Assembly: GCA_015057085.1 (NCBI GenBank)
Contig: SVFB01000036.1
Span: 62,001-126,000, forward strand
Source: Lachnospiraceae bacterium
Lineage (GTDB): Bacteria > Bacillota > Clostridia > Lachnospirales > Lachnospiraceae
Length of the DNA stretch: 64,000 bases
Direction: 5' to 3'
The notes beneath the pieces were generated by a model. The model worked only from the letters and a program-made list of their open reading frames with translations, was not told the DNA's origin and searched no databases. Below are positions 1 through 64,000 of this stretch, in pieces (position 1 is the first letter of the stretch; each line of letters starts with the position of its first letter). The translations under genes and the position numbers were made by a program.

Positions 1-748
1 CTAAGTACGCAAAGCCTACCAGATTAAATACAAATTCATACAGAACGGATGCAATTAATTCTCCCACGATGGTTTTTAACTTATGTGTTGGAGAAATACT
101 TCTTCTCATTGCCAGATCCGAAAGGTTGGCCTGATTATCACAGGCTACGGATACGCCGCCTACTGCTGTGAAAAGGCAGGTCATGGCAAGCAGGTTATAG
201 AAATACTGTGTCAGAGGGTTCTGGTCAGGATTGCGGCTAAGGGACGCAGTTTCATTGTATTCAATATCATTTGTCATTTCTGAAACAGCCGTCTGCAGTT
301 GCTCCGGATGATTTTCTGCAATATCAATCAAGACAGTTTGATACATATTATATTCATTTACAAAGGACTCTAAAATGCTTTGCATCATGCTTTGATTTGT
401 CATATTTCCGGATACAGTCAAAGTAACTTGCTTGCCGGAAGTAATCATGCCAACAATTTCTTTGTCCTCTAAGAGTGCGGTGGCTTTTTCTTCATCACAG
501 TAGGTGACATCTAAAAAGGGCTCTTCACCTGTTGCTAAAGAATCGCAGGTGGATTGAAGCGCGTCACCATAGGCATCATCTGATAAGATGACAGCCACAG
601 GAATGGTTTCCATATTTTCGGAAGCGGCTGCATTTGAGAAGGCAATATGAAAGAAGGTTCCCAAAATAATCGGAAATAGTAAAATCCAAAAAGTATTGGC
701 TTTGTCGCGGATTAACCGTTTCCAACGATAGTAAATAATGCGTAACAT
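1..748 (-). CDS. ABC-2 type transporter permease, C-terminus truncated by window edge
   Basis: Reverse-strand reading from ATG at 748 gives MLRIIYYRWKRLIRDKANTFWILLFPIILGTFFHIAF..., open to position 1. It sits directly downstream of an ABC ATPase. The supplied ORF track does not list it because it runs off the window. Confidence 0.8.
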   Translation of the reverse strand, partial: MLRIIYYRWKRLIRDKANTFWILLFPIILGTFFHIAFSNAAASENMETIPVAVILSDDAYGDALQSTCDSLATGEEPFLDVTYCDEEKATALLEDKEIVGMITSGKQVTLTVSGNMTNQSMMQSILESFVNEYNMYQTVLIDIAENHPEQLQTAVSEMTNDIEYNETASLSRNPDQNPLTQYFYNLLAMTCLFTAVGGVSVACDNQANLSDLAMRRSISPTHKLKTIVGELIASVLYEFVFNLVGFAYL

Positions 749-768
749 ATTTCATTTCCTCCCCATGA

Positions 769-1710
769 TTAGTCTCGAAGTTCTTTTCCGGTAATTTCCA
801 GGAATACATCATTTAATGTTGGAAGTGCGGAATGCACATGTCCAAATGAATATTCCTGATCCTGCAGATAATTGAGTGCGCGAACCAGATTATGTTTACC
901 GCCGTCGCACAAAATTGTAAGCTTTTGTTCTGCAAAGGAGACATCATACACATGTGGCAAATTCCTGATGGCTACCAGATCTTCCTCGGTAATAGATAAA
1001 ATATCAATGGTGATGATTTCGCGTTTCTTAATCATTTTCTTTAATTCATCCTTTGTGCCAAGGGCGATGCATTTTCCGTGGTCAAGGATGGCGATGCGGC
1101 TGCAAATTTGTTCGACTTCCTCCATATAATGTGAAGTATAAATAATGGTTGCACCCTGTCGATTTAATTCCTGGATCCCCTCTAAAATTTTGTTGCGGCT
1201 CTGTGGATCCACAGCCACTGTTGGCTCATCGAGAATGATCAATTTTGGTTTGTGTGCAATTCCACAAGCAATGTTCAGTCGGCGCAGCAAACCGCCGGAT
1301 AATTTTTTCGGATAAAACTTTTTATAATCTTCAAGCCCGGTAAAGTTGATCGCGTCTTCAACATAAGTCTTTCGCAATGCTTTGTCGTTAATGTAAAGAC
1401 CGCAGAAATAATCAATGTTTTCGTAGACTGTCAATTCGTCGAAGACTGCCACATTTTGCATTACGACACCGATGTCCTTTTTGAGATTGTATTGATCGGG
1501 TGCCATTGGCTTTCCGAAAATTTCAATTTCTCCGTTGTTATAATCTAAAAGAGATAGGATACAGTTGATCGTGGTGGTTTTGCCTGATCCATTTGGACCC
1601 AATAGACCAAAGATTTCTCCGCGACGAATCTCCAAAGAAAGATGATCAACAGCAATTAATTCCTTATATCGCTTTACCAATTCGTTCACTTTTACAGCGG
1701 TTTCAATCAT
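769..1710 (-). CDS. ABC transporter ATP-binding protein (linearmycin/bacitracin-resistance type)
   Basis: Walker A GPNGSGKTT, signature LSGGLLRRL, Walker B LIILDEPT. Confidence 0.92.
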   Translation of the reverse strand: MIETAVKVNELVKRYKELIAVDHLSLEIRRGEIFGLLGPNGSGKTTTINCILSLLDYNNGEIEIFGKPMAPDQYNLKKDIGVVMQNVAVFDELTVYENIDYFCGLYINDKALRKTYVEDAINFTGLEDYKKFYPKKLSGGLLRRLNIACGIAHKPKLIILDEPTVAVDPQSRNKILEGIQELNRQGATIIYTSHYMEEVEQICSRIAILDHGKCIALGTKDELKKMIKKREIITIDILSITEEDLVAIRNLPHVYDVSFAEQKLTILCDGGKHNLVRALNYLQDQEYSFGHVHSALPTLNDVFLEITGKELRD

Positions 1711-1824
1711 AATTTACATTTCCTCCCAGGTATTTTTTACAAAGTGTTTTTGTGTTTCTTTTGTACAATATCAGATTATAGAAAAATGCTTTCGGAGGGT
1801 AGTGAACAATGTCAGAAAACCGAA

Positions 1825-1838
1825 ATGACATTTGTCAT
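1825..1838. promoter_or_regulatory. Palindrome ATGACA-TT-TGTCAT, candidate response-regulator operator
   Basis: Perfect 14-bp palindrome between the divergent ABC and histidine kinase genes. Confidence 0.5.
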
Positions 1839-1905
1839 GTTTTATGATAGATTTATCTCAGGTGGGTTTACAATCTCCGTCTGAATAAGGAATAAGGAGT
1901 GTAGA

Positions 1906-3018
1906 ATGATAAAAATTGGGGAGATGCATATTGCTTTTCTTGCGGGATGTGCATTGTTGCTGGCTTTTTTTGAGGCAGATAAAAGTGTATTCATATTTTT
2001 GCTGGGCATTATATTTACGGAACTGGCAATCTGGCTATCAGAATTGAATGAAAAAAATCATTGGCTTTGGGCTTTAGGCGCTATTTATCTCATCGGTTGT
2101 CTTTTCCTGTGGCAATTGCTTATGTTTATGCCTGTGGTTGTCTATATGATTGTGGAACAAAAAATTTATCCGGCACTGGCAATTCTCCTATTTGCTTTCA
2201 TCGCGCTTATATCGGTTGCAAATAAAGAGCTATTGTTTGTGTGGTGTGGCGCAGTCATATTTTCGGGATTGCTCGCGTTTGAGCATATGCGTGCGGAAGA
2301 AAATCGAAAGAGGTATATCCAAGAAACCGATGCTGCAGTGGTATTGGAAAATTCCTTGAAGAAAAAGAATAAAGAATTGATGGAAAACCAGGATGTGTCT
2401 GTGCATGTGGCAATGCTTCAGGAGCGTAATCGCATTGCAAGAGAGATTCATGATAATGTAGGGCATATGCTTTCTCGAACGATTTTACAAACCGGTGCGC
2501 TGATGACCATTTATAAAGAGAATCCCCTTCATGAGCAGTTGGAAAGTATTAATGGTTCGCTTAACGAGGCAATGAACAATATTCGGGAGAGTGTGCACGA
2601 TTTACATAATGATTCGCTGGAATTGGAGCGCGCGGTAGAAGATGCGGCCACACAATTAAAAAATCATTTTCAGGTACGAATCGAATATGATATGACAGAT
2701 TCTGTGCCTCGAAATATAAAATACTGTTTTCTCGCAATTGCTAAAGAAGCTTTCGAGAATGCCAGAAAGTATTGTGATGGAACGAAAGTGAGCGTGGTAA
2801 TGCGTGAACATCCGGGGTTCTATCAGATGGCAATTGAGGACGATGGTACCCAAAAGCTGAATCGGGAAAAGGCCGGAATCGGATTGAAGAATATGGAAGA
2901 GCGTGTGCGTGGTTTGGATGGAAGTATTCATATTTCGGACGAGAATGGATTTCATATTCTTTTATCAATCCCGAAAAAAACAGATAAGGAGTTTACGAAT
3001 GAAAGTAGTAGTATGTGA
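1906..3018 (+). CDS. Sensor histidine kinase, NarL/DesK-type (HisKA_3)
   Basis: N-terminal TM helices; ERNRIAREIHDNVGHMLS H-box; C-terminal ATPase motif GIGLKNMEERV. Confidence 0.92.
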   Translation: MIKIGEMHIAFLAGCALLLAFFEADKSVFIFLLGIIFTELAIWLSELNEKNHWLWALGAIYLIGCLFLWQLLMFMPVVVYMIVEQKIYPALAILLFAFIALISVANKELLFVWCGAVIFSGLLAFEHMRAEENRKRYIQETDAAVVLENSLKKKNKELMENQDVSVHVAMLQERNRIAREIHDNVGHMLSRTILQTGALMTIYKENPLHEQLESINGSLNEAMNNIRESVHDLHNDSLELERAVEDAATQLKNHFQVRIEYDMTDSVPRNIKYCFLAIAKEAFENARKYCDGTKVSVVMREHPGFYQMAIEDDGTQKLNREKAGIGLKNMEERVRGLDGSIHISDENGFHILLSIPKKTDKEFTNESSSM

Positions 3019-3619
3019 TGACGACCAGTTGGTTGCGCTCTCGCTAAAGACAATATTGGAGGCGGATCCGGAAATTACTGTGGTAGGATCCGGAAATGAT
3101 GGAAGCGATGCAATCAGCTTATATCAGACGCTGAAACCGGATATTTTGCTGATGGATATTCAAATGAAGACCACCTCCGGATTGGAGGCGGCAGAGGCAA
3201 TTCTTGCAGAGGAGCCGGATGCTAAAATCTTGCTATTAACCACATTTTCCGATGACGAATATATTGTAAAGGCATTGGAATTAGGTGTTAAGGGCTACAT
3301 CTTAAAGCAGGATTTCAATGGAATTGTACCTGCACTGAAGGCAGTTAATTTAGGACAGAGTGTTTTCGGTGGAGAAATTGTAAGCAAGATTCCGGTTCTC
3401 AAAACCAAAAAAGATACCTTTGATTATAGTGTCTATGACATTAGCGAAAAAGAAATCGAGGTCATCGAACAGGTAGGAAATGGCAAAAGCAACCGGGAGA
3501 TTGCCGAGACATTGTTTTTGTCAGAGGGAACTGTGCGCAATTATATCAGTACAATTTTGGAAAAGCTTTCTCTTCGTGACCGCACACAGTTGGCGGTTTT
3601 TTATCTGAATCATAAATAG
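2999..3619 (+). CDS. Response regulator, NarL/LuxR-type
   Basis: MKVVVCDDDQ receiver domain, LLMDIQM, C-terminal LuxR HTH (GKSNREIAETLFLSEGTVRNYISTIL). ATG at 2999 overlaps the HK stop; the listed ORF start at 2903 is upstream. Confidence 0.92.
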   Translation: MKVVVCDDDQLVALSLKTILEADPEITVVGSGNDGSDAISLYQTLKPDILLMDIQMKTTSGLEAAEAILAEEPDAKILLLTTFSDDEYIVKALELGVKGYILKQDFNGIVPALKAVNLGQSVFGGEIVSKIPVLKTKKDTFDYSVYDISEKEIEVIEQVGNGKSNREIAETLFLSEGTVRNYISTILEKLSLRDRTQLAVFYLNHK

Positions 3620-3743
3620 CCTCGTTTATTTTTTGACAAAATTTAGAGTTTGTTACTTGAAATTTGCGTTAGTCTATGCTAACATTCCTTTTGTGTAAAT
3701 CATTAGGACTCCTTTTGTTATCTTTGATAACCCGGAAGACTAG

Positions 3744-5093
<1,350 letters not shown>

Positions 5094-5119
5094 GCAATAA
5101 TTTTATAGCGCTTTCAAAA

Positions 5120-5145
5120 AAGGAGTTGCAATTATGCAACTCCTT
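5120..5145 (+). terminator. Hairpin after eno (11-bp stem, weak T tract)
   Basis: AAGGAGTTGCA-ATTA-TGCAACTCCTT. Confidence 0.5.
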
Positions 5146-5268
5146 AATTATTGCAATGTCCAATGATTGCTATTTCTGTTGTCTCATGTTATAAAAGAGA
5201 TATTGATGCACAGGAAGAGACTTAAGCTGTGTGTTGTATTTTGATAGAATCAAGAAAGTTGGAGCAAG

Positions 5269-5910
5269 ATGGACGAAAAATTAGGATTGATTTTTGATAT
5301 GGATGGGACATTGTGGGATTCTTCCGAAAATGTAGCAAAGTCCTGGACCATTGCAAATGAGAAAAAAGGTTATAAGCGTGTGATTACCACAGAGGATATG
5401 CAAAATGTGATGGGTAAAACCATGACAGAAATTGCAGAAATCATTTTCCCGGATGTGCCAATTCAAACGCGCATGGAGCTATTGCAATACTCAGGCGAGT
5501 TTGAAAATGAATACTTAAGAGAGCACGGTGGAAATCTTTATCCGGATTTAGAAGAAACATTAAAGAAGTTAAAGGAGAAATATCATCTATATATTGTAAG
5601 CAATTGCCAAAGCGGATATATCGAGGCTTTCCTGGATTACTATCAGCTCTGGGATTATTTCGAAGACAAGCAATGCTTTGGGGATAACGGACTCCCAAAG
5701 GGACAGAATATTCGGTTGTTATATGAGCGAAACCAATTAGATGATGCTGCCTATATCGGGGATATCCAAGGTGATTATGATGCCACCATGGAAGCCGGAT
5801 TGGCATTTATCCATGCGGCTTATGGATTTGGAAAAATCAACCATCAGGTGCCGAAAATCCATAGTTTTTCGGAACTGGTGGAGGTTGCGGACAGGGTATT
5901 GCTTGCGTGA
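5269..5910 (+). CDS. HAD-family hydrolase
   Basis: FDMDGTLWDSS motif I, IVSNCQSG motif II, IGDIQGDYDA motif. Confidence 0.9.
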   Translation: MDEKLGLIFDMDGTLWDSSENVAKSWTIANEKKGYKRVITTEDMQNVMGKTMTEIAEIIFPDVPIQTRMELLQYSGEFENEYLREHGGNLYPDLEETLKKLKEKYHLYIVSNCQSGYIEAFLDYYQLWDYFEDKQCFGDNGLPKGQNIRLLYERNQLDDAAYIGDIQGDYDATMEAGLAFIHAAYGFGKINHQVPKIHSFSELVEVADRVLLA

Positions 5911-5979
5911 CCATGATGTGACCTTGTACATGTATAATAAAAATTAGAAAAGTCTGATTGTTTTAAGGGGGAAGAAACA

Positions 5980-6546
5980 ATGAGGAAAACGATTCTAAGG
6001 ATAGGGCTAATCGCTGTTTTGCTATTATCCAGTGTGGTGATAGTGAAAGAAGTGACATTGGCTGATACAACAGACAAGGAAACAGTAACCGATACTGAAA
6101 TAACTGTGGGAGATGCAGAAGCTTCAGCAGTGCAGGATACGGTTACAATTGCGGATGAAGAGACCCCAAAGAGTCGCTGGGATGGGAAATGGGCTGTCGC
6201 AAATCTGGTTTTAATGCTGATTACAGCTGCAGAAAGCTGTATGATGACATTTGCCTATTTTATGGATCGACCGGATTATGATGCTGAAACTTTTATCAAT
6301 CATATGGATGAGGACGTGGAAGATGAGTTTCATGAGAATGAGCTCACAAAAAGAAAAGAAATTCTTCGCACCTTAAGCATTCCGGTTACGACAGTGGCGA
6401 TTATAGAATTTATTTTGACGGAAGATATGTCATTTCCAATGGTGGCCGTGGACAAATATACATTTATTATGGCAGTGTTTGCAGTCATCAATTCTGCGTT
6501 TCTAGTGTTTAGCTCAAAACGCATTCTTAACAAACAAATCGAATAG
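5980..6546 (+). CDS. Hypothetical membrane protein with signal/TM segments
   Basis: N-terminal hydrophobic segment and three later hydrophobic segments. Confidence 0.7.
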   Translation: MRKTILRIGLIAVLLLSSVVIVKEVTLADTTDKETVTDTEITVGDAEASAVQDTVTIADEETPKSRWDGKWAVANLVLMLITAAESCMMTFAYFMDRPDYDAETFINHMDEDVEDEFHENELTKRKEILRTLSIPVTTVAIIEFILTEDMSFPMVAVDKYTFIMAVFAVINSAFLVFSSKRILNKQIE

Positions 6547-6566
6547 GTAGTAATGAAATTATAAAT

Positions 6567-6600
6567 GGGAGCAAGTTGAGTTTGACTTGCTCTCTTTTTT
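6567..6600 (+). terminator. Rho-independent terminator
   Basis: GAGCAAGT-loop-ACTTGCTC followed by TCTTTTTTT. Confidence 0.8.
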
Positions 6601-6790
6601 TATGTTCTGAAAAACTAGTTATACATGTCCTGTGCCAGGTGATAACTTGCAATAAATTATTGTTATCATAGACAAAACCGATAACCAATGATAAAGAGCC
6701 AGTATTATACAATTTATCTACTAACCGATATAATCACATTTATTAAAGTCTCGCTCGCGAGACAATAAAACGGTAGTAGGAGGAAGGGAA

Positions 6791-8281
6791 ATGTCTGTAA
6801 TTAACATTGAAGAACCTAATGTGGTAATCAGAGAAAAAAGACTAGGAACCATTAATGCATTTACAGGTACTGCTTCGGAGATTGTGCAGAAATCTGAAGC
6901 CGGATCCTTAAAAGATGCAAAAAGAAAGTTTTCACAGTGTCTTGGCTGTAATGCACAGCAGGCGTTCTGCCAGTTATCAATGATTAAGGATGTGGCAGTA
7001 ATCAATCATGCCCCTATAGGATGCGCTGGAGAATTTTCGGATTTTAACTTTACTTTTAGAGTAGAGCAGGAGAAAAGAAATCTGCCGGAAGATATTGGCA
7101 GATATTTTTCCACCAACATTCAAGAAAAAGATACTGTATTTGGAGCTACAAAAAAGCTAGAAGAAACAATACATGTTGCATATGAGAGGGTGAAACCCAG
7201 AGCAATCTTTGTGACAACATCATGTGCCTCCGGAATTATTGGAGAAGATATTGAATCAGTTGTGGAGAAGGCTTCAAAAGAATTGGGGATTCCTGTTGTG
7301 ACATGTTCATGTGAGGGATTCAGATCAAAAGTTTGGACGACTGGATTCGATGCGGCTTATCACACAGTACTTAGAGGAATTGTAAAACCTCCTACAAAGA
7401 AGACAAATAAGATTAATGTAGTGAACTTCTGGGGAAGTCATGTGTTCGATGAGATTTTTGAAAGATTTGGATATGAAGCGCAATACATTATGCCTTTTGC
7501 TTCGATTGAGGAATTGGAGCATTGCAGCGAGGCAGCGGCTACGATTCATATTTGTCCATCGCTTTCTACCTATATGGGAGCCGGCTTAAGCCAGTTATAT
7601 GATGTTCCGGAAATCACCGCGCCTCCGGCATATGGAATTGATGGAACAGATGGATGGCTGCGTGCGCTCGGAAAAGTACTTGGAAAAGAAGATGTGGCTG
7701 AGGAATTGATTAGAGAAGGACACGAAAAATATGTTCCGGAAATCAACAAGCTAAAGGAACGTTTCAAGGGTAAGAGAGCCTATGTTACTGCGGGAGCAGC
7801 ACATGGTCAGGCGCTCATACATCTCCTTAGAGAATTAGGATTTGAAGTAGTGGGAGCAAGCGTTTTCCATCATGATCCTATTTATGATAGTGGCGATAGA
7901 AACATGGATGTACTTGCCCATGCGGTATCCACATATGGGGATGTAAAGGATTACAGAGTCTGCAACAAACAAAGTTGTGAACTTGTAAATGCTTTGATTC
8001 GTAGTAAACCGGATTTTATCATGGCAAGACATGGTGGAATGACACTTTGGGGTGCAAAGCTTGGTATCCCGACACTTCTGATCGGAGACGAGCAATTTGG
8101 TATCGGATACAAAGGTGCACTTAACTATGCAAGGCGAATCGATGAAACCCTTGATTCTATCGAATTTATTAAGAATTTTTCAAAACATGCATCCAACCCT
8201 TATACCGAGTGGTGGTTAACACAAGAGCCGGGATATTTCCAGAATGGTGGCAGCGGTTGCGGTTGCAGACAAGGAGCATAA
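6791..8281 (+). CDS. Nitrogenase component 1-like protein, NifD-like (alpha) subunit
   Basis: Nitrogenase/oxidoreductase component 1 fold motifs: CLGCNAQQAFCQL, HAPIGCAG, TTSCASGIIGEDIE, CEGFR, HICPSLSTYMGAGLSQLYDVPEI. Followed by K-like, NifH and NifB genes. Confidence 0.88.
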   Translation: MSVINIEEPNVVIREKRLGTINAFTGTASEIVQKSEAGSLKDAKRKFSQCLGCNAQQAFCQLSMIKDVAVINHAPIGCAGEFSDFNFTFRVEQEKRNLPEDIGRYFSTNIQEKDTVFGATKKLEETIHVAYERVKPRAIFVTTSCASGIIGEDIESVVEKASKELGIPVVTCSCEGFRSKVWTTGFDAAYHTVLRGIVKPPTKKTNKINVVNFWGSHVFDEIFERFGYEAQYIMPFASIEELEHCSEAAATIHICPSLSTYMGAGLSQLYDVPEITAPPAYGIDGTDGWLRALGKVLGKEDVAEELIREGHEKYVPEINKLKERFKGKRAYVTAGAAHGQALIHLLRELGFEVVGASVFHHDPIYDSGDRNMDVLAHAVSTYGDVKDYRVCNKQSCELVNALIRSKPDFIMARHGGMTLWGAKLGIPTLLIGDEQFGIGYKGALNYARRIDETLDSIEFIKNFSKHASNPYTEWWLTQEPGYFQNGGSGCGCRQGA

Positions 8282-8282
8282 A

Positions 8283-10474
<2,192 letters not shown>

Positions 10475-10488
10475 GGTTGGTGATAGGA

Positions 10489-11748
10489 ATGATAATCAGG
10501 GTAGCATTTGCCACCAGTGACGGAAAGAGTGTCGACAGACATTTTGGAGCTGCAGAGCGATTTGATATATATGAAATAAACACGGAAAAACAGGAGTATG
10601 AAAGAGTTGAGATAAGATCTGTGGAAAAAGCCTGTCTCAATCATAAACATCATGCAGAAAGAATGGATGCTGTGGCAGGTGCCATCGAGGACTGTCATGC
10701 AGTATTCGCCGAGCTAAGCGGGGCGGGTGCCAGAACGGTTCTTGAAAGTAAGAATATTCAGGCGATTGATATTGATAGGCCAATCTCACAGGTGATTGAA
10801 AATCTTCTATATGGGAAAATAAAGCTCATCGATAAAAGATATACAGAATTGCCTAAGAAAAGGCAGTCTCCAAATTTTAAAAAGCTACAGAAGAAGCATC
10901 CATGTATGAGCGGAGGCGCAAATGTGACTGCAGGAAGAATACACCTTCCTGTGAGTCCAACCTGCAATATTCAATGTAAATTTTGTACAAGAAGATTTGA
11001 TAAATCACTGATCAGACCGGGCGTGAGTTCGTTGGTTCTGAAACCGGAAGAGGCTGTAGAAACGATAGAGCGTGCAAAGGAACTTTGTCCGGAATTAACT
11101 GTTGTGGGCATTGCGGGACCGGGGGATACCTTGGCAACAAATGCTGCGCTTAAGACGTTTGCTTTAGTAAAGGAGAAATATCCTGAGTTAATTAATTGTC
11201 TTTCTACAAATGGTTTTTGCCTTCCTTCTAAAGTAGAAGAAATTGCGAAGATTGGAATAGAGACGATTACGGTTACAGTCAACGCAGTAGATCCGGAGAT
11301 TGAGGCTAAGATCAACGAGTTTGTAATTGATGAGAATGGTGTAAAGCATGAAGGAGTGGAGGGCGCAAAGCTCCTCATTGAAAATCAGCTCAAGGGTATA
11401 AAGAAAGCAGCAGAGCTTGGTATTGTGGTGAAAATCAACAGTGTTCTTTGCCCCGGAATTAATGATGAACATATTGAGGAGGTGGCAAAAGTTACTTCGA
11501 AGCTCGGCGCTTCCATTTTGAATATTATTCCCCTAATTCCTCAAAATGGGATGGCAGATGTGCCGGCTCCCGACTGCAAACTTTTAGACGAAGTAAGACT
11601 TAAGGCAGGCAAATACATTGAAGTTTTTAGACATTGTCAACACTGTAGAGCCGATGCTTTGGGAATTCCCGGAAAAGGGAAGGATTTACACTCCGAACTT
11701 TATAAAGATAGAAAGGAGGAGGTGGCTGAAACCTTCAGTCACGGCTAG
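10489..11748 (+). CDS. NifX-like domain fused N-terminal to a NifB-type radical SAM protein
   Basis: N-terminal IRVAFATSDGKSVDRHFGAAERFDIYEI (NifX/NafY family). C-terminal HPCMSGGA...CNIQCKFCTRRFD (CxxxCxxC) and FRHCQHCRADA, typical of NifB. Start uncertain (TTG 10477, GTG 10480 or ATG 10489). Confidence 0.9.
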   Translation: MIIRVAFATSDGKSVDRHFGAAERFDIYEINTEKQEYERVEIRSVEKACLNHKHHAERMDAVAGAIEDCHAVFAELSGAGARTVLESKNIQAIDIDRPISQVIENLLYGKIKLIDKRYTELPKKRQSPNFKKLQKKHPCMSGGANVTAGRIHLPVSPTCNIQCKFCTRRFDKSLIRPGVSSLVLKPEEAVETIERAKELCPELTVVGIAGPGDTLATNAALKTFALVKEKYPELINCLSTNGFCLPSKVEEIAKIGIETITVTVNAVDPEIEAKINEFVIDENGVKHEGVEGAKLLIENQLKGIKKAAELGIVVKINSVLCPGINDEHIEEVAKVTSKLGASILNIIPLIPQNGMADVPAPDCKLLDEVRLKAGKYIEVFRHCQHCRADALGIPGKGKDLHSELYKDRKEEVAETFSHG

Positions 11749-11750
11749 AA

Positions 11751-12533
11751 GTGAGTTACTTGGAAATCAAAAACCTTCAGAAAAAATTTATTGTGCATGG
11801 CGAACCGCTTGAGGTTCTTAAGGGAATAGATCTTGATGTGAATCAAGGAGAAATCTATGGAATCATTGGATTTAGTGGGGCAGGTAAATCTACACTTGCC
11901 AGGTGTATCAACCGACTGGAAAGCGCTGATGCCGGATCTATTATGGTTGGAGGAGTAGATATTCTATCACTGGACAAGAAAGCTCTTTTACGAGAGCGTA
12001 GAAAAATTGGAATGGTTTTTCAGAATTTTAATCTGTTTGATTCAAGAACCGTTTACAGAAATATTGCATATCCATTGGAAATCAGTGATTTTCCGAAGGA
12101 ACAAATCAAGGAAAGGGTTTTGGAAACAGCAAAACTTGTAGGACTGTCAGATAAATTGGACGCTTATCCGGGTGGATTGTCAGGTGGCCAGAAACAAAGA
12201 GTTGGAATTGCCAGAGCGCTTGTGAACAAGCCCAAACTATTGATTTCGGATGAAGCAACCTCAGCGCTTGATCCTCAAACTACAATACAGATTTTAGATC
12301 TCCTAAAAGAGATTAACAAAAATTCCGGTATCACCATACTGATGATAACGCATGAATTGGATGCCATAAGATACAGTTGTGACAGAATGGCTGTTTTAGA
12401 AGAAGGTACCATCATAGAAAAAGGTTCGGTCGCAGGTATTTTTAATAATCCAAAGAGTCGAACGGGAGCATTATTTGCGAAGGTTTTTGCAGAGTTCCAG
12501 AATATATCATTGACGGAAGGAGCAGGAATATGA
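11751..12533 (+). CDS. MetN-type methionine ABC transporter ATP-binding protein (no C-terminal NIL domain)
   Basis: GTG start 3 nt after the nifB-like stop; FSGAGKST, LSGGQKQRVGIARAL, LLISDEATSALDP; ends about 260 aa. Confidence 0.88.
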   Translation: MSYLEIKNLQKKFIVHGEPLEVLKGIDLDVNQGEIYGIIGFSGAGKSTLARCINRLESADAGSIMVGGVDILSLDKKALLRERRKIGMVFQNFNLFDSRTVYRNIAYPLEISDFPKEQIKERVLETAKLVGLSDKLDAYPGGLSGGQKQRVGIARALVNKPKLLISDEATSALDPQTTIQILDLLKEINKNSGITILMITHELDAIRYSCDRMAVLEEGTIIEKGSVAGIFNNPKSRTGALFAKVFAEFQNISLTEGAGI

Positions 12534-13240
12534 GTTTACTTGATTCATCTGTTTGGGAAGTGATTAAAGCATCCTTTAGCCCGGAAATATGGAAAGATTT
12601 GGTGGCTCCGGTTGGAGAGACATTATATATGACGGTCATTTCTTCAATTATCGTTTTGATATTTGGAATTATACTTGGAATTTTCCTTACGCTGACTTGT
12701 CCGGATGGTTTACTTCCGCTGAAAGCACCTTATTTAACCGCAGGCTGGTTAATCAATGTTTTAAGATCCCTTCCTCAAATGGTAATGATTATCCTTATGA
12801 TTCCCGTGGCGAGGCTGATATTCGGCAAATCCTATGGGACAAATGCTTGTATCATTGCCATAGCAGCCAGCTGTATTCCAATGTATGCCAGAATTGTGGA
12901 AAGCTCGCTTTTGGAAATCGGGAAAGGCAAGATTGAGGCGGCTAAGTCCATTGGAAGCACTAATTTTCAGATTATAACCAAGGTGATTTTACCTGAAACG
13001 TTGCCGGGTCTTATAAGAGGATTCACAGTTGCAGTGATAACAGTCATTTCCATGACTGCTTTGGCCGGAATGTTTGGCGCAGGAGGCATAGGAGATATTG
13101 CTGTTCGATTTGGATATCAAAGATTTCAGCATGACAGACTTTTTGCCTGTGTTTACATTTTGGTTATACTTGTTCAGATTACGCAGGGAATCGGCAATTT
13201 GATTTCAAACAAAATCCTGAGAACCAGGAATTTAGTATAA
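12530..13240 (+). CDS. MetI-type ABC transporter permease
   Basis: 4-bp overlap with the ATPase; GWLINVLRSLPQMVMIILMIP and EAAKSIGSTNFQIITKVILPETLPGLIRG. Confidence 0.9.
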   Translation: MSLLDSSVWEVIKASFSPEIWKDLVAPVGETLYMTVISSIIVLIFGIILGIFLTLTCPDGLLPLKAPYLTAGWLINVLRSLPQMVMIILMIPVARLIFGKSYGTNACIIAIAASCIPMYARIVESSLLEIGKGKIEAAKSIGSTNFQIITKVILPETLPGLIRGFTVAVITVISMTALAGMFGAGGIGDIAVRFGYQRFQHDRLFACVYILVILVQITQGIGNLISNKILRTRNLV

Positions 13241-13261
13241 GAAAGAAAAGAGGTAGAAATT

Positions 13262-14119
13262 ATGAAGAAAAAAGTATTAGCTGTTTTATTAACCACTGCA
13301 ACAATTATCGCATCATTTACAGCCTGCGGCGGCAAAAATGATGCTAAAACATCTGAAACAGAAGGGGGAGCAACCGCTGCATCTTCTGAGGACGGGGAAA
13401 CAATTGTGCTGAAAGGAATTGCAGACCTTGTTCCTCATTCAGAGATTATTGAATATATTAAGCCAAAGCTTGCTGAACAGGGAATTGAAATTGAACTTGT
13501 ATCAACTGCAGCAGATTCTACAACAAATGAGAAACTTAATGCAGGAGAAATTGATTTCAACTATTTCCAGCATGAGCCATATCTTTTATCTGAAGTTGAA
13601 GCAAATGGTTATGACCTTGTAAGTGTAGGAGGTATCCACGTTGAACCAATTACAGCATACTCTGATAAGTATGAGTCTGTAGATGAGCTTCCGGAGAATG
13701 CTGTAGTAGCAATTCCAAATGATGGTACAAATGAGTATCGTGCACTCAGAATTCTTGAATTAAACGGATTTATTACATTAGATGAGGCTGCAAAGGATTC
13801 CTTAAGTGCTTCTGTACAGGATATTACAGAGTATAAGATTCCGATTGAGATTGTGGAACTTGATTCTGCTCAGATTATTCCGACAAAGGATGATTATGAC
13901 TTTTTCATTACCAACACGAATAAGGCACTTGAAGCAAAGATTACATCAACCAGACTTTTCTCGGAAGGTGCTGACAGCCCATATGCAAATATCATTGCTG
14001 TAAGAAGCGAGGACAAGGATAATCCTGCAATTCAGGCCCTTGTAGAGGCTTTACTTGATGAAGATACACAAGCTTTTATTGAGGAAAAATATGATGGAGC
14101 TGTTATCCCAGTTAAATAA
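13262..14119 (+). CDS. MetQ/NlpA-type substrate-binding lipoprotein
   Basis: Lipoprotein-like signal MKKKVLAVLLTTATIIASFTACGG; NlpA family features (FNYFQHEPYLLSE, NDGTNEYRALRILELNGFI). Confidence 0.9.
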   Translation: MKKKVLAVLLTTATIIASFTACGGKNDAKTSETEGGATAASSEDGETIVLKGIADLVPHSEIIEYIKPKLAEQGIEIELVSTAADSTTNEKLNAGEIDFNYFQHEPYLLSEVEANGYDLVSVGGIHVEPITAYSDKYESVDELPENAVVAIPNDGTNEYRALRILELNGFITLDEAAKDSLSASVQDITEYKIPIEIVELDSAQIIPTKDDYDFFITNTNKALEAKITSTRLFSEGADSPYANIIAVRSEDKDNPAIQALVEALLDEDTQAFIEEKYDGAVIPVK

Positions 14120-14145
14120 ATTTTTAATCCATATCGGAAAATATA

Positions 14146-14175
14146 TGTTTAAACGCAGGGCCGAACGTTTTCGGC
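14146..14175 (+). terminator. Terminator after metQ-like gene
   Basis: GGGCCGAA-CGTT-TTCGGCCC followed by TTTTT. Confidence 0.85.
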
Positions 14176-14226
14176 CCTTTTTGTATGCCCAAATTCCCCG
14201 CGCTGGCAAACCCTTTTTGCCTATTT

Positions 14227-14700
14227 CTGCTGATTGTTCTCCCAACCTAGCAAAGAATCGTCAGCAACTTTTCTATTTTATCCTGTATCTGCTGACCGCT
14301 CCCGCATCCTGGCAAAGATAGGTCAGCAACATTTCCTTTTTGTTCGTTTTCTGCTGACCGTTCTCGCACCGGCAAAGATTGGTCAGCAACTTTTCCCTTT
14401 TTTACTTTTTCTGCTGACCGTTCTCGCTCTCCGGCAAAGATTGGTCAGCAACTTTTCCTTTTTCGCCTGGTTCTGCTGACCGCTCTCCCTCTCTGGCAAA
14501 GATTAGTCAGCAACTCTTCCTTTTTATCCTGTTTCTGCTGACTGCTCCCGCATCCTGGCAAAGATTGGTAAGCAACATTTCCTTTTTATCCTGTTTCTGC
14601 TGACCGCTCCTGCACCCTAGAGAAGATAGGTCAGCAACTTTTCTTTTTTCACCTGTTTCTGCTGACTTTTCGGCTATGGAGCCGAGCACGGGGGATATGC
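14227..14700. repeat. Tandem array, about 7 full units plus partial ends, period 62 bp (one 60-bp unit)
   Basis: CTGCTGA at 14227, 14289, 14351, 14411, 14473, 14535, 14597, 14659. Each full unit is TGCTGACCg(n)GGCAAAGATtGGTCAGCA followed by a T-rich tract. Confidence 0.92.
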
Positions 14701-14939
14701 CATCTGGGAGGGTAAGAAATAGCGCCTTCGTGACCCGGAGAAAAATTCGGTGTTAGAAGCGAAACACTTGCTTGGGCAATTTTTGCACACCGAGGCTCAT
14801 GTGTGGACAAATGAACCGATTTCTCAAATAACTAAAATTTGGATAAAAAACTAGATAAAAAACTGGATTAAGAAACGGATAGTTCAAATAGAAGGCAATA
14901 GGAAGGTCAGATTGTAAAAGATTACACAATTAACATAAA

Positions 14940-15007
14940 AAGAACCTGCATGAAACATCAATGACAGAGTAGAGTGCTCTGAAATTTGATGATTTCGTGC
15001 GGGTTTA
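14940..15007 (-). terminator. Long-stem terminator for the 15021-15341 gene (minus strand)
   Basis: Imperfect inverted repeat AACCTGCATGAAACATCAA / TTTGATGATTTCGTGCGGGTT with T-rich tract on the minus strand. Confidence 0.65.
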
Positions 15008-15020
15008 TTATTGGATATGT

Positions 15021-15341
15021 TTACTGTATAAAAGCTTCTTCTGCAAATCTCAAATCTGTTAAATTGCTTTCCTTATATTCTTGGTTTTTCAACGATTCGT
15101 TTCTGGATAGCATAGTATTGTAGATTTCTCGACTTTGTGTTTTCTTTATGATTTCGGGAAAGACTTCGGCGATACCGTAAAATTCATCTTCTGTGCAGGT
15201 CTTTAGAAATTCTATAGTTTCTTCAATGCTGTTACTTAGAATATCAGTTAGAGTATTCCAACATTCTTCCAATGCATAGTCATCATTAAGTTCCAATGAA
15301 TTTCTTCTGTTTATAGTCTCTCTCAGTTTTATAATATCCAT
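15021..15341 (-). CDS. Small hypothetical protein, immunity-protein-like composition
   Basis: 106-aa acidic ORF, with own terminator and distinct strand. Resembles small immunity-like families only by general look. Confidence 0.55.
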   Translation of the reverse strand: MDIIKLRETINRRNSLELNDDYALEECWNTLTDILSNSIEETIEFLKTCTEDEFYGIAEVFPEIIKKTQSREIYNTMLSRNESLKNQEYKESNLTDLRFAEEAFIQ

Positions 15342-15506
15342 TTATCTCTTCCTCCTTAATACACTACTCTGATTTGAATCAGGAAATATGGTTGAGTTTT
15401 TGCCATGGGTATTAATACTGTCGATGAGTATACCAATCAGGAATGTTTTTATTATACTATATTTATGACACATTTTTGAACTCGGTTAATTGACATGTAC
15501 CCAGTT

Positions 15507-15592
15507 TTCTAGGCAGAAATTGCACTTTGTGTTGACATCCGAGTGCAAAAGTTGCACTATATAGATGTAGAAAGTGCAATTTCTGCACTCGC
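15507..15592. promoter_or_regulatory. Three related AGTGCAA-type palindromic sites upstream of HTH-NTase gene
   Basis: GCAGAAATTGCACT, AGTGCAA-AAG-TTGCACT (perfect) and AGTGCAATTTCTGCACT. Confidence 0.65.
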
Positions 15593-15613
15593 CCATTGAA
15601 AAAGAGGTGCAAT

Positions 15614-16087
15614 ATGAGTGAAATTAAAAAGATTAGATTAGAAAAAAAACTTACACAACAGCAAGTGGCTGATTTTGTAGGGGTTTCACTTCGGTCATAT
15701 AAATCATATGAAAATGATAAGGTGAAAGAAGGTACCATCAAATACAATTATATACTAGAGAAACTTAACGATTTGAATCCGATTGATGAAGATCATGGGA
15801 TTTTAGATATGGATTTCATCAAGGAAAAGTGTAAAGAAGTATTTGATGAGTATCCGGTCCACTATTGCATTTTGTTCGGGTCTTATGCAAAAGAAAAAGC
15901 AAATGAATCCAGTGATTTGGATTTCCTGATTTCATCAGATTTGAAGGGCATTAAGTTTTATGGATTAGTTGAAAAGCTTAGATTGGCCCTTCATAAGAGA
16001 GTAGATGTCCTTAATCTTGACCAGCTCAAAGACAATTTAGAACTTACCAATGAAATATTAAGGGACGGAATTCGAATTTATGGATAA
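15614..16087 (+). CDS. XRE-family HTH fused to minimal nucleotidyltransferase (MNT/MntA-like antitoxin)
   Basis: HTH: LEKKLTQQQVADFVGVSLRSYKSYE. NTase motif: LFGSYAKEKANESSDLDFLI. ATG 15614 with AGAGGTG upstream. Confidence 0.85.
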   Translation: MSEIKKIRLEKKLTQQQVADFVGVSLRSYKSYENDKVKEGTIKYNYILEKLNDLNPIDEDHGILDMDFIKEKCKEVFDEYPVHYCILFGSYAKEKANESSDLDFLISSDLKGIKFYGLVEKLRLALHKRVDVLNLDQLKDNLELTNEILRDGIRIYG

Positions 16088-16124
16088 TTATAAAAATGAT
16101 AATTATTATTTGGAAGAAGGCTAA
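16080..16124 (+). pseudogene. Candidate truncated HEPN/DUF86 toxin remnant (MDNYKNDNYYLEEG*)
   Basis: ATG overlaps the NTase stop by 8 bp, as in MNT-HEPN pairs; N-terminus resembles DUF86 HEPN starts; stops after 14 codons. Confidence 0.45.
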
Positions 16125-16252
16125 ATGACCCACAAACCCCGTCCCCCCATGGGACATTCTAGGCTACTAGGTTATTGAATTGTGGGAGGAAGAGTGCTAT
16201 AATTTATAAAATGATAAAAAATTAACAAACAAAAATGCGACGGAGGAGCACA

Positions 16253-17599
16253 ATGGGATTTCAGGAAGAATATAAGCAGAAACTTGTTTCGGCAGATGAA
16301 GCGGTAAAATTGGTTCAGTCAGGAGACTGGGTGGATTATGGTTGGTGTACAGGTACACCGGAAGTTTTGGATGAGGCACTTGCAAAGCGAACTGATGAAT
16401 TAAAGGATGTGAAACTGCGCGGTGGAATCTTATTAAAACCTTTAAAAGTGTTTGAACGTGAAGATGCGGCAGAACATTTTTGTTGGAACTCATGGCATAT
16501 GGGAGGATATGAGAGAAAGTTAATTGCTAAGGGCTGCTCTTACTATGCTCCAATTCGCTATTCTGAATTGCCAAGATATTACAGAGATCTTCCTGAAGAG
16601 GATCGTGATGCAGTTGCAATGCTTCAGGTTGCACCGATGGATAAGCATGGCTTCTTTAATTTTGGACCAAACGCATCTCATTTAGGGGCAGTATGTGAGA
16701 CTGCTAAACATATCATTGTAGAAGTAAACGAGAATATGCCACGTTGTCTTGGTGGAACCGAGACAGGTGTTCATATTTCAGATGTAACCTATGTAGTCGA
16801 AGGAAATCATTCTCCAATGGGTATTTTAGGCGGCGGTGGCCCGGCAACCGAAATTGATCAAAAGGTTGCTGAACTTATCGTTGATCAAATTCCAAACGGA
16901 GCATGTCTCCAGCTTGGAATTGGCGGAATGCCAAATGCTGTTGGAAGCATGATCGCAGAGTCTGATTTGAAGGACCTTGGCGTTCACACGGAAATGTATG
17001 TGGATGCGTTTGTAGATATTGCAAAGGCTGGAAAAATCAACGGCTCTAAGAAAAATATTGATCGATTCCGTCAGGTATACGGTTTTGGTGCAGGAACTCA
17101 AAAAATGTATGACTACATGGATGAAAATCCGGAATTGATGAGTGCGCCGGTAAGTTATACTAATGACATTCGTCAGATTGCAGCACTTGATAACTTTATT
17201 TCAATCAATAATGCAGTTGATATTGACCTCTTTGGTCAGATTAATGCTGAGTCGGCAGGAACTAAGCATATTTCAGGTGCGGGCGGACAGCTTGACTTTG
17301 TTTTGGGGGCATATCTGTCCAACGGCGGTAAGAGCTTTATTTGTTTGTCATCTACATTTACATCAAAGGATGGCACAGTAAATAGCCGTATTCGCCCGAC
17401 ATTGGCAGAAGGCTCAATCGTAACAGATACACGTGCAAACGGACAATATATTGTTACAGAGTACGGAATGATTTGTTTAAAGGGACTATCTGCATGGGAG
17501 AGAGCAGAAAAGTTGATTTCCATCGCTCATCCAGATTTTAGAGATGAGTTGATTAAAGAAGCCGAGAAATTAAAGATTTGGAGAAAATCCAATCGTTAA
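16253..17599 (+). CDS. Acetyl-CoA hydrolase/transferase family protein, butyryl-CoA:acetate CoA-transferase-like
   Basis: [30 protein letters not shown]..., [46 protein letters not shown] upstream of ATG 16253. Confidence 0.85.
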
Positions 17600-17625
17600 A
17601 TGCAAAATGCAAAAATATGGTTACG

Positions 17626-17655
17626 AAATGCACCTCTGTAGAGGTGCATTTTTTG
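17626..17655 (+). terminator. Rho-independent terminator
   Basis: AAATGCACCTC-TGTA-GAGGTGCATTTTTT. Confidence 0.85.
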
Positions 17656-17760
17656 GTACTTACCAAAAGGTTTCTTGTCTTTCGATTAGATGTTATAGTA
17701 TGATTATTATGTATGAGATTTTTTTGAAAAGATCTCATAGGAATAGGAGTTTTTTGTAGT

Positions 17761-18684
17761 ATGGTAACATTTTTAATACTGCTAAAGCGCATGCTTGCAT
17801 TGCTTTTTATGATGGCATGTGGTTATGTGGCTTATCGAAGAAAGTGGGTGGGAGAAGAAGGTTATTCCGGTCTTTCAACCATTGTTGCAAATGTATTTAA
17901 TCCAATTTTGCTCTTTCAATCCGTTATCATAGCGGATCGGACCATTTCTTCAAAACAAATTGGTCAGAATCTAATTTTGGTTGCAATTTATTTTGTGATT
18001 TTAATTGTACTGGGATTCATCATCCCGATGGTTCTCTTGGTTAAGGGAACAGAAAAGTATCAATATAATTTGATGACGTTATTTTCAAATGTTGGATTTA
18101 TGGCGATTCCGGTATTGTCGGCGCTATATGGGGATTCAGCGACGATTTATATTATTTTCTATGTGCTGGTCTACAATGTGCTGGCATACAGTTATGGAAT
18201 TTTCTTATGTGTTAAGACAAAAAAGGGAAAGGCAAAGTTTGACTGGAAAGTGATGTGGAATCCGGGGCTTGTTGGTGCAATCCTGGCCTTGCTTTTATAT
18301 GTTTCCAAAATTCAGGTATCGGATCCGTTTACGACAATTTGTGATTATATGGGCAATGCGACCATTCCGCTTTCTATGTTTGTGACAGGTATTTCCATTG
18401 CAAAATTCCCGTTGAAAGAGTATTTGTCTGGTGCAAGGGTTTACATTTATTCGGCAATCAAACTTCTTCTGATTCCGATTATTGGTGCTTTGATTATCCG
18501 CCAATTCTCTGTGGACGAGATGATCAAAAATGTATTTGTATTAGAACTTGCCATGCCGGTTGGGGCTGTGATTTTGGCATTAAATAAGAATTATGGAGAA
18601 AATGAGATTGTAGTCAGCAGAGGAATTGTGATATCTACAGTGCTTTCAATTATTACAATTCCGATTGTTGCATTGTTTTTATAG
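17761..18684 (+). CDS. AEC family transporter
   Basis: About 10 hydrophobic helices; auxin-efflux-carrier-like NPILLFQSVI and AMPVGAVILALNKNYG. Confidence 0.85.
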   Translation: MVTFLILLKRMLALLFMMACGYVAYRRKWVGEEGYSGLSTIVANVFNPILLFQSVIIADRTISSKQIGQNLILVAIYFVILIVLGFIIPMVLLVKGTEKYQYNLMTLFSNVGFMAIPVLSALYGDSATIYIIFYVLVYNVLAYSYGIFLCVKTKKGKAKFDWKVMWNPGLVGAILALLLYVSKIQVSDPFTTICDYMGNATIPLSMFVTGISIAKFPLKEYLSGARVYIYSAIKLLLIPIIGALIIRQFSVDEMIKNVFVLELAMPVGAVILALNKNYGENEIVVSRGIVISTVLSIITIPIVALFL

Positions 18685-18791
18685 GGTTTTATGTTTCGAT
18701 ATTAGAGCAATCAAGCTATAATATAAATATCAAATCAAGTTGCGTATAATTAGGAGATTAGGTAACGCGCTATGAAAGGAGTATTAGGGTA

Positions 18792-20750
18792 ATGGGTAAA
18801 TTATTATGGACACCATCCAAAGAGCAGAGAGAGAATTCTGTTATTTGGAAATACCTACAATTTGTAAACAAGGAGACAGGAAATTCTTTTGCAGAATATC
18901 CGGAACTCTATGATTGGTCAGTGAACGAGCCTATCAAATTCTGGGAAACCGTTTGGGACTTCTTTGATATCATTGGAGATAAGGCAGATGGTTTTTCGGG
19001 AAAGGAACAGCCGGAATTCAGAAAGATGAACTGGTTTCCGGGTGCAAAGTTGAATTATACAGAGAACATGCTTCGTTATATGGAAGGCTCTGATGATGGA
19101 ATCGTTTTCTATGGTGAAAATGTTGTAGAGAGAAGATTAAGCCGGGATGAGGTAAAACATCAGGTATTGTCACTTGCTCTTTCTTTAAAGAAGGCAGGCG
19201 TACAGAAGGGAGATATTGTAGCTGCATATATGCCAAATCTTCCTGAGACTGTAATCGGTATGCTTGCAACAGCTTCCATTGGAGCAATCTGGTGCTCATG
19301 TGCAACTGATGTTGGTTCACAGGTTGCAATTGATCGTATCGGTCAGATTGGACCGAAGGTGTTGATTACTGTTGATGGTTATTATTATAAGGGTAAGGCA
19401 TTTAACTGCGAAAACAATATCAAAGAAATTGTAGATGCCATTGATACCATCGAAAAGGTAGTAGTAGTAAAATTCGCAGGGGATGGCATCTTGCCAAGCG
19501 TACGCGATACCATCAAATACGAAGATTTTATTGCAGGTGTGGATCCAAGTGGATTTACCTATGAGAGATATCCGTTCTCTCAGCCTCTTGTAATCATGTT
19601 CTCTTCAGGAACCACAGGTAAGCCGAAATGTATGGTGCAGTCTGCTATGGGACTTCTGTTAAATCAGTTAAAGGAGTTGGGTATTCAGTCTGATTTGACG
19701 AAGGATGACAAGCTTCTTTATATTACCACCTGCAGTTGGATGATGTGGAACTGGCAGGCAGCTTCAGTTGGAACAGGATGTACTTTGGTATTGTATGATG
19801 GAAATCCATCTTATCCGGACAATGGAGCAATCTGGAGAATTTTGGAGAAGGAAAAGGTGACAGTGTTCGGCCTTTCCGCTTCTTATATCCATATGCTTCT
19901 GAATCAGGGATATTCTCCGATGAAGGAAGTAGACCTTTCTGCATTAAAGGAGATTTCACAGACAGGATCGGCTCTTTCCGATGCCGGTTGGGATTATGTT
20001 TACAGTGATATTAAGAAGGATTTATTCTTTAATTCCATCGCAGGTGGAACCGATATCAATGGCTGCTTTGCAATTGCAAACCTTCTAAAGCCTGTTTATG
20101 GATCAGAACTGCAGAGTGCAGGACTTGGCATGAAGATTAATTGCTATGATGATAATGCAAAGCCAATCAGAGATGTGGAAGGTGAATTGGTATGTGAATT
20201 CCCTGTTCCATGTATGCCGCTTTATTTCTGGAACGACGAAAAGGGTGAGCGTTATTTCAATGCATACTTTGATGTATTCCCTGGAATTTGGAGACATGGT
20301 GATTTCGTAATCTTCCACGAGAAGACCGGAGGTGTTTCCTTCTGCGGTCGTTCTGATTCTGTACTTAAGCCTTCAGGTGTCCGTATCGGTACAGCAGAAA
20401 TCTACAACCAGGTTGAGCTTCTTCCGGAAGTAGAGGATTCTCTGGCAATCGGACAGGATCACAATGGTGATCAGCGCGTGATTTTATTTGTGAAACTAAA
20501 TGATGGCTATGAGTGGACCGATGAATTGATAAAGAAGATCAAGACCACGCTTCGTGTGAATGCTTCTCCGCGTCACGTACCGGCATTGATGTACGAAGTA
20601 AAGGATATTCCTAAGACCATGAACGGAAAGAAGGTTGAGAGTGCGGTGACCAATATCTTTAATGGAAAGGATGTTACAAACCGTTCGGCATTATCCAATC
20701 CGGAATCATTGGATATCTATATCAAAATCAAAGAATCACAGAATGATTAA
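18792..20750 (+). CDS. Acetoacetate--CoA ligase
   Basis: ANL superfamily: MFSSGTTGKPKCMVQS, SGVRIGTAEIYNQVE, PKTMNGKKVESAV; N-terminus LLWTPSKEQRENSVIWKY typical of acetoacetyl-CoA synthetase. Confidence 0.9.
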   Translation: MGKLLWTPSKEQRENSVIWKYLQFVNKETGNSFAEYPELYDWSVNEPIKFWETVWDFFDIIGDKADGFSGKEQPEFRKMNWFPGAKLNYTENMLRYMEGSDDGIVFYGENVVERRLSRDEVKHQVLSLALSLKKAGVQKGDIVAAYMPNLPETVIGMLATASIGAIWCSCATDVGSQVAIDRIGQIGPKVLITVDGYYYKGKAFNCENNIKEIVDAIDTIEKVVVVKFAGDGILPSVRDTIKYEDFIAGVDPSGFTYERYPFSQPLVIMFSSGTTGKPKCMVQSAMGLLLNQLKELGIQSDLTKDDKLLYITTCSWMMWNWQAASVGTGCTLVLYDGNPSYPDNGAIWRILEKEKVTVFGLSASYIHMLLNQGYSPMKEVDLSALKEISQTGSALSDAGWDYVYSDIKKDLFFNSIAGGTDINGCFAIANLLKPVYGSELQSAGLGMKINCYDDNAKPIRDVEGELVCEFPVPCMPLYFWNDEKGERYFNAYFDVFPGIWRHGDFVIFHEKTGGVSFCGRSDSVLKPSGVRIGTAEIYNQVELLPEVEDSLAIGQDHNGDQRVILFVKLNDGYEWTDELIKKIKTTLRVNASPRHVPALMYEVKDIPKTMNGKKVESAVTNIFNGKDVTNRSALSNPESLDIYIKIKESQND

Positions 20751-20776
20751 TTCATTCTCATTGATTGAACGATTTC

Positions 20777-20813
20777 AGCTGCAGCGATTGATTTAGAATC
20801 GCTGCAGCTTTTC
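20777..20813 (+). terminator. Terminator after acetoacetate-CoA ligase
   Basis: AGCTGCAGCGATT-loop-AATCGCTGCAGCT TTTC. Confidence 0.75.
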
Positions 20814-20947
20814 ATATAATAGGGAATTCTTTCGAATTTCCTATTATATGAAAGCACTCCGTGCAGGATGCGCACTCGCGCGATAGGAATATGTTGCCTT
20901 CAGCAACCGCGCTCGGCGCGAGCATGTTGCAAGCAACATGCTTTTTT
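20810..20947 (+). repeat. Multi-hairpin repeat element, copy A
   Basis: Hairpin 1 (TTTCATATAATAGGGAATTC/GAATTTCCTATTATATGAAA), core GCACTCCGTGCAGGATGCGCA, internal hairpin GTTGC/GCAAC, terminal hairpin AGCATGTTGC-AA-GCAACATGCT plus T6. Confidence 0.75.
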
Positions 20948-21042
20948 AGAACTCCTATAAAACTAATGTAGTTTCCGGCTTTGTAATGTGCTAGAATAAG
21001 TGCATGGGCGTATGAAATCACCCGCGAAAGGAGAATGGCCAA

Positions 21043-21570
21043 ATGGAATTTAAGGATTTAATAAAAGAAAGAAGAAGTGTTCGTTCTTATCAGGCAGGAA
21101 AGGAAATCTCAGATGATACCATTAAGGAAATTATCGAAGAAGCTTTAATGGCTCCATCTTGGAAGAATTATCAGACTGCAAGATTTTATGTTGCAAATAC
21201 CCCGGAACGCATCGAGAAGGTTCGCGCATGCATGCCGGAATTTAACCAGAAGAGTAGCGCAAATGCATCCTATGTGATTACAACTTATGTCAAGGATACC
21301 GCAGGATTTACAGCAGGAAATCCGGATAATGAGTTGGGAAATAAGTGGGGAGCCTATGATTTAGGACTGTCCAATGCTTATTTTGTATTATCAGCAAAGA
21401 ACCATGGATTGGATACTTTGATTATGGGACTTCGCGATGCAGTGGAGCTTCGCAAGGCATTTAATATTCCAAAGACAGAGCAGGTTGCAGCAATCATTGC
21501 TCTTGGGTATGCAGAGGGAACTCCGGTTCTTCGTGCACGTAAGACTGTAGATGAGGTTACTCAGTTTTAA
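21043..21570 (+). CDS. Nitroreductase family protein
   Basis: LIKERRSVRSYQAGKEIS, APSWKNYQTARFYV, GLRDAVELRKAF. Confidence 0.9.
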   Translation: MEFKDLIKERRSVRSYQAGKEISDDTIKEIIEEALMAPSWKNYQTARFYVANTPERIEKVRACMPEFNQKSSANASYVITTYVKDTAGFTAGNPDNELGNKWGAYDLGLSNAYFVLSAKNHGLDTLIMGLRDAVELRKAFNIPKTEQVAAIIALGYAEGTPVLRARKTVDEVTQF

Positions 21571-21576
21571 AGCAGT

Positions 21577-22482
21577 ATGAGCACAAACGAAAATTCTATT
21601 TTTACAAAGAAACAATTTGTGGTGCTATTTGCATTGCTGGCGATGTTTGCATGGGGTTGTGCCTATCCTTTCATTAAGCTGGGCATGATCGAGTGGGGCA
21701 TCGCCAGTCATGATGCCGGCGGAAAGATGCTCTTTGCAGGAGTTCGTTTTACGATAGCAGGTCTTTTGACTTTTATCATTGCAAAAGGAAAGGGCCAGCC
21801 GATTCTGGAAAAGCAACCGGGAAATCTTGGTTGGTTGTTTCTGCTGGGATTGGTAAATACTGCACTGCATTATTTTTGCTTTTATACGGGGCTGTCTAAT
21901 TGTGAGGGAGGAAAGGCCTCCATCATCAATTCTTTCAGCCCGTTTTTATTGATGCTGCTAGCGTTTGTGATTTTTCGGGAAAAAATGACGCGAAACAAAG
22001 GCATCGGAATTGTGCTGGGAATCATTGGCATCATTGTGGTAAACTTCGGAACACAATTGGGCGGATTTGCATGGAATGGTGAGGGCATGATTCTTTTGAA
22101 TTGTGTCTGTTCTGCCTTTGGAGGAATCCTGACGAGAGTGGTAACAAAGAAGGTTATGCCGATTACGGCGACAGCCTATAGTCTGGCCTTAGGCGGTTTG
22201 ATGTTGATTGCAGCAGGTTTGGTATGTGGCGGACGATTGAATCGTGTAACGGGAGCGGGCGTTTTGCTTTTGATTGGTTTGATTGCAATTTCGATGGTTG
22301 GATTTATTGTATATAATCAGCTGATTACCTATAATCCGATTACGGAAATTGCGATGTTTAATGCGCTGATTCCGGTGTTTGGGACTTTGATGAGTTGCCT
22401 GATGCTGAAGGAAGCCTTCGGCATCCAAAATCTGTTCGGTCTGTTGTTTATGGGGGCCGGAATCTATATCTTGCAAAAATAG
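21577..22482 (+). CDS. EamA/DMT-family transporter
   Basis: Ten hydrophobic segments; EamA repeats. Confidence 0.88.
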   Translation: MSTNENSIFTKKQFVVLFALLAMFAWGCAYPFIKLGMIEWGIASHDAGGKMLFAGVRFTIAGLLTFIIAKGKGQPILEKQPGNLGWLFLLGLVNTALHYFCFYTGLSNCEGGKASIINSFSPFLLMLLAFVIFREKMTRNKGIGIVLGIIGIIVVNFGTQLGGFAWNGEGMILLNCVCSAFGGILTRVVTKKVMPITATAYSLALGGLMLIAAGLVCGGRLNRVTGAGVLLLIGLIAISMVGFIVYNQLITYNPITEIAMFNALIPVFGTLMSCLMLKEAFGIQNLFGLLFMGAGIYILQK

Positions 22483-22525
22483 TAATCAGATGATTTAACG
22501 GAGAAAGCAAAAGAGTAGATTGCAT

Positions 22526-23044
22526 ATGGAAATTGAACGTAAATACTTATTAAAGACGCTTCCGGAGAATCCGGAACAATACGAATCCATCGAGATGGTG
22601 CAGGGATATTTGAATACGGAGCCTGTGGTTCGTGTGAGAAGAGAAAATGACCGCTATGTGATGACTTATAAAAGCAAGGGTCTGATTGCAAGGGAAGAAT
22701 ATAATCTTCCGCTGAACGAGGAAGCTTTTGCGCATCTGATTCAAAAGGCGGATGGGATTGTAATCGAAAAGACCAGATATCTGATTCCTTTAGAAGAAGG
22801 GGAGACAATTGCGAAGCGAGACAATGACGGTCATTTGATTCATGGAGGCAAGCTTGCGGAACTTGATATTTTTCATGGTGTCTTAGAGGGACTGAAATTC
22901 GTGGAAGTGGAGTTTGACTCCATTGAGCAGGCGAATGCCTTTGTGGCACCAAGCTGGTTTGGCGAGGATGTCAGCGAATCCGGAAATTATCAAAACAGCA
23001 AATTATCTCAATTTGGAATACCGAAGGAATATAAAGGAAAATAA
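22526..23044 (+). CDS. CYTH domain protein
   Basis: MEIERKYLL...QGYL, VRVRRENDRYVMTYKSKG, ELDIFHG, VEVEFDS. Confidence 0.88.
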   Translation: MEIERKYLLKTLPENPEQYESIEMVQGYLNTEPVVRVRRENDRYVMTYKSKGLIAREEYNLPLNEEAFAHLIQKADGIVIEKTRYLIPLEEGETIAKRDNDGHLIHGGKLAELDIFHGVLEGLKFVEVEFDSIEQANAFVAPSWFGEDVSESGNYQNSKLSQFGIPKEYKGK

Positions 23045-23048
23045 GTCT

Positions 23049-23552
23049 ATGAGAAATACCACACTTTGTTATATCGAAAAAAACGGCGCCTATCTGATGA
23101 TGCTGCGCAATAAGAAAAAGGTGGATGAAAATGCCGGAAAATGGATTGGCGTTGGCGGCAAATTCGAGGAGGGTGAAAGCCCGGAGGAATGTGTATGTCG
23201 CGAAGTAAAAGAAGAGACTGGACTTATTTTGACCGACTATCAATTTCGCGGAGTACTGACCTTTGTTTCAGATGAATGGGGAACGGAATATATGCATCTG
23301 TTTACTGCCACCGGATTCGAGGATCCAAAGCATGATGCGACTGAGTATGCGCATTTTGAAAATATGCCGGTTCCGGATTGCGAAGAAGGAGAACTTCGCT
23401 GGATTTTGAAAGAGAAGATAGAGGACTTGAATTTGTGGGAAGGGGATCGGCCCTTCTTGAAATTATTGGCAGAAGATGCTCCTTTTTTTACAATGCGATT
23501 GCAATATGAGGGAGATCGTTTGGTAAAGTCTGATTCGAAAGTCTATGAATAA
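23049..23552 (+). CDS. NUDIX hydrolase (8-oxo-dGTP diphosphatase-like)
   Basis: Nudix box GKFEEGESPEECVCREVKEETGL. ATG 23049. Confidence 0.92.
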   Translation: MRNTTLCYIEKNGAYLMMLRNKKKVDENAGKWIGVGGKFEEGESPEECVCREVKEETGLILTDYQFRGVLTFVSDEWGTEYMHLFTATGFEDPKHDATEYAHFENMPVPDCEEGELRWILKEKIEDLNLWEGDRPFLKLLAEDAPFFTMRLQYEGDRLVKSDSKVYE

Positions 23553-23553
23553 G

Positions 23554-23585
23554 AAAACGCCTTGAGGTTATACTCAAGGCGTTTT
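23554..23585. terminator. Bidirectional terminator
   Basis: AAAACGCCTTGAG-gttata-CTCAAGGCGTTTT between convergent genes. Confidence 0.88.
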
Positions 23586-23596
23586 GTGTTTAGAAT

Positions 23597-24829
23597 CTAT
23601 TCGTATAATTTTTTGTATCTTCTGCGGTCTAATCCAATCAAAGCAATGCTTCCAATCAGAGAGATTCCCAAAAGAACAAAGACAAAAATCCAGGCCGCAA
23701 CAGAGCCACTATGGTCATAGAACACTCCGACTGCCAGCATTGTGGCATTTCCAATGATGGTTTGAATCACTGTCATTACACCGTTAATGCGGCCACGGTG
23801 ACTGGCCGGCGTGCGTTCCGTAAGATAAGGTCCGCTGACAATGGTGGTTAAAATCTCGCCGAAGGTGAAGAGCGTAATGGCAATGTAGTAACTTGGGATA
23901 AAGCCCAATCCCACCAGAAAGATCACATATCCGACAAGCAAAGTTACAACACCTACCAGATTCTTTTTGGTGGCGCATAATTTCATAAATAAGTGGGTCA
24001 GAATCGGCGTGAAGATTACGACGATGATGCAATTTAAACTGGAGACACTTCCGTAGATCACAGCACCACTTTCACCGTGTACACGAGCCATATCCAGAGG
24101 CATCAGGTAACCATATTGTCCGTAAGCACCCCAGTAGAGAGCCATGATGACCACATAGAGAAGGACGACTTTATTTTCTTTTAAGATAGAAATCATAGAG
24201 GCGTCATCTCTTATGTTTTGATAAGCAGAAGCCGAGGAATCTTCTTCCTTCATCGGTGTGATGTCTTGAATAAAGAAGAAGATTAAAACCGTCGAAATTG
24301 CGATGGCGATTCCACTGATCAAAAAGGCAAGCCATAGGTGATGGTTAAATAAAATTCCCGCAATGGTAGGGGATGCGACCAAACCGATGTTAGAGCCTAA
24401 GTAGGAGAGGGAATATGCCCGCTCACGGTCTTTCGTCAGTGTCAGATCTGCGATAAGGGCCGTGTAAGCAGGATTCTCCATGCTCTGGCAAGTGGCCGCT
24501 ATGAGCATTAGGCCGATTGTGATATAGGAAAGCGGAATCAATGCACAAATAATATAGAAGATAATGGAAATCGCATCAAACAATACGATGATATTCTTCT
24601 TGTTGTGTGTGTCTGCGAGTCTTCCACCAAGCAGACCAAGTGGCATTTGAATTACACCGGCAACAATCATTACGATTGCAACCGTTGTGGCATTCATTCC
24701 TAATTTTTGGTTCAAGATTAAGGTGAGGACAGGCCAAACCATAGAACCTAAATTTGTAACAATACGGCCGACGAATAAAATGTAATTTTCTTTTCTTAAT
24801 CCTTTGTATTGTTGAAACATTTTAAGCAT
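23597..24829 (-). CDS. MFS transporter
   Basis: 12 hydrophobic segments; GGRLADTHNKKNIIV loop. Confidence 0.88.
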   Translation of the reverse strand: MLKMFQQYKGLRKENYILFVGRIVTNLGSMVWPVLTLILNQKLGMNATTVAIVMIVAGVIQMPLGLLGGRLADTHNKKNIIVLFDAISIIFYIICALIPLSYITIGLMLIAATCQSMENPAYTALIADLTLTKDRERAYSLSYLGSNIGLVASPTIAGILFNHHLWLAFLISGIAIAISTVLIFFFIQDITPMKEEDSSASAYQNIRDDASMISILKENKVVLLYVVIMALYWGAYGQYGYLMPLDMARVHGESGAVIYGSVSSLNCIIVVIFTPILTHLFMKLCATKKNLVGVVTLLVGYVIFLVGLGFIPSYYIAITLFTFGEILTTIVSGPYLTERTPASHRGRINGVMTVIQTIIGNATMLAVGVFYDHSGSVAAWIFVFVLLGISLIGSIALIGLDRRRYKKLYE

Positions 24830-24996
24830 AACTCGGACATTATAGCGCGATTGATTAAGAAATACAAGGTCAGAGTTGCAGTTTTGAATGATTGACTGTT
24901 ATTTCTGTGATTTTGCAGTCGCATCCGGTAAGTTTGATGGAGCCTTTGATGTCATCATTTTTGATAATCAATCATATTTTTCCCTTCAGTTACAAA

Positions 24997-26364
24997 TTAA
25001 GTATTTTTATTTTTGATTTTGTGCCATACAATGATGAAACATATGATATGAGCGAAGCAGGTAACACTCCATGAAACCGGATAAGTCGCATAAAGTGACT
25101 CAATATAATGAAATCTTTCGGTTTGAAAGAATGTAAATATCCATATGAGTCGAAGTCCGCAAGCACCGATTAATGAGACAATCATAGGCATTACGGAATA
25201 TCCGAGTCCACGCAAAGAACCCACCATAACATCCATCATACCGCATAGGAAATATGGGGCGCAGATGTAAAGCAAACGGACGAGTCCGGCGGAAATTGCC
25301 TTTGGATTATTCGTATACAGATGAAGCAGCGGATCACCGAAAAAGACGGCAAGATTACCGAGAATCAATCCGGTCACAATTACGCACATCTGCGCGCGCA
25401 GAAGAATCGGAACAACCCGCTCCTTTTTTCCGGCTCCCATATTCTGGCTGGTAAAAGTAATGGCTGCCTGATGAAATGCATTCATGGATACATAGACAAA
25501 ACCTTCAATGGAGGCCGCAGCAGAATTCCCGGCAACCGTGATTTCACCAAAGGAGTTGACCGATGCCTGAATGATGACATTAGACAAAGAGAACAAAAGC
25601 CCCTGAAAGCTTGCAGGAAGTCCGATTTGTAAAATTCGAAAGAATTTATCTCTGTGAATATGAAGCTTGCTGATTTCAAAATGGATGGAACCTGTGCTTT
25701 GAATCAGGCATCGTAGAACCAAAAATGCGGAAACACATTGCGAAATGACAGTGGCGATGCCTACTCCTGCAACACTCATATGAAATACAATCACAAAGAA
25801 CAAATTCAATATCACATTGATAATTCCGGCAATGATTAAATAGTACAGTGGACGTTGTGTATCTCCTGTGGCTCGTAAAATTGCAGCACCGAAATTGTAC
25901 AATAGCATTGCAGGTGTTCCGAGAAAGTAGATTTGCAGATATAGGGTGGAAAGTTCACGGACGCCATCCGGAGAACCCATCCAAATCAGAAAGTATTTTG
26001 AAAAAAGAACACCAATTACCAGCAAAAAGATTCCGCTGACGAAACTTAGCAGGATAGAGGTGTGGATGGTTTCTGATAAATCCTTTTCCTGTTTGGCTGC
26101 AAAAAAGCGTGCTACCAACACATTGGTTCCGACGGATAATCCTAAAAACAGATTTACCATCAGATTGATAAGCGCAGATGTAGAACCAACTGCACCAAGA
26201 GCAGTATCACCGGCAAACTTACCGACTACAATGGTATCCGCAGCATTGAATAGCAGTTGAAGCAAGCTTGATGCCATAAGCGGTATAGCAAAGAGCAATA
26301 ATTTATTGAGAATCGGACCGGAGGTCATATCGATTTCATATTTCTTTTGTCGCATAAGTATCAT
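24997..26364 (-). CDS. MATE family efflux transporter
   Basis: GPILNKLLLFAIPLMASSLLQLLFNAADTIVVGKFAG, typical MATE N-terminus. Confidence 0.92.
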   Translation of the reverse strand: MILMRQKKYEIDMTSGPILNKLLLFAIPLMASSLLQLLFNAADTIVVGKFAGDTALGAVGSTSALINLMVNLFLGLSVGTNVLVARFFAAKQEKDLSETIHTSILLSFVSGIFLLVIGVLFSKYFLIWMGSPDGVRELSTLYLQIYFLGTPAMLLYNFGAAILRATGDTQRPLYYLIIAGIINVILNLFFVIVFHMSVAGVGIATVISQCVSAFLVLRCLIQSTGSIHFEISKLHIHRDKFFRILQIGLPASFQGLLFSLSNVIIQASVNSFGEITVAGNSAAASIEGFVYVSMNAFHQAAITFTSQNMGAGKKERVVPILLRAQMCVIVTGLILGNLAVFFGDPLLHLYTNNPKAISAGLVRLLYICAPYFLCGMMDVMVGSLRGLGYSVMPMIVSLIGACGLRLIWIFTFFQTERFHYIESLYATYPVSWSVTCFAHIICFIIVWHKIKNKNT

Positions 26365-26447
26365 CCTCGCATATAAAAAAGTCTTTCCTTACTATACTAC
26401 GATTTTACAAAAAATCAAATTGTCTGAATGGAATGAAAGAATCATTC

Positions 26448-26490
26448 TTGACAAAAAGTTAGCATGCTATTAAAATGGTTAGTGTGCTAA
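26448..26490 (+). promoter_or_regulatory. Promoter (TTGACA-N17-TAAAAT) with two TTAGC/GCTAA-type palindromes
   Basis: TAGCATGCTA (perfect palindrome) and TTAGTGTGCTAA, centres 20 bp apart, overlapping the promoter. Confidence 0.65.
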
Positions 26491-26527
26491 TTAGTAAGAG
26501 AAGAAAAAATAAAAGAGAGGTAATTTC

Positions 26528-28273
26528 ATGAAGACGATTTTGCGAGAACTCAAGCAGTATAAGCTTGTTTCTGTCGCGACTCCGATTTTTATGATCCTAG
26601 AGGTTGTGATGGAGACCATCATACCTTTTATGATGGGATCGATTGTGGACGACGGAGTTAAAGCAGGAAATTTAAACCACATCTTTTTGATGGGCGGATT
26701 AATGATTTTGGCAGCATGCTTTTCTGTTTTCTGCGGATTTATGGGCGGAAGATGCGGATCGATTGCCAGCACAGGTTTGGCCAGAAATCTGAGAGATGCA
26801 ATGTTTAAGAGAATTCAAAAATTCTCCTTTGCCAATATAGACCGCTTTTCCACTTCCGGTCTGGTAACACGTTTGACGACGGATGTAACCAATGTGCAAA
26901 ATGCATATATGATGATGCTTCGTATGGCATTCCGTGCACCGATTTCTGTGATTTCCGCAATGGCGATGTCATTTTTCATCAGCCCTCGCATTGCGATGAT
27001 TTATCTGGTTACGGTTTTAATCTTAGGTGTGATTCTTGCAGCAATTACACTTTCTGCTCACAAGTATTTTATTCAGGTATTCAATCGCTATGATGAATTA
27101 AATGAATCGGTACAGGAGAATGTTTCTGCGATTCGTGTTGTAAAAGCATATGTGAGAGAAGATTACGAAAAGAAACGTTTCGGCAAGGCCAGCCAGGTCA
27201 TCTATGATTTGTTCTGTAAGGCGGAAAAGATTTTGGCTTTTAACGGACCTGCAATGAATATGGCTGTATACAGCTGTATCATTTTAATCAGCTGGGTGGG
27301 CGCACAGATGGTAGTTTCCGGCGCATTGACAACCGGTAAATTGATGTCCTTATTGACTTATTGTATGAATATTTTGATGAATTTGATGATGCTTTCATTT
27401 GTATTTGTAATGCTTGCAATGTCAGCAGCATCCATTCGTCGTATTTCTCAGGTATTAACAGAAGAAAGCTCTTTGAAAAATTCTGAGAATCCTGATTATC
27501 AAGTGCCGGATGGAAGCATCGAGTTTAATGATGTCACATTCCGATACAACGAGACTTCCGACAAACCGGTACTCGATCATATCAATCTTTCGATTAAATC
27601 AGGTGAGACAATCGGTATTATCGGTGGAACCGGTTCATCCAAATCATCATTGGTTTCTTTGATCAGCCGTTTGTATGATGTTTCGGAAGGTGCTGTTTTG
27701 GTAGGCGGCAAGGATGTACGTTCCTATGATATGGATACTTTGCGCAACGAAGTATCTGTGGTATTGCAAAAGAATGTCTTGTTCTCCGGCTCAATCTACG
27801 ACAATCTGCGTTGGGGAGATATAGATGCGACTGATGAAGAATGTCAAAATGCCTGCAAGCTTGCCTGCGCCGATGAGTTTATAGGGCGTATGCCGGATGG
27901 CTACAATACGCATATAGAGCAGGGCGGCGCAAATGTTTCAGGAGGTCAGAAACAGAGACTTTGCATTGCAAGAGCACTCCTTAAGAAACCGAAAATCCTG
28001 ATTTTAGATGATTCCACCAGTGCGGTTGATACCGCTACGGATGCAAAAATCAGAAAAGCATTTGCAGAAGAAATTCCAAATACAACCAAAATCATCATTG
28101 CGCAACGTGTCTCATCTGTGCAGAACGCAGACCGCATTATCGTGATGGAAGACGGTCGGGTTGACGGTGTCGGAACCCATGAGGAATTATTACAGAATAA
28201 TGATATTTACCGCGAGGTTTATGAATCACAGACCGGCGGTTCCGGAGATTTTGATGAAGGAGGTGCGAACTAA
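26528..28273 (+). CDS. ABC exporter, fused permease/ATPase (subunit 1)
   Basis: ABC transmembrane domain plus GGTGSSKSS, VSGGQKQRLCIARALL, ILILDDSTSAVD. Confidence 0.93.
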   Translation: MKTILRELKQYKLVSVATPIFMILEVVMETIIPFMMGSIVDDGVKAGNLNHIFLMGGLMILAACFSVFCGFMGGRCGSIASTGLARNLRDAMFKRIQKFSFANIDRFSTSGLVTRLTTDVTNVQNAYMMMLRMAFRAPISVISAMAMSFFISPRIAMIYLVTVLILGVILAAITLSAHKYFIQVFNRYDELNESVQENVSAIRVVKAYVREDYEKKRFGKASQVIYDLFCKAEKILAFNGPAMNMAVYSCIILISWVGAQMVVSGALTTGKLMSLLTYCMNILMNLMMLSFVFVMLAMSAASIRRISQVLTEESSLKNSENPDYQVPDGSIEFNDVTFRYNETSDKPVLDHINLSIKSGETIGIIGGTGSSKSSLVSLISRLYDVSEGAVLVGGKDVRSYDMDTLRNEVSVVLQKNVLFSGSIYDNLRWGDIDATDEECQNACKLACADEFIGRMPDGYNTHIEQGGANVSGGQKQRLCIARALLKKPKILILDDSTSAVDTATDAKIRKAFAEEIPNTTKIIIAQRVSSVQNADRIIVMEDGRVDGVGTHEELLQNNDIYREVYESQTGGSGDFDEGGAN

Positions 28274-30189
28274 TGGCAGAAGAAAAGGCAAAGCAGACTC
28301 CGCCACCACGTGGAATGCGTGGTCCGAGACCAAAGATTGAACATCCGGGAAAATTGATTTCACGGTTGATGAAATATATTACAAAAAAGTATCTGATTCA
28401 ATGTATTCTTGTGTTGATCTGTATTGTGGCAACGGTATTTTCCAGTGTACAGGGAACACTTTTTATGAGAAATTTGATTGATGATTATATCACACCGCTA
28501 ATCAATCAGGCGAATCCGGATTTCTCAAATCTGTTTCATGCACTAGTACGTGTGGCAATTTTCTATGCAATCGGTATTGTTGCATCTTATGTGCAGGCAA
28601 GGCTTGTACTTGTGATTTCACAGGGTACCATGAGACAGCTGCGAAATGATATGTTTAACCATATGCAAGGACTTCCGATTAAATATTTTGATACTCATGC
28701 GCATGGAGATATCATGTCAACCTATACAAACGATGTGGATACACTTCGTATGTTGATTAGCCAGAGTGTGCCGCAGTTGATTAACTCGCTGATTACCATT
28801 GTAATGGTATTTTGTATGATGGTTTATCTGTCAATTCCGCTTACGGCAGTTACACTGGCAATGATTGCAATCACTCTGTTTGTGACAAAGAAATTGGGCG
28901 GTTTGAGTTCAAAATATTTCCTGGCACAGCAGCGTGACCTTGCTACGGTAAACGGCTATATCGAAGAGATGATGGCCGGCCAGAAAGTGGTAAAGGTATT
29001 TACGCATGAAGAAGAGGCAATCAAGGATTTCGAGACATTAAATGATCAATTATTTGAAAGCGCGAAAAAAGCAAACATTTATGGTTCTATTTTAGGACCA
29101 ATCAATGCACAGCTGGGAAATGTCAGTTATGTGCTCTGTGCAGCAATCGGAGGTGCGATTGCTCTTAGCGGAACAACCGGATTCGAGATTGGATCCCTGG
29201 CAGCTTTCTTAAACTTTAACAAGAGCTTTAATATGCCAATTTCACAGCTTTCTCAGCAGGTTACCAATATTGTAATGGCACTTGCCGGAGCGGAGCGTAT
29301 TTTCGCATTGCTTGACGAAAAGCCGGAGACCGATGACGGATATGTCACACTTGTGCGTTGCAAGGAAGAGAATGGTTCCATTGTCGAATGTGATGAACGC
29401 ACCGGAATGTGGGCATGGAAACATACACATCAGGCAGATGGCTCTGTTGATTATGTGAGATTGGAAGGCAGTGTTGTCTTTGATGATGTGGACTTCGGTT
29501 ATACGGATGAGAAGATGGTGCTTCATAATATCAAGCTATTTGCAAAGCCGGGTCAAAAGATCGCTTTTGTTGGTTCAACAGGAGCCGGAAAGACGACGAT
29601 TACAAATTTGATCAATCGTTTTTATGATATTCAGGATGGCAAGATTCGTTACGACGGCATCAACGTAAATAAAATAAAGAAGGCAGATCTTAGAAAATCG
29701 CTGGGAATCGTACTTCAGGATACACATTTATTTACAGGTACCGTAATGGAAAACATTCGTTACGGAAAGCTTGAAGCAACCGATGAGGAAGTATTTGCAG
29801 CAGCAAAATTGGCTAATGCAGACAGATTTATTCGACAATTGCCGGATGGATATGATACGGTATTAACCGGAGATGGTGCAAATCTATCTCAAGGTCAAAG
29901 ACAGTTGTTGGCAATCGCAAGAGCAGCAATTGCAGATCCGCCATGCCTGATTTTGGATGAGGCAACTTCATCGATTGATACCAGAACAGAGCGAATCGTA
30001 CAGGATGGAATGGATAAGTTGATGGCAGGAAGAACGACCTTTGTGATTGCGCATCGACTTTCCACCGTTAAGAATTCGGATTGCATTGTGGTATTAGAGC
30101 AAGGCAGAATCATTGAAAAGGGTAATCATGATGAATTAATCGCCGAAAAGGGCAAGTACTATCAGCTCTATACAGGTAAGACAGCGTAG
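28273..30189 (+). CDS. ABC exporter, fused permease/ATPase (subunit 2)
   Basis: GSTGAGKTT, LSQGQRQLLAIARA, LILDEATSSID. Confidence 0.93.
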   Translation: MAEEKAKQTPPPRGMRGPRPKIEHPGKLISRLMKYITKKYLIQCILVLICIVATVFSSVQGTLFMRNLIDDYITPLINQANPDFSNLFHALVRVAIFYAIGIVASYVQARLVLVISQGTMRQLRNDMFNHMQGLPIKYFDTHAHGDIMSTYTNDVDTLRMLISQSVPQLINSLITIVMVFCMMVYLSIPLTAVTLAMIAITLFVTKKLGGLSSKYFLAQQRDLATVNGYIEEMMAGQKVVKVFTHEEEAIKDFETLNDQLFESAKKANIYGSILGPINAQLGNVSYVLCAAIGGAIALSGTTGFEIGSLAAFLNFNKSFNMPISQLSQQVTNIVMALAGAERIFALLDEKPETDDGYVTLVRCKEENGSIVECDERTGMWAWKHTHQADGSVDYVRLEGSVVFDDVDFGYTDEKMVLHNIKLFAKPGQKIAFVGSTGAGKTTITNLINRFYDIQDGKIRYDGINVNKIKKADLRKSLGIVLQDTHLFTGTVMENIRYGKLEATDEEVFAAAKLANADRFIRQLPDGYDTVLTGDGANLSQGQRQLLAIARAAIADPPCLILDEATSSIDTRTERIVQDGMDKLMAGRTTFVIAHRLSTVKNSDCIVVLEQGRIIEKGNHDELIAEKGKYYQLYTGKTA

Positions 30190-30199
30190 GAGGACAATT

Positions 30200-30697
30200 A
30201 TGGGAGATCCAAAGCTACATAAACATTTCGGGCATATTTTTAGATTGATTCACAACGGAATCGACCGTTATTTTACAAATCATAATCTGGATTCCTTTGG
30301 TGTGAAGTTGACTATGGCCCAATGTGCGGTCATGCATTATCTGTATGATCACAAAGAGACTGATGTATTTCAAAAAGATATTGAGAATGCATTCCAGATT
30401 TCCGGAGCGACTGCTTCAAATACGCTAAAGGGAATGGAGAAGCAGGGCGTGATTACCAGAACGCCAATGCCGGAGGACGGCCGAAAGAAAAAGATTGCTT
30501 TAACGGAGCGAGGACGGCAGTTTCATGAACGTGCCATCTCTAATATGGAAGAATTAGAAAGAACTCTAATTAAGGGAATGACGGAAGAAGAAGTCACAAC
30601 ATATAGACGACTTTTGCTCAAATCTGTAGAAAATTTAGATGAAATCACCGGTATGTTGAGCGACGAAAAAGAGAATAAAAAAGGCTTTAAAAAGTAG
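30200..30697 (+). CDS. MarR family transcriptional regulator
   Basis: wHTH: FQISGATASNTLKGMEKQGVITRTPMPEDGRKKKIALTERG. Confidence 0.92.
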   Translation: MGDPKLHKHFGHIFRLIHNGIDRYFTNHNLDSFGVKLTMAQCAVMHYLYDHKETDVFQKDIENAFQISGATASNTLKGMEKQGVITRTPMPEDGRKKKIALTERGRQFHERAISNMEELERTLIKGMTEEEVTTYRRLLLKSVENLDEITGMLSDEKENKKGFKK

Positions 30698-30784
30698 TCG
30701 CGAAAAATATAAAACAGGTGTAAAAGCGCGTGGAATCTAGGTTCTGCGCGCTTTGTTTTTGCATGGAATGGACAAAAAAATTGG

Positions 30785-30835
30785 ACACAAAATCTAGTTT
30801 TTGTAACTTGACAGAACCACAATATATAGTATAAT
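30785..30835 (+). promoter_or_regulatory. Promoter (TTGACA 30808 / TATAAT 30830) with two NrdR-box-like sites
   Basis: ACACAAAATCTAGTTT (30785-30800) and CCACAATATATAGTAT (30817-30832), 32 bp apart, upstream of nrdD. Confidence 0.6.
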
Positions 30836-30910
30836 AAAAGATACGTGAGGGCCAGTGCGCTCTAAATTAAGAAAATTTCCGGTAAGAAAGCGCCGGATAG
30901 GAGGGTGTAT

Positions 30911-33118
30911 ATGAAAATCATCAAGCGAAGCGGAAGCGAAGTAAATTTTGATGTCACAAAAATTATAAGCGCCATTGAAAAAGCAAACGAATCCGTAATC
31001 GATTACGAAAAACTTACATCAGAACAGATCGAAGAGATTGCAGCGAATGTTGAGACCGCATGTCAGAATATGAAACGCTCTCCTTCTGTAGAAGAAATTC
31101 AGGATATGGTAGAGAACCAGCTTATGAATCAACGCGCATTTACCGTAGCCAGAAATTATATCACTTATCGTTATAAGAGAGCGCTTGTTCGTAAATCAAA
31201 TTCTACGGATGAGCAGATTTTGAGTTTGATTGAATGCAATAAAGAAGAAGTAAAGCAGGAGAATTCAAACAAGAATCCAACCGTTAGCTCCGTACAGCGT
31301 GACTATATGGCAGGAGAAGTTTCAAAGGATATCACAAAGAGATTCCTTCTTCCGGAGGAGATTGTGGATGCACATGAGAAGGGCTTGATTCATTTCCATG
31401 ATGCGGATTATTTTGCGCAGCATATGCACAATTGCTGTCTTGTAAATTTAGATGATATGCTTCAAAACGGAACCGTTATTTCCGAGACCATGATTGACAA
31501 GCCGCGCAGCTTTTCTACTGCATGCAATATCGCAACACAGGCAATCGCACAGATTGCTTCTAATCAGTATGGTGGACAGAGTATTTCATTGGCACATCTT
31601 GCACCATTTGTACAAATCAGCCGTGAAAAGTTCCGTAAGCAGGTTGCAGAGGAATACAAGGCTGCCAATGTTACCGTTGACGAGGCGCAGATTAATCAGA
31701 TTGCAGAACTTCGCGTAAAAGAAGAAATCAATCGCGGCGTTCAGATGATTCAGTATCAGGTTATCACATTAATGACCACCAACGGACAGGCTCCGTTCAT
31801 CACAGTATTTATGTATTTGAACGAGGTGCCGGAAGGTCAGACCAGAGAAGATCTTGCAGCAATTATCGAAGAGATGCTGCGTCAGAGAATCAAAGGTGTA
31901 AAGAATGAAAAGGGCGTTTATATCACTCCTGCATTCCCGAAATTGATTTATGTACTTCAGGAGAATAATATTACCGAAGGCTCAGAATATTGGGAATTGA
32001 CAAAGCTTGCAGCACAGTGCTCCGCAAAGAGACTTGTTCCGGATTATATTTCCGAAAAGGTGATGCGTGAATTGAAAGACGGAGATGTATATACCTGTAT
32101 GGGATGTCGTTCTTTCTTAACCGTAGACCGCTGCTCTCCTGCAGTAGGTAATATTGCAAATGCAAAGAATTATGTAGAAGGAAAGAGAAAATATTACGGC
32201 CGTTTCAATCAGGGTGTTGTCACCATCAACTTAGTTGATGTTGCTTGCTCTTCAGAAGGAAATGAAAAGCGCTTCTGGGAGATTCTCGATGAGCGCTTGG
32301 AACTTTGCCATAAGGCATTGCTTTGCAGACATAAGAGATTGCTTGGCACACCTTCGGATGTTGCTCCGATTCTTTGGCAGAATGGTGCGCTTGCAAGATT
32401 AAAGAAGGGCGAGAAAATTGACCGCTTGTTATTTGACGGTTATTCAACAATTTCTCTCGGATATGCAGGATTGTGCGAAACTGTTCGCTATATGAAAGGT
32501 GTTTCTCATACGGATCCTGAAATCGGAACTCCATTTGCTTTGGAGGTAATGCAGAAATTAAATGATGCCTGTGCAAAGTGGAAGGCTGAGTCCAATATTG
32601 ACTTTAGTTTATATGGAACTCCTCTTGAGTCCACTACTTATAAGTTTGCAAAATGCTTACAGAAGCGTTTTGGAATCATCGAGGGTGTCACAGATAAGAA
32701 TTATATTACAAACAGCTATCATGTTCATGTAACTGAGAATATCAATGCATTTGATAAATTAAAGTTCGAAGCACAATTCCAGAAATTATCTCCGGGTGGT
32801 GCAATCAGCTATGTGGAAGTGCCAAATATGCAGGATAATATTCCGGCGGTACTTTCTGTGATGCAGTATATCTACGACAACATCATGTATGCTAAGTTGA
32901 ATACAAAGAGTGATTTTTGTATGGAATGTGGCTACGATGGAGAAATCAAGATCGTAGAAGAGGAAGGCAGCGGAAAGCTGGTTTGGGAATGCCCGAACTG
33001 CGGTAACCGCAACCAGGACAAGATGAGCGTTGCAAGAAGAACTTGCGGCTATATCGGAACACAGTTCTGGAATCAGGGACGTACTCAGGAGATTCGGGAG
33101 AGAGTACTTCACTTATAA
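30911..33118 (+). CDS. nrdD: Anaerobic ribonucleoside-triphosphate reductase
   Basis: N-terminal ATP-cone (IIKRSGSEVNFDVTKI), C-terminal CMECGYDGE...CPNCGN and RRTCGYIG glycyl radical motif. Confidence 0.97.
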   Translation: MKIIKRSGSEVNFDVTKIISAIEKANESVIDYEKLTSEQIEEIAANVETACQNMKRSPSVEEIQDMVENQLMNQRAFTVARNYITYRYKRALVRKSNSTDEQILSLIECNKEEVKQENSNKNPTVSSVQRDYMAGEVSKDITKRFLLPEEIVDAHEKGLIHFHDADYFAQHMHNCCLVNLDDMLQNGTVISETMIDKPRSFSTACNIATQAIAQIASNQYGGQSISLAHLAPFVQISREKFRKQVAEEYKAANVTVDEAQINQIAELRVKEEINRGVQMIQYQVITLMTTNGQAPFITVFMYLNEVPEGQTREDLAAIIEEMLRQRIKGVKNEKGVYITPAFPKLIYVLQENNITEGSEYWELTKLAAQCSAKRLVPDYISEKVMRELKDGDVYTCMGCRSFLTVDRCSPAVGNIANAKNYVEGKRKYYGRFNQGVVTINLVDVACSSEGNEKRFWEILDERLELCHKALLCRHKRLLGTPSDVAPILWQNGALARLKKGEKIDRLLFDGYSTISLGYAGLCETVRYMKGVSHTDPEIGTPFALEVMQKLNDACAKWKAESNIDFSLYGTPLESTTYKFAKCLQKRFGIIEGVTDKNYITNSYHVHVTENINAFDKLKFEAQFQKLSPGGAISYVEVPNMQDNIPAVLSVMQYIYDNIMYAKLNTKSDFCMECGYDGEIKIVEEEGSGKLVWECPNCGNRNQDKMSVARRTCGYIGTQFWNQGRTQEIRERVLHL

Positions 33119-33138
33119 AATAGGACGAGTTTACAATT

Positions 33139-33687
33139 ATGTATTACGGAACCATTAAAAAAGCAGATATTGCCAACGGAGAAGGCGTTCGTGTAAGCCT
33201 GTTCGTATCAGGTTGCACAAACGCCTGTCCGGGGTGTTTTCAGCCGGAAACCTGGGATTTTCATTACGGCAGTGAATTTACAAAGGCTACGGAAGATGAA
33301 ATTATAAATGAATTAAAGAGCGGATATTATCAAGGCTTGACTGTTTTGGGAGGAGAACCTTTCGAACCATCAAATCAAATTGCTTTATTGCCATTTCTGA
33401 AGCGGGTTCATGAGGAACTGCCAAACAGAGATATCTGGATGTTTACCGGAAATTTGTATGAGGATTTATTGCCGGGTGGACGACGTTATACAGAAGCAAC
33501 CGATGAAATTTTAGATTTAATCGATATTTTGGTGGATGGAAGATTCGAACAATCCAAGATGAATCTTCGCATCAAATTTCGAGGTTCCACAAATCAAAGA
33601 ATTATCGACATGAAAAAGACAAGAGCGGCAGGAGAGGTTGTGCTTTCTCCATTGAATGCCAAAGGTCTTGAAGATGAAAAAAGATAA
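33139..33687 (+). CDS. nrdG: Anaerobic ribonucleoside-triphosphate reductase activating protein
   Basis: Radical SAM VSGCTNACPGCFQPETWDF; directly downstream of nrdD. Confidence 0.95.
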   Translation: MYYGTIKKADIANGEGVRVSLFVSGCTNACPGCFQPETWDFHYGSEFTKATEDEIINELKSGYYQGLTVLGGEPFEPSNQIALLPFLKRVHEELPNRDIWMFTGNLYEDLLPGGRRYTEATDEILDLIDILVDGRFEQSKMNLRIKFRGSTNQRIIDMKKTRAAGEVVLSPLNAKGLEDEKR

Positions 33688-33697
33688 TCAAAACAAA

Positions 33698-33726
33698 AAG
33701 GATGTGAATGATTCACATCCTTTTAT
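33698..33726. terminator. Bidirectional terminator
   Basis: AAAAGGATGTGAA-TGA-TTCACATCCTTTT. Confidence 0.88.
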
Positions 33727-33735
33727 TACGTTCTG

Positions 33736-34059
33736 CTATTGCAGATGCACTTCCTCTTGTTGGAAATCTTCATCGCTTTCAGGGGGATTCAGTTCCGCCC
33801 AGTTCGGGTCTTCCGTTCCCATAAAGTGATTGAAAAAGGTGTAACCGAGACACCAGATAAATCCGAAAATGGTACCGGATAATGCGATATACAAAAGCAT
33901 CTTTAATACAAATCCGGCAGTTAAATCGTGTCGTAAAAAATGGAGAACCAACATATAGATTGGTTTTAATAACATTAAGAAAACACCGATATAAAGAGCT
34001 GCCAGAGTTCCAATTACATAAAAAGTAACTGCAATAAATAAGTGTTTTTTCTTTTCCAT
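33736..34059 (-). CDS. Hypothetical membrane protein
   Basis: Two to three hydrophobic segments, acidic C-terminus; convergent with nrdG. Confidence 0.65.
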   Translation of the reverse strand: MEKKKHLFIAVTFYVIGTLAALYIGVFLMLLKPIYMLVLHFLRHDLTAGFVLKMLLYIALSGTIFGFIWCLGYTFFNHFMGTEDPNWAELNPPESDEDFQQEEVHLQ

Positions 34060-34222
34060 ATTTTTGCTCCTTGCATCTATTTTGCCACAGAATGCTTGAT
34101 TTTTCAAGTCGGACTGTAGTCACAGAGGTGTCTTGAAAATTTAGGTTAAAGTCTATATAATAAGTTCGTTTGAAGAAGCACAGACAAGAATTGTGTTTGA
34201 ATAACAGAAAAGAGGTTTTTAG

Positions 34223-35188
34223 ATGTTATACATGGTGAACGGTTTATCCGAAAATGTCATTTCTCTTTTGGGAGTATTGGTTGCCTTTTTAGGTACTGTA
34301 TTATTTACAGTGGTATTTAAGGAGAAACTTCCAAGAGATCAGGGCAGACAATTCGCAGTGGAAGGCGCAAAGAGTGCCGGAAAGCCGAGAGGCGCCGGAA
34401 TCATCTTTATATTTGTGTTTGCGGTTGCGACACTATGGTTTGTAAAATATTCACTTGAATTATTGTTTTATGTGTTGCTTGTGATTGTCGAAATGTTTAC
34501 AGGATATTTTGATGATGCGGCAGAAAAACCATGGAACGAATATTTAAAAGGCGCATTGGATCTTGTGGTTGCAGTATTAACCGCAGTGGTTTATCTGTAT
34601 TACAATGATTCCACAGTTACCTTTGCTTTGTTTGGAAATACCACAATTACGATTCCGCCGGTTGTATACGGAATCCTCACGGTAGTTCTGGTTTGGGCAG
34701 CCATCAATGTGACAAACTGCTCAGATGGAGTGGACGGCCTTTCCGGAAGTGTGAGTATTGTGACTTTACTCAGTTTTTATATGTTTGCAAAGCTGTCAAA
34801 TAATCCGGATTCCTTTATGTTTGCAGAGGTCCTGTTTGCACTTTGTCTTATGGGATATCTGTGGTTTAATGCAACGCCAAGTTTGATTTTGATGGGAGAT
34901 GCAGGTAGTCGTGCAATGGGATTTTTCCTTGCTATTGCAGCAATGAAGAGTCATAGCCCGTTTTTGTTTATCCCATTCGCAATCGTATTGATTTTGGATG
35001 GCGGACTGGGATTGGTGAAGGTTTCTCTGCTTCGTTTTCTTAAGATTCATATTCTAAAGAATACTTTAACACCGCTTCATGACAATGTGCGCAAGAAGAA
35101 AGAATGGTCGAATGCGCAGGTGACGATTCGCTTTACAATCATTCAAATTGCAATCAGCGTTTTCGTATTATATTTGTATCAATTGTAA
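34223..35188 (+). CDS. MraY-like glycosyltransferase family 4 (phospho-N-acetylmuramoyl-pentapeptide transferase homolog)
   Basis: NVTNCSDGVDGLSGS, LILMGDAGSRAMGFFLA, TPLHDNVRKKKEWSNAQV. Confidence 0.88.
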   Translation: MLYMVNGLSENVISLLGVLVAFLGTVLFTVVFKEKLPRDQGRQFAVEGAKSAGKPRGAGIIFIFVFAVATLWFVKYSLELLFYVLLVIVEMFTGYFDDAAEKPWNEYLKGALDLVVAVLTAVVYLYYNDSTVTFALFGNTTITIPPVVYGILTVVLVWAAINVTNCSDGVDGLSGSVSIVTLLSFYMFAKLSNNPDSFMFAEVLFALCLMGYLWFNATPSLILMGDAGSRAMGFFLAIAAMKSHSPFLFIPFAIVLILDGGLGLVKVSLLRFLKIHILKNTLTPLHDNVRKKKEWSNAQVTIRFTIIQIAISVFVLYLYQL

Positions 35189-35249
35189 TTGTAATCGGGA
35201 GAGCAATCTCCCGATTTTGATATTATGTAAAATATGTTATACTCATTCC

Positions 35250-36293
35250 ATGGTTGAAAATTACGAACATTACATCACAAAAAATATAAAAGCATATTAT
35301 AAAAGACGAATCTGGATGCCGCTTTTGTACATCATCCTTTTGGCAATTTGCTGGGGCCTTTTTTCAATGAGTGATATTCTTCGTCCAATCAGGTTGACGC
35401 AGGATGCAGATTTGAATTATTTTTACGAAAAGGAACCGCATTATGTGAAAGCAGATTTTGAAAATCTGACCTTTACAGGCTATATTGCGACAGAACGCGG
35501 AAAGACCAAAGGATATTATTACTATGTATCCTGGGGAAATTCTGTGGCAGTGGTATTGTTGTCTCCGGAAACCTGCGAGCAGGGAAATCCGAGCATTGAA
35601 AGTCTGTCAGTTTATGGCAAATTGATAAAAGGCGGAGAAACATATACCAAGCTATTGGAAAATATGGCTTCGGATTTGGATTGGACAGACACCGGAATCA
35701 CGGAAGCACTGCCGGATATTTATTTCAGCGAACCGGCAAATCATACCACATATACGTATATGATGTTCTTGCTGTATTTTGCGACTTTGATTTTTGCAGT
35801 GATTAGTGTGCTGATTGATTTGCTCCATATGATTTTCCCGGTGACGGCTCCGGCCTGCCAGAACCTGGTGGTATTTGGCAATCCGAAGAGACAACTGGAG
35901 GAGGCAGAAGAGGAACTTGCTACACTGCCACAGCTTGCAACGGAAGATATGTTTATCACGGAGCATTATTTTATCATGACAAGCCCGGTGGGAAATGCCA
36001 TTGTGCCAATCAATCAGATTCTGTGGATTTACAAGCATTCCACATTGCACAAATTCCTGTGGTATCACTTCAGCATCTCATATACGATGCACATTTATGC
36101 TAAGAAGCATTTTTATATTCATTGCCCGAAGAATATCAAATCGGACATTGATGGTATTATGGATTATCTTGCAGAAGCAAATCATGATATTGTGGTTGGA
36201 TTCTCGGAGAAGAATCGATTGAAGGTGCAGGCGCAGTACGAAAAGCCGTTCCATGTGGAGAAAATTGTGGCGGTTTTGCGCAAGAGGATTTAA
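35250..36293 (+). CDS. Hypothetical membrane protein (DUF6709-like)
   Basis: Start ATG 35250 (MVENYEHYITKNIKAYYKRR); two TM regions. Family assignment is tentative. Confidence 0.7.
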   Translation: MVENYEHYITKNIKAYYKRRIWMPLLYIILLAICWGLFSMSDILRPIRLTQDADLNYFYEKEPHYVKADFENLTFTGYIATERGKTKGYYYYVSWGNSVAVVLLSPETCEQGNPSIESLSVYGKLIKGGETYTKLLENMASDLDWTDTGITEALPDIYFSEPANHTTYTYMMFLLYFATLIFAVISVLIDLLHMIFPVTAPACQNLVVFGNPKRQLEEAEEELATLPQLATEDMFITEHYFIMTSPVGNAIVPINQILWIYKHSTLHKFLWYHFSISYTMHIYAKKHFYIHCPKNIKSDIDGIMDYLAEANHDIVVGFSEKNRLKVQAQYEKPFHVEKIVAVLRKRI

Positions 36294-36320
36294 TATACAG
36301 AAACGGAAATCAAAAAACAA

Positions 36321-37082
36321 ATGGATGCATATACAGATTTTGCATCTGTCTACGATCGGTTTATGGACAACGTACCTTACGAGCTGTGGGCAGATCGAAT
36401 TGCAGAAATACTAAAAGAATATGGCATCGAGCAAGGGCTTTTGCTGGATCTTTGCTGCGGGACAGGAAAGCTGACCCGCTTGCTTCGTCAAAAGGGTTTC
36501 GATATGATTGGCGTGGATGCCTCTGAGGAAATGCTTCAGATTGCACTGGAGCAAGATGCGCAAAATATTTTATATCTGAACCAGGATGCCAGAGAATTTG
36601 AGTTGTATGGAACGGTGCAAGCAATCATCAGTGCCTGCGACAGTTTGAATTATATTACGGAACCGGAAGATTTAAAGCAGGTTTTTCACCTTGCGAATAA
36701 TTATTTGGAAGCCAGAGGCCTGTTGATCTTCGATATGAACACTCCGTACAAATACGAGAAGCTTTTGGCACAGGAAACCTTTGCGGAGAACCGCGAGGAC
36801 TGCGCCTTTATCTGGGACAATTATTATGATAAAGAAGCGAAAATCAACGCCTATGATTTGACCTTATTTATCGCAGATAAAGCAGGAAAGTTCGACCGCT
36901 TTGAGGAAGAACATTATGAAAGATGCTATACTCTTTCGGAAATTCAAGCATTGCTTGAAGCGGCAGGAATGGAATTTATCGGCGCCTATGATGATTATAC
37001 GGGACAACCCTTGCGCGAAGATTCGGAGCGCATGGTCATAGTGGCGCGAGAAATGCAGATGGAAGGAAAATACTATGAGTGA
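36321..37082 (+). CDS. Class I SAM-dependent methyltransferase
   Basis: LLLDLCCGTGKLTRLLRQKGFDMIGVDASEEML. Confidence 0.92.
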   Translation: MDAYTDFASVYDRFMDNVPYELWADRIAEILKEYGIEQGLLLDLCCGTGKLTRLLRQKGFDMIGVDASEEMLQIALEQDAQNILYLNQDAREFELYGTVQAIISACDSLNYITEPEDLKQVFHLANNYLEARGLLIFDMNTPYKYEKLLAQETFAENREDCAFIWDNYYDKEAKINAYDLTLFIADKAGKFDRFEEEHYERCYTLSEIQALLEAAGMEFIGAYDDYTGQPLREDSERMVIVAREMQMEGKYYE

Positions 37083-37944
37083 TTATATTGTGCGTGCCAC
37101 AGCCTGTGATGACAGCATTCGTGCTTTTGCAATCACATCTAAGGAGACAGTGAGCACAGCTTTAAAAAAGCATGAGACAAGCCCTGTGATGACGGCAGCT
37201 CTGGGAAGACTGATGTCTGCCGGACTGATGATGGGCACGATGATGAAAGGCGATCGCGATTTGCTTACGCTTCAAATCGTATGTGATGGACCTGCGAAGG
37301 GGCTTACAGTGACTGCCGACTCCCATGGACATGTAAAAGGTTATGTGAATCATCCGAATGTGGATGTGCCTTTAAAATATGCAGGAAAACTTGATGTGGG
37401 TGTCGCACTCGGCAACGGTGTGCTATCCGTGATTCGAGATATGGGATTAAAAGAGCCTTACGTGGGTCAGTGCAATTTGCAGACCGGTGAAATCGCTGAG
37501 GATTTGACTTATTATTTTGCAGCCAGCGAACAGGTTCCATCTTCTGTGGGGCTTGGTGTACTCTGCGACCACGAGGGTGTCAGACAAGCCGGTGGTTTTA
37601 TCATTCAACTGATGCCATTTACACCGGATGACGTAATCGATCGCCTGGAGGCAAGGCTGAAGGAAATCGATACGGTAACCAATATGTTAGACAAAGGGAT
37701 GACACCGGAAGAAATGCTTCAGGAAATCTTAGGGGACTTCGGAGTGCAAATCAATGAAACCATTCCATGTTGCTTCCAATGTGATTGCTCTAAAGAAAAG
37801 ATTTCTTCTGCATTGGCAACACTGAATAAAAAAGATTTGCAGGATATGATAGAAGACGGAGAGGATATCGAAGTGAATTGTCATTTCTGCAATAGTGCTT
37901 ATCAATTTACAGTTGAGGATTTAAAGGAGATCTTAAAGAAGTGA
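37075..37944 (+). CDS. hslO: Hsp33 redox-regulated chaperone
   Basis: C-terminal CQCDCSKEK...CHFCNSAY zinc motif (ending of 'CFQCDCS ... CHFC'); MMKGDRDLLTLQI. Confidence 0.95.
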   Translation: MSDYIVRATACDDSIRAFAITSKETVSTALKKHETSPVMTAALGRLMSAGLMMGTMMKGDRDLLTLQIVCDGPAKGLTVTADSHGHVKGYVNHPNVDVPLKYAGKLDVGVALGNGVLSVIRDMGLKEPYVGQCNLQTGEIAEDLTYYFAASEQVPSSVGLGVLCDHEGVRQAGGFIIQLMPFTPDDVIDRLEARLKEIDTVTNMLDKGMTPEEMLQEILGDFGVQINETIPCCFQCDCSKEKISSALATLNKKDLQDMIEDGEDIEVNCHFCNSAYQFTVEDLKEILKK

Positions 37945-39842
37945 AAGACGGATTTGTAAAGGTTGCAACCATCTCACCGAAGATTACAGTTGCAGATACC
38001 AAGACGAATGGTGCAACCATACGAGCATACATGAAGGAAGTGGCAGATGCCGGTGCAAAAATTGCCGTATTTCCGGAACTTTGCATCACAGGATATACCT
38101 GTGGAGATTTATTTACGCAGGACCTGCTTTTGGATAAGGCAAAGGAAGAATTGTTATGCATTGCCGAGGAAAGCGCCAAATATGACGGCTTGTTTTTCGT
38201 GGGACTTCCATATGAGATAAACGGAAAACTTTATAATATGGCAGCAGCAGTGTCCGGCGGAATGATTCTGGGTATGGTACCGAAGGTATTTATGCCGACT
38301 TATAATGAATTTTATGAAGGTCGTAATTTTACTTCAGGGCTGACTTTAACCGGCTTTACGGATTTGAACGGTCAAAGCATTCCTGTGGGAACGAATTTTA
38401 TTTTTGCTTGCGAGGAAATGCCAAAACTTCGTGTGGCAGCGGAGATTTGCGAAGACCTTTGGGTGGCAAATCCGCCGAGTATCTTTCATGCATTAGGCGG
38501 TGCAAATGTGATGGTCAATTTGTCTGCCTCCGATGAAATTACAGGAAAGGCAAATTATCGAAGAGAATTAGTTTCAGGTCAATCAGCAAGACTTCTTTGC
38601 GCATATTTATATGCATCAGCCGGGGAAGGCGAATCTACACAGGATGTGGTTTATTCAGGTCATTGCATGATTGCTGAAAACGGACATATTTTGGCAGAAT
38701 CAAAGCGTTTTTGTGAGAGTGTCACTTACAGCGAAATCGACGTGAATCGCCTCGAGGAAGAAAGACGCAGAATGTCGACTTTTAGAACAGAAGATACACA
38801 TGATTTCATTCCTTTTCATTTGGATGTGGAGGAGACAGCGCTTACTCGGTTTGTGGATCCGGCTCCGTTTGTCCCTTCCAATCAGGCAGAGAGAGAGCTG
38901 CGATGCGATGAGATTTTGATGATTCAGGCAAGTGGTTTAAAGAAACGTCTTGAACATACGCATGCAAAGACTGCCGTGGTAGGAATCTCCGGAGGACTTG
39001 ATTCGACACTGGCACTTTTGGTTACTGCGCGTGCATTTGATTTAATCGGAAGAGATCACAAAGATATTATCGCAATTACCATGCCGGGCTTTGGAACCAC
39101 TGACAGAACCTATGAGAATGCCCTTAGTTTGATAAAAAGTCTAGGTGCAACCTTAAAGGAAATCTCCATTGTGGATTCGGTGAAACAGCATTTTAAAGAT
39201 ATCGGACAATCATTAGAAGAATTTGATGTAACATATGAAAATGGACAGGCAAGAGAGCGTACACAGATTTTGATGGATGTGGCAAACAAGACCGGAGGAT
39301 TTGTAATCGGAACAGGCGATTTGTCAGAGCTGGCATTGGGATGGGCAACCTATAATGGAGATCATATGTCCATGTATGCGGTCAACAGCTCTGTGCCGAA
39401 AACACTGGTACGTCATTTGGTTCGCTATTATGCGGATACTTGCGGAGATGATGCATTAAAGGCAGTTCTGATGGATGTTCTGGATACCCCGGTATCGCCG
39501 GAACTTCTTCCGCCGAAGGACGGGAAGATTGCGCAAAAAACAGAAGATCTGGTGGGCCCGTATGAACTCCATGACTTCTTTTTATATCACATGCTTCGAT
39601 TTGGCTTCCCGCCAAAGAAGGTATATCGCTTGGCTTTGATTGCTTTTCAGGGAACCTATGATGCAGAATTTATCCAAAAGTGGCTTAAGAATTTTTATCG
39701 TAGATTCTTTGCGCAGCAGTTTAAGCGTTCCTGTCTGCCGGATGGACCAAAGGTTGGTACTGTGGCAGTCTCTCCAAGAGGAGATTTGAGAATGCCTTCG
39801 GATGCGGCCGGAAGAATCTGGCTGGATGAACTGGAGGATTAG
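37941..39842 (+). CDS. nadE: NAD+ synthase, glutamine-hydrolysing
   Basis: N-terminal nitrilase-like domain (FPELCITGYTCGDL) and synthetase domain VVGISGGLDSTLAL. GTG start. Confidence 0.95.
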   Translation: MKDGFVKVATISPKITVADTKTNGATIRAYMKEVADAGAKIAVFPELCITGYTCGDLFTQDLLLDKAKEELLCIAEESAKYDGLFFVGLPYEINGKLYNMAAAVSGGMILGMVPKVFMPTYNEFYEGRNFTSGLTLTGFTDLNGQSIPVGTNFIFACEEMPKLRVAAEICEDLWVANPPSIFHALGGANVMVNLSASDEITGKANYRRELVSGQSARLLCAYLYASAGEGESTQDVVYSGHCMIAENGHILAESKRFCESVTYSEIDVNRLEEERRRMSTFRTEDTHDFIPFHLDVEETALTRFVDPAPFVPSNQAERELRCDEILMIQASGLKKRLEHTHAKTAVVGISGGLDSTLALLVTARAFDLIGRDHKDIIAITMPGFGTTDRTYENALSLIKSLGATLKEISIVDSVKQHFKDIGQSLEEFDVTYENGQARERTQILMDVANKTGGFVIGTGDLSELALGWATYNGDHMSMYAVNSSVPKTLVRHLVRYYADTCGDDALKAVLMDVLDTPVSPELLPPKDGKIAQKTEDLVGPYELHDFFLYHMLRFGFPPKKVYRLALIAFQGTYDAEFIQKWLKNFYRRFFAQQFKRSCLPDGPKVGTVAVSPRGDLRMPSDAAGRIWLDELED

Positions 39843-39844
39843 AT

Positions 39845-40279
39845 ATGCGAAGAAAGGACTTAAATGTTCCGGCACTTTTGCTGGAGGCTGTGGTCATCAT
39901 TTTATCAATCGGATATATGATTATGCAGGTGGTTTACGGGATTTATTACCGAAGAGGCGCAGGCGTCATTGTGATGAACTGTCTGGTGATGCTGTTGCTT
40001 TATGCATTCTTTACCTTGCTTAGTATTTATCCTGAACGCGTGAATCGAATTCCGCTTGAGCTTTGTCAGGGGAAAATCAGAAAGTTGACACTTTGGATGA
40101 TACGTGTGGAAAAGCTGATTTTTTCAGCCGGACTGGTCATCCCATGTGTATTTGATGTATTAGGAAAGGAAATCCCAACGGCCTCAAGTTTGATTCTGGT
40201 GGCAGTAATGATTCTGGTAGCAGCCGGGTTTGAATGGGCAATTATCAAAGAATTAAGAAATCATTTTAACAAGCAATAG
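39845..40279 (+). CDS. Hypothetical membrane protein
   Basis: Four hydrophobic segments; starts 3 bp after nadE. Confidence 0.7.
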   Translation: MRRKDLNVPALLLEAVVIILSIGYMIMQVVYGIYYRRGAGVIVMNCLVMLLLYAFFTLLSIYPERVNRIPLELCQGKIRKLTLWMIRVEKLIFSAGLVIPCVFDVLGKEIPTASSLILVAVMILVAAGFEWAIIKELRNHFNKQ

Positions 40280-40316
40280 CAAATACGAAATATAACAAAA
40301 GAAAGGGTTCTTAGAA

Positions 40317-40562
40317 GTGGAAAAACATGTAACATTTAAGACACAGGGCGTATGCTCTCAAAAGATTGACTTTGATTTGGTGGATGGCATTGTGCACAAT
40401 GTGGTCTTCACCGGAGGATGCAGAGGAAACACACAGGGTGTTGCGCGATTGGCAGAGGGAATGTCAGCGGAAGAAATTATCAAAAGATGCAAAGGGATTG
40501 AATGCCGGGGCAATAATTCCTGCCCGAACCAGTTGGCTCTTGCTCTGGAACAAAATATTTGA
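40317..40562 (+). CDS. TSCPD domain protein (TIGR03905-like)
   Basis: TQGVCSQKIDFDLVDGIVHNVVFTGGCRGNTQGVARL...CPNQLALAL. Confidence 0.85.
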   Translation: MEKHVTFKTQGVCSQKIDFDLVDGIVHNVVFTGGCRGNTQGVARLAEGMSAEEIIKRCKGIECRGNNSCPNQLALALEQNI

Positions 40563-40670
40563 AAAACAAATCAAAAAATGGTTGCTGAACGACAAAAATC
40601 AGAAAAATTAATAAAAGTTTTACAAATTCAGATGCTTCAAAAAGCGTTAAAATCAAAAAAGATAAACAAC

Positions 40671-40707
40671 AAAAGTCTCAAATGTGTTTGCGTTTGGGAC
40701 TTTTTTT
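40671..40707 (+). terminator. Rho-independent terminator
   Basis: AAAAGTCTCAAA-loop-TTTGGGACTTTTTTT. Confidence 0.8.
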
Positions 40708-40780
40708 AGTACCATTGCCCTAATTGTTAACGAAATCACTAAATTACCTGTAAGTAATGTAGTTACATTTTAGTGTATTC

Positions 40781-40860
40781 TTGATAATGCCTTATAAATT
40801 TTGTATAATGAAAGCACTGAAAAACGTTGACCGTTTAGAAAAAAATACCAATAAACGGTC
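40781..40860 (+). promoter_or_regulatory. Promoter (TTGATA-N17-TATAAT) plus downstream inverted repeat GACCGTTTA/TAAACGGTC
   Basis: -35 at 40781-40786, -10 at 40804-40809, inverted repeat 40829-40860 (9-bp arms). Confidence 0.7.
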
Positions 40861-40892
40861 CTTCTATTATTTAGAAAAGGAGAAGAATTACT

Positions 40893-41240
40893 ATGATCAA
40901 GAGAACCTACGAAGAACTTGAACCGTATTTTCCAGCAGGACATTTCGGGGTAACCTGCAAACGCTATCACGGCAAGGATGAGACCGGAGCTTCAAAATTC
41001 TGGATTGGAATTTCTGAATTTGAGCCGGGCGGAGGAGCTGATTGGGCTTATGAAGATAACCCATTGGAAAAGGTATATTTTGTTCTCGAAGGAGAGATGA
41101 CTGTTACGGATAAGGATGGAAACAAATATGTGATTCATCCAATGGAATCCATCTCATTCCCACCAAACGAAGGAAGAGGTTTAAAGAACGAATCCGACAA
41201 GCCTGCAAAGATGCTTGTAATTATCAATTATCCGGAATAA
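40893..41240 (+). CDS. Cupin domain protein
   Basis: GADWAYEDNPLEKVYFVLEGEMTVTDKDG... cupin motif. Confidence 0.88.
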   Translation: MIKRTYEELEPYFPAGHFGVTCKRYHGKDETGASKFWIGISEFEPGGGADWAYEDNPLEKVYFVLEGEMTVTDKDGNKYVIHPMESISFPPNEGRGLKNESDKPAKMLVIINYPE

Positions 41241-41269
41241 GCAAAAGATATTAGGAGGTGTTTTACAAA

Positions 41270-42064
41270 ATGGTAAGTGTAGAAAAGAGTTATGTAAACA
41301 ACATGTTCTCTGTTGAGGGCAAAGTTGCTTTGGTAACCGGTGCAACAGGGGCACTTGGTTGCGTACTTGCAAAGGCATATGGTTATGCCGGAGCAAAGGT
41401 TTTTATGACCGGACGTAATGATGCAAAATTAAAGGCTCTTGAAGAAGAATTCAAGGCTGAAAATATTGATTGTGCATACTTCGTTGCTGATCCGGCAAAA
41501 GAAGATGACGTAAAGGCTTTAATCAATGCCGTTGTGGAAAAGTATGGCGAGATCAACATTCTTGCAATTGCTCACGGCTACAATAAGCCACAGAATATTT
41601 TAGAGCAGTCTGTTGCTGATTGGCAGTATATTATGGATGCTGATTGCAAGTCTGTATACATTGTCTGCAAATATGTTGCAGAGCAGATGGTAAAGCAGGG
41701 CAAGGGCGGAAAGATGGTAGTTGTTACTTCTCAGCGTTCTAAGAGAGGTATGGCCGGATACACAGGATATTGTACTTCAAAGGGTGGTGCAGATCTTATG
41801 GTATCTTCTATGGCATGCGATCTTACTGCAAAATACGGAATCAATGTAAATTCTATTTGCCCTACCGTATTCCGTTCAGAATTAACAGAGTGGATGTTTG
41901 ATCCGGAATCAGAAGTTTATAAGAACTTCTTAAAGAGAGAGCCGATCGGACGTCTTGGCGAGCCGGATGACTTTGTTGGATTTGCATTATTCCTTTCATC
42001 AGATGCATCTAAGTTCATGACCGGTGGAAACTATGATTGCTCAGGTGGATATTTAACCTGTTAA
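41270..42064 (+). CDS. SDR-family oxidoreductase, candidate phloroglucinol reductase
   Basis: [22 protein letters not shown] catalytic [15 protein letters not shown]. Pathway role inferred from neighbours. Confidence 0.8.
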
Positions 42065-42106
42065 TGTAATCGGAAGTTTGTTTAACTATCTAGGAGGTAT
42101 TATATA

Positions 42107-43117
42107 ATGGCAAAAGTTGTAATCGATTTATCACATCCATTTAGTGCGGAAATTCCACGTTGGCCTTACTTCGATAAGCCTGAAATCGTTGGAGCACATA
42201 CTATGGCAAAGGGTGGTGTTTTAACACAGAGAATTACCTGTACAATGCATACCGGTACTCACTGTGATGCACCGCGTCATGTTATGGAATATGAGTTTGA
42301 CGGACGTCGCGCTCGTTATACACACGAAATGCCTGCAGATGCTTATGCAGGACAGGCAATCGTTTTCAAGATTGATATCGAGCCATGGGGCTTAATTACA
42401 GATAAGCACCTGGATGCTTGCATGAAGAAGTATGGTTTAAAGGATGGAGATCTTAAGGGTAAAATCCTTTGCTTAAATACAGGAATGCATCGCTTATTCG
42501 ATGATTCAAAGGCTTATTATCACTATGCTGCAGGTACAGGTATTGATGCCGGCAAGTGGTTCGTAAAGCAGGGCGTTAAATGTGTTGCTATGGATGGACA
42601 GGCACTTGATCATCCGCTTCATACTGCAATGGGTAACAACGGTATGACCAGAATGAATCTTCTTGGTGCAACCGGTGCTCCAATCACTGAAGAATACAAG
42701 CAGCTCTTTGGCGAGGAAGCATATGCAGAATTCGATAAATTCGAATATATCAGAATCCATGGTATGGACGCATACGAAGAGAAATTCGGTGAGTTGGAAG
42801 ATCTTGGAATCTGGGGAACATGGGAGCCTTGCCACAAGGAAATGCTCGGACATGGTATCGTAGGTGTAGAAAACCTCGGTGGAGATCTTGATAAGATCAA
42901 AGATGGTAAGTGGTTCGATTTCCATTGCTATCCAATCAGATGGTACATGGGAGACGGTTCTATGGCTCATCCTGTTGCTTATGTCAACGAGGAAGATGTA
43001 GATACAACCGTTCCGGATCGTACTTACAAATATTGCGGAACCGGATATGGTGATCCGGAAGGAAATGGAGATAGCTGCTTAGAATACATGCAGAGACTTT
43101 TCAACCGTAAGAAATAA
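42107..43117 (+). CDS. Cyclase-family (kynurenine-formamidase-like) hydrolase, candidate dihydrophloroglucinol cyclohydrolase
   Basis: HTGTHCDAPRHV metal-binding motif; neighbour context. Confidence 0.8.
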   Translation: MAKVVIDLSHPFSAEIPRWPYFDKPEIVGAHTMAKGGVLTQRITCTMHTGTHCDAPRHVMEYEFDGRRARYTHEMPADAYAGQAIVFKIDIEPWGLITDKHLDACMKKYGLKDGDLKGKILCLNTGMHRLFDDSKAYYHYAAGTGIDAGKWFVKQGVKCVAMDGQALDHPLHTAMGNNGMTRMNLLGATGAPITEEYKQLFGEEAYAEFDKFEYIRIHGMDAYEEKFGELEDLGIWGTWEPCHKEMLGHGIVGVENLGGDLDKIKDGKWFDFHCYPIRWYMGDGSMAHPVAYVNEEDVDTTVPDRTYKYCGTGYGDPEGNGDSCLEYMQRLFNRKK

Positions 43118-43140
43118 TTTGAGTTTTAGCGAAAAGCTCA

Positions 43141-43172
43141 TGCAACTGTCCCTGCTTTAGCGGGACAGTTGC
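43141..43172 (+). other. Intra-operon hairpin
   Basis: GCAACTGTCCC-loop-GGGACAGTTGC between cyclase and BKACE genes; no strong T tract. Confidence 0.6.
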
Positions 43173-43197
43173 TTTGCGCTTTAGGAAAGGATATAAA

Positions 43198-44040
43198 ATG
43201 GCAAAAAAGACGATTATTACAGTGGCTTGTACAGGTGCCTGGCCAAAGAAAGAAAACAATCCAAACGTACCTATGACTCCGGCAGAAATCGCAGAAGATG
43301 TATATGACTGCTGGCAAGCCGGTGCAGCAATTGCACATTTACATATGCGTGACGATGAAGGAAACGGAACCATGTCTGCAGACAAGTTCCGCGAGACCGT
43401 AAACCTTCTTCGTACAAATCATCCTGATTGTGATATTGTATTAAATCTCACAACTTCAGGCGATTTGAATGCAACTGATGAAACTCGTCAGATTCATTTA
43501 AAGGAACTTCGTCCGGAAATGGCATCTTATGATTGCGGTTCCATGAACTGGTTAAATTCCGGATTGTTTATCAATTCTCCAAAATTCCTTGAGGAATTGG
43601 GAAAGAACATGCAGGAATGGGGCGTTAAGCCTGAAATTGAAGCATTTGATCCAGGTATGATTGCGAATGCTGCATACTATTTAAAGAAGGGTGTATTGCA
43701 GGCACCACTTCATTTCCAGTTCTGCATGGGATGTGCAAATGGAATTCCTGGTTCTATGAAGAACTTAATCTTCATGAAAGAGACCATGGAAAGCCTTTGC
43801 CCTGGCTCTACCTGGAGCTGTTTCGGCGTTGGAAAGAGTGCACTTGAGATGACATACGGCGCAATCGCATTGGGCGGACACATTCGTGTCGGAATGGAAG
43901 ACAATGTAATGTATTCAAAGGGTGTTCTTGCAGACAGCAACAGACAATTTGTAGAGCGTGCAGCACGTTTGATTCGTGAATACGGAAACGAAGTTGCAAC
44001 CCCGGATGAAGCACGTGAAATCTTAGGATTGAAGAAGTAA
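43198..44040 (+). CDS. BKACE (beta-keto acid cleavage enzyme, DUF849) family, candidate triacetate acetoacetate-lyase
   Basis: TIITVACTGAWPKKENNPNVPMTPAEIAEDVYDCWQAGAAIAHLHMRDDEG typical of BKACE. Confidence 0.85.
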   Translation: MAKKTIITVACTGAWPKKENNPNVPMTPAEIAEDVYDCWQAGAAIAHLHMRDDEGNGTMSADKFRETVNLLRTNHPDCDIVLNLTTSGDLNATDETRQIHLKELRPEMASYDCGSMNWLNSGLFINSPKFLEELGKNMQEWGVKPEIEAFDPGMIANAAYYLKKGVLQAPLHFQFCMGCANGIPGSMKNLIFMKETMESLCPGSTWSCFGVGKSALEMTYGAIALGGHIRVGMEDNVMYSKGVLADSNRQFVERAARLIREYGNEVATPDEAREILGLKK

Positions 44041-44231
44041 TGACCTGGGGACCGAGCTTCATGTACTACATCTGTCCGAACTGCGGCAAGAAATTTAAGT
44101 ATGCGCTGGATATGATTCCGGAATTTGGTGACGATTACGGAAAATGTCCGCAGTGCCAGACCATGGGCACTTACGAAAAGGACGGAGCACGCACGAAAGA
44201 CGATGCAGACTACGAAGAAGTAGATGAATAA
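44040..44231 (+). CDS. Small zinc-ribbon-like protein
   Basis: CPNCGKKFKYALD...CPQC, acidic tail; overlaps the BKACE stop. Confidence 0.7.
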   Translation: MTWGPSFMYYICPNCGKKFKYALDMIPEFGDDYGKCPQCQTMGTYEKDGARTKDDADYEEVDE

Positions 44232-44248
44232 TTAAAAAAGGGGCAAAT

Positions 44249-45178
44249 ATGTTTAATATCAAAGAGATTTTAATCTGCGGCGGCGGAATGATGGGAAAGA
44301 ACATTGCATTTGTAATGGCTTCTAATCCTGAATACAACGTAACCGTGTACGATTTATATGAAACAGATGTGCCGGGCGGAATTCGCACCAACACAAAACA
44401 GCTTGTGGAAAAAGGTGTTATGACAGATGCCGATATCGACGAACGTTTGAGCAGAATCACCTTTACCACAGATATTGATTCACCTTTGATTGCAAAGGCA
44501 GATCTCGTAATCGAGGCTGTATTTGAGGATATGAAAATCAAGCAGGAGACCTTCGCAAAGCTCGAAGCGCGCTGCCGTGAGAATACCATTTTCTGTACAA
44601 ATTCCTCTGTTATGAGCCCGTCTCAGATTTCAGAGAAATTACAGCATCGCGAGAGATTCGTAGGAACACATTTCTGGAATCCGGGACATTTGATTCCGCT
44701 TGTTGAAGTCATCAAAAGTGATGCTTCTTCAGACGAAGTTGCACAAACAGTTATGGATGTTCTTAGAAAAGCAGGTAAGAAGCCTGTACTTTGCAAGAAA
44801 GATGTTCCGGGATTTATTGCAAACCGTATGCAGCACGCATTATGGCGTGAGGCAATCTATATTGTAGAAAGCGGAATTGCTGATGCTGCAACTGTAGACG
44901 AAGCGGTGAAATATGCATTTGGTCTGCGCCTTCCGCAGCTTGGACCTATGGAAAATGCAGATATGGTCGGAACTGATTTAACTTACAACATTCATGACTA
45001 TATTTTGAAGGATCTGTGCGATTCTCATGAGCCTTCCCCATTGCTGACAAAACTTCGCGATGAGGGCAAAATCGGATTTAAGACCGGCGAAGGATTCCAA
45101 AAGTGGACACCGGAGCAGGTGGCAAAATCCAATGCAGATTTGAACGAATACTTGATTCGTATGCTTTATGGCAAATAA
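44249..45178 (+). CDS. 3-hydroxyacyl-CoA dehydrogenase family protein, candidate 3-hydroxy-5-oxohexanoate dehydrogenase
   Basis: GGGMMGKNIAFVMASNPEYNVTVYDLYE Rossmann motif; THFWNPGHLIPLVEVI; DVPGFIANRMQHALWREA. Confidence 0.85.
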   Translation: MFNIKEILICGGGMMGKNIAFVMASNPEYNVTVYDLYETDVPGGIRTNTKQLVEKGVMTDADIDERLSRITFTTDIDSPLIAKADLVIEAVFEDMKIKQETFAKLEARCRENTIFCTNSSVMSPSQISEKLQHRERFVGTHFWNPGHLIPLVEVIKSDASSDEVAQTVMDVLRKAGKKPVLCKKDVPGFIANRMQHALWREAIYIVESGIADAATVDEAVKYAFGLRLPQLGPMENADMVGTDLTYNIHDYILKDLCDSHEPSPLLTKLRDEGKIGFKTGEGFQKWTPEQVAKSNADLNEYLIRMLYGK

Positions 45179-45263
45179 AAAACAAAGAGGGAGGAGAGAT
45201 TCATTCTCCTCCCGCCACATCACGATAAACTGGGCAAACCTTAGTTGAAACAGAGGAGTATTT

Positions 45264-45719
45264 ATGAGAGACCAGGAAAAGAAAGAGCCTGTCAACCCAT
45301 ATCATTATGCACTTCATTGTATGGGTGGAAAATGGAAGATGACAATTCTTCATGAAATGTATACCTATGGGCAAATTCGATTTAATCAGACACTGAAAGT
45401 ATTGCCGCTTTCGGAAAAGGTTTTAAGCCAACAATTAAAGGAATTGTGTGCCGATGGGCTTGTCGAAAGAATTGTGGACGGAGATGCGCATCCGCCGCTG
45501 ATTCATTATCAGCTGACCAAAGAGGCTGAGGAGTTAATCCCGGCTCTGGATATTCTGTATGTTTGGAGCATCCGCCAGATGAAACAGAAAAATATTCCGA
45601 TTGATACAGATGCATATGTTGTGCATCAATCAGACAAATATATGGATGCATTAAAGGATATCATTGACTCGGAGGAGATGAAGAATATTTCTCGCAGAAG
45701 AGTCCATGGTGACCTTTAA
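45264..45719 (+). CDS. HxlR family transcriptional regulator
   Basis: GGKWKMTILHEMYTYGQIRFNQTLKVLPLSEKVLSQQLKEL. Confidence 0.9.
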   Translation: MRDQEKKEPVNPYHYALHCMGGKWKMTILHEMYTYGQIRFNQTLKVLPLSEKVLSQQLKELCADGLVERIVDGDAHPPLIHYQLTKEAEELIPALDILYVWSIRQMKQKNIPIDTDAYVVHQSDKYMDALKDIIDSEEMKNISRRRVHGDL

Positions 45720-45790
45720 TTAGTAAATTTGAATATGTTCCTTCCAACGGGAGGCATAGATATAAATCACAAATTGTATATGGAGGTAAT

Positions 45791-47239
45791 GTGATGAAAA
45801 AATTAGAGACAGATGTTGTAATTGTAGGTGCCGGACCTTCCGGACTTGCTGCATCCGTTCAAGCAGCTGACGATGGAGCCAGTGTAATTGTTTTAAATAA
45901 GGCAGATGTTGTCGGTGGTGCCGCAAACATGGGTATGGGACCACTTGGTATTGGAACCAGACAGCAGCAGGCACAGATGGTCGACATTGATGTAGAAAGA
46001 GCATTCAAAATGTTCATGGACTACACACATTGGAGAGTCGATGCAAATCTTGTAAAGAAGTATTTCGAAAACTCTAAGGAGACAATCGAATGGCTTGAGG
46101 ATATGGGCGTAGAGTTTGCAGGAGCATATCCATACTTCCCTAAGTCAGAAGCAACCTGGCATATTGTAGCCGTAAACGGTGGTATTGGCCGAAACGGTGG
46201 CGCAATTATGAACAAGGCAATGATGGATAAAGGTACTGAACTTGGAGTTGAATATATGAACTCAGTAGAGGTTCAGGAAATCGTAATCGAAGATGGAAAG
46301 GTTGCCGGTGTTAAGGCAAAGGCTGCAGACGGCGAAGAAATCGAAGTATCTGCTAAGGCTGTAATTATTGCAACCGGTGGTGCCGGAGATTCACCGGAAT
46401 ATTTAAAGGAGCGCATGGGTTATACATGGGGCGAGGATATGTTTAACTTCCGAATCCCGGGAAATGTTGGTGACGGAATTAAGATGGCAATTGCTGCCGG
46501 AGCTGCCACCACAGAGATGAATATGGAAATGATCTATGTTCTTCCAAATACCGATATGATTGAGCCATTGCCTGCAGTATTTATGCAGCCAAACTTAATG
46601 GTAAACCAGTTCGGTCGTCGTTTCATTAACGAAGAGCAGATGCAGAATACTACATTCACCGGAAATGCAATTAATATTCAGAAGGGTTCTGTTGGTTATT
46701 CAATCTTTGATTCTTCTATCCTTAAGGGATATAAGAAGAGAGGACTTGATGTAGTAAACTTCGTACATCATCCGGAAAACTTAGATGAGTTTGATGAAGT
46801 ATTGGATGCACAGATTGCCGGCGGAAATAAGGATGTCTACATGGCAGACACCATCGAGGAATTGGCTGAGAAGCTTGGAATCGATCCGGAAGCTTTATCA
46901 GATACCATCGATGAATATAATGATATGTGTGATTCCGCAGATACTCAGTTCTACAAGCCACGCAAGTTTATGAAACCGATTCGTAAGGCTCCATTCTATG
47001 CCGGTGCATTCCGTCCTTCAGGATATGGTACACTTGGTGGAATTAAAGTCAATGACGATATGGAAGTATTAAAGGATAACTGGGAAAAGATTCCTGGATT
47101 ATATGCTTGCGGTACTGATACATGTACCATTTACGGCGACAGCTACATGTTCTTATTACCTGGAAATACAATGGGATATTGCTTAAATTCCGGACGTTTT
47201 GCAGGTGAAGGCGCTGCAGCATACGCTGACGAAAACTAA
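45791..47239 (+). CDS. FAD-dependent oxidoreductase of fumarate reductase/KstD flavoprotein family
   Basis: VVIVGAGPSGLAASVQAADDGASVIVLNK; IIATGGAG; GTLGGIKVNDDMEVL. Confidence 0.88.
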   Translation: MMKKLETDVVIVGAGPSGLAASVQAADDGASVIVLNKADVVGGAANMGMGPLGIGTRQQQAQMVDIDVERAFKMFMDYTHWRVDANLVKKYFENSKETIEWLEDMGVEFAGAYPYFPKSEATWHIVAVNGGIGRNGGAIMNKAMMDKGTELGVEYMNSVEVQEIVIEDGKVAGVKAKAADGEEIEVSAKAVIIATGGAGDSPEYLKERMGYTWGEDMFNFRIPGNVGDGIKMAIAAGAATTEMNMEMIYVLPNTDMIEPLPAVFMQPNLMVNQFGRRFINEEQMQNTTFTGNAINIQKGSVGYSIFDSSILKGYKKRGLDVVNFVHHPENLDEFDEVLDAQIAGGNKDVYMADTIEELAEKLGIDPEALSDTIDEYNDMCDSADTQFYKPRKFMKPIRKAPFYAGAFRPSGYGTLGGIKVNDDMEVLKDNWEKIPGLYACGTDTCTIYGDSYMFLLPGNTMGYCLNSGRFAGEGAAAYADEN

Positions 47240-47280
47240 TTTTGAGTTTGCAAAAATAGTGTACAGAATAAAATACAATT

Positions 47281-47317
47281 GACCGGCACCACAACAGGTG
47301 CCGGTCTGTTGTGTTTT
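47281..47317 (+). terminator. Rho-independent terminator-like hairpin
   Basis: GACCGGCACC-ACAACA-GGTGCCGGTC with downstream TTTTT. Confidence 0.7.
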
Positions 47318-47463
47318 TGGTGAAAAGATTAGTGACGACTAACACCTCCAAAGGTTGCACTTCTTCTTTTTACAAGTTAAAATAAGAATAGATTTAGATT
47401 GAGATTCTTACCCGTAATGGGTCAATATATAAGAATTTAGATTAAGATTAAGAGAGGGATCAA

Positions 47464-49581
47464 ATGGGAACAGTTCAATTAACCATTGATGGTTATAAGA
47501 TTGTTGCGGATGAGTCAAAGACTGTCCTTGAGGCAGCGCTTGACAATGGTATTTACATTCCGCACTTATGCCATCACGAAAATCTTCATCCAAATGGCGG
47601 GTGTCGCCTTTGTGTAGTAAAACAGGACGGTGTCGATGGCGTGATTACATCATGCTCGACTAAGGTTCGGGAAGGAATGGTCATTCATACAAAGGATGAG
47701 CAGGCCGAAGCAATCAGAAAGCTTTCCTGTGACTTTATGTTTAAGACTCACCCAACAGAATGTACAGGATGTCCTAAGTATGGCAAGTGTCAGCTTGCTT
47801 CTATTTCACAGTATGTAGGAGATACAGGACGCGATTTGCGTTATACACAGATTCGTGTAACTGCAGATGAATCCAATCCACTGATGCTTCATGAGATGCA
47901 TCGTTGTATTCTTTGTGGCCGTTGTGTACGTGCCTGCGAGGAAATGCGTGGTGTTGGCGCTTTGAAATTCGAAAAGGTAGATGGCAGAATGCGCGTTGTT
48001 ATCAATGGTGCAAGCTTAGAAGAAGCCGGATGCCGTTTCTGTGGTGCCTGTGTCGAAGTATGTCCTACCGGTTCCATTCGCGATAAGGTTGGCGTATTTG
48101 ATGAGAACCTTCCAAGAGAGCGTGCTCTTGTACCATGTCGCGAGGCTTGCCCTGCACATGTGGATGTACCAAAATATATCAGATTTATCAATGAAGGCAA
48201 TTATGCAGCAGCTGCTGCAACCGTTCGTGAGAAGGTTCCGCTTCCTGAGGTACTTGGATATGTATGTGTACATAATTGCGAGACCAATTGTAAGAGAAAC
48301 TACTTAAACGGACCTGTATCAATCCGTAACTTAAAGAGATATGCTGCTCAGCAGGATGATGGTGCATGGAAAGAAAAAGCATTCCAGAAGCCTGATACAG
48401 GAAAGAAAGTTGCTGTAATCGGATCTGGCCCTGCAGGTTTGACCGTTGCTTATTATATGAGAAAGCTCGGCCATGATGTGACTGTATTCGAAAAGTTGCC
48501 ACAGGCCGGAGGACAGATGCGTTACGGAATTCCTTCATACAGACTTCCAAGAGAAGTATTGGATAAGGAAATCGAAGAAATCAAGGCAATTGGTGTTAAG
48601 ATTGAATGCAACAGCGAAGTTCAAAGTGCTGTTGATTTGAAGAAAGATTATGATGTGGTTTATGCTGCAATCGGAACACATGCAGGAAATAAGCTTCCAC
48701 TTGAAAACAATGATTTGCCGGATGTTTATTTGAATGCAGATTTCTTACGTGCAGAGAACCTTGGAAATCCACTTCCGGTTGGAGAAAATGTTGTCGTATT
48801 AGGTGGTGGAAATGTTGCAATCGACTGTGCGGAGACCGCAGTTCGTCTTGGTGCAAAGCATGTTGTAATGACCTGTCTGGAAGCTGCTGATAAGATGACC
48901 GCCTCTGACGAAGAAGTTACCTGGGCAAAGGAGGATGGAATTATTGTAGAAAATTCCAGAACCTTCGATGCAATTGTAGCTGAAAACGGAAAGGTAACAG
49001 GCTTAACTGTAACAGGAATCGAAGGATTGAAGTTTGGTCCTAAGGGCCCTGAATTCACCAGAATTCCTGATTCTACCGTGACCTTCCCGGCAGATACCGT
49101 AATCTTTGCGGTTGGACAGCATCCGGATGTGACAGAAGCATTTGGTTTGGAATTAAACCGCGGACGTATTGTAGCAAATCCGGAAACCTTCGAAACCAAT
49201 ATAGAAGGCATTTATGCATCAGGTGACTGTGTGACAGGTACACGTTCCGTAATCCAGGCCATTGGAGAGGCAAGAATTGCTGTATCCGCAATGGATCGCT
49301 ATTTAGGCGGAGATGGAAATATCGAAGAGAATCTTGCACCTGAGCAGGATGCAAATCCATGTATCGGAAAGGCTACCGATGCTGAAAAGGCTGGCAGACA
49401 TGAGCCAAAGACCACTGAGCCATGTGAGCGCGTTAAGAACTTTGATCCTATGGATTTAGGATTTGATTGCAGCGCTGCAGGATGCGAATCTGACAGATGT
49501 CTCCAGTGTGATTTAAGACTTCAGATTGCACCTCAGAAATTCTGGAGCGATTATGTTCCTGAGGAAGGAGGCGCACAGTAA
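47464..49581 (+). CDS. NuoG-like ferredoxin module fused to GltD-like NAD(P)H oxidoreductase
   Basis: 2Fe-2S C-x(10)-CRLC region, 4Fe-4S CILCGRCVRACE and CRFCGACVEVCPTGSI, FAD GSGPAGLTVAYYM, NAD GGGNVAIDCAETA. Confidence 0.88.
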   Translation: MGTVQLTIDGYKIVADESKTVLEAALDNGIYIPHLCHHENLHPNGGCRLCVVKQDGVDGVITSCSTKVREGMVIHTKDEQAEAIRKLSCDFMFKTHPTECTGCPKYGKCQLASISQYVGDTGRDLRYTQIRVTADESNPLMLHEMHRCILCGRCVRACEEMRGVGALKFEKVDGRMRVVINGASLEEAGCRFCGACVEVCPTGSIRDKVGVFDENLPRERALVPCREACPAHVDVPKYIRFINEGNYAAAAATVREKVPLPEVLGYVCVHNCETNCKRNYLNGPVSIRNLKRYAAQQDDGAWKEKAFQKPDTGKKVAVIGSGPAGLTVAYYMRKLGHDVTVFEKLPQAGGQMRYGIPSYRLPREVLDKEIEEIKAIGVKIECNSEVQSAVDLKKDYDVVYAAIGTHAGNKLPLENNDLPDVYLNADFLRAENLGNPLPVGENVVVLGGGNVAIDCAETAVRLGAKHVVMTCLEAADKMTASDEEVTWAKEDGIIVENSRTFDAIVAENGKVTGLTVTGIEGLKFGPKGPEFTRIPDSTVTFPADTVIFAVGQHPDVTEAFGLELNRGRIVANPETFETNIEGIYASGDCVTGTRSVIQAIGEARIAVSAMDRYLGGDGNIEENLAPEQDANPCIGKATDAEKAGRHEPKTTEPCERVKNFDPMDLGFDCSAAGCESDRCLQCDLRLQIAPQKFWSDYVPEEGGAQ

Positions 49582-50690
49582 TGAAAAATTTATTAGTATT
49601 AAGCTGTTTAAAAGATGATAATTTTGCTCACATCTCCATGCATATCATGAAAGAGCGTTTGGATGATGTAAAAGCAGGCGTAGAGAAAAAGGCATCAGAA
49701 TTGGATGCAGATGTGATTTATCTTCTTCCGGAAGGAGAGAAGGTAGAGGGACTTGAGGGCGATATTCGATTTGGTGAATACAGTCCTACTCTTGGAAATC
49801 CGAATGCAGTTGCAAAAGTGCTGCAGGGACAGCTTCCACGTCCGATGATTCAGGACGATTTTGTGGCAGTTTATGACGAGAAGGCCGTAAATGTAATCCT
49901 ACCGGAGGAAGCATATCTTTTGGCAACCGGCAAGAATGTTCGTTTTGTGGCTGTGACAAAGGATGATAAGACCGAAATTAAGGAAGTGGAAATCGGTACA
50001 AAGGCTTCCGAAATCTGCGATGCAACAGGTGCAAAGGCTGTCTTAATCGGTGGCCAGAAAGGCACATTTGTAAAGCCGGAATCCCTTGCAAATTATGAGA
50101 TTTCAGCAGATGGTCCGGACTATGCAATTACTGTATACGGACAGGATACCTGTATGGTAGACCTTTGCGTACAGTTGATGACTCAGGCATGGCAATCTTC
50201 CTGCGGAAAGTGTGTGCTTTGCCGCGAGGGTACTTTACAGTTTAAGACCATTGCAACAGAAATGACCACAGGAAAAGCAAAGGCAACTGATACTGATCTG
50301 ATTAAAGAAGTTGGACAGTTGATTGAGCTTGGAGCTTATTGTCCATTTGGTCGTTCTATGGCAAAACCGTTTATCTCAGCAATTGAACTCTTCCCGGATG
50401 AGTTTGATGATCATATCAAGAGAAAGACTTGTAAGTGTGGCAAGTGCTACAAGGCTGCAGCTGTTTACTTAATCCTTCCGGATAAATGTATTGGTTGCGG
50501 AGATTGTGTCGATGAATGTGATGAGGATGCAATCGAAGGAAAGCCGAAGTTTATCCATATGATTGATCAGGATATGTGTGAACAATGCGGCAAGTGTGTA
50601 GATGCTTGTGACGAAGGCGCAATTGTAAAATGGGAAGATGGAAAGCTTCCGAAGCTTCCAAAGAAGCTTACCAAGGTTGGCAAGTTTTAA
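49581..50690 (+). CDS. NuoF-like NADH-binding subunit C-terminal domain with 2[4Fe-4S] ferredoxin
   Basis: SSCGKCVLCREGTLQ, CIGCGDCVDECDEDAI, CEQCGKCVDACDEGAI. Confidence 0.85.
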   Translation: MKNLLVLSCLKDDNFAHISMHIMKERLDDVKAGVEKKASELDADVIYLLPEGEKVEGLEGDIRFGEYSPTLGNPNAVAKVLQGQLPRPMIQDDFVAVYDEKAVNVILPEEAYLLATGKNVRFVAVTKDDKTEIKEVEIGTKASEICDATGAKAVLIGGQKGTFVKPESLANYEISADGPDYAITVYGQDTCMVDLCVQLMTQAWQSSCGKCVLCREGTLQFKTIATEMTTGKAKATDTDLIKEVGQLIELGAYCPFGRSMAKPFISAIELFPDEFDDHIKRKTCKCGKCYKAAAVYLILPDKCIGCGDCVDECDEDAIEGKPKFIHMIDQDMCEQCGKCVDACDEGAIVKWEDGKLPKLPKKLTKVGKF

Positions 50691-50694
50691 GACT

Positions 50695-50734
50695 GCAGTG
50701 CATGATGAAGATTCATCATGCGCTGCTTTTTTTT
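50695..50734 (+). terminator. Strong rho-independent terminator
   Basis: GCAGTGCATGATGAA-ga-TTCATCATGCGCTGC TTTTTTTT. Confidence 0.92.
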
Positions 50735-50819
50735 GGCTGAATAGGTTGGAATTCAAGATGAAGTGGTATAAAATACTAGATAGGTATGTCTAAATATTTG
50801 ACATACCAAGAGGAAGCCT

Positions 50820-51932
50820 ATGAATTATAAAAAAGACAATCTCAATTTATTGGAAAAACTGCAAAAAGACTGTTATGCGCAGACCATTCACGGAGTCGAT
50901 TTTATGGTAAAACCGATTCCGGATCCAAGGGACTGCACTCCCCTTGATCCAAGGGTATATGAGTGGAGAAGCGCTGCAGAAAAAGCGGGAAATCCGCTGG
51001 CAGAGTATGAGAGAACTCCGGTTGAATTGGTGCGTCAAATGGATTCCCATCCTTCTTTTGATATTACAGAAGGAGAAATCTCGGTGGAAAAGCAGATGAT
51101 TTCCACCAGAAACGGAGATACGCCAATTTATATTTTCAAGCCAAAGGGTGGGCGTGAAATCAAACCGATGCTTCTTTATATTCATGGAGGCGCTTATATT
51201 GCAGGTTCAACTGAGGAAGAGATTCCATTTTGCAAATTGGTTGCAGAAGAAGCCGATGTGATTCTTGTGGGTGTCGACTATAGACTCGCACCGGAGTATC
51301 AATTCCCGATTGGATTACAGGATTGCTATGATGCATTTTGCTGGATGGCAGACCATGCCGAAGAAATCGGAGGTAATCCAAATTTCCTTGCAGTAGGTGG
51401 AGACAGCGCAGGTGGTACACTGAGTTTGGGCGTTACAATGCTCGAACAAGAGGAAGTGGATAAGGGTAGACTTCCAAAGAACAGAGTCTCATATCAAGCT
51501 CTGATTTATCCGGCTGTTTTGGTAGATAATCCTCGTTTGCCGGATTATCGATGGAGAGCTTTAGATTATGAAATTGATGATAATGATACGTTAACGCTGG
51601 GCGCAGCATTTTCATTGGCCGCGCTTACGGGGGAGATGCCGCTTTTGTATTGTGGCAGGGAAGGACATATTTTGGACCCTCTTGCATCGCCGTTGTGTGC
51701 AGAGAATCTTAGTTATCTTCCGAAAACCTTTATTGCGGTTTGCGAATATGATTATCTTCGACTTCAGGGAGAGGCTTTTATCAGAAAGTTAAAACGAGAG
51801 GGAGTAGTATGCCGCCCGTTTTTGTATCGGGGAATGGATCACGAATTCATCAATCGCGTGGGATATTGTCCGCAGGCGTGGGACGTGGCGGTTGAAATCG
51901 CAAAGGATTTCAAATCAGAGGAAGAAAAATGA
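50820..51932 (+). CDS. Alpha/beta hydrolase (HSL-type lipase/esterase)
   Basis: YIHGGAYIAGS (HGG), VDYRLAPEYQFP, GGDSAGG nucleophile motif. Confidence 0.92.
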   Translation: MNYKKDNLNLLEKLQKDCYAQTIHGVDFMVKPIPDPRDCTPLDPRVYEWRSAAEKAGNPLAEYERTPVELVRQMDSHPSFDITEGEISVEKQMISTRNGDTPIYIFKPKGGREIKPMLLYIHGGAYIAGSTEEEIPFCKLVAEEADVILVGVDYRLAPEYQFPIGLQDCYDAFCWMADHAEEIGGNPNFLAVGGDSAGGTLSLGVTMLEQEEVDKGRLPKNRVSYQALIYPAVLVDNPRLPDYRWRALDYEIDDNDTLTLGAAFSLAALTGEMPLLYCGREGHILDPLASPLCAENLSYLPKTFIAVCEYDYLRLQGEAFIRKLKREGVVCRPFLYRGMDHEFINRVGYCPQAWDVAVEIAKDFKSEEEK

Positions 51933-54004
51933 AACAACAAAAAATGAATAGAGTAATTGCGGCCTTTATGGTACCGATGCTTTGCAGCGGATTGCTTACA
52001 GGCTGCGCATTTGGCTCATCCTATGAATCCGTCTATCTTTTAGAAGAGGATTTAAAGGCCAGCGATGTTGCCTTAGAATACTACGAAGATGTGGATCAGG
52101 TGAATGAGGATGACATCAGAGAGTATACGACGGACAGTGATGCGCTTGTGGTATATCGTGATGATGGATATGCATCATCACTGGTTGGTCGGTTTTATGA
52201 TGAGCAGGTGGAGACATCGGATGATGTGCTTAAGGCGTTGGCAGGTGTCTACGATTTGCTCGGTTTGAACGAGAATACCGAGTATTATCTTTCATCTACC
52301 ATCACGGATACGCAGACCAATTATTCGTATTTTACTTATAATCAGATGGCCGGAGACGAATCGGTAAAAAACGGAAGTCTGGTGGTGGTAAGAGATGATG
52401 AACATTATGTTTGCGCATTATCGAATTCATTCTCGTCGCAGGTGGTCAGTACAGCATCCGAATCCATTACAAAGGAGCAGGCTGAGCTGGTTGTAAAAGG
52501 AATGTATCCGAATCTGTCGATTTATTCGGATTATACTTCAGATGTGTATTTTAACTATGACAATGCGCTGACGAAGGCGATTGTGGTTTATACAGATAAT
52601 CCAAATATGACAAGTAGTTTTGATATGCCATATTGGGAACATTATATTTCCTGTGACGGCTCATATCTGCTTGGCAGTGCTACCAGCAATATGGATGCGG
52701 AAAATACTTCAGTTTATCATAATGAGAATTATTTTGAAGGAAAGACTGAAATGACTTATTCTGCCAGCCTTTTGCGTGGCGATGGCACATATGAGGACGT
52801 AACCGTACCAATTTGCTATAGCGAAGAAGACGGTCTGTACTATATGATGGATTCAGAACGAAAGATTGCCGCGGCAGATTTCTATGATTTTTATGCTTAT
52901 GATCAGGTGAGCTTTATCACCAGCACAAATAATGAGGATTGGGATCCTAATTATATCCTGGCATATGCAAAATATATTGAGGTATGGGATTTCTACAATA
53001 TGATCGGAGTGCCTTCGATTGATCGAGCAGGATTACCGATTTTAATTGGAATGGGCATGTGCGATGAAGAGGGAAATCCGGTGGATAATGCAGGATACTA
53101 CGGCAATTACAATGGCTGGGGCTTCTTTGGTGTTTCGGATATCAATACGGATAGCCAGGCATTGGATGTGGTTGCCCACGAATTTACCCACGGCTATACA
53201 TCTCATGCAATGCAGGGATGCATTTATGCAAATGAGCAGGGCGCAATCAATGAGTCATTGAGTGATATCATGGGAAATCTCATGGAAATGTATGTGGGAA
53301 AGACCACTGATACCACCTGGCAAATCGGAGAGACCGGAGGAAACGTATTCCGATTGATGAGTGATCCGATTCAGTATCATCAGCCGGCTTATGTAGGGGA
53401 TGCATTCTATATGCCGCCAACCGACAATCCGGATGCATATCTGAATGATTATGGCGGAGTTCATTCAAACAGTTCTCTGCTGAATAAAGTGGCATATGAT
53501 TTGTATGCGGCAGGTATGTCCCTGGATGATGAGATTATCGTCTGGCTGGATGCCATTGAATTTTTGACACCGCAATCGGATTTCGATGATGTTTATGTGG
53601 CATTGATGCTGGCTTGCCATTCCAGAGATGGCTTTTCGGAATATGCGGATGTGATTTCTCAAAGTTATTCGGATATGGGAATGAACGGTAATCGCACAGA
53701 AAATGCAGCTACAGCTTCGCTGAGAAACGGATTTTTTGAAATCAATGTGACATCAAGCAACGAAGCAATATCTGTGCTGTTGTATGACAGCAACGGAGAA
53801 TTTTATGCGGCCTACACTCCGGATGCGGAGGGAAATATCTGTATTCGCGCTGAAGCGGGAACTTACTATTTGGCTTATCAGGAGGTTTCTTTCGGCTCAT
53901 ACTGGGGATATTATTATAATGGATCCGGTTGGAGTGAGACATCGCAGGATGCAGCCACGATTACATTCCAAGCGAACCAGGTATATGAAACAATTCAGCT
54001 ATAA
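51929..54004 (+). CDS. M4 family (thermolysin-like) metallopeptidase, lipoprotein-like signal
   Basis: VAHEFTHGYTSH (HExTH), INESLSDIMG, GGVHSNSSLLNKVAY; N-terminal SGLLTGCAF lipobox. Confidence 0.92.
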   Translation: MKQQKMNRVIAAFMVPMLCSGLLTGCAFGSSYESVYLLEEDLKASDVALEYYEDVDQVNEDDIREYTTDSDALVVYRDDGYASSLVGRFYDEQVETSDDVLKALAGVYDLLGLNENTEYYLSSTITDTQTNYSYFTYNQMAGDESVKNGSLVVVRDDEHYVCALSNSFSSQVVSTASESITKEQAELVVKGMYPNLSIYSDYTSDVYFNYDNALTKAIVVYTDNPNMTSSFDMPYWEHYISCDGSYLLGSATSNMDAENTSVYHNENYFEGKTEMTYSASLLRGDGTYEDVTVPICYSEEDGLYYMMDSERKIAAADFYDFYAYDQVSFITSTNNEDWDPNYILAYAKYIEVWDFYNMIGVPSIDRAGLPILIGMGMCDEEGNPVDNAGYYGNYNGWGFFGVSDINTDSQALDVVAHEFTHGYTSHAMQGCIYANEQGAINESLSDIMGNLMEMYVGKTTDTTWQIGETGGNVFRLMSDPIQYHQPAYVGDAFYMPPTDNPDAYLNDYGGVHSNSSLLNKVAYDLYAAGMSLDDEIIVWLDAIEFLTPQSDFDDVYVALMLACHSRDGFSEYADVISQSYSDMGMNGNRTENAATASLRNGFFEINVTSSNEAISVLLYDSNGEFYAAYTPDAEGNICIRAEAGTYYLAYQEVSFGSYWGYYYNGSGWSETSQDAATITFQANQVYETIQL

Positions 54005-54017
54005 CCAGTACAAGTAT

Positions 54018-54080
54018 ATATGAAATATGTCAGCTACGCTGACGCAAATCTCGCGCCAAGTCTCGCGAGCGAGACTTGAA
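54018..54080 (+). repeat. Structured repeat element, 3' half (copy D), identical over 63 bp to copy C
   Basis: ATATGAAATATGTCAGCTACGCTGACGCAAATCTCGCGCCAAGTCTCGCGAGCGAGACTTGAA; follows the M4 peptidase stop. Confidence 0.85.
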
Positions 54081-54120
54081 AACAAGAAAGTGTAAAATTG
54101 AAAGGGAGGATATTTGAATT

Positions 54121-55842
54121 ATGAAGTTATGTGTGAATGGACATCAAATTAGCGATAGCAGCAAGTTTTGTCCATATTGCGGAGCTCCGGTTGCATCAGA
54201 ACCGGTTGCCCCAGAACCTGTTACACCAGAAGCGGTTACACCAGAAGCGGTGACACCAGAAGCGGTGGTACCAGAACCGGTGGCTCCAGAACCAGTGGCT
54301 CCAGAACCAGTGGCTCCAGAACAGGTGGCCACAGAACCGGTTGCACCGGAACCGGTAGCGGCTGAGCAGCAGAATCAGGGGGCATATGATGCTGCACCAC
54401 AGCAGACTTACGAGCAACCACAGCAGACTTACGGCCAGCCACAGCAGCCATACGGCCAGCCACAGCAGCCATACGGCCAGCCGCAGCAGCCATACGGCCA
54501 GCCACAGCAACCATACGGTCAGCCGCAACAGTCATACGGCCAGCCACAGCAGACTTATGGTCAGCCACAGCAGCCATACGGTCAGCCACAGCAACCATAC
54601 GGTCAGCCACAGCAGCCATACGGTCAGCAGGGTCAAGGATATTATGGTGCTGCACCGCAACAAATGGATCAAAAGAAGAAAAAGAAGAAAAAGAGCAAAG
54701 CACCGCTCATTATAATTTTGATTTTAGTTGTAATCATTGGTGCGGTTTCAGCACTTTTGTTTGTACCGGCTTCACCGCTGAATTTATTAAACGGAAGCTT
54801 CCAGGAGATGTTACATATTTCAGAGAAATACGAAACCAACGATGAGGATGACTTTACAGGAGAGGATCAGGATGTGGAAGACGGATTCTATTCCTATGAG
54901 GCTTCTGTGGATGGAATCGATTTTTCATTCCTTTATCCTGAAACAGCAACAGTAGACGATGGAAGCGACGGAGTATCAATCATCACAGATTCTGATGCTA
55001 CCATTCAAATCTCAGCGAAGGATAAAAAGGTATATAGCCTGAAGAAATACTTCAAGAAATTTGAAGAGGAATTGGAAGATGACGATGTCGATATCGATGA
55101 AGTTGGCGATATTCAGAAGGTTTCTGTAGGTGAAAAGACGCTTTACCGTGTAAGTATCCAGGGTAAGAAGAACAGTTCAAGCATGCAGTATGATCGCTAT
55201 ATTGAAAGCTATGGAAAGTTCTATATTCAATATACGGTTAACAGCGTTGATGGAATCGAAGGTACATTGCGCCATGTGGTAGAGTCATTGTTTGTGAATA
55301 AAGGTGCATACAAAGAAGTGGAACCTGCGACAGAGACCGAAACAGAGACTCCGCTTCCAACAGAGACCGAAACAGAATCAGAGACAAACAGCCAGGGTGG
55401 TTCCACAACAGAGCAAACAGCAACTGTAAATATCGGAAGCGTTGATGTGGTTTATCCTTCCAATATTGCGACAATAGATGAAAACACAGGAAATGATGAT
55501 ATCACATTTACATTCGGAAATGATGATTCTGTCAATCTCTATTCTGTCACATATGATTCTGCGGAAGCAGCCATCGAGCAGTTGAAAGTTAATTATGATG
55601 ATTCTTTCAAAAATTATGAGACTGAGGTGACAGAGCTTAAGGTTGGTAGCACCGGACAGGGCGGAAATCTTTATTATTACAATTATTATATTAAAGATTA
55701 TGACTATCAAGTGTATGTGTGTGCTTTTGATAGTGTGTCTGAGCCTGGAAAAGTATGGGTTATTTATTCTGTTGCAGATAATAGCAACAATACTGACCAG
55801 ACAACGGTTATTAATACGATTGTCGGATATACAACCTTTTAA
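54121..55842 (+). CDS. Zinc-ribbon membrane protein with EPVAP and QQPYGQP repeats
   Basis: CPYCGAP zinc-ribbon N-terminus, Pro/Gln repeats, KKKKKKK-TM segment, extracellular C-terminus. Confidence 0.85.
   Translation: MKLCVNGHQISDSSKFCPYCGAPVASEPVAPEPVTPEAVTPEAVTPEAVVPEPVAPEPVAPEPVAPEQVATEPVAPEPVAAEQQNQGAYDAAPQQTYEQPQQTYGQPQQPYGQPQQPYGQPQQPYGQPQQPYGQPQQSYGQPQQTYGQPQQPYGQPQQPYGQPQQPYGQQGQGYYGAAPQQMDQKKKKKKKSKAPLIIILILVVIIGAVSALLFVPASPLNLLNGSFQEMLHISEKYETNDEDDFTGEDQDVEDGFYSYEASVDGIDFSFLYPETATVDDGSDGVSIITDSDATIQISAKDKKVYSLKKYFKKFEEELEDDDVDIDEVGDIQKVSVGEKTLYRVSIQGKKNSSSMQYDRYIESYGKFYIQYTVNSVDGIEGTLRHVVESLFVNKGAYKEVEPATETETETPLPTETETESETNSQGGSTTEQTATVNIGSVDVVYPSNIATIDENTGNDDITFTFGNDDSVNLYSVTYDSAEAAIEQLKVNYDDSFKNYETEVTELKVGSTGQGGNLYYYNYYIKDYDYQVYVCAFDSVSEPGKVWVIYSVADNSNNTDQTTVINTIVGYTTF
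54190..54360 (+). repeat. 15-bp coding repeats (EPVAP/EAVTP)
   Basis: Repeated CCAGAACCGGT(G/T)GC-type units. Confidence 0.85.
54405..54630 (+). repeat. 21-bp coding repeats (QQPYGQP)
   Basis: Repeated CAGCAGCCATACGGCCAGCCA units. Confidence 0.92.
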
Positions 55843-55966
55843 CTCAGTCGGGGTACAAGCTCCGACTGAGTTAAACGCTCCGCGAGGATGCGCACGGATT
55901 CGGACAGGAATTTGTCTGCTGAAGCAGACCCGAATCCGGCGCGCAAGACTCGCGAGCGAGTCTTGA
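55841..55966 (+). repeat. Multi-hairpin repeat element, copy B
   Basis: AACTCAGTCGG/CCGACTGAGTT hairpin, core AACGCTCCGCGAGGATGCGCA, GTCTGC/GCAGAC inside CGGATTCGG/CCGAATCCG, terminal CAAGACTCG-CGAG-CGAGTCTTG. Confidence 0.85.
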
Positions 55967-56009
55967 CAAATCTAAATAAAAAATAAACTCATAAATAATT
56001 GATAAAAAG

Positions 56010-56094
56010 AAACTGTTTATAATTGACAACTATTTTTACGGAGTCTAGAATGGCTTTATGTAAAAAGTGAGGTCAATGATAAACAGTTTTTTTT
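56010..56094 (+). other. Long imperfect inverted repeat (about 30-nt arms) followed by T tract
   Basis: AAACTGTTTATAATTGACAACTATTTTTAC ... GTAAAAAGTGAGGTCAATGATAAACAGTTT TTTTT. Confidence 0.75.
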
Positions 56095-56212
56095 ATCTCA
56101 GTCTTATCCGACTGAGATAAACGCTCCGCGAGGATGCGCAGAGATTTGCATATGAAATATGTCAGCTACGCTGACGCAAATCTCGCGCCAAGTCTCGCGA
56201 GCGAGACTTGAA
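56092..56212 (+). repeat. Multi-hairpin repeat element, copy C
   Basis: TTTATCTCAGTC/GACTGAGATAAA hairpin, core AACGCTCCGCGAGGATGCGCA, GTCAGC/GCTGAC inside GAGATTTGC/GCAAATCTC, terminal CAAGTCTCG-CGAG-CGAGACTTG. Confidence 0.85.
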
Positions 56213-56246
56213 TTACAGACAAAAGCCTGAGAAAGGAGTTGAGGAA

Positions 56247-56708
56247 GTGTTCAAATGTAAACAATCAGAGCAAGACAGAGAAGGTTTGCTAAAAAGCAAC
56301 CAGTTCGTTTTGGGATTGAAGCTGAAATTTGATGAGTTGCGTAAAAAATACGACTTAAAGAAAGTAGAAATGCAGATCCTATGGTGTGTTTATGTAGCAG
56401 ATGATAAGGTTAATACACCCGGTGAGATATGCAGACATCTGGCGATGAATAAGGCAATGGTTTCAAAGGGACTTGATTCTTTGTATCAGCGCAAGATGGT
56501 TACCTATTGGGTCGATGATAAGGACCGAAGATATGTGCATTATACCATTGGCGAGAACGGAGAAGCCATATGCGAAGATTTTGAGCGTTTATGGGAATAT
56601 ATGAAAGAAAGACTGTTCAAAGGAATCCCTCAAAAAGATGTGGATACGTTTTTGAAGGTGGCAAAGAAGATGCACGAAAACCTTCTTGAATTAGAGGAAC
56701 TAAAATAA
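56247..56708 (+). CDS. MarR family transcriptional regulator
   Basis: wHTH: LAMNKAMVSKGLDSLYQRKMVTYWVDDKDRRYVHYTIGENG. GTG 56247 with AAAGGAG upstream is preferred; the listed TTG at 56208 lies in repeat C. Confidence 0.88.
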   Translation: MFKCKQSEQDREGLLKSNQFVLGLKLKFDELRKKYDLKKVEMQILWCVYVADDKVNTPGEICRHLAMNKAMVSKGLDSLYQRKMVTYWVDDKDRRYVHYTIGENGEAICEDFERLWEYMKERLFKGIPQKDVDTFLKVAKKMHENLLELEELK

Positions 56709-56726
56709 CAGGAGGAAAGCAGTTAT

Positions 56727-58517
56727 ATGTTGAAGTTATTAAAGAGAATGAAGGCGGCTGATGTAATCGTAGCGTTGATTGCAGTTGTCTTTATTGTATT
56801 CCAGGTATGGCTGGATTTGAAATTACCGGATTATATGGCGGACATTACCACATTAATCAATACCGGTGTGGAAGATATGAAGGATGTCTGGATTGCCGGA
56901 GGCAAGATGCTATTATGTGCTTTTGGAAGTATGGCAGGAGCGCTTGTGGTTGCAATCTGTGCATCACGGATTTCATCTGATTTTGGTGCGAGTTTGCGTG
57001 AGCAACTGTATTTAAAGGTGCAATCCTTTTCCATGGAAGAGATGAACCGATTCTCTACAGCCAGCTTAATTACCCGTTCCACCAATGATATCACACAGAT
57101 TCAGTTGGTGATTGTAATGGGATTACAGGTTATCGTCAAAGCTCCGATTACAGCAGTCTGGGCAATTTCTAAGATCTATAACAAAGGAATTGAATGGACC
57201 ATAGCCACTTTTATCACAGTTGTGATTCTCTTAATCGGCGTTGCAATTGTATTATTTTTGGCAAGACCAAAGTTTCGCAAGATGCAGACTTTAACGGATA
57301 ATATCAACCGTGTAACCAGAGAAAATCTAAGCGGACTTTCCGTTGTCAGAGCTTACAATGCGGAGCATTATCAGGAAGATAAATTCGAACAGGCAAATGA
57401 TGAATTAACACGTACTTCCTTATTTACCAGCCGTACAATGTCGACGATGATGCCATTTATCGGTCTGTTGATGAACGGTCTTTCGATTTCGATTTATGCA
57501 ATCGGAGCCGCTTTAATCAATGGCGTGACAATCAACGCGGATATGTCTAATATGGCCGAGGCAATGACAGAACGAATGGAATTATTTTCCAATATGGTAG
57601 TATTTACCTCTTATGCATTGCAGGTTGTCATGGCATTTATGATGCTGGTTGTAATCTTCATTTTGATGCCTCGTGCATCTGTAGCAGCAGAGCGAATCAA
57701 TGAAGTTCTTGAAACCAAACCGAATATCAAAGATGGAACGCGTACCCAGGGTGAAAATCAGATGGTAGGAGAAGTCGAATTCCGTGATGTTTCATTCCGA
57801 TATCCGGATGCCGGCGGCAATATGTTAGAGCATATTTCATTTAAAGCTCATCGCGGTGATACCGTCGCCATCATCGGTGCAACAGGTTGTGGCAAGACAA
57901 CTGCCATTAATTTGATTCCGAGATTTTATGATGTGACAGAGGGAGCAGTTTTAGTAGATGGTGTGGATGTGCGAGAGTATACGCAGGCTGCATTGCACAA
58001 TAAAATCGGATATGTATCTCAAAAGGCATTTCTGTTTAAGGGAACAATCGAATCCAATATCGCCTTTGGTGATAACGGAAAGGAACCGGTAACGGAAGAA
58101 AAAGTGTTAGATGCTATCGACATTTCCTGCAGCGCTCATTTCGTGGGCAAGAAGGAAGATGGAATTCATAGCGAAGTGGTTCAGGGCGGAAATAACTTCT
58201 CCGGCGGACAAAAGCAGAGACTTTCCATTGCAAGAGCAGTTGCCAGAGGTGCAGAGATTTTGATTTTCGACGATTCTTTTTCAGCATTGGATTATAAAAC
58301 CGATCGCACTGTACGTCACTTGTTGGAAGAGCGTTGCAAGGATGTGACGAAGATTATTGTTGCACAGCGAATCGGAACTATTCGAAATGCAGATACCATT
58401 ATTGTAATGGAGGATGGCAAGATTGCCGGTATGGGAACACATAAACAATTGATGGAAAGCTGCGAAGTCTATCAGCAGATTGCACTTTCACAGCTGACAG
58501 AAGAAGAGCTTGCATAG
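56727..58517 (+). CDS. ABC exporter, fused permease/ATPase (subunit 1)
   Basis: GATGCGKTT, FSGGQKQRLSIARAV, ILIFDDSFSALD. Confidence 0.93.
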   Translation: MLKLLKRMKAADVIVALIAVVFIVFQVWLDLKLPDYMADITTLINTGVEDMKDVWIAGGKMLLCAFGSMAGALVVAICASRISSDFGASLREQLYLKVQSFSMEEMNRFSTASLITRSTNDITQIQLVIVMGLQVIVKAPITAVWAISKIYNKGIEWTIATFITVVILLIGVAIVLFLARPKFRKMQTLTDNINRVTRENLSGLSVVRAYNAEHYQEDKFEQANDELTRTSLFTSRTMSTMMPFIGLLMNGLSISIYAIGAALINGVTINADMSNMAEAMTERMELFSNMVVFTSYALQVVMAFMMLVVIFILMPRASVAAERINEVLETKPNIKDGTRTQGENQMVGEVEFRDVSFRYPDAGGNMLEHISFKAHRGDTVAIIGATGCGKTTAINLIPRFYDVTEGAVLVDGVDVREYTQAALHNKIGYVSQKAFLFKGTIESNIAFGDNGKEPVTEEKVLDAIDISCSAHFVGKKEDGIHSEVVQGGNNFSGGQKQRLSIARAVARGAEILIFDDSFSALDYKTDRTVRHLLEERCKDVTKIIVAQRIGTIRNADTIIVMEDGKIAGMGTHKQLMESCEVYQQIALSQLTEEELA

Positions 58518-58533
58518 AGAGGAGGAAACAAAA

Positions 58534-60327
58534 GTGCCAAGACCAAATAGAACTGAATTTGATACAAAAAAATATCCGGGCGCATGGAAGAAAATCCTCC
58601 GATATTGTAAGGATTATGCGGTGCTTCTGGTAATCGCTGTTGTTGCGGCAATCGGAGGAACCATTTGTACGTTAAATGGTCCGGATTGGTTAAAAGAAGT
58701 GACCAATACCATCACCGAAGGAATTACAACTTCGATTGACATGGATAAGATTACACATATTATCCTGGTACTTGCTACGATTTATCTGGTAGGAACACTG
58801 CTTAGCCTTGTCCAGACTCAGGTGATGGCTTATGTGACGCAGATGGTTTCTAAGCGACTGCGTACAGATATTTCTCACAAGATTAATCGTCTGCCGATGG
58901 CCTATTTCGGTAAGACAACAACAGGAGATGTATTAAGCCGTGTGACAAATGATGTGGACACACTCGGTCAGTCATTAAACCAAAGTGTGGGAACCTTGGT
59001 TTCTGCAATCACATTGTTTTTCGGTTCAATCTTTATGATGTTAAGAAGCAACGGAATTTTGACGTTGGCAGCCATTGGCTCTACTATCATCGGATTTCTC
59101 TTTATGTTTCTTATCATGGGAAGATCTCAGAAATATTTCCGCGCGCAGCAAAAGATGTTAGGTGAGGTGAATGGTTTCGTCGAAGAAGCTTATACCGGAC
59201 ATACATTGATTAAATCCTATAATGGGGAAGAAAACGGACGTGCAATCTTTAAAGAGATGAACGAAAAACATAAGCGTGCAGCTTTCCGCGCTCAGACCTT
59301 ATCAGGACTTATGATGCCATTGATGGGATTTATCGGAAATCTTGGATTTGTGGCTGTTTGCGTTGTGGGTGCAGCTTTGGCAATCGATGGAAAAATCAGC
59401 TTTGGTACCATTGTGGCATTTATGGTATATGTTCGCTTGTTCGTGCAACCGTTGTCCCAGATGTCTCAGGGCGTTCAGGCATTGCAGTCTGCTTCTGCGG
59501 CAGGCGGAAGAATCTTTGAATTCTTAGAGGCTCCTGAAATGGAAGAAGAAACTCAAAAGCCTGATAGATTTGAGGTGGTAGATGGAATCAAAGGCCATGT
59601 TAAATTCTCACACGTCAAATTTGGATACAACCCGGATAAAATCATCATCAACGATTTCTCGGCGGAAGCAAAGCCGGGGCAAAAGATTGCAATTGTTGGA
59701 CCGACAGGTGCTGGAAAAACGACTCTGGTCAATTTGTTAATGCGCTTTTATGAGACAAACTCCGGAGATATTACCATTGATGGGGTTTCGATTAAGGATG
59801 TTAAGCGTGAGGCTGTGCATGAACAGTTTTGTATGGTGCTTCAGGACACATGGATGTTTGAAGGCACGGTTAGAGAGAATTTAGCTTACAGCACCCCGGG
59901 AATTTCGGATGAACAAATTGAGAAAGCCTGCCGTGCAGTGGGATTGCATCACTTTATCCAATCATTGCCGAAGGGATATGATACAATTTTAAATGATGCA
60001 GTGAATTTATCTCAGGGACAAAAGCAGCAGATGACCATTGCCCGCGCCATGTTAGAAGATCGTCCGATGTTGATTTTGGATGAAGCAACCTCTTCTGTAG
60101 ATACGAGAACAGAGTTGAAAATCCAAAAAGCAATGGACGAATTGATGAAGAACAGAACCTCGTTTGTGATTGCACATCGACTTTCTACTATCAAGAATGC
60201 AGATTTGATTCTGGTATTAAAGGACGGAGATGTAATCGAAAGTGGAAATCATGATGAATTGATGGCACAAGGTGGCTTCTATAGTGATTTGTATAATTCA
60301 CAGTTTGAGCCGGAGGAAATCGCATAA
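58534..60327 (+). CDS. ABC exporter, fused permease/ATPase (subunit 2)
   Basis: GPTGAGKTT, LSQGQKQQMTIARAM, LILDEATSSVD. GTG 58534 after GGAGG. Confidence 0.92.
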   Translation: MPRPNRTEFDTKKYPGAWKKILRYCKDYAVLLVIAVVAAIGGTICTLNGPDWLKEVTNTITEGITTSIDMDKITHIILVLATIYLVGTLLSLVQTQVMAYVTQMVSKRLRTDISHKINRLPMAYFGKTTTGDVLSRVTNDVDTLGQSLNQSVGTLVSAITLFFGSIFMMLRSNGILTLAAIGSTIIGFLFMFLIMGRSQKYFRAQQKMLGEVNGFVEEAYTGHTLIKSYNGEENGRAIFKEMNEKHKRAAFRAQTLSGLMMPLMGFIGNLGFVAVCVVGAALAIDGKISFGTIVAFMVYVRLFVQPLSQMSQGVQALQSASAAGGRIFEFLEAPEMEEETQKPDRFEVVDGIKGHVKFSHVKFGYNPDKIIINDFSAEAKPGQKIAIVGPTGAGKTTLVNLLMRFYETNSGDITIDGVSIKDVKREAVHEQFCMVLQDTWMFEGTVRENLAYSTPGISDEQIEKACRAVGLHHFIQSLPKGYDTILNDAVNLSQGQKQQMTIARAMLEDRPMLILDEATSSVDTRTELKIQKAMDELMKNRTSFVIAHRLSTIKNADLILVLKDGDVIESGNHDELMAQGGFYSDLYNSQFEPEEIA

Positions 60328-60351
60328 AACCGAATGCAGTAGGGAGAATAT

Positions 60352-63300
60352 ATGTTAGAGTTAAAGAATATCAAAAAGGATTATCCTGCAGGAAGCGGCG
60401 TGGTTCATGCCTTAAAAGGAATTGATTTGAAATTCAGACATAATGAATTCGTATCGATTTTAGGACCATCCGGATGTGGAAAGACCACAATGCTCAATAT
60501 CATCGGAGGACTGGACAAGTATACGGACGGTGATTTGATCATCAACGGAACTTCTACCAAAAAGTACAAAGACAGAGACTGGGATTCTTATCGCAATCAT
60601 ACCATTGGATTTGTATTTCAAAGTTACAATCTGATTCCTCATCAGAGCGTATTGATGAATGTGGAACTTGCTTTGACACTTTCCGGTGTCAGCAAGTCTG
60701 AAAGAAAGAGACGTGCAAAAGAAGCTTTAGAGAAAGTCGGACTGGGCGACCAGATTCATAAAAAGCCGAATAAGATGTCCGGTGGACAGATGCAGCGTGT
60801 AGCCATCGCCCGTGCCATCGTGAATAATCCGGATATTATTATGGCGGATGAACCAACAGGAGCCTTGGATACAGAGACCAGTATTCAGGTTATGGACATC
60901 TTAAAGGAAATCGCAAAGGATCGTCTTGTTATTATGGTAACGCACAATCCGGATTTGGCGGAGCGCTATTCCACCCGAATTATCAAAATGCTGGATGGCA
61001 AATTGCTGGATGATTCTAATCCGCTGACGGAGGATGATGTCAGAGAAGAAAAGCGCATCGAGGCGCAAAAGGCCAGCGAGAATCAAGGCAAAAAGCGCAA
61101 GCGCAAAGAGAAGAAACCTTCTATGTCATTTGGAACTTCCTTTGGTCTTTCTTTGAAAAATTTGTTTACCAAAAAGGGACGAACCATTTTGACTGCATTT
61201 GCAGGAAGCATTGGTATCATAGGAATTGCATTGATTTCTTCTGTTTCGAACGGATTAAATACTTATATCGATCAGGTTCAGGAGGAAACATTATCATCTT
61301 ATCCGCTTACAATCGAGGCTAGTTCAGTAGACTTATCTACGTTGTTAACCGTCTTCATGGGCGGAAATACCGGCGATAGAGAACATGGAGATGATGGCAT
61401 CTACATGAATCCAATCATGTATGATATGATTGATGCCTTAAATAATGCAGAAACCACGGAAAATGATCTGAAGTCATTTAAGCAGTTTATCGAATCAGAA
61501 CGCGCAAACAAAGATTCGGACACCGGATTGGATGAGGCATTGGCAGCAGTTCAGTATTCCTATGACTTAAATCTTTTGGTTTATACGGAAAATATTGATG
61601 GTACCATTCAATATTCCGATTCAGAAGAATTGCTCAACGATTTGATTACGGAATATATGGGAATTGATATGTCCTATATGGATACCATGGATTCCTCTTC
61701 AGGAAATTTATCCGCATTTTCCTCCATGTCTAGCATGAGCAGTATGACAGGATCTTCGGAACTTTGGTCAGAGATGATTGAGGGTGATGACGGCGCACTC
61801 ATCAGCGATATGGTATTTAATCAATATGATTTGGTTTACGGAAGTTGGCCAAATGATTACAACGAAGTGGTTGTAGTCTTAGACGAAAACAATGAGTTGA
61901 CCGATATGTCACTTTATGCATTGGGTCTGATTTCTGAAGAAGAAATGGGAGCCTTGATGAAGTCTGTTATGGACGGAAGCGAAGCAACCCTTTCCACCAA
62001 TGAATGGAGCTATGAAGATCTTTGCAACAGAGAATACAAGGTGATTCTGAATTCTTCTTGCTACAGCTATGATGAAAACTCAGGTTTGTATACGGATTTA
62101 AGAGATACAGAAGCCGGAATTCAATATCTTTATAACAATGCAATTCCGCTGAAAGTAGTGGGCGTGATTAAACCAAATGAGGATGCGAATGCAGGAATCA
62201 TCGACGGTTCTATCGCATATACCTCTGCGTTGACCAAATATGTAATTGAAGAGTCCGGAAAGTCTGAGGCAATTCAGGCGCAAATCGATAGTCCGAATAA
62301 GGATGTGATTTCAGGATTGCCATTTAAGACCAGCACAACGGATTTGTCAGATGCTGATAAGGCTCAGTATTTCTTAGATTATATTGAGGAATTAACAGAT
62401 GAAGAAAAGGCCACACTTTATGGCTTGATTCTTACCACACCTCCGGAAGCAGAGTTGGAGCAGATGGTGGATGATGCCATGGCAGATGTGGACCGTGCGA
62501 CCATGGAAGAGAATCTTCGAACGGTTATGGAAGAACAGCTGGGTATGGCAGAAAGCGATATCGATCACTATTTCGAAGATTTATCCGACGAGGATATGGC
62601 CACTTATTATCGAACATTAGTGGAGCAGCAGATTCGAGCACAGTATGCGGCTACGGCTAGCGAACAGATTGCAACCATGTCTCCGGAGCAGTTGGTAGCA
62701 GGACTTACCGCAGCAGTCGACAATTATACAACAGAAGAAGAAGCATATTATTATGACGAGGTTTTGGAATTCTCCGAGTCCAATTATGAAGCAAATCTGA
62801 CGGAGTTAGGATATGTAGATATCGAATCTCCAACACAGATTGCATTATATTCTTCTGATTTTGACAGTAAGGATGTCATCGAGGATGCCATTGAGATCTA
62901 TAACGAAGACAAGGAAGAATTAGAGCAAATCACTTACACAGATTATGTGGGTCTTATGATGGGCTCTGTCAGCATGATCATCAATGCCATCAGCTATGTG
63001 TTGATTGCATTTGTATCGATTTCGCTGATTGTATCTTCGATTATGATTGGTGTCATCACCTTGATTTCTGTTCAGGAGAGAACAAAGGAAATCGGTATTT
63101 TGCGTGCCATCGGTGCATCTAAGAAGAATGTTTCTAGAATGTTTAATGCAGAGACGATTATCATTGGATTTGTGGCCGGACTTTTGGGCGTTGTCATCAG
63201 CGCATTGCTTTGCCTGCCAATCAATGCAGTGATTCATCACTTGACGGATATTCATAATCTCAATGCATCACTTCCGGTTGGTGCAGCAGTCATTTTGATT

Positions 63301-63393
63301 ATGATCAGTATTTTACTGACGATGTTAGCAGGACTGATACCATCAAGAAGTGCAGCAAAGAAAGATCCTGTAGAAGCATTAAGAAGCGAATAG
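60352..63393 (+). CDS. ABC transporter ATP-binding/permease fusion, MacB-like (FtsX domain)
   Basis: N-terminal ATPase [32 protein letters not shown]-terminal FtsX-like helices ([23 protein letters not shown]). Confidence 0.93.
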
Positions 63394-63400
63394 GAATTTC

Positions 63401-63435
63401 AACGGTGTACCGATTAGTCGTATCGGTACACCGTT
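63401..63435. terminator. Bidirectional hairpin between convergent genes
   Basis: AACGGTGTACCGAT-TAGTCGT-ATCGGTACACCGTT (14-bp stem). Confidence 0.8.
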
Positions 63436-63998
63436 AAAACATCTTCCAAGCCGATGACGAATTGCGCATCGGCTTTTATTGTCTCTTTTTTGCGTTTGAT
63501 CAATAAAATATTGACCGGATAGTTCTTTTCGATTTCAGCCACGGATTTTCCAATCCATTCGCTGTCGATATCGATGATGACTGTGTGAATGGCCTGCATA
63601 GGATTCTGACTTTTTTCCTGTTCTTTTCGATACTGTTCCACGAAACCTGCGGAAATAATACCGGTTGGAATGGCAACGACTCCCACACCAAGGAATGCAA
63701 TGACAATTGCCATGCTTCGACCGATGACGGTAACCGGATAAATGTCGCCGTAGCCTACGGTTAGCAAAGTAGACATGCTCCACCAGAGTCCGGAAAAGGC
63801 ATTTTCGAACACATCGGGTTGCGCCTTATTCTCAGCGGAATACATAAAGAGAGAAGAGGCAAACATCAGGACGACGATGATAAAAATTGAGGACATCAAC
63901 TGATTGCGTTTCTCATAGATGACACTTTTAATGACATGAAAGGAATCCGTGTAAGAGTTGATGCGGAACAGGTGAAAGATTCGCACCACGCGCAACAA
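63414..63998 (-). CDS. Voltage-gated-like K+ channel (ion transporter), N-terminus likely beyond window
   Basis: Selectivity filter LLTVGYGDIYPVT, inner helix AIVIAFLGVGVVAIPTGIISAGF; preceding sequence resembles S4-S5. Confidence 0.85.
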   Translation of the reverse strand: MLRVVRIFHLFRINSYTDSFHVIKSVIYEKRNQLMSSIFIIVVLMFASSLFMYSAENKAQPDVFENAFSGLWWSMSTLLTVGYGDIYPVTVIGRSMAIVIAFLGVGVVAIPTGIISAGFVEQYRKEQEKSQNPMQAIHTVIIDIDSEWIGKSVAEIEKNYPVNILLIKRKKETIKADAQFVIGLEDVLTVYRYD

Positions 63999-64000
63999 TC

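Follow-up and report, generated by a model that had tools for sequence, protein, structure and literature searches.

In an operon of a Lachnospiraceae bacterium, one gene encodes a 419-residue protein in which a NifX-like domain stands ahead of a NifB-type radical SAM domain, and this fused protein probably builds and carries an iron-sulfur-carbide cluster for a relative of a C-S-bond-breaking enzyme. The operon (gene order D-K-H-XB-metNIQ, Table 1) lies in the window, by which we mean the whole stretch of 64,000 nucleotides that was analysed. The bacterium, of gut/rumen type, is a relative of Agathobacter ruminis, and its genome assembly is 96.7% complete. The parts of this system are known, while their arrangement and setting are new. 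Three NifB architectures have been published, based on 289 curated NifB proteins, and none places NifX first (PMC5715403); the same architectures are repeated in a 2022 review (PMC9692996). A search of the open literature, most subscription papers lying outside it, turned up no previous account of a NifB with NifX in first place, and the mentions of 'NifX-NifB' encountered there refer to other things. The motif filter of PMC5715403 would have excluded the fused protein because the protein has no ExRP motif.

Table 1. Features of the operon and of the fused protein, in window coordinates
Feature	Position	Strand	Basis and remarks
Terminator-like hairpin closing the preceding gene, upstream operon limit	6567..6594	+	12 pairs and a T-run
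Sigma-70-like promoter candidate, TATACA-17-TATAAT	6706..6734	+	Consensus match only; promoter-like sites are no more frequent than by chance
Catalytic subunit of MarD type (nitrogenase component 1 family), 496 aa	6791..8281	+	PF00148, E 1e-83; MarD 9fmg, E 8e-124
MarK-like subunit	8283..9614	+	PF00148; MarK 9d9u_C, E 7e-117, matching the longer ORF from its residue 14 on; start set at the internal ATG 8283 right after the D stop (listed ORF begins at 8244)
NifH/MarH-like reductase, 280 aa	9632..10474	+	PF00142, E 7e-128; TIGR01287, 453 bits (cut-off 394)
Fused NifX-NifB (MarB-type) protein, 419 aa	10489..11748	+	Pfam, NCBIfam, solved-structure search, AlphaFold2 model
N-terminal NifX-like domain, residues 1-108, His at residue 18	10489..10812	+	PF02579, 9ian_E alignment, fold match to 9ian_F and 1p90
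Flexible linker, about residues 109-130	10813..10878	+	pLDDT <50 at 115-123; length and sequence differ among relatives
NifB-type radical SAM domain, about residues 131-419	10879..11748	+	PF04055, partial TIGR01290, 7bi7 structure match, residue survey
C139 (HPC), H152 (GRIH), C159/C163/C166 (CxxxCxxC), C237 (before STNG), C383/C386 (CxxC)	radical SAM domain
MetN-like ABC ATPase	11751..12533	+	PF00005; TIGR02314, 303 bits (below cut-off 500)
MetI-like ABC permease	12530..13240	+	PF00528; NF008049, 155 bits (below cut-off 212)
MetQ/NlpA-like substrate-binding lipoprotein	13262..14119	+	PF03180, E 2e-68
Terminator-like hairpin, downstream operon limit	14157..14178	+	9 pairs (6 GC) and a T-run

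Domains and ligands of the fused protein

The frame opens with an ATG and begins 14 bp after the stop of the nifH-like gene. An earlier note, made from the letters alone, had read it as a NifX-like domain followed by a radical SAM domain, in an order swapped relative to the usual NifB, and this is borne out. Pfam places Nitro_FeMo-Co (PF02579) at residues 11-106 (E 2e-16, 60 bits against a cut-off of 26.3) and Radical_SAM (PF04055) at residues 154-334 (E 7e-21, well over the cut-off), and NCBIfam places nifX at 3-105 and nifB (TIGR01290) at 131-401. In sequence searches of solved structures, the N-terminal part comes closest to Azotobacter vinelandii NifX (9ian, E 1e-7) and the C-terminal part to an archaeal NifB (7jmb, E 3e-86). 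The AlphaFold2 model (pLDDT 84.9) superposes on NifB 7bi7 with a TM-score of 0.92 by target, on NifX 9ian with 0.68 (rmsd 1.7 A) and on the NafY core 1p90 with 0.75; its pTM of 0.69 leaves the relative orientation of the two domains loose, and it is weak at linker residues 115-123 and in the loop at 169-175. Since the Pfam, NCBIfam and solved-structure matches agree with the superpositions, we regard the order NifX then radical SAM, instead of the usual radical SAM then NifX, as established. The NifX-like domain ends near residue 108 and is followed by the disordered linker and the radical SAM domain, so that the C-terminal docking helix for NifE, of the A. vinelandii NifX type, is absent. As the TIGR01290 score of the fused protein (318 bits, over model positions 6-283 of 441 only) falls below the equivalog cut-off of 343.65, we name it a putative NifB-type (MarB-type) maturase and not a canonical nitrogenase NifB.

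We surveyed the residues of the protein against the NifB ligand list of PMC9692996. None of the published K-cluster ligands or radical SAM cysteines is lost in the 13 fused rows or in any unfused relative aligned, and the HPC, CxxxCxxC, AGPG, TxTxN and CxxCRxDAxG motifs of the published set (PMC5715403) are all present. In the N-terminal domain, the alignment to 9ian_E puts His18 opposite H35 of A. vinelandii NifX, the residue that holds NifB-co in the NifEN-NifX structure (PMC13128457), and this histidine is invariant among the fused rows (13/13) and the separate NifX rows (25/25).

It had also been pointed out that the EAHH stretch usual after HPC is replaced by GGAN. As text this is true, the protein reading MSGGAN at that point (HPCMSGGANVTAGRIH), but no known ligand is touched: the stretch differs across the family (Clostridium sister sequences read GGEAH) and houses no published cluster ligand, and the K1 histidine is that of GR(I)H, which is kept. 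The replacement has no known functional meaning; the changes that matter are the loss of the gating-loop cysteine, throughout the clade, and of the ExRP glutamate, in most of the fused clade. The loop cysteine, C62 of MtNifB, is present in canonical rows and is missing in the window protein and the whole non-canonical clade. The ExRP glutamate is L174 in the window protein (LIRP); among the 13 aligned fused rows the position is leucine in the window and nine more, valine in one and glutamate in two, and 31 of 33 separate NifB rows keep the glutamate. ExRP belongs to the published NifB motif set (PMC5715403), and its glutamate ligates the K1 cluster; in MtNifB, C62 caps the radical SAM cluster, and both residues are thought to restrain SAM cleavage until two clusters are loaded (PMC9692996). 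Without the ExRP glutamate, the control of SAM cleavage would have to differ or be lost. The altered gating loop is relevant to the question of how NifB keeps SAM from being cleaved to no purpose. A strict link between fusion and glutamate loss was rejected, as the glutamate is still there in clade B and in two of the aligned fused rows, and two unfused sister rows have lost it.

The enzyme and its genomic setting

The earlier note had assumed a nitrogenase setting; the D and K matches and the active-site residues place the operon with methylthio-alkane reductase (MAR), a C-S-bond-cleaving enzyme, instead. After MarD, the next family matched by the window D protein among solved structures is NifD (E 3e-35), and for K the next match after MarK reaches 3e-17. 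Taking the MAR active-site residues from PMC12552129, window D keeps, in MarD numbering, W195, F199, H375 and Cys73/Gln74, as well as C270 and the Arg428-His429 hallmark on the MarD-specific loop I, and has valine at H194. The P-cluster motif cysteines are kept in both D and K (alignments judged by eye).

Among the known systems closest to this one is MarBHDK of Rhodospirillum rubrum (PMC12552129), a gene cluster that likewise combines D, K and H with a maturase of NifB type and has no NifEN to itself, whose D and K are the closest to those of the window, and whose [Fe8S9C] cluster, held without homocitrate, has its ligands conserved here. Unlike MarBHDK, the window has the order D-K-H-B with a MetNIQ-like importer, and its D is about 41% identical to R. 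rubrum MarD. The window maturase carries an N-terminal NifX domain; the domain make-up of R. rubrum MarB itself lay outside this comparison.

A reading that we hold to be a serious contender, if somewhat short of even, is that the reductase is a sister enzyme of MAR acting on another imported compound, for example a sulfur amino acid or metabolite entering through the MetNIQ-like importer, with the maturase working as in our main proposal. In the D-protein tree, window D falls in a 31-row clade that is sister to the MarD clade and outside it. A MetNIQ-like importer lies nearby in 19 of the 31 loci of this clade vs 2 of 18 in the MarD clade, counts that are lower bounds on both sides, given contig ends (the window, which has the importer, was scored 'no' by the script), and that weigh correspondingly less for this reading. 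The position of His194, near the MarD substrate site, is valine or isoleucine in most of the window D clade, whereas the remaining active-site residues are all MarD-type. R. rubrum has a methylthioadenosine-derived route to 2-methylthioethanol, with MtnA. No MtnA-family protein (TIGR00524) was found in the source genome, so this route looks absent here, which favours a different substrate; against this stand two MetY-type sulfhydrylases that score above the cut-off and could use methanethiol. Because of the sister-clade placement and the importer association, we call the window reductase MAR-like and not MAR proper, and its substrate may differ. The MetNIQ-associated MAR-like D/K clade includes the window (6791-14119) and loci L016-L024, L027, L028, L031, L033, L035, L045, L049, L053 and L055.

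The absence of NifEN, which the earlier note had supposed, holds for the whole genome. A PF00148 search of this 96.7% complete assembly returned two proteins, the operon's D and K, and hence no NifEN, and the only PF02579 domain is the one in the fused protein; a NifEN or a second NifX hidden elsewhere in the genome is thereby ruled out. An Rfam search of the window gave no riboswitch match (SAM riboswitch, T-box and others). The gene immediately before the operon (5980-6546) encodes a small surface protein carrying the FILTED domain NF052597 and has a terminator-like hairpin at its end.

Distribution and origin of the fusion

Relatives were gathered from a GTDB genome scan (80 loci) and from further family, class and phylum samples, chosen by likeness to the window protein, so that the following counts describe its family and not NifB at large. 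Among 146 NifB-type ORFs (some genes were fetched twice), 20 carry an N-terminal NifX domain; a separate nifX lies downstream in 57 and upstream in 34, no nifX lies close by in 23, and NifN-NifB fusions, C-terminal fusions and mixed cases make up the remainder. This survey and the NifB tree reject the N-terminal position as the common order of the family. The window fusion recurs in 13 further loci, from isolates and rumen MAGs of Lachnospiraceae and relatives; the isolates are Agathobacter ruminis JK623, Lachnospiraceae G11 and two Butyrivibrio. As these genomes were assembled independently, an assembly artefact or chance frame was rejected.

The proteins with the window fusion group in a single clade of Lachnospiraceae and relatives, mostly from the rumen, supported by an SH-aLRT of 99 in the large tree (12 rows) and of 100 in the smaller one, and the whole clade retains the fusion even where identity falls to about 65%. 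The sister group is a Clostridium clade whose members, one excepted, have a separate nifX gene right before nifB, the gap to the nifB frame being a few to about 140 bp. The closest unfused relatives are clostridial nifX-nifB pairs in Nfl/MAR-type clusters (for example in Clostridium neonatale, L028, and C. puniceum, L029), which have nifX directly upstream of nifB and MAR-type D and K, and which make two proteins where the window makes one. A second N-terminal NifX-NifB fusion occurs elsewhere in the tree, in other Clostridia (L115, L141, L143; also L165/L193), and a single origin for all N-terminal fusions is rejected by the AU test (p=0.001, with groups named after the first tree was seen). 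The fusion thus looks like a nifX gene and a nifB gene joined independently, at least twice. The idea that the swap is a reshuffled canonical NifB was rejected in favour of such joining, on the NifB tree, the sister gene pairs and the AU test. The NifX tree (117 columns) places the fused domain apart and points to no particular donor, whether the sister clade's upstream NifX or another. In a plasmid search, the best rows held only conventional nifB and separate nifX/nifB pairs.

Fused maturases accompany two kinds of D protein, that of the window and that of loci L025 and L037; therefore the fusion is not bound to one catalytic subfamily. These two loci also hold a distant, separate NifX-like ORF lacking the cofactor histidine (L025:2437-2850, with NFG at that place, and L037:2355). 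In the second fusion set (locus pairs L141/L153, L143/L154, L115/L155 and L165/L193), the loci that are long enough have the order H, XB, K-like, D-like. The ABC transporter of these clusters is a different one, and in L153 and L154 the D-like protein is without the Arg-His hallmark.

The fusion could nevertheless be functionally neutral, the chance loss of a stop and start having joined nifX to nifB, with a domain that acts as any separate NifX would or is dispensable; we consider this possible and on the doubtful side. In favour of neutrality, the sister Clostridium clade has its separate nifX only a short gap ahead of nifB, most relatives manage unfused, and Klebsiella oxytoca can do without the C-terminal NifX-like domain of its canonical NifB (PMC5715403). 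Neutrality fits poorly, however, with the retention of the fusion across its clade and in several isolates, with its second, independent origin, with the invariant carrier histidine, and with a genome that offers no second NifX domain as a substitute.

Cofactor maturation and related systems

Based on these results, we think it likely that the fused protein is the cofactor maturase of a MAR-like operon, making the L-cluster and carrying it to DK without a NifEN stage. In this proposal, the radical SAM domain would fuse two [4Fe-4S] units and insert a SAM-derived carbide, giving the [Fe8S9C] L-cluster; the NifX-like domain would receive the finished cluster in cis through His18 and, by way of the flexible linker, ferry it to empty DK, where the equivalents of MarD Cys270 and His429 would bind it and reduction of a C-S bond would be the final reaction. 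One fused protein would then be the entire late maturation apparatus. Against this proposal count the TIGR01290 score below its cut-off, the leucine in place of the ExRP glutamate, the dispensable K. oxytoca domain, the distance of window D from MarD and the loose domain orientation in the model. MAR uses the L-cluster as it is, without Mo or homocitrate (PMC12552129), and for an enzyme of this class the NifEN stage would thus not be needed; given such direct use, a maker and a carrier in one chain would be a sensible minimal maturase. The earlier suggestion that the fusion may tether cofactor synthesis to a carrier is plausible. By analogy with the domain that K. oxytoca can spare, a carrier may not be needed here either, and the tether may be a matter of efficiency. 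More tentatively, we propose the whole as a fourth NifB architecture, NifX-radical SAM, in which the L-cluster is made and delivered in cis to a sister family of MAR with a MetNIQ-imported substrate, the SAM-gating loop is altered (no loop Cys, no ExRP Glu) and the fusion evolved twice; taken together, these elements fall a little below an even chance.

The fused protein shares both domain families, the K-cluster ligands and the radical SAM cysteines with canonical NifB that has a C-terminal NifX-like domain (A. vinelandii and K. oxytoca type). It differs from it in the opposite order, in the loss of the gating-loop cysteine and the ExRP glutamate, in a radical SAM domain that is roughly 40-48% identical, and in serving no Mo-nitrogenase. 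Maturation modules are also fused in Firmicutes in the three-domain NifN-NifB-NifX protein of Clostridium, but there NifN is N-terminal and NifX C-terminal, and the protein is a member of the canonical clade. With the stand-alone carriers NifX, VnfX and NafY, the window domain has in common the fold and the cofactor-binding histidine (H35 of NifX), while it is covalently attached to the cluster maker and has no NifEN docking partner.

That the operon instead encodes a group IV nitrogenase or another system reducing N2, with the fused protein as its ordinary NifB, is very improbable. In its favour, a nitrogenase-family member is present for each of D, K, H and B, NifEN-free nitrogenases are known from Roseiflexus (PMC11573651), and N2 reduction by L-cluster proteins is possible in vitro (PMC13245594). 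Against it, the N2-essential NifD residues V70, Q191 and H195 give way in window D to C/Q, W and F as in MarD, the NifEN scaffold of Mo-nitrogenase (Nif) is missing, window D has the Arg-His pair that is the hallmark of MAR, its NifD matches trail its MarD matches by about 90 orders of magnitude in E-value, and the operon neighbour is a methionine-type importer. NifD controls from other Clostridia have the nitrogenase residues V/Q/H at these MAR active-site positions. Nitrogen fixation by the nitrogenase-like enzyme is unlikely.

The MAR and NifB literature cited here does not describe how the L-cluster passes from NifB to a MAR that has no NifEN to itself. With maker and carrier in one chain beside the client enzyme, and no other NifX or NifEN, the window system makes this transfer directly testable with four or five genes, and the fused protein is a candidate for engineering as a compact maturase for L-cluster enzymes. 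Our findings also point to a widespread nitrogenase-like enzyme family in gut and rumen Clostridia that is tied to the import of sulfur compounds.

In L040, L042, L047, L048, L066, L075 and L083, two or three different nitrogenase-like D/K pairs surround one nifB, and some of the D subfamilies in these multi-pair clostridial loci have, in place of the terminal Arg-His, either HH or a T with a gap at that position. Methanoperedens archaea (L084, L086 and L091) have a NifB of the non-canonical clade, and in L086 and L091 nitrogenase-like D/K proteins on long branches.
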